A stretch of DNA of 43,168 bases, from assembly GCA_016841965.1 (NCBI GenBank), contig JAEANN010000029.1:1-43168 (forward strand), in the 5' to 3' direction. The notes below the pieces were generated by a model. That model was not told the origin of the DNA and searched no databases. It saw only the letters and a list, made by a program, of their open reading frames with translations. Origin of the DNA: Candidatus Roseilinea mizusawaensis. GTDB lineage: Bacteria; Chloroflexota; Anaerolineae; J036; Brachytrichaceae. Of the stretch, positions 1 through 43,168 are shown piece after piece (within the stretch, counting starts at the first letter, position 1; each line of letters opens with the position of its first letter). The translations under genes and the position numbers were made by a program.

Positions 1-410
1 GTGACAATCACCGGAGGAACGGCGCTGGCAGCCGGGACGGCCAGACAGGCCAGTACCGCGCTGCGCTGGGCAATGATGTCCGCCACAGGCGGCACGGTGT
101 CGTAGAAGGCGGTGTTCGGCTCGGCAAAGCGCCGCACTGCGCCACCATCGCGATTGGCGTCGGGGGCGGCCAGCGATCGCAGCGCGTCGGCGGTGGTGCG
201 GGCTGCCTCTACCGACGAGGCGACATAGAGGACCGGCTGGCCGAGGGCATGCTGAAGCGCCGACACAATGAAAGGCCGTGCAGCGCGTGGCAGGCCGAGC
301 GGCGGCTCTGACACGGCGGCGCTCCTTTGCATGGCGTCGGACACTGCGCGCAGTAGCGCGCGCACTTCCGGGGCTGCCGACACAAGTTGGGTAATGCCGT
401 AGAGAGACAC
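1..410 (-). CDS. mfd: Transcription-repair coupling factor Mfd, N-terminal part (cut by window edge)
   Basis: Translating the minus strand from GTG at 410 gives about 136 residues running off the left edge. They open with SLYGITQLVSAAPEVRALL and contain a P-loop-less UvrB-like segment: QPVLYVASSVEAARTTADAL, then RRFAEPNTAFYDTVPP, then DIIAQRSAVLACL. This matches the start of Mfd, where a segment of the type FP..E.LPYE..SP precedes an R..L..L helix. Mfd recognises RNA polymerase stalled at DNA lesions, removes it and recruits UvrA. An in-frame TAG at 423-425 rules out a longer start, so GTG at 410 is the first usable codon. The gene is divergent from tgt with about 63 bp between them. The helicase domains lie outside the window, so the identification rests on the N-terminal pattern only. 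Confidence 0.72.
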   Translation of the reverse strand, partial: MSLYGITQLVSAAPEVRALLRAVSDAMQRSAAVSEPPLGLPRAARPFIVSALQHALGQPVLYVASSVEAARTTADALRSLAAPDANRDGGAVRRFAEPNTAFYDTVPPVADIIAQRSAVLACLAVPAASAVPPVIV

Positions 411-473
411 AACTTTCCCATTCTAAGCCGATTCGGAAATGCGATACCATTGCCTTATCTGATTGTCTTATCT

Positions 474-1559
474 ATGGAGAGTCATCTGCGCATACTATCC
501 ACCTCCCACGGTCAGCTTCAGTTGCCCGCCTTTTTGCCCGATGCAACCCATGGCATAGTTCGTTCGGTCGATAGCACCGACCTGGAGCAAGTGGGCACTC
601 AAGCGGTGGTGATGAACACATTCCACCTCATGCAGCGGCCGGGATCGTCTACAGTGCAGGCATTGGGCGGGCTGCATCGCATGAGCGGCTGGCCCTGGCC
701 GATCATGACCGACTCGGGCGGGTTTCAGGCCTATTCACTGATCCGCCAAAACCCAAAGCAGGGCAAGTTGACCAGTCAGGGCATCACGTTCCAGCCGGAG
801 GGGGCCGGGCGCAAGTTTCAGATCACGCCTGAGAAAGCGGTGCAGTTGCAGGTGGCCTACGGCAGCAACATTGTGGTATGTCTGGATGATTGCACGCATC
901 CCGACGACGCCCTGGCGGCGCAGCAAGAGTCTGTGCAGCGCACTATTGCCTGGGCCAAGCGGTGTCGCAAGGAGTTCAACCGGCTGATGGAGGAAAAGCA
1001 GTGTGATCCTGGGCGCCGGCCGCTCTTATTTGCTGTAGTGCAGGGAGGGCGTTCACGCCAGTTGCGCCGGCAGTGCGCCGAAGCCCTGCTTGAAATCGGA
1101 TTCGATGGTTATGGCTATGGTGGCTGGCCGCTGGACGGCGAGGGCAGTTTGCTAGAGGACATGCTGGCCTACACCCGCGAGCTGATACCCGCCCAGCTTC
1201 CGTTGCACGCGCTGGGTGTGGGGCACCCAAATAGCGTGATTCAATGTGCGCGCATAGGGTATCAGATGTTTGACAGTGCGCTGCCTACCCGCGACGCGCG
1301 CCGCGGCCGGCTGTATCGATGGGCTGAGGGGAGCGCGCCCGGCGAAAAGTTTACTTTCCTATACATCGAGGATGACAAGCACATCAAGACCAATCGACCC
1401 ATCGAGACGAGCTGTGATTGTCTGTGCTGCCGACGTTACTCGATCGGCTTTCTGCATCACCTGTATCGAGCCAAAGACAGCGCCTACCTGCGCCTGGCTA
1501 CCCTGCACAATTTGCGCTTTATGAACCGCCTCATGGCGCACCTGAGCTATGTCCTCTAG
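474..1559 (+). CDS. tgt: tRNA-guanine transglycosylase (queuine tRNA-ribosyltransferase family)
   Basis: A TIM-barrel TGT of about 361 residues from ATG at 474; the open frame extends upstream to 387, but that part overlaps mfd and shows no family similarity. TGT swaps guanine-34 of GUN-anticodon tRNAs for a queuosine precursor. Visible motifs are the substrate-binding MTDSGGFQ, VVQGG, the catalytic-aspartate segment MFDSALPTRDARRG, and the zinc site CDCLCC followed by a histidine in LHNLRF. The pocket loop normally close to IGGLAVGE reads YGGWPLDGE, with Trp in place of the usual Leu and one extra residue, so the exact base used (preQ1, queuine or other) is uncertain. It is followed after 38 bp by the 16S rRNA methyltransferase gene on the same strand, suggesting co-transcription. 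Confidence 0.88.
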   Translation: MESHLRILSTSHGQLQLPAFLPDATHGIVRSVDSTDLEQVGTQAVVMNTFHLMQRPGSSTVQALGGLHRMSGWPWPIMTDSGGFQAYSLIRQNPKQGKLTSQGITFQPEGAGRKFQITPEKAVQLQVAYGSNIVVCLDDCTHPDDALAAQQESVQRTIAWAKRCRKEFNRLMEEKQCDPGRRPLLFAVVQGGRSRQLRRQCAEALLEIGFDGYGYGGWPLDGEGSLLEDMLAYTRELIPAQLPLHALGVGHPNSVIQCARIGYQMFDSALPTRDARRGRLYRWAEGSAPGEKFTFLYIEDDKHIKTNRPIETSCDCLCCRRYSIGFLHHLYRAKDSAYLRLATLHNLRFMNRLMAHLSYVL

Positions 1560-1580
1560 GGTGACGGTAGGGTGACGGTC
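1559..1580. repeat. 11-bp direct repeat, two copies
   Basis: GGGTGACGGTA at 1559-1569 is followed directly by GGGTGACGGTC at 1570-1580, between the tgt stop codon and the methyltransferase start. Confidence 0.85.
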
Positions 1581-1597
1581 TCTTGCCCCGACCTGAC

Positions 1598-2422
1598 ATG
1601 GATGTAACTGATCTGACTGATCTAACTGATCTGGATAGGCTGGTGGCAGCGGTGCGCGCAAGCAGCAAGTACCGCGCGGTCAATGCAGACCTCATCCGGC
1701 GCATTGGCGCGCGGGAACTGTCGGGGCGGGGCAACCTCAAAGAAGCCCTCAAGGCGGTCAAAAACAAATTGCATCAGGTCGCCGGCGCCTACCTTGATCA
1801 TGCGCCACGCTATGAGCGCTGGTTGCAGGAACTGCTGGCCGCGTCTGACGCTGACTCTCTGCGCCGGGTATGCACCCGGCTGATGAGCCGGCATGCCTCG
1901 ACTCAAGAGCGTTTGCCGATTCTGGATGCGTTCTATCGTGCCATTTTTGCCGCTGTCCCGGCGCCCCGGCGTGTGGCCGATCTTGCTTGCGGCCTCAATC
2001 CCTTGGCGATCCCCTGGATGGGGCTGCCGGCCAGCACCCAATATTATGCTGCTGATATCTATGACGATATGATGGGGTTCACGCAAGCATTCTTTTCTGT
2101 TGTCGGGGTGAATGGTGTGGCGGAATCGCGCGATGTGCTAGCTGCCCCGCCGCGGGGCCATTTCGATGTCGCTTTTGTGTTGAAAGCGCTGCCCTGTCTC
2201 GAACAAGTGGATAAGCAGGCCGCACGTCGGATTCTGGATGCAGTGGACGCTGAGCGCCTGGTCATCTCGTACCCAGCGCACAGCCTGGGCGGGCGCGCAA
2301 AAGGGATGCCGGCCCATTACGAGCGTCAATTTGAGCAACTGATGGCCGGTTCGCCATGCACCTGGCAAAAGCTCGTATTCCAGACCGAGGTTGTGTTTAT
2401 CGTCGCCAAAAACCGGCTATAA
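1598..2422 (+). CDS. 16S rRNA (guanine-1405-N7)-methyltransferase, ArmA/Rmt/Sgm family
   Basis: About 274 residues. The family puts a methyl group on N7 of G1405 in the 30S A site and thereby blocks 4,6-disubstituted deoxystreptamine aminoglycosides. The family signature is nearly complete: an N-terminal helical part with SSKYRAV and KNKLHQVAGAY, then HASTQERL, the SAM motif ADLACGLNPLAIPWM, an acidic motif AADIYDDMMGF, LKALPCLEQ, and the C-terminal VISYPAHSLGGRAKGM followed by YERQFE. ATG at 1598 is preferred over TTG at 1583; neither has a good Shine-Dalgarno. The first codons are a 9-bp repeat giving TDL three times, so the extreme N-terminus may be repeat-derived. It follows tgt by 38 bp. 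The gene has the GC content and codon style of its neighbours, which suggests a resident gene rather than a recent resistance cassette. Whether it confers resistance is not shown by sequence. Confidence 0.9.
   Translation: MDVTDLTDLTDLDRLVAAVRASSKYRAVNADLIRRIGARELSGRGNLKEALKAVKNKLHQVAGAYLDHAPRYERWLQELLAASDADSLRRVCTRLMSRHASTQERLPILDAFYRAIFAAVPAPRRVADLACGLNPLAIPWMGLPASTQYYAADIYDDMMGFTQAFFSVVGVNGVAESRDVLAAPPRGHFDVAFVLKALPCLEQVDKQAARRILDAVDAERLVISYPAHSLGGRAKGMPAHYERQFEQLMAGSPCTWQKLVFQTEVVFIVAKNRL
1608..1634. repeat. 9-bp tandem repeat inside the start of the 16S methyltransferase gene
   Basis: Three units CTGATCTGA, CTGATCTAA and CTGATCTGG sit head to tail and encode TDL repeated near the N-terminus. 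A fourth, more diverged unit may precede them at 1599-1607. The 9-nt length keeps the reading frame. Confidence 0.9.
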
Positions 2423-2864
2423 TCCTTATTAAGACCAGATGAAGTGTCGTGCAGGACTGTGAACGACGGTCCTTGCAGCAGAGTTAGGCCAGAAGATTTC
2501 ACCCGGCGAATGTGCCGGTGGTGTTGTGAGAGTGCCAGTGTGCGCCAGTGTGAGCCAGTGTGATGGTCTATGGTAGCCGGCATCAGTGAATTATTTTGCG
2601 GGTATGAGCCAGGCGTGCGCGGGCGCTTTGCTTGTGACGCTAGTCCGGGTCAACTTTGCGAATCTTTGTGCTGACTGGCGAAAGGGAATCGAAACGGATC
2701 GAGTGCTGACTGCTGCGGTTGCCGAACTGACCTCACTACAGGCACATCGGTTGCCAAACACACTCTGACAGGCCTGAACAGCGGCTGTTAAGGATCGTCT
2801 GCCGGCATAAACATGCTGGGGAGTTCTGATACAGGCGCTGTTTGTTTTTCAGCAGGACTGCCTT
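2423..2864. other. 442-bp stretch without a recognised gene; possible structured RNA
   Basis: A perfect TATAAT at 2418-2423 overlaps the stop codon of the methyltransferase gene; a good -35 is not visible. Downstream, AGACCA (2432-2437) is complementary to TGGTCT (2564-2569). Between them lie a hairpin with arms GCAGGAC and GTCCTTGC, and a weaker GC hairpin around CCCGGC/GCCGG. A 10-bp tandem repeat at 2534-2563 closes the region. The only open frame (2586-2768, 60 codons) resembles nothing I recognise and lacks a ribosome site. It may be a short regulatory RNA or just a leader of recX. Confidence 0.25.
2534..2563. repeat. 10-bp tandem repeat, three copies
   Basis: The units are GCCAGTGTGC, GCCAGTGTGA and GCCAGTGTGA, directly adjacent, in the non-coding gap before recX. 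Confidence 0.9.
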
Positions 2865-3533
2865 ATGGCAGGAACGATTACCGCCCTCAAAGCGCAGAAG
2901 AACGCACGCGATCGAGTGAATGTTTATCTCGATGGCGAGTTTGCATTTGGGCTGGCGCTTATCCATGCGTTATGGTTGCGGGTGGGTCAGACCCTGACAG
3001 ATGAAGACATAGAGTCGCTCAAAGCGTCGGACACGCTGGAAAAGGCCCGACAACGTGCAGTGGCCTTCATCGCCTATCGTCCGCGCAGCGAGAAGGAAGT
3101 ACGTCAGCGGTTGCGGCGCGCCGGCGCGACTGACGAGCTGATCGAGGAGATCATAGCCGGTTTGCGGGCCGCTGCGCTGCTGGATGATGAATCTTTCAGC
3201 CGGTCATGGGTGGAGAGCCGGATGCAGCATGCGCCGCGCAGCCGGCGCATGCTCGCCTGGGAATTGCGGCAGAAGGGTATCGATCCACAGACGATTGATG
3301 CGTCGCTAGAAGGGGTGAGTGACTCGGAGGCGGCCTATCTGGCGGCGCGGCAGCGATGGCCTAGGGTGGCTGCTGTGCGACCGGCGTGGCAACGCCGGCG
3401 CAGGCTGGGCGAATATCTCGCCCGCAACGGATTCGCCTACGACACAATCGAAGAAGCCATTGAGCGTGTCGAGCGTGAAATGGCAGCCGGGCAAGAGGCT
3501 GATCAAGAACCGCCGACAGTCGAATCATTCTGA
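2865..3533 (+). CDS. recX: Regulatory protein RecX
   Basis: A 222-residue RecX, which binds RecA filaments and limits their growth during recombination and SOS. The N-terminal part (MAGTITALKAQKNARDRVNV, then LDGEFAFGL) is typical of the longer Gram-positive-like RecX. The three-helix repeats follow: KARQRAVAFIAYRPRSEKEV, then LRRAGATDELIEEII, ALLDDESFSRSWVESR and LRQKGIDPQTID. ATG at 2865 has AGGA eight bases upstream. recA is not in the window. The rny gene starts 21 bp after the stop, so the two probably share a transcript. Confidence 0.88.
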   Translation: MAGTITALKAQKNARDRVNVYLDGEFAFGLALIHALWLRVGQTLTDEDIESLKASDTLEKARQRAVAFIAYRPRSEKEVRQRLRRAGATDELIEEIIAGLRAAALLDDESFSRSWVESRMQHAPRSRRMLAWELRQKGIDPQTIDASLEGVSDSEAAYLAARQRWPRVAAVRPAWQRRRRLGEYLARNGFAYDTIEEAIERVEREMAAGQEADQEPPTVESF

Positions 3534-3554
3534 ACTGAAACCAGGAAATTCAAT

Positions 3555-5096
3555 ATGTCAGATATCGTCAGAATCATGGTAGAAGCCTTGATCATCGTCG
3601 TTGTGGCGGTGGTATGCAGCGTTGTCTTTTATCGAATTGGACGCAAGCAATCCCGCGACGAGGGCGCAGTATTGCGGGCAGAGGCCGAGCGCACGCTGGC
3701 AGAAACTCAAGCCAAAGCGCGTGAACTGCTGGTGCAGGCCAAAGATGAGATCATCAAGCAGCGCGAGGCGGCTGAGCGAGAAACCAAAGAGCGCCGGCTC
3801 GAACTCCAGCGCGAGGAAGAGCGGCTGGCGCGCCGACGATCCGAGCTTGACGCCCAGCGCGACCGTTTGGAGCAGCGCGAAAAGAAAGCCAACCAGCGCC
3901 AGGCCCAACTGGACAAGCAAGCAGCCGATCTGGAAAAGCTACAAAAAGAGCGTGTGACGGCGCTAGAGCAGATCGCGGCTATGACGCGCGAGCAGGCGCG
4001 CGAAGAACTGCTACATGCTGTGCGCGAAGATGCTCGCAACGACATGGCGCGTGTGATTCGCGAAACCGAAGCTCAGGTGCGCGAAACCGCCGAGCAGCGC
4101 GCGAGAGAGATCGTGATCCAGGTCATGCAACGGGTGGCGACAGACACAGTTGCCGAAAAGACTGTCGCAGCAGTGGAGTTGCCGAATGAAGAGGTTAAGG
4201 GTCGCATCATTGGCCGCAATGGCCGCAACATCCAAGCCTTCGAGCAGGCTGCCGGCGTGGATGTGATCGTCGATGACACGCCCGATACGGTGACCGTGTC
4301 ATGCTTTGATCCGGTTCGGCGCGAGGTCGCCCGGCGCGCGCTCGAGGCGCTGGTGCGCGATGGCCGCATTCACCCCCAACGCATCGAGAAGACGCTGGAG
4401 GACGCCCGACGCGATGTAGAGCGCATCATGTGGGAAGAAGGCGAGCGGGCCACTGTGGAAGCAGGTGTGCCCAATTTGCCCACCGAGATCATCAAGACGC
4501 TGGGCCGGCTGAAGTATCGCACTAGCTATGGCCAGAATCAGTTGTTTCATGCGGTTGAAGCAGCGCGCTTAGCCGGGCTGCTGGCGTCTGAACTCAAGGC
4601 AGATGTCAAAGTGTGTAAAGCCGGCGCCTTGCTGCACGACTTGGGCAAAGCCCTGGATCGTGAGAATGAAGGCACGCATGTGCAGCTTGGGGTGGAGATG
4701 CTGCGTCGCTTTAACATCAATCCCAAGATCATCCATTGTGTCGAGTCGCACCATCACGATGTACCCCAGGAAACAGTGGAGGCAGTAATCGTTGAGATTG
4801 CAGACGCCATCAGCGGTTCGCGACCCGGTGCGCGCCGCGAGACGCTGGAGAACTACGTCAAGCGCGTTCGCCAACTCGAAGACACCGCCAAGTCATTCCC
4901 CGGCGTATCCGAGGCGTATGCTATCCAGGCCGGACGCGAAGTGCGCATCATCGTCAAGCCCGAGCAGGTAGACGATCTGGCCTGTATCCAGCTCAGCCGG
5001 GATGTTGCCCGCAAGATCGAGGAGACAATGGAGTATCCCGGCCAGATCAAAGTCACGGTCGTGCGCGAGACCCGCTCCGTCGAGTACGCCAAGTAA
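3555..5096 (+). CDS. rny: Ribonuclease Y
   Basis: A 513-residue, membrane-anchored endoribonuclease that starts mRNA decay. In order: one transmembrane helix (about residues 9-26); a long, highly charged Glu/Arg/Gln-rich coiled coil (about 30-200); a KH RNA-binding domain with GRIIGRNGRNIQAFE (about 217-231); and an HD metal-dependent phosphodiesterase domain with LLHDLGKALD and the downstream ESHHHD. The C-terminal RNase Y domain ends in YPGQIKVTVVRETR. Length and domain order match the family. AGGA precedes ATG at 3555. It is convergent with lysS and separated by a strong hairpin terminator. Confidence 0.96.
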   Translation: MSDIVRIMVEALIIVVVAVVCSVVFYRIGRKQSRDEGAVLRAEAERTLAETQAKARELLVQAKDEIIKQREAAERETKERRLELQREEERLARRRSELDAQRDRLEQREKKANQRQAQLDKQAADLEKLQKERVTALEQIAAMTREQAREELLHAVREDARNDMARVIRETEAQVRETAEQRAREIVIQVMQRVATDTVAEKTVAAVELPNEEVKGRIIGRNGRNIQAFEQAAGVDVIVDDTPDTVTVSCFDPVRREVARRALEALVRDGRIHPQRIEKTLEDARRDVERIMWEEGERATVEAGVPNLPTEIIKTLGRLKYRTSYGQNQLFHAVEAARLAGLLASELKADVKVCKAGALLHDLGKALDRENEGTHVQLGVEMLRRFNINPKIIHCVESHHHDVPQETVEAVIVEIADAISGSRPGARRETLENYVKRVRQLEDTAKSFPGVSEAYAIQAGREVRIIVKPEQVDDLACIQLSRDVARKIEETMEYPGQIKVTVVRETRSVEYAK

Positions 5097-5118
5097 GCGC
5101 TGCGCGACCGGCCGCACA

Positions 5119-5155
5119 CGCGATACGGAATACCTGCCTGGTATTCCGTATCGCG
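5119..5155. terminator. Bidirectional terminator hairpin between rny and lysS
   Basis: A perfect 16-bp stem (5119-5134 with 5140-5155) with a 5-base loop lies in the 60-bp gap between two convergent genes. The flanking T-tract is weak on the plus strand. Its position and perfection make a shared terminator the simplest reading. Confidence 0.8.
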
Positions 5156-5156
5156 T

Positions 5157-6734
5157 TCACGCCTCCTTCCGCAGATGTGGAAACAGCAGCACCTCGCGGA
5201 TGGAGTCGTTATTCGTAAACAGCATGGTCAGGCGGTCGATACCCATGCCGAAGCCGCCGTTGGGAGGCATCCCATAGCGCATGGCGCGCAGATAATCTTC
5301 GTCCATTGGCTGCGCTTCGTCATCGCCGCCGCGCATCTCTTCGAGGAATCGCTGCTCCTGATCCAGCGGGTCATTCAGTTCGCTGAAGGCGTTGCACAAC
5401 TCCATACCGCCAATGAATCCCTCAAACCTTTCCACGGTAGTAGGGTCGCCGGCTTTGCTTTTGGCCAGCGGCGAAATGTCACGCGGATAGTCGTACAAAA
5501 ATGTTGGCTGAATCAGATTCTTCTCCACGTAGTCGCCCAGCAGGCTGTCGATCAGTTTGCCGCGCGTCTTGCCTTTGACGACGTCGGGTGGCATGAGTTT
5601 GCGCTCGAGGACCGCTGCGGCCAGCGTGTCGCGGTCTGGAAACTCGACATAGTCGATTCCGGCGTGCTGCAAGATAGCGTCACGCAGTGTGATGCGTTGC
5701 CAGGGCTGTGTCAGGTCGATAGTGTGGCCCCGAAAAAACGTCTTGCCGCCGCTGGCTGCAAGCACCTCACGCGCCAGATGCTGCATCATCTGCTCTGTGA
5801 GGTCCATGACGCTGAACACATCCATATAAGCGGCGTAGAACTCGAGCTGCGTGAATTCGGGGTTGTGCTTAAAGCTGACGCCCTCGTTACGAAAATCGCG
5901 CCCGATCTCGTACACGCGCTCAATGCCGCCGACCAGCAAGCGCTTAAGATACAGCTCGAATGAAATGCGCAGATACAGGTCCTGGTCGAGCTGGTTGTGA
6001 TGGGTGATGAACGGCCGGGCTGCCGCGCCCCCGTAGATCGGCTGGAGAATGGGGGTCTCAACCTCCAAGAACCCGTGGCTGTCCAGGAATTCGCGTAGAA
6101 CCTTGATGATCCTGGCCCGCGTTCTGAAAATCTCGCGCACTTCTGGGTTGACGGCAAGATCAGCATAGCGCTGCCGATAGCGAGATTCAGGGTCGATGAA
6201 TGCGCTATAGCGTTTAATGCTGCCGTCGGGCTGCTTTTCTTCCTTGGCAATCGGAAGCGGGCTGATGGATTTGCTGAGCAACGACCAGTCGGTGACGCGC
6301 AGTGTTGGTTCGCCGGTTTTGGTGATGAACAAATTGCCTTTGGCTTCAATGAAATCACCCAGATCGAGGTCTCTGAAAAGTTCAAATGACGCAGCATCGA
6401 TCGAATCGGGCCCGACGCGCGCGTAGAGTTGCAACCGCCCGCTGTCATCCTCGACCGACACGAAACTGGCTTTGCCCATGACACGACGGGCAACAATGCG
6501 CCCCATGACGGCGCAGATGGAAGCATCTCCCGCGTGCAGTGTCGCGGCGCGTTCCTGGTCATCTTGCTGTGGCAGCGCCGCCTGCCATGCCTGAATCCGG
6601 CGCAAGGCTTCGGCTGCCCTCAAACGCAAATCGCCGAATCGCGTACGCGGTGGATAGGGGTCGATCCCGGCTGCTCTGATCTTGTCGAGTTTGGCAAGCC
6701 GGTCGCGTTCGACTTCGGTATATGGGTGGCTCAT
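5157..6734 (-). CDS. lysS: Lysyl-tRNA synthetase, class II
   Basis: A 525-residue class II LysRS that charges tRNA-Lys with lysine. The N-terminal OB-fold anticodon-binding domain includes VMGRIVARRVMGKASFVSVE (about residues 75-95). The catalytic domain has motif 1 around ETPILQPIYGGAAARPF, motif 2 with YEIGRDFRNEGVS and HNPEFTQLEFY, and motif 3 with GFGMGIDRL. Active-site GGMELCNAFSELNDP is intact. ATG at 6734 is the only sensible start, though the ribosome site is poor. It lies downstream of the S1-domain gene on the same strand, but a hairpin at 6763-6791 separates them. Confidence 0.96.
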   Translation of the reverse strand: MSHPYTEVERDRLAKLDKIRAAGIDPYPPRTRFGDLRLRAAEALRRIQAWQAALPQQDDQERAATLHAGDASICAVMGRIVARRVMGKASFVSVEDDSGRLQLYARVGPDSIDAASFELFRDLDLGDFIEAKGNLFITKTGEPTLRVTDWSLLSKSISPLPIAKEEKQPDGSIKRYSAFIDPESRYRQRYADLAVNPEVREIFRTRARIIKVLREFLDSHGFLEVETPILQPIYGGAAARPFITHHNQLDQDLYLRISFELYLKRLLVGGIERVYEIGRDFRNEGVSFKHNPEFTQLEFYAAYMDVFSVMDLTEQMMQHLAREVLAASGGKTFFRGHTIDLTQPWQRITLRDAILQHAGIDYVEFPDRDTLAAAVLERKLMPPDVVKGKTRGKLIDSLLGDYVEKNLIQPTFLYDYPRDISPLAKSKAGDPTTVERFEGFIGGMELCNAFSELNDPLDQEQRFLEEMRGGDDEAQPMDEDYLRAMRYGMPPNGGFGMGIDRLTMLFTNNDSIREVLLFPHLRKEA

Positions 6735-6762
6735 GGGTCTTGTTCTGACGCCCTATGGCAAA

Positions 6763-6791
6763 GCAGGGAGCGCCAGAACGGCGCTCCCTGC
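6763..6791 (-). terminator. Terminator hairpin downstream of the S1-domain gene / upstream of lysS
   Basis: GCAGGGAGCGCC (6763-6774) pairs perfectly with GGCGCTCCCTGC (6780-6791) around a 5-base loop. Read on the minus strand it is followed by TTTG. It lies 115 nt after the S1 gene stop and only 28 nt before the lysS start, so an attenuator role for lysS is also possible. Confidence 0.65.
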
Positions 6792-6906
6792 TCGGCTCAG
6801 TAAGTTTAGCCTAAGCGTTTCGGAGAAACGATCCACGACGGTGAGTGAGCCGGTGCCACGCCCGATTCAGGGCTGTGACCCTGCTGCATCGCCCGCAGTA
6901 GCGTCC

Positions 6907-7893
6907 TTATTTGCGGCGCTGAGACTGAAGCTGCTGCAATGTGCGCGCCAGGATTTCGTCCTGCTGGCTTAGTTTTCGCTCGGTGCGGCTCTCTGGTGGG
7001 CTTGACTCACGGCGGCCGCGCTGGGCGCGCTGAAAGGCGGCTGCCATTGGGCTAAGTACCTCGTCTGGCCCAGATGACAACTCGAACTTCTCAGGGTTGA
7101 CGCCTTCTATGGCCAGGTCGAGCTGCTTTTTGGTCGGATCGACCTTGATCACGCGAACAGAGACTTCCTCGTTTACGGTCAGGAAGTCGCCGATATTGAC
7201 GAAGCTGGCGCCGAATGAGGAGGATCGAATGAAACCCTCGCGCTCAGCGCCGACATCTACGAACGCGCCTTTGCGCTCGATGCGTGTCACTATGCCCTTC
7301 AGTGTGTCGCCGCGGTGGATCTTCTCCCATGGCAACGCCGGCGGCTCGATCATGGTCAGACCAATGCGGCGCTTTTCCTGGTTGGCTTCGATGACCCATA
7401 CCGCGTCCAGCACATCACCCACCTTGGGCCGCTTGCCTTTCGGCATCAGGTTGAAAGGCACCAAGCCATGCTTGGGGCCATCGATATCAACAAAGGCGCC
7501 GAAGCTCTCCAAAGCCACCACGCGCGCGTTGGAAATCTTCAGGCCGATGTCGAGATCGGCCCAGTCCAACGCCGGCGGCCTGGTCATTGTTAGATTGATG
7601 CGCCTGGTCTGGGGATTGACTGAGAGCACATACACTTGTATCTGATCGCCGACCTTGAGAACGTCTGCCACGCGCGTCACGGGCGTTTGGGCGCTGATCT
7701 GCGAGATATGGATATAGGCCTCGAAGCCAACACCGATATCTACAAACGCGCCGCCCAGGTCAACGCGCGTCACTTTGCCCACGTAGGCCTGGCGCGGCTT
7801 GACCGCTGCGACCTCAGGCGAGGCCACAGGCTCCTCTGCGCTTGTTGCCGGCGCAGGGGCGACATCTGGAGCACTCAAAACTTCTTCACTCAC
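6907..7893 (-). CDS. S1 RNA-binding domain protein (ribosomal protein S1-like)
   Basis: About 328 residues with three S1/OB-fold repeats after an acidic, Ala/Pro-rich leader: AYVGKVTRVDLGGAFVDIG (about residues 39-57), then SNARVVALESFGAFVDIDG, then LKGIVTRIERKGAFVDVG. The C-terminal tail is charged and probably disordered (RAQRGRRESSPPESR). S1-type proteins bind mRNA at the 30S subunit. Four or more repeats are usual in proteobacterial S1; three or four are common in other phyla. The start is set at GTG 7893, because AGGAGT at 7901-7906 sits seven bases upstream. The longer frame from 7977 has a non-family N-terminus. It is divergent from rlmI. Confidence 0.85.
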   Translation of the reverse strand: MSEEVLSAPDVAPAPATSAEEPVASPEVAAVKPRQAYVGKVTRVDLGGAFVDIGVGFEAYIHISQISAQTPVTRVADVLKVGDQIQVYVLSVNPQTRRINLTMTRPPALDWADLDIGLKISNARVVALESFGAFVDIDGPKHGLVPFNLMPKGKRPKVGDVLDAVWVIEANQEKRRIGLTMIEPPALPWEKIHRGDTLKGIVTRIERKGAFVDVGAEREGFIRSSSFGASFVNIGDFLTVNEEVSVRVIKVDPTKKQLDLAIEGVNPEKFELSSGPDEVLSPMAAAFQRAQRGRRESSPPESRTERKLSQQDEILARTLQQLQSQRRK

Positions 7894-7998
7894 CGGGATA
7901 ACTCCTGAAAACGAATTGGCTAGGCTTAGCCGACCCATAATTCTAGCCGACGCCCTGGTTCGTGTCAAAAAACGCACGAGCTGCGACGCGCCGCAGTG

Positions 7999-8027
7999 TT
8001 GGCCTTAGTGTTGGTCTAAAGATACAA
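7999..8027 (+). promoter_or_regulatory. Candidate promoter of rlmI
   Basis: TTGGCC and TACAAT separated by about 18 bases lie just upstream of ATG 8040, leaving a very short leader. Only the hexamer match supports it. Confidence 0.35.
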
Positions 8028-8039
8028 TGGCATAGCAAC

Positions 8040-9248
8040 ATGCAACTTTTACATTTTACCTATCCCGCCGTGATCTTGAAATCGGGGCGAGACAAGTCTG
8101 TGCGTGGACGCCATCCGCGCTTGTTCTCGGGCAGCATCAGAAGCATCGAAGGCAAACCCAGGGATGGCGATGTGGTGGATGTGCGCGCGAACACGGGCGA
8201 ATGGTTGGCTCGCGGCATCATCAATCAGCAAGCGCAGACGGCTGTGCGTTTGCTCACATGGGACGAGTCAGAAAGCATCGACGATGATTTTTGGCGCAGG
8301 CGTGTGGACCAGGCTATCGCGCGGCGCGCGCGTGACCCGCTGCTGGCCGGCACATCGGCTCGCCGGCTGATCTTTGGCGAGAGCGACGGATTGCCAGGGG
8401 TGATTGTGGACGACTATGCGGGGTATTTGGTTGTGCAGTTTTCTACACTGGCCGCTGCACGGGTGAAACAGATTTTGGTCGAGGCGTTGGTGGCTGCGCT
8501 GTCGCCACGCTGTATTCTGGAGCGGAGCGACGACGAGCGATTGAAACACGAGCGGCTCGCTCCTGCGCGGGGCTTGTTGTTTGGCGATCTGCCGGCCGGC
8601 CTCATCGATATATTTGAAAACGGCCTGCAGTTTAAGGTGGACGTGCAGGCCGGCCAGAAAACGGGCTTCTATCTGGATCAACGTGAGAATCGCGCCCGGG
8701 TGGCGCGCTATTGCAGCGGTGCGGATGTGCTCAACGTGTTCGCCTACACCGGCGCCTTCGGTGTATACGCGGCAGCCCGCAGCGCCCGCTCCGTTATTCA
8801 TGTCGATTCGTCGCGTGAGGCTTTGCGCCTGGCAGAGGTGAACCACTCTTTGCAGCCGATGTCGGCTTGCGCTGTGACATACCAGGCGGCGGATGCCTTT
8901 GAATATCTGCGCGCGTGTCGCGCTCAGGGCATGCAATTTGATGTGGTGATTTTGGATCCGCCTAAATTCGCCCACACGCCAGCGCAGATCGATCGCGCGG
9001 CGCGCGCGTACAAAGATTTGAATCGCGTTGGGTTTGGGGTAGTGCGCCCCGGCGGCATTTTGGCGACGTTTTCTTGTTCGGGCGTAGTTGACTCGGCGCT
9101 TTTTCAAAAGATCATTTTCAGCGCGGCCCTTGAAAGTGCGCGAGACGCTCAGGTGATCGAGCGGCTGACCCAGGCCAGCGATCACCCCGTGCTGTTAAGT
9201 TTCCCGGAGTCCGAATATTTGAAGGGGCTGGTGTGTCGCGTGCTGTAA
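8040..9248 (+). CDS. rlmI: 23S rRNA (cytosine-1962-C5)-methyltransferase RlmI-like
   Basis: About 402 residues. RlmI methylates C1962 of 23S rRNA. An N-terminal PUA domain (VILKSGRDKSVRGRHPRLF, then GDVVDV and WLARGIIN) is followed by an EEHEE-type linker and a Rossmann methyltransferase domain. The latter has QKTGFYLDQRENR, the SAM site DVLNVFAYTGAFGVYAA, motif IV VVILDPPKF and the cysteine motif ATFSCSG. ATG at 8040 fits the family start (LLHFTYPAVILKSG); the frame continues upstream to 7962 but that part overlaps the divergent S1 gene's leader. Confidence 0.9.
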   Translation: MQLLHFTYPAVILKSGRDKSVRGRHPRLFSGSIRSIEGKPRDGDVVDVRANTGEWLARGIINQQAQTAVRLLTWDESESIDDDFWRRRVDQAIARRARDPLLAGTSARRLIFGESDGLPGVIVDDYAGYLVVQFSTLAAARVKQILVEALVAALSPRCILERSDDERLKHERLAPARGLLFGDLPAGLIDIFENGLQFKVDVQAGQKTGFYLDQRENRARVARYCSGADVLNVFAYTGAFGVYAAARSARSVIHVDSSREALRLAEVNHSLQPMSACAVTYQAADAFEYLRACRAQGMQFDVVILDPPKFAHTPAQIDRAARAYKDLNRVGFGVVRPGGILATFSCSGVVDSALFQKIIFSAALESARDAQVIERLTQASDHPVLLSFPESEYLKGLVCRVL

Positions 9249-9331
9249 GCGCGCTACAGTCTCTGGCCGCTCAGCCTGCAGCAAGCCGATGCCGGCTTTT
9301 GCTGTTCTGTTCGTCTACGGTGGCAAATGAC

Positions 9332-9712
9332 ATGAAATCTCCGTCGCTGCTGGCTTCCTTTCGGTTCGCCTGGGAGGGAGTTATCTATGCCTTCCAGACC
9401 CAGCGCAATTTCAGAATTCATTGTGCAATCTCGTTAGCCGTGGTTGTCGCCGGCGTGTTGCTGGGCCTCAGCGCAGAACAGTGGGCGATTCTCGCGGCGG
9501 TAATAGGTCTGGTGTTCCAAGCCGAATTAATCAACACAGCTATTGAAGCGATCACGGATCGCGCCTCTCCGGATATTCATCCTCTGGCCAAGGTGGCAAA
9601 AGACTGTGCTGCGGCGGGCGTGCTGGTGTCGGCTGTTGTTGCGGTGGTGGTGGGCGCGCTGATCTTTTTACCTGAGCTGGTGGCCCTGGTCGGCCACGCG
9701 CCAACACCTTGA
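9332..9712 (+). CDS. Diacylglycerol kinase / undecaprenol kinase family protein
   Basis: A small integral membrane kinase of about 126 residues. The family phosphorylates diacylglycerol or undecaprenol and so recycles lipid carriers. It shows the conserved N-terminal SFRFAWEGVIYAFQTQRNFRIH, then two hydrophobic helices with the glutamate motif AELINTAIEAITD, then KVAKDCAAAGVLVSA and a last helix. The Gram-positive DgkA is functionally an undecaprenol kinase, and this sequence resembles that branch, so substrate is left open. ATG at 9332 gives the family-typical N-terminus. It follows rlmI by 83 bp on the same strand. Confidence 0.88.
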   Translation: MKSPSLLASFRFAWEGVIYAFQTQRNFRIHCAISLAVVVAGVLLGLSAEQWAILAAVIGLVFQAELINTAIEAITDRASPDIHPLAKVAKDCAAAGVLVSAVVAVVVGALIFLPELVALVGHAPTP

Positions 9713-9743
9713 AGTGTGTCCCCGCTGAACGCCGCCGCACTCT

Positions 9744-11054
9744 CTAGGGACGAATGATCTGCGTCAGGGTGCTTTCATTGCCGGCGAAATCGCGTGCAAC
9801 GATTTGGATAGTGCGGTCAGCAGGAACGGCAACCTCGGCGGCAAATTGACCGTCCAAACCCACAGGCAGTTCAACGCCATTGGCTGTGACCGTGGCGCCC
9901 GACTCGGTCTGTCCTTGCAGCCGGACGCGCCTGCCTTCTGCGCTGAGTTGAGGGATGTGAATGGACAGGTTTGGCGCCGTCTTGTCCACGATGACATTGA
10001 GCTGGCCGGCTCTCGACCGTCCATCGGGTGATTGAATTGTCAGGGTAAATGGATAAACGCCCTCAAGCGCCGGCAACATGACCGGCACGGTGAAACGGCC
10101 CTGTGCGTCAACGGTCGTTGTCAGCATCAGGCCGGGGCGATCAACCGTGAGGGTCCCGCCTGGGTAGGCGCTGCCGACCAGGCTGACCTCTGGCTGGCGC
10201 GTGCCGGCGCCTTCGGGAATGGCCCTGCCTCCAGGCTCGATGGCGTGCGCCAGGGGGGGGTGCAACTGCACCACCGGCGGCGCAGTGGCGCCGTCGAGCA
10301 GGCTGACTTCCTCGCCTGCTTTGACCTCGGCGCTCAAGCGGACGCTGGCCGGCCTGTGCTGTGTCGTTTTTACGGCTCCTTGCATCGTGACGACTCTGTC
10401 GCCATCGTCGCTGCTGTACACGCTGAACTGTGTTCCTTTAACAACCACGCTGGCGCGTCGCGTGTCGACGCTGAAAATGTTTTGACCTGTGAAGTTGCCT
10501 GTGACCTGAGCAGCCGGTTGCACGGCCACGAAGACCTCGCCGCGTCGTAATTGCAGCCCCTGTCGCCCAGGCAGCAATGCCACTTCGGTCCCTGGCCGAA
10601 TAAGGCTGAAAGCCTGGCTTGTAAACGTAAGGCTAATCGCCTGGGCCGCGTAAAGAATGTCACCCTCGGCCACGATGACCGGTGTGTTGGGCTGAACGAT
10701 ATGATCCACATACCAGGCGATGTCTAGCGGCGCGCTGTGTCTACGAAATAGCGTGAATGCCGCGTGCGACTCGGCCTGGGCAATCGGTTTACCCGTGCTT
10801 CCGCCGGCTGCAATGTAAGCGGCCAGGGCAATCAGCGTCACTGCCGCCAGCGCCAGGCCGGCCGGGAGTAGACGCGACCAGAGCAGAGATCCGAGTCCAC
10901 CAGATCGTTGAGCACGTCGATGTACCTGCTCCTGGGACGCGGCGATCATCGCTGCCCGAATCCGACTACGTTGAGCATCGCTGAGCAGACGCTCCTTTCC
11001 GATCTCACGGAGCGCTTCCTCAATCCGATCATCCAACTGGCTCGTTCTATTCAT
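9744..11054 (-). CDS. FecR-domain transmembrane protein, probable anti-sigma factor with Ig-like repeats
   Basis: 436 residues. A short cytoplasmic N-terminus rich in charged helix (about 1-55) is followed by one membrane helix (about 59-84, LPAGLALAAVTLIALAAYIA). Then comes a FecR-like beta domain (about 145-240: PGTEVALLPGRQGLQLRRGE, then VVKGTQFSVYS) and two Ig-like modules in the C-terminal half (VSLVGSAYPGGTLTV and LSIHIPQLSAEGRRVRLQG). The start overlaps the end of the sigma factor gene by 8 bp. That coupling and the topology support an anti-sigma role: a cytoplasmic tail holds the sigma factor and the outer part senses a cell-surface signal. The signal is unknown. Confidence 0.75.
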   Translation of the reverse strand: MNRTSQLDDRIEEALREIGKERLLSDAQRSRIRAAMIAASQEQVHRRAQRSGGLGSLLWSRLLPAGLALAAVTLIALAAYIAAGGSTGKPIAQAESHAAFTLFRRHSAPLDIAWYVDHIVQPNTPVIVAEGDILYAAQAISLTFTSQAFSLIRPGTEVALLPGRQGLQLRRGEVFVAVQPAAQVTGNFTGQNIFSVDTRRASVVVKGTQFSVYSSDDGDRVVTMQGAVKTTQHRPASVRLSAEVKAGEEVSLLDGATAPPVVQLHPPLAHAIEPGGRAIPEGAGTRQPEVSLVGSAYPGGTLTVDRPGLMLTTTVDAQGRFTVPVMLPALEGVYPFTLTIQSPDGRSRAGQLNVIVDKTAPNLSIHIPQLSAEGRRVRLQGQTESGATVTANGVELPVGLDGQFAAEVAVPADRTIQIVARDFAGNESTLTQIIRP

Positions 11055-11742
11055 TTCGCAATAGAGGCAGCAGAATGTCGCGCATACGCGCGCGAGCCTG
11101 GGTGAGGATTTTCTGTGTCATGCGCTCGGATTTGCCAATAACTTGTGCGATTTCGTCGGTGCTCATCCCAACCATGTAGCGCAGGCTAATCACCTCTGCT
11201 TGCTCAGGCGGAAGCTGGTTTACGGCCTGGCGCACTTGTTCTTTGAACTCCTTGTCCAGTATCTCCTGCTCGACGCGGCTCTCGTGCGCCGGGTCCCACT
11301 GCTGTGGCATGCGACTGAATGTGACTTCGCGGCGCTCCCGAGCGTGTTTCTGACGCAGCAGGTCGTAAAGCTTGTAACGCGCTATGCTGAACACCCAGGT
11401 TTGCAAGCTGCTTTTGCCCTGGTAGGCCTCAATATTTTGGGCTGCAGTCGTCATGGTAATTTGCACGATTTCTTCAATGTCTTCGTCGTTTAGATCACGC
11501 GCCAACGATCCGATATAACGATACACATTGTCGGCATACTTCTCGCAAAAAGTGCTTATGGCGTCAATGTTTCCATGCGCTATCATCCGCGCGAGTTGAG
11601 CATCTTCGACACGTGAACGATCTTCATACTCGACCGGTAGATTAGTCGTAGTTGCTGCGAGGGTTTGCACCGCTCCATCCACTAAGGAGGAAGGGGCTGC
11701 TTCGTACCCTGGAGCTGGGCGTCTGCGTCTAAAGAAACTCAT
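11047..11742 (-). CDS. ECF-type RNA polymerase sigma factor
   Basis: About 231 residues. Sigma-70 region 2 contains DAISTFCEKYADNVYRYIG and the -10-binding helix around GKSSLQTWVFSIARYKLYD. Region 4 has LPPEQAEVISLRYMVGM followed by a helix-turn-helix STDEIAQVIGKSERMTQKIL. A roughly 50-residue Arg/Pro-rich extension precedes region 2. ATG at 11742 is chosen; GTG at 11760 is possible and neither has a clear ribosome site. Its last 8 bp overlap the FecR-like gene, a usual sigma/anti-sigma layout. Confidence 0.85.
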   Translation of the reverse strand: MSFFRRRRPAPGYEAAPSSLVDGAVQTLAATTTNLPVEYEDRSRVEDAQLARMIAHGNIDAISTFCEKYADNVYRYIGSLARDLNDEDIEEIVQITMTTAAQNIEAYQGKSSLQTWVFSIARYKLYDLLRQKHARERREVTFSRMPQQWDPAHESRVEQEILDKEFKEQVRQAVNQLPPEQAEVISLRYMVGMSTDEIAQVIGKSERMTQKILTQARARMRDILLPLLRNE

Positions 11743-11953
11743 CGGGCAGAAAAAGTGCACCTATGCGACTAATGAATCGATGAGGAACTTGTGTGGCGGC
11801 GCAAGATGCCATTATAGGCTGTCATAGGATGAATGAGATAGGTTCTCCCTTGGCGGTGAGATTCCTGCTCCCTAAACACGTATCCCAGATCCAGCCCGGT
11901 GTCAAGCGTTGCAAAGAGTTCTTGATCTTGCTTTGTCTATGAGGAGATGATAA

Positions 11954-12679
11954 ATGGTAATAACGACAGCGGTCTATCTGACGGCCGGTGGGGTGCCAGA
12001 TCCGGCGGTGCTGAAAGGGCTGGCAGAGGCAGGATGTTCTGTGATCCACACGCAATCTATAGCGCAGACGATCAGCGCCGTCACCTCAGCGCCGCAAGAG
12101 CGTGTGGTGCTGGTGGCTGATGTTCAGGCTGATGCGATAGCCTGCCTCATCCTGCTGCGTGAATATATCGGCCGGCTTCCTCCCACGCTGCTGATCGATC
12201 AGAAGGGAGACAACATCAGCTATCCCATCAAAGCCATGCAGTTAGGCGTCACCGAGTACATGCTGGCATCTGATCCGGATATTCAGCGCGAGTTGAACGC
12301 TCGGTTGCTGGTCGAGAGAAGCCATCTCATTTCCGGGCGCGCACAGCCACCTGTCATACGCGAGCAAACTGCGCCGGTCGAACCCCCTTTGCCGTTTGAA
12401 TGGGATCCGGTCTCACGCATGATCTCTTGCAATGGCCGGTACATTCGCCTGAGTCCGGCAGAGGGCCGGCTGTTCAGTTTGCTCATGGCCAACCGCGGTC
12501 GAACCGTTGGTGTGCGCGATCTCATGCGCTATGCGCTGCGCAAGCCTGACGTGAACCTGAAACTCGGTTTGCGCCAGCTTCGTCCTCATATGATGCGTTT
12601 GCGTCGCAAGCTCAACTCAACTGGGAACGTCCCTCTGCGCATTGTCAGCACGCGCGGCATGGGTTACGTGCTGTTATAA
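11954..12679 (+). CDS. Winged-helix response-regulator-like protein with atypical receiver
   Basis: 241 residues. The C-terminal half is an OmpR/PhoB-type winged helix: FEWDPVSRMISCNGRYIRLS, LLMANRGRTVGVRDLMRYAL, then MMRLRRKLNSTG and IVSTRGMGYVLL. The N-terminal half has the alternating strand/helix pattern of a receiver (YLTAGGVPDPAVLKGLAEAG and KAMQLGVTEYML). It lacks the paired acidic residues after strand 1, and the only aspartate near strand 3 is in VLVADVQ. Phosphorylation is therefore doubtful and it may sense by protein-protein contact. GAGGAG lies just before ATG 11954. No histidine kinase is adjacent. Confidence 0.72.
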   Translation: MVITTAVYLTAGGVPDPAVLKGLAEAGCSVIHTQSIAQTISAVTSAPQERVVLVADVQADAIACLILLREYIGRLPPTLLIDQKGDNISYPIKAMQLGVTEYMLASDPDIQRELNARLLVERSHLISGRAQPPVIREQTAPVEPPLPFEWDPVSRMISCNGRYIRLSPAEGRLFSLLMANRGRTVGVRDLMRYALRKPDVNLKLGLRQLRPHMMRLRRKLNSTGNVPLRIVSTRGMGYVLL

Positions 12680-12711
12680 GCCGGCCCGCGCCAACACCAA
12701 CGATGCGGTCT

Positions 12712-14013
12712 TCACCGCCTCAGTAGTGCGATTGCGCGTTCTAATTGAGGATCGCGGTCTGGAGAGATTTGCTCCCATGTCAGTCCTGTATCCTCATCTG
12801 GGGCGAGTCCTGTTCGATGCAGGACTCGCCCTTTGATTCCCCGATACTCGACTGCAGGAATAGCGAGTTGCAGACCCGTCTCACGCAAATTTAAGATGAT
12901 TGGCTCTGCCACGACTGGCGATGTCTTTGCGCCGACCAGCCTGGCCCGGTCTACATCTTGCAAGGCGGCAGCAAACGAGACCGCCTGCCCGCGCGTCTGA
13001 TCCCCGATCAGAATCACCAATGGCGCGTCTTGTGAGCCGCCAATTTGCTTGCCGCTGACCTCGATTCGCTGTTGGCCACTGCGGGTGTGCCGCGTTCCCA
13101 CTACGCCGTTTGCGAAAAGGCTGAGCATGGGCACGATAGGAAATGATTCGTCCTGTACGGTGCGCAGATCGAGAATGATGCCATCAGGTATCTTGTCGCG
13201 GGCAAGCTCGCGCAGTCCGCGCGCCAGATCAATCGGTAGCGATTCGGCGCCGCCAGGGGACGGGGCCAGGTAGGCGATATTCGTGCCCGGCACACGATTG
13301 ATCACAGGTTGGCCGGTGGGTGTGATCGTCGCGCGTTGTATGATCACCTCGCGCGTGACTTGTCCTGGCGATCGCACGCTCAGCGTGACCGAAGTCCCGG
13401 CTGGGCCTCGAATGCGACCGATAGTAGTCTGCCATTCGTCACTTTTCACCGGCTGTCCCTGCACTGCCAAAATGACATCATGTGGCCGGATACCTCTTTG
13501 TTCAGCGGGCGACCCGTTGTAGACTGCCAACACCACCAGTCGATCTTTGCCTGCCTCTGGCGCTCCTACAACCACGCCAATTCCTGTGAACGAAGCGCTG
13601 TTGGCGTCAGAGCTGGCCGCTGCATTCGATGTGGGCACAAGTAGTGCAATGGCCGGGTCTTCCAGCTTTGCCAGTAGACGTTTCAAGCCGGCCACGTAAG
13701 CTTCGTTGTCCATGCCCTCTGCGACGCTGCGCCGGAACGCAGCGACTTCGTCCAGCCAGTCTTCATCGATCAGCCGCGCATCGATATGCTGTTCACGCAG
13801 GCTGCTGACGGCCAAATCCAGATCGCGTAGCCGGGCTTGGGTTGCGGAAGGCAGATCCAGAATGGACGGCGAGGTTGGCTGTGTGGGCCGGTTGCCCATG
13901 GGCAGGGCAGTGCAGGCGCTCAACGTCAGCGCAACGATGATGCGCCCCAGAATGCCCCTAACTCGTGTAGTTGGTGTGAACTGCCAGCTTGGCTCATGAT
14001 TGCCATCGCTCAC
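12712..14013 (-). CDS. S41-family protease homologue with PDZ domain, lipoprotein, probably inactive
   Basis: About 433 residues. A lipoprotein signal peptide (GILGRIIVALTLSAC) leads to an N-terminal S41 segment with YVAGLKRLLAKLEDPAIALL. A PDZ domain follows (GIGVVVGAPEAGKDRLVVLA, GSPAEQRGIRPHDVILAVQG) and then a C-terminal-processing-peptidase core (DKIPDGIILDLRT, APLVILIGDQTRG, AAALQDVDRARLVG). In active relatives a SASE-type motif carries the nucleophilic serine, and a lysine follows about 25 residues later in a GKG motif. Aligned here, the serine position reads alanine (RGQAVSF) and the lysine position valine (KTSPVVAE). GTG at 14013 is preferred, with GGAG ten bases upstream and 2 bp after the upstream gene's stop; the frame extends to 14184 but overlaps that gene. 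Confidence 0.75.
   Translation of the reverse strand: MSDGNHEPSWQFTPTTRVRGILGRIIVALTLSACTALPMGNRPTQPTSPSILDLPSATQARLRDLDLAVSSLREQHIDARLIDEDWLDEVAAFRRSVAEGMDNEAYVAGLKRLLAKLEDPAIALLVPTSNAAASSDANSASFTGIGVVVGAPEAGKDRLVVLAVYNGSPAEQRGIRPHDVILAVQGQPVKSDEWQTTIGRIRGPAGTSVTLSVRSPGQVTREVIIQRATITPTGQPVINRVPGTNIAYLAPSPGGAESLPIDLARGLRELARDKIPDGIILDLRTVQDESFPIVPMLSLFANGVVGTRHTRSGQQRIEVSGKQIGGSQDAPLVILIGDQTRGQAVSFAAALQDVDRARLVGAKTSPVVAEPIILNLRETGLQLAIPAVEYRGIKGRVLHRTGLAPDEDTGLTWEQISPDRDPQLERAIALLRR
12801..12831 (+). terminator. Hairpin that may end the regulator transcript, inside the convergent gene
   Basis: GGGCGAGTCCTG (12801-12812) pairs perfectly with CAGGACTCGCCC (12820-12831); loop of 7, followed on plus by TTTGATT. 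It lies about 120 nt past the regulator stop and within the 3' end of the S41-like gene, where it also codes protein. Confidence 0.5.
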
Positions 14014-14015
14014 GG

Positions 14016-14276
14016 CTACTCGTCTCCTGCCCACTTTCCAAGTATGCTGAGCGCCAGCCAGAGGATTACAATCAAGCCGGCCCCTGCTAGCAAGCAGGTA
14101 AGTCCCAACAGGGCTGCCGGCCCGCCGTAAATCAGCCCGATCAATCCTCCGCCCACGACCACCAGCACGAACAGCGCCAACCACAGCAGCCGCCGATTGG
14201 TGTCGTGTCGCAGCCGGCGCAAGTCAGTCGGCGGCCGGCCTGCCATGTCCGGACGATGTGACAACTTGCGACTCAT
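14016..14276 (-). CDS. Small two-helix membrane protein of unknown function
   Basis: About 86 residues starting MSRKLSHRPDMAGRPP. An Arg-rich cytoplasmic N-terminus is followed by two hydrophobic helices (LLWLALFVLVVVGGGLIGLI and LLGLTCLLAGAGLIVILWLA) and a short charged end. I do not recognise the family. Its stop codon lies 2 bp before the start of the S41-like gene, so the two are almost surely co-translated. Confidence 0.6.
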   Translation of the reverse strand: MSRKLSHRPDMAGRPPTDLRRLRHDTNRRLLWLALFVLVVVGGGLIGLIYGGPAALLGLTCLLAGAGLIVILWLALSILGKWAGDE

Positions 14277-14308
14277 CCCGCCATCCTCAACCGCGCCATG
14301 ACCACGGC

Positions 14309-14338
14309 ATGACCACACCTTTGTCGCGCCATTATAAT
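14309..14338 (+). promoter_or_regulatory. Promoter of the Nudix-GNAT gene
   Basis: ATGACC (14309-14314) and a perfect TATAAT (14333-14338) are 18 bp apart. A start site near 14345 would leave a leader of only about ten bases before ATG 14354. Confidence 0.55.
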
Positions 14339-14353
14339 GATGACCACGAACTC

Positions 14354-15319
14354 ATGTTTTGCCAGAAATGCGGCGCGCGCATGCAGCAATCTCAGCTTGA
14401 TGGGCGTATGCGCTGGCAATGTCCATCCTGCGGCTACGTGCAGTACGAGAATCCCGTGCCCGGCGTGGGCATCCTGATCGAGCATGAGGGCGGCTTGGTG
14501 CTGGTGCAGCGTGGTCATCCGCCGGGGGTGGGCCAGTGGGCGCTGCCATCTGGCTTCATCGAGGCCGATGAAACCGTGGAGCAGGCAGCGGCTCGCGAAG
14601 CGCTTGAGGAAACCGGCCTGCATGTCGATCTGTTGGAGCTGTTCGGCGTCTACTCTTTTCCCGAAGGCCCACTCCGCAGCGGTCTGATCATTTTCTATCG
14701 CGCCCGACCTCACGATATCGCCGCGCTGCGCGCCGGTGACGACGCGCAGGATGCGCGTGTGTTCCGGCCCGACGAATTCCCGCCCTTGTGCTTCCGCACG
14801 CATCGTGAAGTGGTCGCGCGCTGGCAGAGTCTGTTGGGATTGCCCACTACCAATCTCAACGACACCGCCCATAAATGGCTGAACTTCCGGCGCGCCCAGC
14901 CGGTTGATTTCCCCGTCATCTTGCAACTGATGCGCTTGATTCCGTCCGAAGCCGGCATGGATCACCGCAAGCAGGCAGATGTGCTGGAGCAACTGCGCAG
15001 CAACAGCAACCTTGAAGTGTGGGTGGCCGAGGCGATCGACGCCGATCATCCCAATCGGCCGGTGATTGCTTTCTTCGCCCTGTCGTTTGCTAGAACGCTC
15101 ACCGACAGTCACGCCTGGCTTGATGCGCTGGTGGTCGATCCCAACTTTCGCCGGCGTGGGGTGGGCTATGCCATGTTCGAGGTGGCCATGCGCCGCGCGC
15201 GCGAACGTGGCGCATCCCAGTTGCTGGTGGATGCCAAGCGCGGCAGCGAACGCGCGCAAGAGTTCTATCGCGCTTGTGGCTTTGGATCGGATGAAGTGCA
15301 GTTGATCCGCATCTTTTGA
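14354..15319 (+). CDS. Nudix hydrolase fused to a GNAT acetyltransferase domain
   Basis: About 321 residues. A zinc ribbon with two Cys pairs (CQKCGARM and CPSCGYVQYENP), as in NADH pyrophosphatase-type Nudix proteins, precedes a Nudix domain. Its box begins GFIEADE and ends REALEETGL, with all consensus Gly, Glu and Arg residues (about residues 75-97). From about residue 175 a GNAT domain follows (FRRAQPVDFPVILQLMRLI, LDALVVDPNFRRRGVGYAMF, FYRACGF); the RRRGVGYAM segment is the acetyl-CoA pyrophosphate loop. It probably cleaves a nucleoside-diphosphate derivative and acetylates a linked small molecule; neither substrate can be read from sequence. ATG at 14354 is chosen because the promoter ends at 14338. 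Confidence 0.85.
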   Translation: MFCQKCGARMQQSQLDGRMRWQCPSCGYVQYENPVPGVGILIEHEGGLVLVQRGHPPGVGQWALPSGFIEADETVEQAAAREALEETGLHVDLLELFGVYSFPEGPLRSGLIIFYRARPHDIAALRAGDDAQDARVFRPDEFPPLCFRTHREVVARWQSLLGLPTTNLNDTAHKWLNFRRAQPVDFPVILQLMRLIPSEAGMDHRKQADVLEQLRSNSNLEVWVAEAIDADHPNRPVIAFFALSFARTLTDSHAWLDALVVDPNFRRRGVGYAMFEVAMRRARERGASQLLVDAKRGSERAQEFYRACGFGSDEVQLIRIF

Positions 15320-15328
15320 CTCTCGCGT

Positions 15329-15334
15329 TATAAT
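15329..15334 (+). promoter_or_regulatory. -10 element for the T-box/valS transcript
   Basis: A perfect TATAAT lies ten bases after the Nudix-GNAT stop codon and about 40 bases before the conserved AGGAGTAG of the T-box. No convincing -35 hexamer is visible at 17 bp. Confidence 0.5.
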
Positions 15335-15340
15335 CGCGCC

Positions 15341-15656
15341 CACAACTGAATCTTGCAACAACGACGAACAAGAGGAGTAGGCGGCATATTGCCCCAACAG
15401 GGAGCGCGGGTCGCAGACTGAGAGTCCGCGCAGGAGAGCAACCGCCGAAGGTCGCTTGGGAGTTGGTCGGGTGAAGCGCACATCTAGCTGTGTTAGCTCG
15501 ATCCGGGTGCGCCCGTTAGCGCGCCAGAGTGTGCGTACAGCCCGCAATAACTCGCGGTGTCTGCGCGCAAAGTTCGGTGGTACCGCGCGAAGCGCAACTG
15601 TAAACGACAGCGCCTTCTCGTCCGATATCGGTTGGATGAGAGGGCGCTTTTGTTTT
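15341..15656 (+). ncRNA. T-box riboswitch leader of valS
   Basis: Key elements appear in the right order: AGGAGTAG at 15373-15380 at the base of Stem I; a GC-rich Stem I with CTGAGAG; GAAGGTC at 15447-15453, where GTC is the likely valine specifier codon; the near-invariant T-box core GGTGGTACCGCG at 15576-15587; and an intrinsic terminator at 15609-15655. Uncharged tRNA-Val would pair with the specifier and, through its 3' end, with the T-box bulge, favouring the antiterminator and letting valS be read. The specifier position is inferred from its GAA context, not from a folded model. Confidence 0.9.
15609..15655 (+). terminator. T-box-controlled terminator
   Basis: AGCGCC and TCTC on the left pair with GAGA and GGCGCT on the right, followed by TTTTGTTTT. 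It competes with the antiterminator that contains the T-box core. Confidence 0.85.
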
Positions 15657-15754
15657 GGATTTCTGAGTTTGGATTGTGGATTGGAGATGCGTCTTGTCGA
15701 GGTTGATCCACAATCTCAGATCAAAAATCTAGAATCCCAAATCCAAAATCGAAG
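15654..15754. repeat. Inverted pair of 7-nt-periodic arrays between T-box and valS
   Basis: The left array (15654-15688) has five units of form NNNNGAT, e.g. TTTGGAT, TGTGGAT and TGGAGAT, with one variant TTCTGAG. The right array (15706-15754) has seven units in exact register: ATCCACA, ATCTCAG, ATCAAAA, ATCTAGA, ATCCCAA, ATCCAAA, ATCGAAG. The arms are complementary in blocks that differ by whole 7-nt units, with a 17-nt spacer between. The valS start codon follows three bases after the array. Confidence 0.9.
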
Positions 15755-15756
15755 AC

Positions 15757-18609
15757 ATGGCAACACAACTCCCTAAATCCTATGACCCACAGTCGGTAGA
15801 AGATCGTCTGTATCGCTGGTGGGAAGAGAACGGCTATTTCAAGCCGGAGTCTCAGCTTTACGTGCGCCAGAATGAGCCGAAGTTTGTCATTACCATCCCG
15901 CCGCCAAATGTCACCGGCACACTGCACATGGGTCACGCGCTCACTTCGGCCATCGAGGACCTGATGACGCGCTATTACCGCATGAAAGGTGCGCGCACGC
16001 TGTATGTGCCCGGCACAGACCATGCCGGCATTGCCACACAGAGCGTGGTCGAGAAGAAGCTGGCCAAAGAAGGCCGGCGTCGCCAAGACATGTCACGCAG
16101 CGAGTTTCTGCACGAAGTGTGGGCCTGGAAAGACTACTCGCATCAAATCATCACGCGCCAGCAGAAGAAGCTGGGTATCTCTGCGGACTGGAGCCGCGAG
16201 CGCTTCACCCTCGATGAGGGGTTGAGCCGGGCGGTGCTGACTGCCTTCAAGCACCTGTACGACAAAGGCCTAATCTACCGCGACACCCGCATGATCAACT
16301 GGGATCCGGTGCAACTCACCAGCGTTTCTGATCTTGAAGTGGAGTTCGAGGATGAAGGCGAGCCGGGCTTTCTGTGGACGATCCGCTATCCGCTGCAAAC
16401 CAATCGCTGGGAGGGGCCGCAACACGCCTGGGGCAGCGGCCGCTGGGCCGAGGGGGCGACAGAATGGATTACGGTGGCGACCACACGCCCCGAGACGTTG
16501 TTAGGGGATACGGCTGTGGCCGTCAATCCGGAAGATGACCGCTATCAATACAAGCTGGGCTGCCAGGCAGTCTTGCCGGTTATTGGACGGGTGATCCCTA
16601 TCATTGCCGATACGACAGTTGATATGGCCTTTGGCACCGGCGCAGTGAAGATCACGCCGGCTCACGACTTTGCCGACTATGACATGGGCAAGCGCCACCA
16701 TCTGCCTTTTGTCGAAGTGATGGATCCCACGGCGCGCATGAACGAGAACGCCGGCCCCTATCAGGGCCTCGACCGCTTTGAATGCCGCAAGCGCATCGTG
16801 GAGGACCTGAAAAAAGAAGGGCTGTTGGTCAAGGTGGAGGACTATCGCGTGCGGTTGGGCCGGGGCCAGCGCAGTGGCGCTGTCATCGAACCGCGCATTT
16901 CCATGCAGTGGTTCTGCAACGTGAAGGACATGGCTGCCATGGCTGCCCAGGCCGTGCGCGATGGGCGGGTGCGCATTGTGCCCGATCGCTTTGAGAAGAC
17001 CTGGTTCCACTGGCTCGACAATATCCGCGATTGGTGCATCAGCCGGCAGTTGTGGTGGGGGCATCAGATTCCCATTTGGTATGTTGATCAAGACAGTCTG
17101 CGTCGGGCTGCTGAGGATCGACAGCATCGAGCAGATGGCGCCGAACCGCCTGCGCAATTCTGTGCCATGAACGAGCAGGAAGCCTATGAGCAGGCGCGCG
17201 CCGTCTATGGGCCGGATGTCAAGCTGGTTCAGGATCCTGATGTGTTGGACACGTGGTTCTCATCTGGCTTGTGGCCTTTCAGCACACTGGGCTGGCCAGA
17301 TGACACCCCAGACATGCGCGCCTATTACCCAACTACCATGCTTGAGACCGGCTACGACATCCTTTTCTTCTGGGTGGCGCGCATGGTGATGATGGGCCTT
17401 GAACTGACCGGCCAGCCCCCTTTCAACGTGGTCTATCTCCACGGCCTGATTCGCACCGCCGACGGTGAAAAGATGTCCAAGTCCAGGCCGGACAAGCTTG
17501 TAGACCCGCTTGACATGATCGAGACCTACGGCACGGACGCGCTGCGGTTTTATCTGGTAACGGCCGGCGCGCCGGGCGGCGACATCAAGATGGATGTCAA
17601 GATCATAGATGGCAAGAAGCGTGTCGAGCGCATCGAGGGCGCGCGCAACTTTGCTAACAAGCTGTGGAACGCGACGCGCTACGTGATCGGGCGCGTCGAT
17701 GCGTTTGCACAGAACAGATTACAGACAACAGAGGACAGATTACAGACGACCGATCGCATGGTGAATGCGTGGATTCGTGCGCGCACGAACCAGGTGGTTG
17801 TCGACACGCGCCGGCTGATGGACGACTATCAGTACGGCGAGGCCGGCAAGTTGCTCTACGAATTCGTGTGGAGTGATTTCTGCGACTGGTACATCGAGCT
17901 GTCCAAACTGAGCAAGTCGCCTGAGACGGTTGCTACGCTGGCCCACACAACCGACGTGATTCTGCGCCTGTTGCACCCGTTCATGCCCTTTGTGACCGAG
18001 GAGCTGTGGCAGCATCTGAAGCGGGCAATGCCGGCCAATCTGCCTGGCGCGCCTGATCTGTCGTGGCCGGCGCTGATGCTGGCGCCGTATCCACAGCCTG
18101 CGCCGGCAGACCACCAACCGGATGACGCAACGGACGCGCTGCGGGTTGTGCCGGCTTTGCAAGAAGTCATTCGCGCCATTCGCAACGCGCGCGCAGAGCA
18201 CACTGTAGATGTGGGCAAGCGCATCCCGGCGGTCATCAGCGCCGGATCGCTGGCCGGCGCGTTCGAAACCCAGCGCGAAGCTATTGTGACTCTGGCGCGT
18301 GTCGATGCCGGCGCGCTGACTATCGCTGAATTTGCCCCGCCGCCGGACCACAAGGCCATCACCTATGCCCTGGGCGAAGTTACCGTGTACTTACCCCTGT
18401 CTGGCCTGATCGACCTCGATCAAGAACGCAAGCGGCTGGCCGGAGAACTGGCCGAGCTGGAAAAGGCCATTGCCCGCAGCGAGAGCTTGCTGAACGGCGA
18501 TTTTGCGCGGCGCGCGCCGGCCAATCTGGTGGAAAAGGAGCGCGCCAGACTGGCCGAGGCAACCCTCAAGCGCGACCAAATCCGTGATCGGCTGGCCCAA
18601 CTGCGATAG
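15757..18609 (+). CDS. valS: Valyl-tRNA synthetase
   Basis: A 950-residue class Ia ValRS, which charges tRNA-Val and edits threonine. Visible motifs are the HIGH-type PPPNVTGTLHMGHAL (about residues 48-62), the CP1 editing domain with TTRPETLLGDTAVAV, WFSSGLWPFSTLGWP, and GEKMSKSRPDKLVDP (about 569-583). The anticodon-binding helical domain starts near DRMVNAWIRARTN, and a C-terminal coiled-coil arm with RKRLAGELAELEKAI closes the protein. Between the catalytic core and the anticodon domain (about residues 652-664) lies a Gln/Thr-rich insert, QNRLQTTEDRLQTTD, encoded by a 7-nt repeat array. ATG at 15757 is the family start. Expression is controlled by the T-box just upstream. Confidence 0.97.
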   Translation: MATQLPKSYDPQSVEDRLYRWWEENGYFKPESQLYVRQNEPKFVITIPPPNVTGTLHMGHALTSAIEDLMTRYYRMKGARTLYVPGTDHAGIATQSVVEKKLAKEGRRRQDMSRSEFLHEVWAWKDYSHQIITRQQKKLGISADWSRERFTLDEGLSRAVLTAFKHLYDKGLIYRDTRMINWDPVQLTSVSDLEVEFEDEGEPGFLWTIRYPLQTNRWEGPQHAWGSGRWAEGATEWITVATTRPETLLGDTAVAVNPEDDRYQYKLGCQAVLPVIGRVIPIIADTTVDMAFGTGAVKITPAHDFADYDMGKRHHLPFVEVMDPTARMNENAGPYQGLDRFECRKRIVEDLKKEGLLVKVEDYRVRLGRGQRSGAVIEPRISMQWFCNVKDMAAMAAQAVRDGRVRIVPDRFEKTWFHWLDNIRDWCISRQLWWGHQIPIWYVDQDSLRRAAEDRQHRADGAEPPAQFCAMNEQEAYEQARAVYGPDVKLVQDPDVLDTWFSSGLWPFSTLGWPDDTPDMRAYYPTTMLETGYDILFFWVARMVMMGLELTGQPPFNVVYLHGLIRTADGEKMSKSRPDKLVDPLDMIETYGTDALRFYLVTAGAPGGDIKMDVKIIDGKKRVERIEGARNFANKLWNATRYVIGRVDAFAQNRLQTTEDRLQTTDRMVNAWIRARTNQVVVDTRRLMDDYQYGEAGKLLYEFVWSDFCDWYIELSKLSKSPETVATLAHTTDVILRLLHPFMPFVTEELWQHLKRAMPANLPGAPDLSWPALMLAPYPQPAPADHQPDDATDALRVVPALQEVIRAIRNARAEHTVDVGKRIPAVISAGSLAGAFETQREAIVTLARVDAGALTIAEFAPPPDHKAITYALGEVTVYLPLSGLIDLDQERKRLAGELAELEKAIARSESLLNGDFARRAPANLVEKERARLAEATLKRDQIRDRLAQLR
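17716..17750. repeat. In-frame 7-nt repeat array inside valS
   Basis: Five adjacent heptamers follow the pattern AGANNAC: AGATTAC, AGACAAC, AGAGGAC, AGATTAC, AGACGAC. They encode the RLQTTEDRLQTTD stretch. Confidence 0.9.
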
Positions 18610-18635
18610 GTGCCGGCTTATATCCGCGCTGCGCT

Positions 18636-18863
18636 GTGTTCGGGCCGGCCTTGATTGAGGCCTTGCGTCGTGTGCAGCCGATTGTGGCGTTGACCGGCGC
18701 CCATGGCCTGTATGAAGGCGTTATCATCGACACAGGGGGAGGCGGCGGACTCATCCTGCCGCGCTGTCCACGTTGTGGTGGCTTATTACGGCCTGATGTG
18801 GTCTGGTTAGGTCAAGCGTCGCCGGCCCTGGCGCGAACAGCCTGGCCTGATGCCGCTTCCTGA
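18636..18863 (+). pseudogene. Remnant of a Sir2-family (sirtuin) NAD-dependent deacylase gene
   Basis: A 75-codon frame carries two pieces of a sirtuin separated by a large deletion. The first, LIEALRRVQPIVALTGA, matches the segment leading to the NAD-binding GAGIS motif, which here breaks into HGLYEG. The second, LPRCPRCGGLLRPDVVW, matches the second Cys pair of the zinc-binding module and the RPDVVWFGE motif, with Leu for Phe. The Rossmann core, catalytic histidine and first Cys pair are gone, so no activity is possible. It begins 27 bp after valS and ends just before the convergent molybdopterin gene. Confidence 0.75.
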
Positions 18864-18869
18864 TGCTGC

Positions 18870-21125
18870 TTACTGTGTTGTGTTGACCCGCTCCAGCGCA
18901 TCTAGCAGTCGTTCTGGCGTCACCGGCAACTGATTCACCCACACGCCGGTGGCGTCGTGAATGGCTGCCACAACTGCTGGGGCGACCACCAGCAACGGCA
19001 TCTCGGCCATGCCGCGAATGCCCATCGCCCCGTGCGGGTCCGGGTTCTCCACCACCACCGACTCGACCACATCCGGGATATCCATCACCGACGGGATGAG
19101 GTAGGTGCTGAGATGTTCGGTCAGCACATGCCCGTCGCGCTGCACGAAGTTTTCCAATGCCGTCCAACCTAGCCCCATGACGACACCGCCTTCGATCTGG
19201 CCCACCACTTGCTGCGGGTTGATCGCTTTGCCCACATCATCGGCGCACACCAGCCGCAAGACGCGCACTTGACCGGTTTCTGTGTCTACCTCGACTTCGG
19301 CGCTTTGCGCCACGTAGCCATACGTAATATTCGGATCGGCTGCGCCGGTGTCGGGGTGCATGGCGCTGGTGGGTGGGGGGCGATAGATATAGTGCGCGCG
19401 GGCCGGGCGCTCTTCGTCCTGCCACTTTTCCAGCGCTGCATGGGCTGCGCCGAAGATGGCGTGTGATGCCATGAACGTCATGCGCGAGGCCGAGGCCGAC
19501 CCGCTGTTGCCGCTGCTGGCCGTGTCGCTGGCGACGAGTTCAATCTTCTCCACCGGCAGCCGTAACGCCTGGGCCGCCACTTGAACGAACACAGTATGCG
19601 CGCCCTGGCCACAATCAGCCCCGGCGTGATAGACCACTGCACGCTCGATCTCTGTGTGACCGTGCAACTCGACAGTAGCCTCGCAGCTTTCTGGTGCGCC
19701 GAACGAAAAGCCCACGTTTTTGTGCCCGCAGGCAAAGCCCCGCCCGACTCTCGATTTTGGATTTTGGATTTTGGATTTTGGGTTGGATGCAGGATTGGAC
19801 TGGATGCGTGCGGCGCACTGCTGGATCACCTCGGCGATGGTGCAGCCAGGTGGAATGGGGGTGTTGTTCACGGTCAGGCTGCCGTCACGCAGCGCATTTT
19901 TCAAGCGCAGTTCGACCGGATCCATCTTCAGCGCAGCGGCCAGTTTGTTCATCTGCGTCTCGGCCACAAAGAGCGACTGTGGCGCACCGAAGCCGCGAAA
20001 TGCGCCGGTGGGCAGATTATTGGTGACTACGGTTTGTGAATCGATAGCCACGTTGGGGATGTCATAAGGCCCGACGGCCATCACCGTGGCATTGCCCAGC
20101 ACTTTTGCGCTGGTGTAGGCATAGGGGCCGGCGTCGGACATTAACCGCACCTGTGCTGCCACTAACGTGCCATCGCGCTTCGCCCCCAGCCGAGCATGAA
20201 ACCACATCGGGTGGCGCTTGTGATGGCCGATGATGCTCTCTTCGCGTGACCAGATGATCTTGACCGGCCTTCTCAACTTCCAGGCCGCCAGCGCCAGGAT
20301 GATCTGCACGCTCATGTCCTCGCGCCCGCCGAACGCGCCGCCAATAGCCGGGTAGATTACCCGCACCTGATCCAGCGGCAGGTCGAGTGCATGGGCGATC
20401 TGCTGTTGATCTTCATGCGTCCACTGTCCGGCCACGATTACCGTCACCCGGCCTTGCTCGTCGAGGTAACCCAGGCCTGCTTCGGGTTGCAGATAAGCGT
20501 GTTCTTGTGCGCCGGTGAAGTAGGTATCTTCGACGACGACGTCGGCCTGTGCGAAGCCGGCTTGCACATCACCTTTGCGGACGCGGTAGTGTTTAATCAC
20601 GTTGCCGGGGTAGTGTGGATGCACCTGTAGCGCCCCCGGTTGGATGGCTTCGTGCATCGAGGTGATGGCCGGTAGGTCCTCGTATTCCACCCGGATCAGC
20701 TCGCGCGCGTGGGCTGCGATTTGCTCTGTCTCGGCCACCACCAAGGCCACCTTCTCGCCCACGTGTCGCACGACGCCGTCAAACGATTTTGCATTCTGCG
20801 ATTTTGGATTAGGAACTGATGCTGATCTGTGTTGCTCGCCGTCCCTAGTCTGATATGTGACATCGGGTCGAATCAGCACCGGCGCGTCAAAGGTGATCAA
20901 CCCGTATTCGTTTACGGGCACATCGTCGCCTGTGAAGATGGCCAGCACGCCGGGCATCGCCTGAGCGGCGCGGGTGTCAATTGCGCGCACCCGCGCATGT
21001 GGACGCTTTGACCAGAGCACTTTGGCATATGCCTGGCCGGGCAGATTGATATCACCGGGGTACAACGCTTCGCCGGTGACCTTGGGGCGCGCATCAATGC
21101 GCGGAAGTGAAATGCCGATAGCCAT
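18870..21125 (-). CDS. Xanthine-dehydrogenase-family molybdopterin-binding subunit
   Basis: A 751-residue large subunit of a molybdenum hydroxylase (xanthine dehydrogenase/CO dehydrogenase/aldehyde oxidase class). It opens with PRIDARPKVTGEALYPGDI and contains AIGGAFGGRED, PTGAFRGFGAPQ, GADCGQGAHTVFVQVAAQAL and GNSGSASASRMTF. A glutamate in GIRGMAEMPLLV lies where the catalytic base is expected. The usual FAD and 2Fe-2S subunits are not beside it, so partners must be elsewhere or in a divergent arrangement. Two insertions are repeat-encoded: one near residues 103-115 (SVPNPKSQNAKS) and one near 443-460 (NPASNPKSKIQNPKSR). Both fall between conserved blocks. The substrate cannot be inferred. 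Confidence 0.88.
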   Translation of the reverse strand: MAIGISLPRIDARPKVTGEALYPGDINLPGQAYAKVLWSKRPHARVRAIDTRAAQAMPGVLAIFTGDDVPVNEYGLITFDAPVLIRPDVTYQTRDGEQHRSASVPNPKSQNAKSFDGVVRHVGEKVALVVAETEQIAAHARELIRVEYEDLPAITSMHEAIQPGALQVHPHYPGNVIKHYRVRKGDVQAGFAQADVVVEDTYFTGAQEHAYLQPEAGLGYLDEQGRVTVIVAGQWTHEDQQQIAHALDLPLDQVRVIYPAIGGAFGGREDMSVQIILALAAWKLRRPVKIIWSREESIIGHHKRHPMWFHARLGAKRDGTLVAAQVRLMSDAGPYAYTSAKVLGNATVMAVGPYDIPNVAIDSQTVVTNNLPTGAFRGFGAPQSLFVAETQMNKLAAALKMDPVELRLKNALRDGSLTVNNTPIPPGCTIAEVIQQCAARIQSNPASNPKSKIQNPKSRVGRGFACGHKNVGFSFGAPESCEATVELHGHTEIERAVVYHAGADCGQGAHTVFVQVAAQALRLPVEKIELVASDTASSGNSGSASASRMTFMASHAIFGAAHAALEKWQDEERPARAHYIYRPPPTSAMHPDTGAADPNITYGYVAQSAEVEVDTETGQVRVLRLVCADDVGKAINPQQVVGQIEGGVVMGLGWTALENFVQRDGHVLTEHLSTYLIPSVMDIPDVVESVVVENPDPHGAMGIRGMAEMPLLVVAPAVVAAIHDATGVWVNQLPVTPERLLDALERVNTTQ
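19748..19803. repeat. 7-nt repeat array inside the molybdopterin subunit gene
   Basis: The core is four exact copies of GATTTTG at 19753-19780, continuing in register with TTTGGGT, TGGATGC, AGGATTG and GACTGGA. It encodes the NPKSKIQNPKS insert on the minus strand. A shorter related stretch occurs at about 20790-20812 in the same gene. Confidence 0.9.
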
Positions 21126-21126
21126 A

Positions 21127-21228
21127 GTCTGATTTTACGATTTTCGATTTTAGATCGAGCGATTTTGGATAGAGTGATAGACGATTGTCGTTTGTGGTCT
21201 GGGGTCTGCGATCTGGCGTCTGTCATCT
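21127..21228. repeat. Two adjacent 7-8-nt repeat arrays upstream of the molybdopterin gene
   Basis: 21130-21178 holds units of form TTTNNGA(T), mostly 7 nt with some of 8. 21194-21228 holds five units in exact register: GTGGTCT, GGGGTCT, GCGATCT, GGCGTCT, GTCATCT. The second set is the complement of the AGANNAC pattern seen inside valS. They fill the gap to the CopD-like gene. Confidence 0.85.
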
Positions 21229-21230
21229 GG

Positions 21231-22082
21231 CTACCGACTACTCTTCATCGCCCCGACAAACAACAACAGCAGCAGGCTTGTGGCGACCTCGGCATAGAGG
21301 CTGAGCCTGAAGCGGCGTGCAGCACTTTCTGCCCCGGCTCGCCCGGCTTTCAACTGCCACAGACGCAGGCGGGGTGCAATCACCTGTTGATGTAGCGCCC
21401 CAAATCCAACCAGCGCGACAGACACGATCAGCTTGGCCGCCAGCGCGCGCCCATAGTCCGTCTCGACCAGATCGCTCAAGTCGCGCACGAACGCGCCGGC
21501 CTGGATGATGCCGCTGATGCCCAGCCCTAGCACGCAGAACATGGCCAGCGCCGAGAATCGATCCACGACGTATGAGAAGCTGCCCAGCAGCGCCGGCCTG
21601 TGCGCCACGGCCGGGATCAGCACGAATGCCAGCAAGGCCACGCCACCCAGCCACAGCGCCGTCAGGGTCATATGAAACCAATCATTCAGGGTATGTGGAA
21701 TCCAGTCTGGCAGGGCGGCGCTGCGGCTCAACAGGCTTTGGGTGAGCAGCAGCGCGAGAGCCGGCACGACGATCCACGCGCCCGTTTGCTTGTCTCGCCA
21801 GACGGCGAATGCAATCGCGCTCAACAGCGCCAGTCGTGTGCCCAGTAGCCAACTAGCGCGGGCATCTTCAAGTCTTGCCGGCGCAGCCAACCAGGCCAGC
21901 CCGCTGGCCACTGCGCCGGCGATCAGCCAGCCGGTCAACCAGCGTTGTCGGGCCGCCGCAACCGCCTCAGCGAGAGGTTGGGCCGGCGCCGACTGCATCA
22001 CAATCAGCGGGACAAGCAATCCACCTGCCAACGCCGTGAACGCAATCAATGCCAGCCAGTGCACAACCAGTTGTGTTGCCAC
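21231..22082 (-). CDS. CopD-family copper-resistance-like membrane protein
   Basis: About 283 residues with roughly eight hydrophobic helices. The second half carries the CopD pattern: PHTLNDWFHMTLTALWLGGV, AHRPALLGSFSYVVDRFSAL, GISGIIQAGAFVRDLSDLVE, TDYGRALAAKLIVSVALVGF and a final helix near LLLLLFVGAMKS. CopD proteins are thought to move copper or act with CopC; the histidine and aspartate in NDWFH are candidate ligands. The open frame reaches 22280, but GTG at 22082 is chosen since the longer form would overlap the divergent histidine phosphatase gene, whose start is clear. No copC is next to it. Confidence 0.72.
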   Translation of the reverse strand: MATQLVVHWLALIAFTALAGGLLVPLIVMQSAPAQPLAEAVAAARQRWLTGWLIAGAVASGLAWLAAPARLEDARASWLLGTRLALLSAIAFAVWRDKQTGAWIVVPALALLLTQSLLSRSAALPDWIPHTLNDWFHMTLTALWLGGVALLAFVLIPAVAHRPALLGSFSYVVDRFSALAMFCVLGLGISGIIQAGAFVRDLSDLVETDYGRALAAKLIVSVALVGFGALHQQVIAPRLRLWQLKAGRAGAESAARRFRLSLYAEVATSLLLLLFVGAMKSSR

Positions 22083-22109
22083 GCTGGCTGGAGTATAGAA
22101 TGCTCGGAG
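22071..22109. promoter_or_regulatory. Candidate divergent promoter with a shared -10
   Basis: Only 27 bp separate the two starts. On plus, TTGTGT (22071-22076) and TATAGA (22094-22099) are 17 bp apart. On minus, the same bases read TATACT. The core AGTATAGAATGC / GCATTCTATACT can therefore serve as a -10 for both genes. Confidence 0.4.
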
Positions 22110-22721
22110 ATGGCAAACATTCCGCGCAGGGTTTGGCTGGTGCGGCATGGCCAGACGGATTGGAATCGCGCCGGCCGGTATCAAAGTCACACCGACCGCC
22201 CGCTGACCGACTATGGCCGGCGGCAGGCGCGCGCGCTGGCGTTGTACTTTGCCGGCCGTAAAGTGGAGGCAGTGATTCACAGCGGCTTAACCCGCACCGC
22301 GTCCATTGCGCGCGCCATTGTCGGCGCGCGCGCGTTGCCCTGTTTATCCAGCGAGGACTGGCGTGAAGCCTCGCATGGTGTGTGGGAGGGCCTCACGTAT
22401 GCCGAGGTGATGCAACGCTACCCGGAAGATGCCGCCAACCGCTTTGCCGACCCGCTCAACAATGCGCCGGCAGGCGGTGAATCGCTGGCCGACATGGCCG
22501 AACGCGTGATGGCCGCCTGGCGCCGGCTGGGGTATTCGCATCCCGGGCAGCGCATCGTCGTGGTCACGCACGCCACACCGATCCAGGTTGTGCTGTGTAT
22601 GCTCACCGGCGTGCCGCTGCGCGACCATTGGCGCTGGCGTATCGACCTGGGTAGTGTCACGGCCATCGATGGCTATCCCGGTGCCACTATTGTGCGCACG
22701 GTCAATCTTGTCCCGCGCTGA
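22110..22721 (+). CDS. Histidine phosphatase (phosphoglycerate mutase-like) family protein
   Basis: About 203 residues. The catalytic phospho-histidine motif VWLVRHGQTDWN is at the N-terminus. It is followed by the arginine of GLTRTASIARAI, the acid/base region SHGVWEGLTYAEV, and the second histidine in VVVTHATPIQVVL. Such proteins act on small phosphorylated sugars or other phosphomonoesters; the size and GGESLADMAERV segment fit the CobC/PhoE-like phosphatases, but the substrate is open. ATG at 22110 has CGGAG immediately upstream, and the leader is very short. Confidence 0.88.
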   Translation: MANIPRRVWLVRHGQTDWNRAGRYQSHTDRPLTDYGRRQARALALYFAGRKVEAVIHSGLTRTASIARAIVGARALPCLSSEDWREASHGVWEGLTYAEVMQRYPEDAANRFADPLNNAPAGGESLADMAERVMAAWRRLGYSHPGQRIVVVTHATPIQVVLCMLTGVPLRDHWRWRIDLGSVTAIDGYPGATIVRTVNLVPR

Positions 22722-22842
22722 GCGAAAGGGATCGGCCTTCTGGCGTGTCTTGTGCTGCGCGTGGGGAGGATCAGGAGTTCAAGCGCAGGGTCCGATCGTC
22801 AATCGTTTACGGCCAATCAGCAATTGGCAATCACGATGATCT

Positions 22843-22965
22843 AGTCCTGAATTAGGGGCAGGATCGGAATGCGCCACTGGCCCTATGCATCGGCGCAAAT
22901 CGGCTCCGGATGGGTCTCGATGCCATTCTTGGGGTTGAACAGAAAGGCAGTGGTGCAACTGATCG
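22843..22965 (-). pseudogene. Possible remnant of an unidentified gene
   Basis: Read on the minus strand, one frame gives SISCTTAFLFNPKNGIETHP, a few residues, a TAG stop, then QWRIPILPLIQD and a second stop. It reads like coding sequence with no start. I do not recognise it. The remaining gap (22722-22842) shows nothing further. Confidence 0.2.
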
Positions 22966-22994
22966 AATGATCTTGTTGATGTAGCCTTGCGAAA

Positions 22995-23915
22995 CTACGA
23001 GACCTGCAAGGGCTGGATCAACGCCTTCGGCAGTTTGCACACCATCGTGTAGGCCGGGTCGTACATATTGCCCAGGTCGTAGCGCACGCACTGGCCCAGC
23101 AGCGCGCTTGCGCCAAGCAGGTCGAGTCCGTAGTCGTTCATCAGCCAGCGCAGCATCTCGGTCGTGGCGTGTTGCACAGCCTGATCGAGCGGGCGGGCGT
23201 TGCCGACGGTGAAGATGAACGTGTCGTCTTCGCCGCGCGGCCAGGTGATCGGCCAGTTTTTGATCACGCGCACGGTGAAGCGCACGTCGAACGAGGTCTC
23301 GATGCCCGTGCCGACGATCTCACCATCGCCCTGCGTGGCGTGGCCGTCGCCGACGAACACCAGCGCGCCCGGCACAGCCACCGGCAAATAGGCGGTCACG
23401 CCGGCGCGAAAACCGCGATAGTCCATGTTGCCGCCATGCCGGCCCGGCGTCGAGGTGTGGATAGCCTCGCCATTGGCGGGCGCGACGCCGAAGCAACCCA
23501 GCATGGGCGCCAGCGGCAGCGTGAAAGCGCCCAGCCGAGTGTCGGGCTTCAGCAGGGTCGCCGTGCCTTGCTCCCGGTCGATGCGCCACTCGGCCCGTTC
23601 GCGCGGCGGCAGTTCGCGCGCAAAATCTGGATCGACGACGTTAGCGGCGATCATGGTGCTGGTGTAGCCGTGATCGCGGTTAGGCCACAGGTGGTCGAAG
23701 GTGAGCGCCAGCGTGTCGCCCGGCTCTGCCCCCTCCACGTAGAACGGGCCGGTCTGGGGATTGGGGCGCGGCCCGACTTGCTCGCCGCGTGCGTCACAGC
23801 CGGCGGCGTCGAGCGTGGTGGTCACCACCGAATCGCCGTCGGCGATGCGCAACACCGGCTCGTGTGCGCCCAGCGTGATGTGATAGTGCGCAGGCTTGAA
23901 GTGGTGCGTGGTCAT
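22995..23915 (-). CDS. Acetamidase/formamidase family protein
   Basis: About 306 residues of the FmdA/AmdA family, which hydrolyse short amides such as formamide or acetamide to ammonia and the acid. Conserved features include the N-terminal HHFKPAHYHITLGAHEPVLR, the metal-site region NPQTGPFYVEGAEPGDTLAL, GRHGGNMDYRGFRAG, FVGDGHATQGDGEIVGTGIE and the C-terminal MLRWLMNDYGLDLLGASALL. ATG at 23915 is the natural start and lies 5 bp after the lipoprotein gene's stop, so the two are probably one transcript. The longer frame to 24191 has no family similarity. Confidence 0.9.
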   Translation of the reverse strand: MTTHHFKPAHYHITLGAHEPVLRIADGDSVVTTTLDAAGCDARGEQVGPRPNPQTGPFYVEGAEPGDTLALTFDHLWPNRDHGYTSTMIAANVVDPDFARELPPRERAEWRIDREQGTATLLKPDTRLGAFTLPLAPMLGCFGVAPANGEAIHTSTPGRHGGNMDYRGFRAGVTAYLPVAVPGALVFVGDGHATQGDGEIVGTGIETSFDVRFTVRVIKNWPITWPRGEDDTFIFTVGNARPLDQAVQHATTEMLRWLMNDYGLDLLGASALLGQCVRYDLGNMYDPAYTMVCKLPKALIQPLQVS

Positions 23916-23920
23916 TTTTT

Positions 23921-24448
23921 TCAAGGCCCTTCTACCGTGATGGTGATTGGCTGTGCAGATGCCATGCCCCAGCTTGCGCCCTGTGCGGTGTGCAGCTCGT
24001 AGCTGACAGACGCGCCAAATGCCTGCTGGCCGGCGCTGACTGCGCGCAGCATGAAATCGGCCGAATCGGTCTGGTGTTGTGTCACTGTCAGCGAATGAAC
24101 TACCGGCTCGATTTGGGCCGGCTCGAACAACGACCCCGCCTCGCGTGGTTCGGCCCACAGCCGGTATTGCGGCAACCCCACCTTGTCGCACCCCTCATTT
24201 GTCAGGATTACAGTTACGGTGATGGTTTCGCCGATCTGCACGGACAGCCTGGCCGGTGCAATCGTCACGCCCGGACTCTGGTTGGTGCACTGCGGGTTGC
24301 TTGATGGCTTGCTGCTGAATGCAGGAATGAAGGCGCGCGGTGTCATGCCGGGCTGGGCCGTGTTCGCGTTGCCGGCCTGGGCGTCGCAGCCGGCCAGCGA
24401 CACAAGCGCCAGACTTGTGATCACGATGAGGATGATGGTCGTTTTCAT
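23921..24448 (-). CDS. Secreted lipoprotein of unknown function with a beta-sandwich-like domain
   Basis: 175 residues. The signal peptide MKTTIILIVITSLALVSLAGC ends in a clear LAGC lipobox. A Thr/Pro/Ser-rich linker follows, then a single domain rich in alternating strands with PARLSVQIGETITVTVILTN and WGMASAQPITITVEGP, typical of Ig-like extracellular domains. No catalytic motif is seen. It directly precedes the acetamidase gene; a shared role is possible but not shown. Confidence 0.65.
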   Translation of the reverse strand: MKTTIILIVITSLALVSLAGCDAQAGNANTAQPGMTPRAFIPAFSSKPSSNPQCTNQSPGVTIAPARLSVQIGETITVTVILTNEGCDKVGLPQYRLWAEPREAGSLFEPAQIEPVVHSLTVTQHQTDSADFMLRAVSAGQQAFGASVSYELHTAQGASWGMASAQPITITVEGP

Positions 24449-24610
24449 GCCAGCTTTCTCATATCAAGCGCAATCCCTTTGCGTTCGTCGCGCTCCAGGG
24501 TGAGCGCAGTGTTGGGGCATTGTCTCACACACCGCCACGTGCCCGGTGCTATCATGCCGCGCACGCAGGCTGTCGAACACATGCTTTTTATCAGGGAAGG
24601 AGAGATGAGC

Positions 24611-25867
24611 ATGGCCGCGAGCAGGATCCGGCTGGGATTTGTCGGGTTGGGTTACATCACCGGTGCGCACTTGCGCGGGCTGAAAATCCTGCGCGATCAA
24701 GGTTTTGACATCTTTGAGGTGACGGCGTTGTGTTCACGCAACCGCGAAAACGCCGAACGCTGGATCGGGCGCGACAAGGGGCCGGCTCCCTTGCCGCTGG
24801 TATCTGCCTGGCCGGACGATCCCCTCAACGTGCGCGATGTGTGGGTGCGCGACTTTCAGTCGACTGTGCCGCGCGTGTACACCGATCACCGCGACATGCT
24901 GGCTGATCGGGTGGTCGATGCTGTGATCATCCTGTCTGCTGTGTCGGCGCATCATGGGGTAGCTGGCGACGTGCTGGACGCCGGCGTTCACGCTTTCATC
25001 GAGAAGCCGTTCACGCTCACAGCGCGTGCTGCGCTCCGCCTGATCGAAAAGGCCGAGGCTAGGCGCCTGACGCTGGGTGTGGCGGAAAACCTGCGCTATT
25101 TGGAGAGCACGCGCGCCGGCGGCTGGGCGATTCACTCCGGCCTGCTTGGTGCGATTCAGATGGTGCTGTCTGGCGGGGTGGGCAATGTCTGGTCGCCCGA
25201 TCGGATCGTGGCGCGAACGCCATGGCGCCATGTCAAGGATGAGGCCGGCGGCGGCGGCGCGATGGATATCGGCCCGCACCTGTTTGACTGGCTGCGCTAT
25301 CAGTGCGGCGAGATCGATGAGGTGATAGCGCTGGCGCGCACGATCGAGCCGGTGCGGGTCACGCGAGATGATACCGGTCGGGTCGTCGATCAAGTGCACT
25401 GCGACGCCGACGATACGTTCTTTGCGCTCTTGCAATTCGCGTCGGGCGCAGTTGGTAACATCGCGTTCTCGTGGGCCGGCCACGGCGAGCCAACGCAATT
25501 CGATGGTGGCGGCGCGATCTACGGCAGCCGGGGCTGTTTGAAAGGTGGCCGGCTAATTCTGGATGGTGAGCAGCCGGTTGAGGCAGTCGCGCGCTTCCGC
25601 GAGCAGGCCGGCGGTGTCGTGCGTGATCGCTTGTTTCCGCGTGGCATCACCGATGGCTTCGCCCTCGAATGGCTGGAATTCATCTCTGCGGTGCAGCAGG
25701 GACGCCAGCCGGAAACCAGCGGCGTGGAAGGGCTGAAGGACATTGCGCCGGGGCTGGCGATTCTCGAATCGTCTGCGCTGGGCCGGCCGGTAAAACTGGC
25801 CGATGTCGAGGCGGGGCGCGTTGAGGACTACCAGAGAAGCATCAACGAACGCTGGGGAATTCGATAG
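24611..25867 (+). CDS. Gfo/Idh/MocA-family NAD(P)-dependent oxidoreductase
   Basis: About 418 residues. A Rossmann domain begins RLGFVGLGYITGAHLRG, with the GxGxxG-type dinucleotide loop, and continues to the family lysine in HAFIEKPFTL (about residues 133-142). The C-terminal alpha/beta domain has DEAGGGGAMDIGPHLFDWLR, whose Asp and His are the usual catalytic pair, and GAIYGSRGCLKGGRLILDG. These enzymes oxidise or reduce sugar-like substrates. Start: AAGGAG at 24597-24602 is 8 bases before ATG 24611 but only 2 before ATG 24605, so 24611 is chosen. Next to glycosidase-like genes, a carbohydrate substrate is likely. Confidence 0.88.
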   Translation: MAASRIRLGFVGLGYITGAHLRGLKILRDQGFDIFEVTALCSRNRENAERWIGRDKGPAPLPLVSAWPDDPLNVRDVWVRDFQSTVPRVYTDHRDMLADRVVDAVIILSAVSAHHGVAGDVLDAGVHAFIEKPFTLTARAALRLIEKAEARRLTLGVAENLRYLESTRAGGWAIHSGLLGAIQMVLSGGVGNVWSPDRIVARTPWRHVKDEAGGGGAMDIGPHLFDWLRYQCGEIDEVIALARTIEPVRVTRDDTGRVVDQVHCDADDTFFALLQFASGAVGNIAFSWAGHGEPTQFDGGGAIYGSRGCLKGGRLILDGEQPVEAVARFREQAGGVVRDRLFPRGITDGFALEWLEFISAVQQGRQPETSGVEGLKDIAPGLAILESSALGRPVKLADVEAGRVEDYQRSINERWGIR

Positions 25868-25946
25868 CGCAGAGGCAAGCGTCGCTTGGGACGTGGCACT
25901 GCGCGCGATTTCAAGCCGCCGGTTGCCCGGTAGCCTGCTCTGCAAG

Positions 25947-26262
25947 TTACTCGGCGGGGATATATTGCGTGGTCGAGCGGGTGATCTTCTCAACCGGTAA
26001 CACGTCCACTAACTCGTATTCAGAGCGATCTCGTACATCCCAGCCCAATCTGTGCGCAGTCCTGGCGGGCGAACGCCACCGGCGCGGCCCATTGCGCGCT
26101 CAGCCACTTCGGGCCGGGCACGCCGTCGAGCGGATAGAGCCAGGCGATCTCGACGCCGCCGCATTCATGCGCTTTGGCCCAGTCGAGTTGAGCGCGAATT
26201 ACATCCTCGCGGATGGGGCCAGAGAACCACCACCAGCGCGTGTAAGGTTTGGAAGTGAGCAT
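25947..26262 (-). pseudogene. Broken glycoside-hydrolase-like gene (start and tail only)
   Basis: From ATG 26262 the minus strand encodes KPYTRWWWFSGPIREDVIR, then ECGGVEIAWLYPLDG and QWAAPVAFARQDCAQIGLG, then stops. This resembles the N-terminus of large glycosidases in which a WWW..G motif precedes QL.WAK..G.GGVEI. In the next frame the sequence continues without a start as EYELVDVLPVEKITRSTTQY and stops at 25947-25949, looking like a protein C-terminus. The simplest reading is a large internal deletion plus a frame change. It is the last gene of the minus-strand carbohydrate group. Confidence 0.6.
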
Positions 26263-26270
26263 GGGGTTTT

Positions 26271-26297
26271 AAGCTTGGTAAGGTTGGTTGGGTTTGG
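26271..26297. repeat. 9-nt repeat array
   Basis: Units AAGCTTGGT, AAGGTTGGT and TGGGTTTGG are in register between the glycosidase remnant and the URO-D gene. Confidence 0.75.
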
Positions 26298-26302
26298 TTG
26301 CG

Positions 26303-27343
26303 TCAGACGCGGCCGCACAGGCGTTTGATCTGGCCGGCCAGTTCGCGCGCCTGCCGCATGTCCTCGGCGCCGAGGCTGAAGAAGAAGCGTGTATTCGGGC
26401 GGGCCAGCCGCAGACACTCGCGAATGAAGTCGAGGTCGTAGGGCACGCCGAACGACGTGGCCGGGATCAGCACCGCGCGATCCGAGAACAGCTCGATCGA
26501 GACTTGCAGGCTGGTGGGCGGATGATGTAGATTGAGGTAGCGCATGCGCGGCAGCTTGAGGAAGCTGCGCCACTGATGCTGGCCGGCGGCGCAACTGTGC
26601 ATCGAGATGCCGCCGAATGCGCCGGCCAGCTCCTGCAAGTAGGGCAGGCAGAATTCCTCGAAGTGCCGGTTCGAGATCGAGCCGATGTCGTCTTCGGACA
26701 GGCAGACGCCCCATTCTGGCGGCAGCCACACATCAGGATAGTGCACCAGGCAGACTTTGGCGTAGCGGTCGCAAAACGCGCGAATGAAGTTGATCAGCGT
26801 GTTGGTCACCTTGCGCAGCAGCCGGTGCACCGCTTCAGGCGACTCGATCAGGGCGTTGAAGAACGCCTCTTTCTCCCAGATCAGGGCGGCGATGTCGAAC
26901 GGGCTTTGGATGTCGCAGATGCGCACGGGATACTGTGGCCCGCACAGTTCCACCATGCGATCGGCCAGCCGGAACATGTCGCCCAATGTGCCACTGAGTA
27001 CATCGGGCGCCTCCAGCCGGTCTGCATCTTCAGCGGTGTAGACCGCCGGCAGCGCAAAGGGCATGCTGTGCTCTGGGTACGACACAGGGCTGCCGAACGC
27101 GGCGGCGAAAACCTCGGTGCCACTCCAGCAGTGCAGCATAGGCACGCGATCGTCGCCGATTTCCTCCAGACAGCGCAATTCATGCTCGAGGACGCGCTTG
27201 CCCATCTGGGCGCGGTCTTCGACCTTACCATGCCGCAACACGGTCTGATCGTGCATGCCCGGCGGCGAGACGCGCACGCCGTGCCCGGGAAAAGGGCGAT
27301 CGAACGAGAAAAGATCGATGAAGAAACGTTGGGATGGAGTCAT
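26303..27343 (-). CDS. Uroporphyrinogen decarboxylase (URO-D) domain protein
   Basis: 346 residues with the URO-D/CmuA TIM-barrel pattern: ALPAVYTAEDADRLEAPDVL, ICDIQSPFDIAALIWEKEAF, SPEAVHRLLRKVTNTLINFI, LSEDDIGSISNRHFEEFCLP, ISMHSCAAG and FFFSLGAEDM. True HemE opens with an Arg-rich substrate loop, which is not visible here, and the context is carbohydrate metabolism. It is therefore more likely one of the many URO-D-like corrinoid methyltransferase or uncharacterised proteins than a heme enzyme. It lies between two glycosidase-like genes on the same strand, and 9-nt repeat arrays lie on both sides. Confidence 0.8.
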   Translation of the reverse strand: MTPSQRFFIDLFSFDRPFPGHGVRVSPPGMHDQTVLRHGKVEDRAQMGKRVLEHELRCLEEIGDDRVPMLHCWSGTEVFAAAFGSPVSYPEHSMPFALPAVYTAEDADRLEAPDVLSGTLGDMFRLADRMVELCGPQYPVRICDIQSPFDIAALIWEKEAFFNALIESPEAVHRLLRKVTNTLINFIRAFCDRYAKVCLVHYPDVWLPPEWGVCLSEDDIGSISNRHFEEFCLPYLQELAGAFGGISMHSCAAGQHQWRSFLKLPRMRYLNLHHPPTSLQVSIELFSDRAVLIPATSFGVPYDLDFIRECLRLARPNTRFFFSLGAEDMRQARELAGQIKRLCGRV

Positions 27344-27351
27344 AGGGGCTT

Positions 27352-27398
27352 AAGGTTGGTGTAAGGTTAGGAAAGTTGTTAAGGTTAGCAAGATGGGG
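27352..27398. repeat. 9-nt repeat array upstream of the URO-D gene
   Basis: AAGGTTGGT, a 2-nt gap, then AAGGTTAGG, AAAGTTGTT, AAGGTTAGC and AAGATGGGG in register. Confidence 0.8.
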
Positions 27399-27429
27399 AG
27401 GACTGCTAAGGCGCGTCAGGGCGCACTTG

Positions 27430-27474
27430 AGCCTGCCAAACTTGATGAACCTGCTCGACCTGCTGAACGTTACG
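27430..27474. repeat. 9-nt repeat array overlapping a stop codon
   Basis: AGCCTGCCA, AACTTGATG, AACCTGCTC, GACCTGCTG and AACGTTACG follow in register. The last unit contains the stop codon of the six-hairpin glycosidase gene. Confidence 0.75.
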
Positions 27475-28624
27475 AACCAGTCTGGAGCAGCCGACGCACG
27501 GCGGCTAATGGATTGGTGGCGCTGGCGACGTAGTTGGGCAGGTGTGTGACATCGCCATTCACCCATTCGTGAATGCCGCGCGCGCGATAGTCGGCAACCA
27601 GATCGTGGAACAGCCGGCCGGCCAGTGCGCGATCTTGTTGTGCCACTGCGTAGATGAACCAGCCGGCCGGCGTGCCCCAGTATCCGCCGTTCTGATATGT
27701 TCCCTCTGCCACGGGCAGCAGCAGGCGCTGCCAATACTCGCCAGCCGGCAGGTGCCGGATTTGCCCGCGCTGGGTGATCTCGTCCACATGCGCGGTGAGA
27801 TACGCCACGATGGATTTGCGCCGGGCCGGGGACAGCGGGAAGTCGAGGTAGACGCAAAAAGCGTTGCCCCAGATGTCGATCTGCCGGCAGTCGATGGATG
27901 CGGCGAGGAACATGCCGCTGTTTTCTTCCCACAGCCGGCCCAGGCTGGCTGCGGTTTGCTGGGCGCGCGCTTGAAAGAGGCCGGCGTGACGCATGTCGCC
28001 GATCTGTGCATACAGCCGTGCCATCTCGTTGGACGCGCGCCAGTCGAGCAGAGAGCAAAACAATTCCTCGCCGGTCTTGCCGATGCAATCGGTGAAGCCG
28101 TAAGGCGAGTGAGGCGCCGCCGGGTCGTTGAACACCAGCCCGGCCTCGCTCAAGGGGATGCCGGCCATGGCGCGCTCCAGGCGTTGCGCATTGGCGCGGA
28201 ATAGATCGATCTGGCCGGTGTGCCGAACGTAGTCGGCCACGAGCAGTACCATGAACGCGGCGTTGTCCAGCGGCGCCTCGGCGATGGGGCGATCGGCCGG
28301 GCCAGCGCAATAGATGCTGACGCCATCGGCCTGCCGGCGGTCGGGGATGACGCCGTCAGCGCGCTGCCCATCCAGCAGGTATTGAATGCCGGCGCGCACT
28401 TCGTGCGCGTCCAGCAGGTCAAACACTTGCGTCATGTAGTAGAAGTCGCGCGTCCAGTGCGCGTTGTAGTTGCCGACGCCATCCGGGGTGAACAACATCG
28501 TGCCGTCGGCGGCGCGCTTGCGACAGCCGACGATTTGCCGGCGCGCGGCGTCGGTCAGCCATTCGATATCCTGCGCATCGAACCAGGGAATTGATGAGAC
28601 TGGCATTGGTTTTGTCTCGCTCAC
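27470..28624 (-). CDS. Six-hairpin glycosidase-like protein
   Basis: 384 residues of an (alpha/alpha)6-barrel type, as in trehalase and glucoamylase relatives. Typical pieces are NAHWTRDFYYMTQVFDLLDA, the Asp/Glu-rich loop LLDGQRADGVIPDRRQADGV, PYGFTDCIGKTGEELFCSLL and GTYQNGGYWGTPAGWFIYAV. Acidic residues in TRDF and near GYWG/HEWVNGD are candidate catalytic residues. The protein has no signal peptide, so it acts inside the cell, perhaps on imported oligosaccharides. The exact family and bond are not clear. It heads the group glycosidase, URO-D protein, glycosidase remnant. Confidence 0.75.
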   Translation of the reverse strand: MSETKPMPVSSIPWFDAQDIEWLTDAARRQIVGCRKRAADGTMLFTPDGVGNYNAHWTRDFYYMTQVFDLLDAHEVRAGIQYLLDGQRADGVIPDRRQADGVSIYCAGPADRPIAEAPLDNAAFMVLLVADYVRHTGQIDLFRANAQRLERAMAGIPLSEAGLVFNDPAAPHSPYGFTDCIGKTGEELFCSLLDWRASNEMARLYAQIGDMRHAGLFQARAQQTAASLGRLWEENSGMFLAASIDCRQIDIWGNAFCVYLDFPLSPARRKSIVAYLTAHVDEITQRGQIRHLPAGEYWQRLLLPVAEGTYQNGGYWGTPAGWFIYAVAQQDRALAGRLFHDLVADYRARGIHEWVNGDVTHLPNYVASATNPLAAVRRLLQTGS

Positions 28625-28741
28625 GGCGTGAAATGGTAGATTGGATGTGGGCGCAAACGTTCCATCGCGCCGGCCCAGTGGTATGCCGTCAACGGAAAGA
28701 TGTCAAACAGGCGGGGCGATCGTCATGCCGGCCGGCGCAGA

Positions 28742-31333
28742 TCAATCTGGGTGAATGGTATCCGGCGCAATGCTCAAGCATGTGCGCGCCCGCCCGTCTT
28801 CGGCTGTAACCGGGTCGGTGATTTCGCCGCGCTCGCACAGATCGACAAAAACTTCCACCACGCGCGGGTCGAACGCCGAGCCGGCGCCGGCCCGGATGTA
28901 GTTGAGGGCTTGATGGGTTGACCATGCAGCGCGGTATGGGCGCTGCGACACCAGCGCATCCCACACATCCACCACCGCGAAGATGCGCGCGGCCAGCGGG
29001 ATCTCCTCGCCGCGCAGTCCGCGCGGATAGCCGCTGCCATCCCAGCGTTCGTGATGGCAGTATGGAATGTCGAGCGCCGCGCGCAGGTAGGGAATGGGCC
29101 ACAGGATGTCGCGGGCGTAGTCCACATGCCGGCGCATGATATCCATCTCCTGTTCATTGAGCGGCCCTGGTTTCCTCAATATCGCGTCGGGCACGCCCAT
29201 CTTGCCGATGTCATGCAGCAATGCCCCGCGCCGGATGTCAATCAATTGATCTTCGGCCACATGCATGGCTTGCGCCACCCGCACGGTCAGTTCGCTCACG
29301 CGCTGGCTGTGACCCTCGGTTGATTTATCGCGCAGGTCGAGCACGCGCATCCAGCCTTCAAGGGTGGATTGGTAAGCCTGGGCCAGTTCTTCGTTGACTT
29401 TTTTCAGTGCTGCCTCGGCCTCGATCGTGGCGGTGATGTCGCGGGCGCTGATGATCAGACCCATTGTCTCGCCTTGCTCATCGCGTAGTGTTTTGGCGAT
29501 CGCTTCCATCCAGACCCAGCGCCCGTCGGCGTGGCGGATGCGCACGCGCCGGCTGGCCGGCTGGCGCTCAATAAGCAACTGTGTTAGGTTGGCTTTTATG
29601 CTTGCCACCTCGTCGGGATGCACAAATTCGAGAATCGACTTGCCCAGCAATGCTTGGGGTGGATAGCCCAGCGTGATGTAATGGGAGGGGCTTGCATAGA
29701 CCACAACCCAGTCTTGACTGATCTGGGTGACCAGATCAAGCATGTTGTCGGTGATCATGCGCAAGCGCTGCTCGTTGCGGCGCAACTGGTCTTCCATTTG
29801 TTTGCGGTGCGTGATATCGACCGATACGCCGAGAACCTGGCGCACGTTGCCGTCGGCGCTCAGGATGGGCCGCCTTACCGTGTAGAACCAGGCCGGCTGT
29901 CCGAATCGATCCAGCATCATCTCTTCTTGGATGATCTTGTCCCGCTGAGTGCGAAAGATCTCGTCGTTATCGTGATTCTGGCGGTTGATGATGGGCTGCG
30001 CAGGATTGAGATCGAACTCGGTTTTGCCGAGCATGTCTTCTACTTTGTAGCCCTTGGCTTCGGCCAGCGCGCGATTGACCAACGTGAAGCGGCCCTCGGA
30101 GTCTTTGGCAAAGATGTGATTCGGGTTGAGGTCGATGACTTGTTGCAGGAATGCGCGCTGCTCCTCAACCTTGCTCTGCGCCTGGCGACGTTCGTCGATC
30201 TCCTGCTTGAGGGTATCGTTGACTTGGCGGAGTTGCAGGGTGCGCTCCTCAACGCGTTGTTCCAGCTCCTGTTTGAGCGCGCGCAACGCTTCGGCGTTTT
30301 GCTGATGGCGTTGTGCAATCTGCGCCATTTGAATTGAAAGCTGATAGTTGTCCCGCAGCGTAATCCCGACCCGCAACAGCATCAGGCCGATGACGATCGC
30401 CACACCTACAGACAAATCCAGGAACGTTTTGACTTCTATGGCAGGGCCGGCGTCAGAGGCATAGACAATCAGCGTCACAAAAGCGAGCTGGGTGCAGATG
30501 AGGGGCAAATAAAGCGCCCACTGAATACGGGGGGGCGCAACGACCCAAGGGCGCGCTGCATCACGCCGGCCGGCCAGCCCGGCCGCCACAGCGCATCCAA
30601 ATAGACCAATCCCCGCGAGTGACGCACCGGTTGCGCCGGTTCCTAGGGACACCGTTTCGGCCTGCCAGAGTGCATTGCCAATTGCGCTGAGTGCCGCGCT
30701 GACTGCCAGGATCTGGAAGGTTGTGCTATCGCCGGCGAATCCGCGCAGCAACGCAAGCAGCGCAACCCACAAGACCACCAGAGCGCCCGCCAAAATGGCC
30801 ACAATCTGGTTGTGTGTTGATGGCTCGATTGTCGCAAGCTGAGCGCCATGTGACTCGATCAGCAACGTGCGCCAGATCAAACCGCTTGCCAGAGCGACCA
30901 TCAGGCCATCCAGAAGCATGACCAGCCGCTTGCGGCCTGTGAGTGGCTGAGCGGGCGCTTGTGACAGACCGGCGGCAATCAGCCCACAGAACAGCAGTGA
31001 AAAGACGAGCGCGGCCAATGGTTGCGCCTGCTGCAATACTCCGGCCAGAGGATCGGCAAAGATTGCTAATGCAGATTGCAAGGCGAGCATTGCCGTCGCG
31101 CTGCCTTGAAGCAACCATGTTCTGCGGATCGCTCCGCCGGCGCGCCCCGCAACGATGAAAATCACAGCAGTGACCAGGGTTTGTTCACAGAGTGCGACTA
31201 GTTTCAGCACACTCTGGGCTTGTTCAGAGATAAAGATGCCGGCCACGATTTGGATGACTGTGGCGGCTGCGATGAGACCCAGAATTGCTCCGATCGCCCA
31301 GTCTTGAATCGTACGTGCGCGATGAAGAATCAT
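28742..31333 (-). CDS. Membrane-bound PAS-PAS-HD-GYP signalling protein
   Basis: 863 residues. About eight hydrophobic segments fill the first 330 residues. A coiled coil (about 340-400, LKQELEQRVEERTLQLRQVN) leads to two PAS domains: one opening AFLQQVIDLNPNHIFAKDSE and ending VDITHRKQMED, the second opening RLRMITDNMLDLVTQISQDW and ending ISARDITATIEAE. The C-terminal HD-GYP domain has GALLHDIGKMGVPDAIL, HHERWDGSGYPRGLRGEEIP and AARIFAVVDVWDAL, with both HD and GYP signatures intact. It therefore probably degrades cyclic di-GMP in response to a signal sensed by the PAS or membrane part. It stands alone, next to the oxidase operon on the same strand. Confidence 0.92.
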   Translation of the reverse strand: MILHRARTIQDWAIGAILGLIAAATVIQIVAGIFISEQAQSVLKLVALCEQTLVTAVIFIVAGRAGGAIRRTWLLQGSATAMLALQSALAIFADPLAGVLQQAQPLAALVFSLLFCGLIAAGLSQAPAQPLTGRKRLVMLLDGLMVALASGLIWRTLLIESHGAQLATIEPSTHNQIVAILAGALVVLWVALLALLRGFAGDSTTFQILAVSAALSAIGNALWQAETVSLGTGATGASLAGIGLFGCAVAAGLAGRRDAARPWVVAPPRIQWALYLPLICTQLAFVTLIVYASDAGPAIEVKTFLDLSVGVAIVIGLMLLRVGITLRDNYQLSIQMAQIAQRHQQNAEALRALKQELEQRVEERTLQLRQVNDTLKQEIDERRQAQSKVEEQRAFLQQVIDLNPNHIFAKDSEGRFTLVNRALAEAKGYKVEDMLGKTEFDLNPAQPIINRQNHDNDEIFRTQRDKIIQEEMMLDRFGQPAWFYTVRRPILSADGNVRQVLGVSVDITHRKQMEDQLRRNEQRLRMITDNMLDLVTQISQDWVVVYASPSHYITLGYPPQALLGKSILEFVHPDEVASIKANLTQLLIERQPASRRVRIRHADGRWVWMEAIAKTLRDEQGETMGLIISARDITATIEAEAALKKVNEELAQAYQSTLEGWMRVLDLRDKSTEGHSQRVSELTVRVAQAMHVAEDQLIDIRRGALLHDIGKMGVPDAILRKPGPLNEQEMDIMRRHVDYARDILWPIPYLRAALDIPYCHHERWDGSGYPRGLRGEEIPLAARIFAVVDVWDALVSQRPYRAAWSTHQALNYIRAGAGSAFDPRVVEVFVDLCERGEITDPVTAEDGRARTCLSIAPDTIHPD

Positions 31334-31362
31334 GGGTTGCTTTTGGAGTGCTCCTCTTAGCC

Positions 31363-31375
31363 CTGTTCAGAACAG
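31363..31375. promoter_or_regulatory. Small palindrome upstream of the HD-GYP gene
   Basis: CTGTTC and GAACAG flank a single A, 30 bases before ATG 31333. It could be an operator; no factor is identified. Confidence 0.3.
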
Positions 31376-31405
31376 AGAAGCACATTCTAAACTAAAGCAA
31401 CACAT

Positions 31406-31424
31406 CGCGGCGCAAGCAGCCGCG
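31406..31424 (-). terminator. Possible end of the oxidase operon
   Basis: CGCGGC pairs with GCCGCG around a 7-base loop, about 50 nt after the subunit III stop. The T-run is weak. Confidence 0.35.
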
Positions 31425-31476
31425 CATCTCTTGGTCAAGGCCGGCAGGTAGAGCAGAAGACAGAAGGGGATGCCTG

Positions 31477-32076
31477 CTACTTCAGCAGATAGAGCGTCCA
31501 AAAAACGGCTAGCCAGACGCCGGCGATGAAGTACCAGTACAGGGCGCAGGCTTGCACGGCGGTTCGACGGCTTGGACTGAACTGGCCCATGAACGCCCGC
31601 ACCAGAATGATGGTCATGAAAACGACGCCGCCAAACACGCGGGCGACATGAAAGCCCATCAGAAAGAAGAAGGCAGAGCCATAGGCATGGCTGTAGGGCG
31701 CAAAACCGAGATTGGCAAATTCATAGACTTGAACGGCCATGAACAGGAGGCCCAGGATGGCCGCTGCGCCGACGCCGGTTTGTAGCCGGCGCGTGTCGCC
31801 GGCTGCAATTCCGCGATCGGCCCAGGCCATAAGCGCAACGCTGATAGCCAGGATGAGCGTGTTAATGGCCGGCAGCGTCATCGATAGTGCTGGTGTGTCG
31901 GGCGGCGGCCAGGTCTGGCTCATGGTGCGCAGCGAGAACCAGGCCAGGAAAAGCCCCAGGAAAAACATTGACTCGGATACGATGAACAGTACCGCGCCGA
32001 TCAAGCCTGTATTGCGCCGGCTGCCAGAAACTGCGCCGGCTGTCTTGCCGTCTCTGGTTCTGCTTAGCGTGCTCAT
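31477..32076 (-). CDS. ctaE: Cytochrome c oxidase subunit III
   Basis: About 199 residues, five hydrophobic helices, last gene of the oxidase operon. It opens with a charged leader and GLIGAVLFIVSESMFFLGLF, the first helix with the family glutamate. Later come PAINTLILAISVALMAWADR, the second glutamate and histidine region QVYEFANLGFAPYSHAYGSA, FFFLMGFHVARVFGG and YWYFIAGVWLAVFWTLYLL. The subunit stabilises subunit I and its oxygen path. ATG at 32076 is preferred to the frame start at 32145, which would overlap the subunit IV-like gene. Confidence 0.92.
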   Translation of the reverse strand: MSTLSRTRDGKTAGAVSGSRRNTGLIGAVLFIVSESMFFLGLFLAWFSLRTMSQTWPPPDTPALSMTLPAINTLILAISVALMAWADRGIAAGDTRRLQTGVGAAAILGLLFMAVQVYEFANLGFAPYSHAYGSAFFFLMGFHVARVFGGVVFMTIILVRAFMGQFSPSRRTAVQACALYWYFIAGVWLAVFWTLYLLK

Positions 32077-32104
32077 GAGGGTATCCCCACGATTGTGGCG
32101 TAAC

Positions 32105-32359
32105 TCAGTGCTCGGACGATTGTATGGAGGCGCTGCGGATGTCATCTGCGATCCAGGTGCCCAAACCGATCACAGTAATGACTGCGCCCAACACTACGGC
32201 GACTGCGCCGAATGCCAGGCCAAAGCCCAGAATTGTCAATCCGAGCGCCAGGACGATGGGAGAGAAGCTCGGTGATGGCATGTGAATGTGCGCTTCCGCA
32301 TGGCTGCCAGAGGTCGGCTCTGCCTCATGCGCATGTGGCTGAACAGGTGTATTGCTCAT
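32105..32359 (-). CDS. Cytochrome c oxidase subunit IV-like protein
   Basis: About 84 residues. A His-rich N-terminus (PHAHEAEPTSGSHAEAHIHM) precedes a PSPSFSPIVLALGLTI segment of the small bacterial subunit IV type and two hydrophobic helices. The His-rich part is unusual and could bind metal near the membrane face. ATG at 32359 gives the normal start. It sits between the 40-residue membrane protein and subunit III, spacing 42 and 28 bp. Confidence 0.75.
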   Translation of the reverse strand: MSNTPVQPHAHEAEPTSGSHAEAHIHMPSPSFSPIVLALGLTILGFGLAFGAVAVVLGAVITVIGLGTWIADDIRSASIQSSEH

Positions 32360-32401
32360 ATCGGTTCGGTCTCCATCAGTCTTGAGGTCGGTTCTCAACG
32401 A

Positions 32402-32524
32402 TTAGCGAACCATGTAGGTGTTGATCCACAACAGTCCGAGTGCGACGCCGCTGAGGAACAGCGCCGCTGACACGATCAGGACGGTGCGCAGGTGGGCGCG
32501 TTGCACAGGCTCAGGGGTTGACAT
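32402..32524 (-). CDS. Forty-residue single-helix membrane protein in the oxidase operon
   Basis: The sequence MSTPEPVQRAHLRTVLIV continues into one hydrophobic helix (SAALFLSGVALGLLWIN) and ends TYMVR. It is too short for ordinary gene finding. The position between ctaA/B and subunit IV, 29 bp after the fusion gene, and the clean single-helix design suggest a small oxidase subunit or assembly factor. I do not recognise the family. Confidence 0.65.
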   Translation of the reverse strand: MSTPEPVQRAHLRTVLIVSAALFLSGVALGLLWINTYMVR

Positions 32525-32553
32525 GTCTTTTGTCTCCAATTTGCTACAACTTG

Positions 32554-34392
32554 CTACAACCAGGTCGTAGCGCGATCGATCACCATGCCGGCGAACAGCA
32601 GCGCCAGATACATCAACGAGTATTTGTAAAGCCGGGCTGCTGCCAGTGTCGAAGGATTGCTGCGCAGTTGCCAGGCGCGCGCCAGGAAGATGCCGCCCAG
32701 CGCCAGCGCTCCAACCAGATAGACCCAGCCCATCACTCTGAGCGGAACGGGAACCAGCGATAAAACCACCATGGCGATGGTGTACAGCAAGATTTGCCGG
32801 ATGGTCTCTTGCTCGCCGGCGATCACCGGCAGCATGGGCACGCCGGCGCGGGCGTAGTCCTTCTGCTTCATCAGCGCCAGCGCCCAGAAGTGTGGGGGCG
32901 TCCAGTAGAACACGATGGCGAACAGCATGAGCGCCGGCCATGTCAACTGCCCGTTGGCTGCCGCCCAGCCAACCAGCGCAGGAATTGCGCCGGCCCCTCC
33001 GCCGATGACGATGTTGTGCCAGGTGCGCCGCTTCAGCCAGCGCGTGTAGAGGACGGTGTAATACACAAAGCCGGCCAGCGCCAGCGCCGCAGTCAAGATG
33101 TTGACAAACAGGACCAGGAGGGTGAACGCCAGGCCAGCCAAAGTAAAACCGAAGATGTAGGCGTTGCGCACCGGCACGCGACCCTGGGGCACCGGCCTGA
33201 AGCTGGTGCGGCCCATCACGCGATCGATGTCGGTGTCGTAGGCCATGTTGACGGCATTGGCCCCGCCGGCCATCAGATATCCTCCGATCATTGTCCAGAA
33301 AACCAGATACCAGGCTGGAGGGCCGGCTGGCGTGATGAACATGGCGGCCAGGGTGGTCAGCAGCAACAGAGAGATGACGCGCGGTTTGGTCAGCGCAAGA
33401 TAGTCGCGCAAAATGCGCCGCCAGCGGGCCGGCTCGGCCCTAGCCGGATCCGGTAGATCGAAGGGCAGCCGGTGTGCCATGACTGCCAGCGACAGGGCGC
33501 TCAACCAGGTGAAGGCTGCTACGGCGTTGTGCAGTGTGGCCAATGCTGCTGGCCGGCCTGTCCATACCATTGCTGCGCCAAGGGTGGCCTGCGTCAGGAT
33601 GCCGCCCATCAGCGCATAGGCCGGGATCAGCAGGGGACGCGCGGCGACGTGAGTGTGTGCAGCCCGGCGCGCCCGCGCTCCAGCCCATAGCGCCAGAATC
33701 AGCGCGCCGGCAGCCGCGACCCGATGCAGCCATTGCGCGAACACCAATGGCCCGCCATTTGGCAGCAACGATCCGTTGCACAACGGATAAGATGCGCCGC
33801 AGGCCAGCGCAGCGCCGCTGCCGGCCACAATCCCGCCGGTGATGAGCAGCAGGTAGATAGCGCCGGCGGTCAGCCCAAGAGACCGGCGCAGCGCGCGGGT
33901 GGCATGGCTGGCTTCGCGCCGCCCTGCATCATCGGTGTGCGCCAGGATGCTCATAGTTGCCAGACAGCCGCCAAGCGCCATGCCGATTGCCAGATGCGCA
34001 GCCACGCTGGCAGTGTGCAGCAGCGACCAGACTGTCACCGCGCCCAGAACGATCTGGATGGCAAGCAGCCCCAGCGTCGCAGCGCTGAGACGCATCAGCG
34101 CCGGGCTTGTCTTCCAGCGAAAGTTCAGTACGGCAAGGCCCACGATCAGCGCGCTGACAACGCCGGCAAACACGCGATGGAAGACTTCGATGACGGCGTG
34201 GGGCGTGGGAATGGGGATCACCTGGCCATAGCACAGCGGCCAGTCTGGGCAACCCAACCCTGAATCTGTGACGCGCACGACGTTGCCCACCACAATCAGA
34301 AAATAGGTCAGGATGGTTGTGGTTAGCGTCAGTTTGCGCAGCACGCTGAGTCGATCTGTCTGACTGCGAAGCGCGAAGGTCAGGTGTGTCAT
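32554..34392 (-). CDS. Fused heme A synthase (CtaA/COX15) and protoheme IX farnesyltransferase (CtaB/COX10)
   Basis: About 612 residues. The N-terminal half (about 1-310) is a CtaA: an eight-helix protein with VVRVTDSGLGCPDWPLCYGQ, the glutamate-histidine motif EVFHRVFAG, LLHTASVAAHLAIG, a second Cys pair ACGASYPLCNG, FAQWLHRVAAAG and TLHNAVAAFTW. The C-terminal half (from about 325) is a CtaB: YLALTKPRVISLLLLTTLAA, NMAYDTDIDRVMGRT, KRRTWHNIVIGGGAGAIPAL, FYWTPPHFWALALMK. CtaB farnesylates heme B to heme O and CtaA oxidises it to heme A, so one polypeptide makes the cofactor for the oxidase encoded beside it. ATG at 34392 is the family start; the longer frame overlaps ctaD. CtaA-CtaB fusions are known in Chloroflexota. 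Confidence 0.93.
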   Translation of the reverse strand: MTHLTFALRSQTDRLSVLRKLTLTTTILTYFLIVVGNVVRVTDSGLGCPDWPLCYGQVIPIPTPHAVIEVFHRVFAGVVSALIVGLAVLNFRWKTSPALMRLSAATLGLLAIQIVLGAVTVWSLLHTASVAAHLAIGMALGGCLATMSILAHTDDAGRREASHATRALRRSLGLTAGAIYLLLITGGIVAGSGAALACGASYPLCNGSLLPNGGPLVFAQWLHRVAAAGALILALWAGARARRAAHTHVAARPLLIPAYALMGGILTQATLGAAMVWTGRPAALATLHNAVAAFTWLSALSLAVMAHRLPFDLPDPARAEPARWRRILRDYLALTKPRVISLLLLTTLAAMFITPAGPPAWYLVFWTMIGGYLMAGGANAVNMAYDTDIDRVMGRTSFRPVPQGRVPVRNAYIFGFTLAGLAFTLLVLFVNILTAALALAGFVYYTVLYTRWLKRRTWHNIVIGGGAGAIPALVGWAAANGQLTWPALMLFAIVFYWTPPHFWALALMKQKDYARAGVPMLPVIAGEQETIRQILLYTIAMVVLSLVPVPLRVMGWVYLVGALALGGIFLARAWQLRSNPSTLAAARLYKYSLMYLALLFAGMVIDRATTWL

Positions 34393-34406
34393 GATGAAAG
34401 CCGGCG

Positions 34407-36068
<1,662 letters not shown>

Positions 36069-36100
36069 AGTCCAGAATCCAAAAGGTCAGAATTTGGGCC

Positions 36101-36159
36101 TCGGAGTACGCAATTGCGACTCCAAAATCCCAAAGCTAAAGTCGTAAATCCAAAATCAG
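36101..36159. repeat. Hairpin plus 7-nt repeat array between ctaC and ctaD
   Basis: CGCAATTGCG is a perfect 10-bp palindrome flanked by GGAGT and ACTCC (36103-36123). From 36118 to 36159 six heptamers follow in exact register: GACTCCA, AAATCCC, AAAGCTA, AAGTCGT, AAATCCA, AAATCAG. TTTGGG upstream and CCCAAA downstream widen the inverted repeat. The last unit overlaps the end of ctaC. Confidence 0.85.
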
Positions 36160-37151
36160 CGTAGGGTTTGCAAATATGCGACCAGGTCTTCAATCTCTTG
36201 TGGTTTGAGATTCAAGTTGGGCATGGCTGTGCCGGGCTTGATAGCTTGCGGGTCATGCAACCAGTCGCGCAGATTTTCCGCGGTGTTGGGGACGACCTCT
36301 GCAATAGTGTCATAGGTGGCAAAGCGGGTCAGGCTGCGCGGCGCGACGTTGCCCTGCGCTTTTGTGCCGTCAATCGTATGGCATGACCAGCAAATGTTCT
36401 GGTTCATGAAGATGTCCTTGCCGCGCTGAGGGTCGCCGACCGCCACCCGGCCGGACACGCCGGCCGTTTGTTCCTGAAACCATCGGTTGTACTCGTCTTC
36501 GGGCAGCGCGCGCACTTTGGAGATCATCTGAGCATGCGCTACCCCGCAGAAGACATTGCATTGCCCGATGTATTCGCCCGGCGGGACGTTGAACCACACG
36601 TAGGACACCTCGCCGGGGTTGACGTACAGCATCGGCCCGAACGCCGGCATCCACCAGGCGTGAATGACATCGGCAGTAGTCATGTCGAGACGGATGGTTT
36701 TGTTGGCCGGCACAATCAGCGTCTCGTTGGCGGTTACGTTGCCGCCGGGATACTTGTATTGCCACACCCACTGCCGGCCCACAACTTCAATCACCAGATC
36801 AACTTGTTTAGCCTCTTCGATGCGCCGCAGTGCTTCCTTGTCGTTGATGTTGTGCACATGCGCCAGCGGCATCGTGGGCGACCCGCGGGCCGTCATGCGG
36901 CCAAGCGTGTCCACTGCGAACCCGAAGACGACTCCGACCACCAGGGCCGGCGCGACAGTCCAACCGATCTCAGCCGCAGTGTTGCCGTGCACCTGGTTGG
37001 GCGTTTCGTCGGCGCGACGACGGCGAAACTTGATCACCGAGAAAACGATCAGCCCTTCGACGAGGATAAAAATAATGAACGAGAGGACATACACGATCCC
37101 AAAGAGATCGTTAATCAGTCTGGCGTCATAAGACGCCGGAGGCACAAGCAC
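36156..37151 (-). CDS. ctaC: Cytochrome c oxidase subunit II with C-terminal cytochrome c (caa3 type)
   Basis: 331 residues. Two N-terminal membrane helices (about 15-40 and 66-84) lead to the cupredoxin domain with the CuA site: histidine in DVIHAWWMPAFG, then CNVFCGVAHAQM carrying both cysteines, histidine and methionine. A class I cytochrome c follows, with the CWSCH heme site and the axial methionine in GTAMPNLNL. The fused heme domain lets the enzyme take electrons without a separate soluble cytochrome. GTG at 37151 has GAGGTG about eight bases upstream. It is the first gene of the operon. Confidence 0.95.
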   Translation of the reverse strand: MLVPPASYDARLINDLFGIVYVLSFIIFILVEGLIVFSVIKFRRRRADETPNQVHGNTAAEIGWTVAPALVVGVVFGFAVDTLGRMTARGSPTMPLAHVHNINDKEALRRIEEAKQVDLVIEVVGRQWVWQYKYPGGNVTANETLIVPANKTIRLDMTTADVIHAWWMPAFGPMLYVNPGEVSYVWFNVPPGEYIGQCNVFCGVAHAQMISKVRALPEDEYNRWFQEQTAGVSGRVAVGDPQRGKDIFMNQNICWSCHTIDGTKAQGNVAPRSLTRFATYDTIAEVVPNTAENLRDWLHDPQAIKPGTAMPNLNLKPQEIEDLVAYLQTLR

Positions 37152-37598
37152 GCCTATTCACCTCACATCCCAAATTCATACAACCCAACAAACAACCCGG
37201 CGGCGTCCCCGCTCCAGGTGTACACTGTGCGGGTTATGTCGCCACTAAGCGCAACGGATTCTAGCGTCTACCGCCATTTTGAGATGTGATTTTTGTCATA
37301 CGCGGCAGATGATATTCATCCTGGTTTTGGGGCGCCCAGCGCGTTTGGTTCTGCCTGATTCGAACAAAGTGTGGACATTGCTTCTGGCCGATGCAAAGTT
37401 GTGAGCCGGCGGCGGTGAGCCGAGGCGATGCCGCCCCAGGTGCTGCACCAGGTGATGAAGGTGCGGTGTGCGGTGTGCGATGTGAGGACTATCACACACC
37501 GAGGCCGCGGTGTGAGCCGTGCAGGTCATCGGAATTTTCGCCCTGCGCGCCGGCCTCGTGCGCCCGCTCCGCGCAAATGGTGGTATACTACTGGCATT
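37152..37598. other. Non-coding region between the oxidase operon and tRNA-Arg
   Basis: No gene is supported. The minus-strand promoter of the oxidase operon must lie at the left end. GTGTACAC, an 8-bp palindrome at 37218-37225, extended on both sides as CAG and CTG, is a possible operator about 65 bases upstream of ctaC. At 37464-37484 three heptamers CGGTGTG, CGGTGTG and CGATGTG are in register, followed by a small hairpin with arms CACACCG and CGGTGTG. TATACT at 37584-37589 fits a -10 for the tRNA gene. Confidence 0.5.
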
Positions 37599-37671
37599 GC
37601 CCCAATGGCGCAGTGGATAGCGCGTTTGGTTGCGGACCAAAAGGTCGGGAGTTCGAGTCTCTCTTGGGGCA
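37599..37671 (+). tRNA. tRNA-Arg, anticodon GCG
   Basis: A complete 73-base cloverleaf. The acceptor stem GCCCCAA/TTGGGGC is perfect. The D arm is GCGC/GCGC. The anticodon stem TTTGG/CCAAA holds a loop TTGCGGA with GCG at 37632-37634, and the T arm has loop TTCGAGT. The discriminator is A and CCA is not encoded. GCG reads the arginine codon CGC. Most bacteria read CGU, CGC and CGA with a single ACG tRNA modified to inosine, so a GCG gene is less common. Confidence 0.93.
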
Positions 37672-37676
37672 TTTCC

Positions 37677-37732
37677 GAAGGTCGAAGGATGAGGGATGAA
37701 GTGATTCGTCCTTAATGCTTCGACCTTTAATC
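37677..37732. repeat. Inverted 7-nt arrays after the tRNA, possible terminator
   Basis: Eight heptamers in register: GAAGGTC, GAAGGAT, GAGGGAT, GAAGTGA, then TTCGTCC, TTAATGC, TTCGACC, TTTAATC. AAGGTCGAAG (37678-37687) pairs perfectly with CTTCGACCTT (37718-37727), and a T-rich run follows. It may terminate the tRNA transcript; the next gene starts 11 bases later. Confidence 0.8.
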
Positions 37733-37742
37733 GTTTTCTAGC

Positions 37743-38762
37743 ATGGCGCATCAAATCGAAGTTGACCGACTGTCCAAGCACTATCAGGTGCACGAGAAAG
37801 AGCCAGGGCTGATGGGCAGCCTGCGCGCGTTTTTCGCCCGCAAGTATCGCGTGGTGAAGGCGGTGGAAGGGGTGTCCTTCAACATCGACGCCGGGGAGAT
37901 GGTGGGTTTTCTCGGCCCGAACGGCGCCGGCAAGACGACCACGCTCAAGGTGCTCTCCGGCTTGCTGTATCCCACCAGTGGCCGAGTGAATGTGTTGGGT
38001 TTCATACCCCACCAACGGCAGAACGAATATCTCAAGCAGTTCACTCTGGTCATGGGCCAGAAGCAGCAACTGATGTGGGATCTCCCCCCCATGGAGACGT
38101 TTCTGGTCAACCGGGCCATCTATGAAGTGCCCAAGGGGGATTTTGCAGCAATTCTGAAAGAGCTAGATGACTTGCTTGAGTTAGGGCCTCTGCTGAAGAA
38201 GCAAGTGCGCAAGCTGTCACTGGGCGAGCGCATGAAGTGCGAACTGGCCGCGGCGTTGTTGCATCGCCCCAAAGTGCTTTTTCTAGACGAGCCAACGATT
38301 GGCCTGGATGTGACAATGCAAGCGCGCATCCGCGACTTTATCGCCGAGTACAACCGCCGGCATGGCGCCACAGTGATTCTTACTAGTCACTACATGGCTG
38401 ATGTGACGGCCTTGTGCGAGCGCATCATCGTCATCGACAGGGGGCGCTTGCTGTACGACGGCAACTTCCGCGCGCTGATCGAACGCGTGGCCCCGTATAA
38501 GGTGCTGAAGTTGCAGTTTGAGCGGCCGCCCGATCTGGCGGCGCTTGCGCAATTTGGCACAGTGGCTCGCGCTGACGGCCTGACGGCAGTGTTACATGTG
38601 CCCCGCGCGCACGCCACAGATATGGCTGCGCGCCTGCTTTCGCAGGTCGAAGTAGACGACATCAATTTTGAGGAGCCGGCCGTCGAGGACATCATCCGCC
38701 AGGTGTTTGCCGGCCAGGTTGACGGTCTGCTGTCCGAAACAGGTATGGCGCGCGCGTCGTAG
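37743..38762 (+). CDS. ABC-2 type exporter, ATP-binding protein
   Basis: 339 residues. Walker A GPNGAGKTTT (about 58-67), Q-loop region VMGQKQQLMWDLPP, signature LSLGERMKCELAAALL, Walker B VLFLDEPTIGLD and the switch histidine in ILTSHYMAD are all intact. It hydrolyses ATP to drive the two membrane proteins encoded downstream. The substrate is not evident; related systems export drugs, lipids or polysaccharides. The C-terminal extension after about 245 is typical of this branch. Confidence 0.93.
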   Translation: MAHQIEVDRLSKHYQVHEKEPGLMGSLRAFFARKYRVVKAVEGVSFNIDAGEMVGFLGPNGAGKTTTLKVLSGLLYPTSGRVNVLGFIPHQRQNEYLKQFTLVMGQKQQLMWDLPPMETFLVNRAIYEVPKGDFAAILKELDDLLELGPLLKKQVRKLSLGERMKCELAAALLHRPKVLFLDEPTIGLDVTMQARIRDFIAEYNRRHGATVILTSHYMADVTALCERIIVIDRGRLLYDGNFRALIERVAPYKVLKLQFERPPDLAALAQFGTVARADGLTAVLHVPRAHATDMAARLLSQVEVDDINFEEPAVEDIIRQVFAGQVDGLLSETGMARAS

Positions 38763-38792
38763 TGTGTTGCGCGCTGCATATTGCACGTTGCA

Positions 38793-38813
38793 GGGTGTTG
38801 GGTATTGGGTATG
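38793..38813. repeat. 7-nt array containing the permease start codon
   Basis: GGGTGTT, GGGTATT and GGGTATG are in register; the ATG of the last unit is the start of the first permease. More diverged units containing TTGC precede it. Confidence 0.8.
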
Positions 38814-39599
38814 CTGCGCAAGTATCTGGCGCTGATGCGGCTGAATTGGGGGCTGTCGTTGGAGTATCGCGCCGAAGGCGTTATCTGGTTGATGACCAAT
38901 CTGTTCAGCGTCATCATGCTGCTGGTGTGGCTCAGCATCAGCCAGGCCGGCCCGGTCAACGGCTTTTCTGCCGCAGACTTCGTGGCCTACTACATGGTCG
39001 GCCTGATTGTGCGCCAGTTGACCGCCGCGTGGTCTTCGTGGGAACTGTCGTTTGCCATTAGTGAAGGCCGGCTGTCGCCGCAACTGCTGCGGCCGATTCA
39101 TCCCATTCATCATGAGATCACCGCCAACTGGTCGGAGAAAATCATGCGTCTGACGATCCTGCTGCCCATCGTGGCGGCTGTGCTCGCGCTCACACCTGGC
39201 GTCTGGCTGGAACTCACGCCGGCCGCGCTGTTTGCGTTTGCATTGTCTGTGGTGGGGGCCTGGGCAATCTACTTTCTGGCCGATTACTGCGTGGGCATTC
39301 TGGCCTTCTGGACAACCCAGGCGACGGCCTTCTCCAATATTTTGTTCGGCTTGAAAATTGTGCTGGGTGGGATTCTCGCTCCAATCCAAATGTTCCCGCC
39401 GGCCATTCAGCCTTTTCTGGAGTGGCTGCCGTTCAAGTATATGCTGGCTTTCAGCAACGAGATCGCGCTCGGTCAGGCAACCGGCGAACGCCTGTTGTTT
39501 GGTCTGGCTGTGCAATGGGCATGGGTGCTGGCGCTCTGGCTGTTGATGCAGTTGTTGTGGCGGTTGGGCGTTCGCAGCTATGGCGCAGTGGGCGCGTAG
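38811..39599 (+). CDS. ABC-2 type exporter, membrane subunit 1
   Basis: About 262 residues with six hydrophobic helices and no signal peptide. It opens with MLRKYLALMRLNWGLSLEYR, a pattern shared with the second subunit (LFGLFLKASFLVELEYR), so the two are related copies that probably form a heterodimer. Conserved-looking segments include EGRLSPQLLRPIHPIHHEI and LPFKYMLAFSNEIALG. It belongs to the ABC-2/DUF990 type. ATG at 38811 is used; the frame opens at 38781. Confidence 0.85.
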   Translation: MLRKYLALMRLNWGLSLEYRAEGVIWLMTNLFSVIMLLVWLSISQAGPVNGFSAADFVAYYMVGLIVRQLTAAWSSWELSFAISEGRLSPQLLRPIHPIHHEITANWSEKIMRLTILLPIVAAVLALTPGVWLELTPAALFAFALSVVGAWAIYFLADYCVGILAFWTTQATAFSNILFGLKIVLGGILAPIQMFPPAIQPFLEWLPFKYMLAFSNEIALGQATGERLLFGLAVQWAWVLALWLLMQLLWRLGVRSYGAVGA

Positions 39600-39623
39600 A
39601 GAGAAGGGGAGCGGAGGCGCAGC

Positions 39624-40409
39624 ATGCGATATGCGAGGCTGTTTGGGCTGTTTCTGAAAGCCAGCTTTTTGGTGGAGCTGGAATACCGCGCCAACTTTGC
39701 TGCACGGGCTATGGTGTCGGTGTTTTGGGCCGGCGTGACGCTGGTGGGCGCCGGCGTGTTCTATTCCCACACCGATACGGTCGGCGGCTGGACGTTTGAC
39801 GAGGCCCTGGTCATCATCGGCCTGTTCACGTTTATGGGTGGGGTCATCCAGACCTTTCTACAACCCAATGTGCAGCGTATCATCGAGATGATCCGGCTCG
39901 GCACGCTCGACTTCGTGTTGACCAAGCCGGTCAACAGCCAGTTCATGGCATCCTTGCGCTACTCCCAAATGTTCAGCATCGTAGACATGCTGCTGGGCGT
40001 AGCGATTGTCGTGTGGGCTCTTTTCCGGTTGCGCTATGCGCCAGACCTGCTGACACTGGCGCAATTTGCGCTGATGCTGGTCATGGCGATTTTGATCGTC
40101 TATAGCATCTGGATGGTGATTGCCACGCTGGCGTTCTGGTTGGTCAAAGTGAACAACATGGCCGAGTTATTCAACTCGGTCTATGACACCGGCCGCTTCC
40201 CGGTGACGACTTTTCAGGGCCTGATCCGGCTGGCCCTGACTTTCGTCGTTCCGATAGCCTTCATCACCACGTTCCCGGCTCAGAGCCTGTTGGGCTGGCT
40301 GGATGCCACGACGCTGCTGGCAGCCGTGGCGATGGGAGTAGGGTTGTTCACGGCCAGCGCGCTGTTCTGGCGGCGTGCAGTGCGCAGTTATAGCAGCGCC
40401 GGTTCCTGA
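39624..40409 (+). CDS. ABC-2 type exporter, membrane subunit 2
   Basis: 261 residues, six hydrophobic helices, DUF990-like. Segments such as VIQTFLQPNVQRIIEMIRLG, TLDFVLTKPVNSQFMASLRY and FNSVYDTGRFPVTTFQGLIR resemble the first subunit in position and kind. GGAG lies shortly before ATG 39624. It completes the exporter; the convergent bchP gene ends 8 bp after its stop. Confidence 0.86.
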   Translation: MRYARLFGLFLKASFLVELEYRANFAARAMVSVFWAGVTLVGAGVFYSHTDTVGGWTFDEALVIIGLFTFMGGVIQTFLQPNVQRIIEMIRLGTLDFVLTKPVNSQFMASLRYSQMFSIVDMLLGVAIVVWALFRLRYAPDLLTLAQFALMLVMAILIVYSIWMVIATLAFWLVKVNNMAELFNSVYDTGRFPVTTFQGLIRLALTFVVPIAFITTFPAQSLLGWLDATTLLAAVAMGVGLFTASALFWRRAVRSYSSAGS

Positions 40410-40417
40410 GATGACTT

Positions 40418-41662
40418 CTAGTTACTCTGGCTGCGGTGCAGGAGAGATGGGCCATGCCGTGGGGATCCAAATCGTTCCACGATCAATTCGTGGATGGCTG
40501 TGCTCAGCCAGTGGCCGGTGATCTTCATCTGCACACTCCAGGGGGCCGGCTCGATATGCTTGGCCAGGTAGCTGTCGAAGGTCAGCCGCTGCACATCGGG
40601 GTCCTGGCACATGGCAGCAAAGATTTCGCGCTGCGTGTCGCTGTTATAGGAGATGCGCTGCAGCAGTTGCAGAAAGGTGTAGGTGGGCCGATAGCGCTTC
40701 CACCACTGGGCGTCATAGTCGCGCCGCAGATGCTCGGCAGAGGGGTTGTCGAGATGCGCGGCAATCGCGCGGGCAGCCATCTCGCCGGACTTCATCGCCC
40801 AGTAAATGCCTTCGCCCGATGTGGCCTGCACCAGGCCGGCTGCGTCGCCGATCAGGGCGACGCGGTCGTAAGACAAATGCTTGCGCGGGTGCATGGGTAG
40901 ATGGTGCGCTTCGAACAGGATTGATTCGCCTTCGCCCAGTTGATCCTTCAGCCGGCTTTTTAGATTGTTGAGCAGGTCACGGGCGTGCTGGGTCTTGCCG
41001 GCGCCGGCGCCGATGCCGGCGGCCACGTGGTCATACTTCGGGAATACCCAAGCGTATAGATCGGGGCTGACATCGTCGCCCAGATATAACGCCGCGCGCT
41101 GCTCCCAGTACTGCATGGTGTGTGCAGGCAGCCGAATCCGCTCCTGGTAGGCGACGGCCATTGGCAACCGCTCCAGCCCCAGCGCTTTGGCGACGGCAGA
41201 GTAAGCGCCATCTGCGCCGATGACGGCTGCGGCCTGCACATGCTGCGCGCGCCGGCGCTTGTCCTCGTAGGTGACCTGCACGCCGCTGGGCCCGATCTGC
41301 AGGCCGGTGAACTTCCCCTCGATCAAGGTTGCGCCACGTTCGACGGCGCGCTGGCGGATGAAGCGGTCGAACTTTTCGCGCCGCACCATGGCGATGAAGT
41401 CGCGATCAGAGGGATGGCTGCTGGCAACAGGAAACTCTGACATCTGGCGCGGGGATGCCACTACAGCCGTTTTCACCTTCCGATCAATCAGATCTTCCGG
41501 CAAGTGGTATTCGCTGAACACAAGCGGCGGCACGGCTCCTCCGCATGGCTTGACGTAGTTCAGGTCGCGCTCAAGCAAGATCACCTCGACGCCCAGCTCA
41601 CGCAGCGTGTTTGCCGCGATACTGCCGCCTACAGATGCGCCTACAACCAGCACCGGTTCCAT
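40418..41662 (-). CDS. bchP: Geranylgeranyl reductase (bacteriochlorophyll synthesis)
   Basis: 414 residues. An FAD-binding Rossmann motif VLVVGASVGGSIAANTL is followed by the acid at LLERDLNYVKPCGGAVPP, the motif VIGADGAYSAVAKALG, and the family block RVALIGDAAGLVQATSGEGIYWAMKSG (read as two overlapping parts). The C-terminal region contains YSSD-like and hydrophobic segments. BchP reduces the geranylgeranyl tail to phytyl using NADPH. AGGAGGA lies seven bases before ATG 41662. It follows bchG by 27 bp, the expected next step. Related reductases also act on archaeal-type lipids, but the bchG neighbour settles the role. Confidence 0.9.
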   Translation of the reverse strand: MEPVLVVGASVGGSIAANTLRELGVEVILLERDLNYVKPCGGAVPPLVFSEYHLPEDLIDRKVKTAVVASPRQMSEFPVASSHPSDRDFIAMVRREKFDRFIRQRAVERGATLIEGKFTGLQIGPSGVQVTYEDKRRRAQHVQAAAVIGADGAYSAVAKALGLERLPMAVAYQERIRLPAHTMQYWEQRAALYLGDDVSPDLYAWVFPKYDHVAAGIGAGAGKTQHARDLLNNLKSRLKDQLGEGESILFEAHHLPMHPRKHLSYDRVALIGDAAGLVQATSGEGIYWAMKSGEMAARAIAAHLDNPSAEHLRRDYDAQWWKRYRPTYTFLQLLQRISYNSDTQREIFAAMCQDPDVQRLTFDSYLAKHIEPAPWSVQMKITGHWLSTAIHELIVERFGSPRHGPSLLHRSQSN

Positions 41663-41689
41663 CGTCTCTTCCTCCTGTTGTGTCTCACG

Positions 41690-42634
41690 TCACAAAACGT
41701 TCAACCCAATGGCTGCTGCCAGCATCCCCCACACATAGAGTGGAATGGCGATGATGTTGTACTTCACCGCCATGTCATTCACCGGGTTCTTAACCAGCTT
41801 GATCTGCGACGGCCACTGGCCTAGGGTGAACAATGCGACAACGCCGGCGGCGATCGGGCTGCCCCAGATCAGCAGCAGAACGACTACGATGATCTGCGCG
41901 GCGTTGATCGTGATGACGGCCAGCCAGGCGGCCATCTGCTCGCCATACAGCACCGGGATGGAAAGAATGCCCATCTGGCGATCGCCGGTCACACTCTTAA
42001 AGTCGTTGATGGTCATGATGCCATGTGCGCCGAGCGAATAGATGATGGCGAGTGCCAGGCTGGGCGGGGTGATTGGAATTTGAAAGGTCAGATGGCCGGC
42101 AATCCAGGCCAGCCCTTCATACGCTATGGCAACGGTCAGGTTGCCAATCCAGCCGTTGCGCTTCAAGCGCAGCGGATGCACCGAATAGGAAATCGCCAGA
42201 CCCAGCCCGACTGCGCACATCAGCATGACAGAGGGGCCCAGAAACAGGCCGACCAAGAGGGCCGCGATAGCCAGCCCGAAGATGGTGAGGTAGATTTGCA
42301 GCTCGCTGACCTTGCCAGAAGGAATCAGCCGGTCGGGCTGATTGATGGCATCGACATCGCGGTCGCAGTAATCGTTGAGCACTTGCGAGAAGCCGGTGAG
42401 CAGCGGGCCGGCCATGGCTACCCCAATTGCGACTTTGCCGATGTTGAGGATGCTCAGCCATACATCGCCTTCGGCAGACAGATTGAAGTAGACGCTATGG
42501 CTGGCGATTGCACCGACCATGAAAGCCCAAGCTGGGGCAAACCAGGTGTGTGGCTTCATCAACGTCAGGCTTTTGAGCAAAGCCGCTTTGACACTGGCCG
42601 ACCGTGACGCTGCAAGGGGCGCGTCTTTGATCAT
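41690..42634 (-). CDS. bchG: Bacteriochlorophyll synthase (UbiA-family prenyltransferase)
   Basis: About 314 residues, around eight or nine membrane helices. It joins a polyprenyl diphosphate to bacteriochlorophyllide. The first Asp-rich motif is NDYCDRDVDAINQPDRLIPSG and the second is NDFKSVTGDRQMGILSIPVL; the IMTINDFKS form is typical of chlorophyll synthases rather than of CtaB or UbiA. GGAGGA (42641-42646) sits six bases before ATG 42634, so the longer frame is rejected. Co-directional with bchP. No other photosynthesis genes are in the window. Confidence 0.9.
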   Translation of the reverse strand: MIKDAPLAASRSASVKAALLKSLTLMKPHTWFAPAWAFMVGAIASHSVYFNLSAEGDVWLSILNIGKVAIGVAMAGPLLTGFSQVLNDYCDRDVDAINQPDRLIPSGKVSELQIYLTIFGLAIAALLVGLFLGPSVMLMCAVGLGLAISYSVHPLRLKRNGWIGNLTVAIAYEGLAWIAGHLTFQIPITPPSLALAIIYSLGAHGIMTINDFKSVTGDRQMGILSIPVLYGEQMAAWLAVITINAAQIIVVVLLLIWGSPIAAGVVALFTLGQWPSQIKLVKNPVNDMAVKYNIIAIPLYVWGMLAAAIGLNVL

Positions 42635-43029
42635 GTTGAATCCTCCGTATCTCGCCAACCTGTCGGCAGACATGAGCCGGCTGGCTGGCCGGAATCATAC
42701 AACGAGACGGTCGGCTTGGCGAATCTACCCTGGGCAAACGCTCGCCAGATCGGCCTGTGTCACCTGCCAGCGACGCGCAGTCAACGCACAGTGAGGTCAG
42801 CTTAACTGCCGTCGCCGATCTGCTAGGCGGGCGCTGGCGGCGCTGGAGCGGGAGCTAGACGAGTCCGGCGTGGCGCTGGCGCAGCAAGTCTGGGCGAGGG
42901 TGCAGGCGCGCGCGCCCGACGGGGGCAAAGCATTGTATGGTGTGTATGCGCGCATCGTCAGACCGTTGGGGCGCCGGCAGCGCGGGGCGGCGGTGCGTCG
43001 GTGCGGGGTGTAGCGCAGATTTGTGACAG
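42635..43029. other. Region without a confirmed gene; possible decayed coding sequence
   Basis: On plus, one frame gives VSLTAVADLLGGRW (42799 to 42834) and the next frame carries on as RALAALERELDESGVALAQQ, then GGKALYGVYARIVRPLG, ending at a stop near 43014. This reads like one protein broken by a frameshift, but there is no clear start and I do not recognise it. The bchG promoter should lie at the left end. Confidence 0.25.
42641..42646 (-). promoter_or_regulatory. Ribosome binding site deciding the bchG start
   Basis: GGAGGA on the minus strand, six bases before the ATG at 42634. Confidence 0.75.
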
Positions 43030-43168
43030 TCACCGCCGGCAGCACTGACGGATTGCGGCGTCTAGCCGATTGCTGTGCAGTTCACACCAGGCGGCGAGCA
43101 TGGCCGCAGCATGCCGCCGTTCCCAGCCCCGACAGGGGCCTTTCAAACGTCGCTGTATCACCGTCTTG
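43030..43168 (-). mobile_element. C-terminal end of a probable transposase (cut by window edge)
   Basis: The minus strand from the right edge encodes KTVIQRRLKGPCRGWERRHA, then AAMLAAWCELHSNRLDAAIR and a TGA at 43030-43032. The pattern K..G..W...GA.AML.LR.....RWD.A is that of the C-terminus of ISKra4-like and related transposases. No terminal inverted repeat could be identified, and the rest of the element lies outside. Confidence 0.45.

Follow-up and report, generated by a model that had tools for sequence, protein, structure and literature searches.

The inverted heptamer arrays in front of valS are probably one site of a dispersed repeat family, with GATTNNN units and chiefly GATTTTG, that occupies short non-coding gaps, and probably have no part in T-box control. 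They lie in the 43,168-nucleotide stretch of Candidatus Roseilinea mizusawaensis DNA analysed here (the window), and the hairpin that they can form is most likely ordinary repeat DNA, not a dedicated valS switch. The idea of a T-box accessory hairpin thus appears to be a false lead. It is replaced by a general, testable pattern in which the heptamer arrays of a Chloroflexota genome border genes in a constant orientation, as has been described in Xanthomonas and Nostoc.

The valS leader contains a genuine, intact T-box (15355-15628, + strand, including GGTGGTACCGCG), which matches Rfam RF00230 with 92.4 bits (E = 5.4e-21), slightly below the 93-bit gathering score, and is the top-scoring of six T-box candidates in the genome. 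Its intrinsic terminator (15610-15656, + strand) consists of arms at 15610-15623 and 15634-15647 and a T-run at 15648-15656, with a pair probability of 0.997-1.0. As the initial annotation had noted, inverted heptamer arrays are present between this terminator and the valS ATG, with five units on the left and six to seven on the right. The left array (15658-15692, + strand: GATTTCT, GAGTTTG, GATTGTG, GATTGGA and GATGCGT) lies directly 3' of the T-run. Counted from its first GATT, it adjoins the T-run and does not overlap it as had been proposed. A 16-base spacer (15693-15708, + strand) separates it from the right array (15709-15750), in which six units carry GATT on the - strand and AATC on the mRNA, and which is followed by GAAGAC; depending on the count, this arm holds six to seven NNNAATC units. 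The reported distance of 3 bases to the ATG holds if GAA is counted in the last unit, but 6 bases separate the last AATC from it. The start codon (15757-15759, + strand; gene 15757-18609) has no clear Shine-Dalgarno sequence, whose place is filled by the right array.

The two complementary blocks described earlier do exist, namely CTGAG at 15663-15667 with CTCAG at 15715-15719, and GATTGTGGAT at 15672-15681 with ATCCACAATC at 15706-15715. However, both need C15715, and they are out of register, so that a bulge is required. Likewise, the arms are foldable, but the "large hairpin" is a modest one: its predicted energy is -29.6 kcal/mol against -22.9 +/- 3.2 kcal/mol for dinucleotide shuffles (z = -2.1), with 8 of 200 shuffles equally good, and -9.7 kcal/mol is predicted for the array pair at 65 C. 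It is among the weaker of its kind here, with z values of -2.1 to -2.8 compared with down to -7.5 at other loci. When the left valS arm was combined with foreign right arms, 8 of 19 paired equally well or better. The complementarity of the valS arms is thus no greater than any two arrays of the GATT family give.

This family is widespread in the genome. The valS array used as a query matches 49 places, and the pattern GATTNNNGATTNNNGATT has 221 genome matches compared with 1 for the reversed pattern. In a 1.22 Mb sample we found 94 GATT arrays, compared with 2 in a reversed-sequence control; GATTTTG, GATTGAC and GATTTGG are the main units, and 7 is the commonest among tandem periods of 4 to 12. 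Tandem 7-bp units thus occur at many loci above chance, as in dispersed intergenic heptanucleotide repeats of the STRR type, and they are also enriched in non-coding DNA, with 55 of the 94 arrays lying in the intergenic 12% of a sample that is 88% coding. The sample holds 20 inverted pairs with arms no more than 150 nt apart, and the GATT arm comes first in every one. Pattern counts of pair order, in which overlapping registers are counted apart, give 41 GATT-first and no reverse pairs here, and 66 to 0 in a close relative, G001. For the family as a whole (28 genomes, 18 of them with the GATT-first form) the totals are 642 to 62, and G023, whose ATGATT-type units are nearly self-complementary, accounts for 49 of the reverse-order counts. 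Outside the family, a few GATT-first pairs occur in 4 of 32 genomes of the class.

The arrays follow a location rule: the GATT strand starts at a gene boundary and runs outward, and is found in sense after stop codons and in antisense before start codons. Genes were called by our own simple codon-usage method, and the counts cover about a third of this genome (1.22 Mb) and a fifth of G001. In this genome, 41 arrays have the 5' end of their GATT strand no more than 15 nt from a gene boundary (21 at starts and 20 at stops) and 1 has its 3' end so placed; G001 has 27 outward and 2 inward arrays (together 68 to 3; binomial p = 5e-17). Heptamers of other types in these gaps, AGTCAGT and TTGCGTA among them, also tend to have their G-strand outward, by 39 to 8. 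In G021, where the heptamers are mixed, polarity judged by C/G counts is weaker (11 to 3). Gaps with an array at each end are far commoner than independence would give (12 observed in this genome, Fisher p = 3e-8; 6 in G001, p = 1e-4). A short gap filled from both sides thus holds two facing arrays, that is, a hairpin.

Functional RNAs act like genes as array boundaries, and at valS it is the T-box terminator that bounds the gap on the left. A GATT array also lies 2 nt beyond the edge of an FMN riboswitch aptamer (C45:338660-338807, - strand; 18660-18807 of L135), pointing away from it, and an inverted heptamer pair (4130-4178) sits inside the RNase P RNA gene (RF00010, 3991-4415 of L119, contig C45) as an insertion that extends a helix near P12. 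A search for a further riboswitch 5' of the element at C53:22851 gave no Rfam match. Elsewhere in the window, one GATT array (21139-21159, + strand) is 13 nt from the start of the - strand gene 18870-21125 and another (36137-36157, - strand) ends at the boundary of gene 36156-37151 (- strand), both pointing away; a third (22812-22832, - strand) lies between convergent genes, close to neither edge. The gap at 21131-21231 is made up of several heptamers (GATTTTN, GGTCTGG), and the orthologous gap in G001 has GATTGAC and CTGACTA arrays.

Arrays also occur within ORFs, as at 19746-19787 (+ strand) inside the ORF 18870-21125 (- strand), where AATC is on the coding strand. This orientation prevails in both genomes (29 to 9 here, 28 to 5 in G001), plausibly because the AATC strand would encode a hydrophilic linker (NPKSKIQ-like) and avoid stop codons. 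An inverted heptamer pair around 2586-2658 of L308 (C45:130924-130987) lies within an ORF downstream of a weak T-box candidate; from its N-terminal sequence, we take this ORF to resemble leucyl-tRNA synthetase.

We compared the valS region with its orthologs. G001, whose ValS is 93% identical over the first 667 residues, carries an array of different units at the corresponding position (predicted -33.8 kcal/mol). In contrast, a T-box without an array precedes valS in L010 (same genus, genome G002), L011, L012, L013, L015, L016, L021 and L022. In other genera of the family the T-box is present, and valS is preceded by different heptamers or by none. Such other heptamers are found at this spot in L014, L017, L024 and L025, the last (from G019) with AAGGATR heptamers in two inverted pairs, purine-rich arm first. 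Where both flanks were found in this genome and G001 (29 and 39 sites, in overlapping sets), array position is often kept and unit type switched, as at C45:29134 and C45:32552, where TTTTG-type units correspond to GAC-type units on contig C13 of G001. G001 also carries an extra array between the upstream gene and the valS T-box (G001:C21:64381-64401, L272; 45 nt compared with 9 nt here) and an in-frame, heptamer-rich insertion in the valS ORF (L018, G001:C21:61787-61865; 145 compared with 16 nt, about 43 extra codons).

These observations are best explained by a GATTNNN family that would have colonised, and would still be remodelling, the short non-coding gaps of the genome. Slippage-type or end-joining mutation would, we infer, create the arrays and alter their length, and an array would be tolerated wherever it breaks no gene, start site or structured RNA. 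At valS the tolerated gap would run from the T-box terminator to the start codon. Facing arms are inverted and, through the consensus that they share, complementary; they give the predicted hairpin, which would sit in the read-through or processed mRNA and would not control the T-box decision. At most, the A/C-rich right array may form a ribosome landing zone that lacks a Shine-Dalgarno sequence.

Some observations nevertheless argue against a purely neutral repeat. The valS array is kept and foldable in both genomes, and mild selection for a hairpin would give the same result. That different heptamers occupy the same spot before valS in the four orthologs named above suggests that the position is repeatedly favoured. 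Furthermore, the arms of G001 match their own partners better than swapped ones (p = 0.005 to 0.02), hinting at co-evolution. This effect is small in G001, and own and swapped arms do not differ significantly in our genome (p = 0.08 to 0.56); we therefore rejected arm co-evolution as proof of function.

The initial annotation had suggested that the hairpin alters T-box read-through, overlapping the T-run or competing with the terminator or antiterminator. The hairpin does start directly 3' of the T-run. However, such tuning is extremely improbable, since the predicted pair probabilities of the terminator are at least 0.997 whether the array is there or not, the array lies past the decision point and is transcribed only after it, a GATT array adjoins only 1 of the 6 T-box candidates of this genome, the hairpin is one of the weaker of its set and many swapped arms pair as well. 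Two observations had been named that would speak against the idea, orthologous T-box leaders lacking the array and no stable fold for the arms: the first was made, including in the same genus, and the second was not, the arms folding at the energy given above. Being neither kept with nor needed in T-box leaders, the array was rejected as a T-box part. An intrinsic terminator was also considered for the hairpin and rejected, as its T-rich arm comes first and its A-rich arm last, which would be the opposite of what a bidirectional terminator needs. Alternatively, the hairpin might act after transcription, capping the 5' end of the valS mRNA after read-through or cleavage or modulating ribosome access. 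Consistent with this, in RNA that lacks the T-box the predicted fold of the array reaches the start codon and leaves the 25 nt before the ATG poorly accessible, and the array-bearing leaders (L009, L018) have no clear Shine-Dalgarno sequence, whereas L011, L012, L021 and L022 show one. The hairpin may thus affect initiation or the stability of the mRNA. Yet most orthologs have no array, the valS hairpin is among the weaker of its family, and arrays of the same family also precede unrelated genes, so that we consider a post-transcriptional role at valS unlikely; masking of the ribosome site, if any, would be a general trait of the repeat family and not specific to valS.

Two further proposals concern the origin of the arrays and not the T-box. 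An inserted MITE- or REP-like mobile element, palindromic and with its arms in a set order, could account for the invariant GATT-first order, for the association of arrays at both gap ends, and for filled and near-empty orthologous sites such as those inside valS and before its T-box in the comparison with G001; single arrays would then be decayed halves, and turnover of the units would blur any target ends. However, no common loop, ends or body, as expected of a REP or MITE, were seen by eye, and arm spacing ranges from 0 to 67 nt; the spacers of other inverted elements are unlike the valS spacer in length and sequence. Several unrelated heptamers share the polarity, and facing arrays can be about 390 nt apart (C53:64663 and 65079), making such an element quite unlikely. 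More speculatively, the polarity could reflect telomere-like end addition, in which heptamers would be added to the 3' ends of chromosome breaks in gaps before rejoining. An outward G-strand on each broken end would, once rejoined, yield exactly the GATT-first inverted pairs, but we regard this scenario as highly unlikely. The polarity may also have come about by slippage plus selection, or through a polar inserted element. The origin of the rule is answerable from closely related genomes.

With the repeat family as the preferred explanation, the valS case has a practical side: anyone who scans such genomes for hairpins, terminators or riboswitch parts will come upon these arrays, and each need not be a regulator. 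Among known systems, the T-box riboswitch (RF00230) is intact and directly upstream at valS, and the array lies outside it and forms no part of RF00230. The short tandem heptamer repeats (STRR) of cyanobacteria have unit sequences that differ from GATTNNN. Vioque is said to have described them in 1997 inside cyanobacterial RNase P RNA, and the GATT arrays resemble them in being dispersed short tandem repeats that also occur within the RNase P RNA gene, here near P12. In marine Beggiatoaceae, TAACTGA direct repeats lie upstream of start codons, with a proposed role in translation, as one nearly invariant unit in 2 to 6 copies and with a single indirect repeat (PMC4679880). The GATT heptamers share the place before start codons but, unlike TAACTGA, vary in their units and have many inverted pairs.

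The closest likeness is to the dispersed intergenic tandem arrays of GGGAATC in Xanthomonas and GGGGAYT in Nostoc, whose G-rich strand lies in sense near stop codons and in antisense near start codons, whose length and sequence differ between related species and which, in Xanthomonas, form 70 to 75 convergent inverted pairs capable of stem-loops (PMC4692102). The GATT arrays have the same strand preference at stops and starts, and their inverted pairs are convergent only (20 of 20 in the sample, 41 to 0 genome-wide). They differ in their phylum, Chloroflexota, in also bordering or lying within structured RNAs, namely the T-box, an FMN riboswitch and RNase P RNA, and in their units. These are mostly GATTTTG; the proposed G-quadruplexes need tracts of three or more G, whereas GATTTTG and GATTGAC yield none longer than GG. 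Quadruplex formation, as published, is unlikely to account for the polarity in full, because several unrelated heptamers share this polarity, most of them without such tracts. We therefore file the family under the broad dispersed heptanucleotide repeats, likened to the quadruplex-defined family and not placed in it. The location rule had already been published for Xanthomonas and Nostoc (PMC4692102); what is new here is the phylum and the type of unit.
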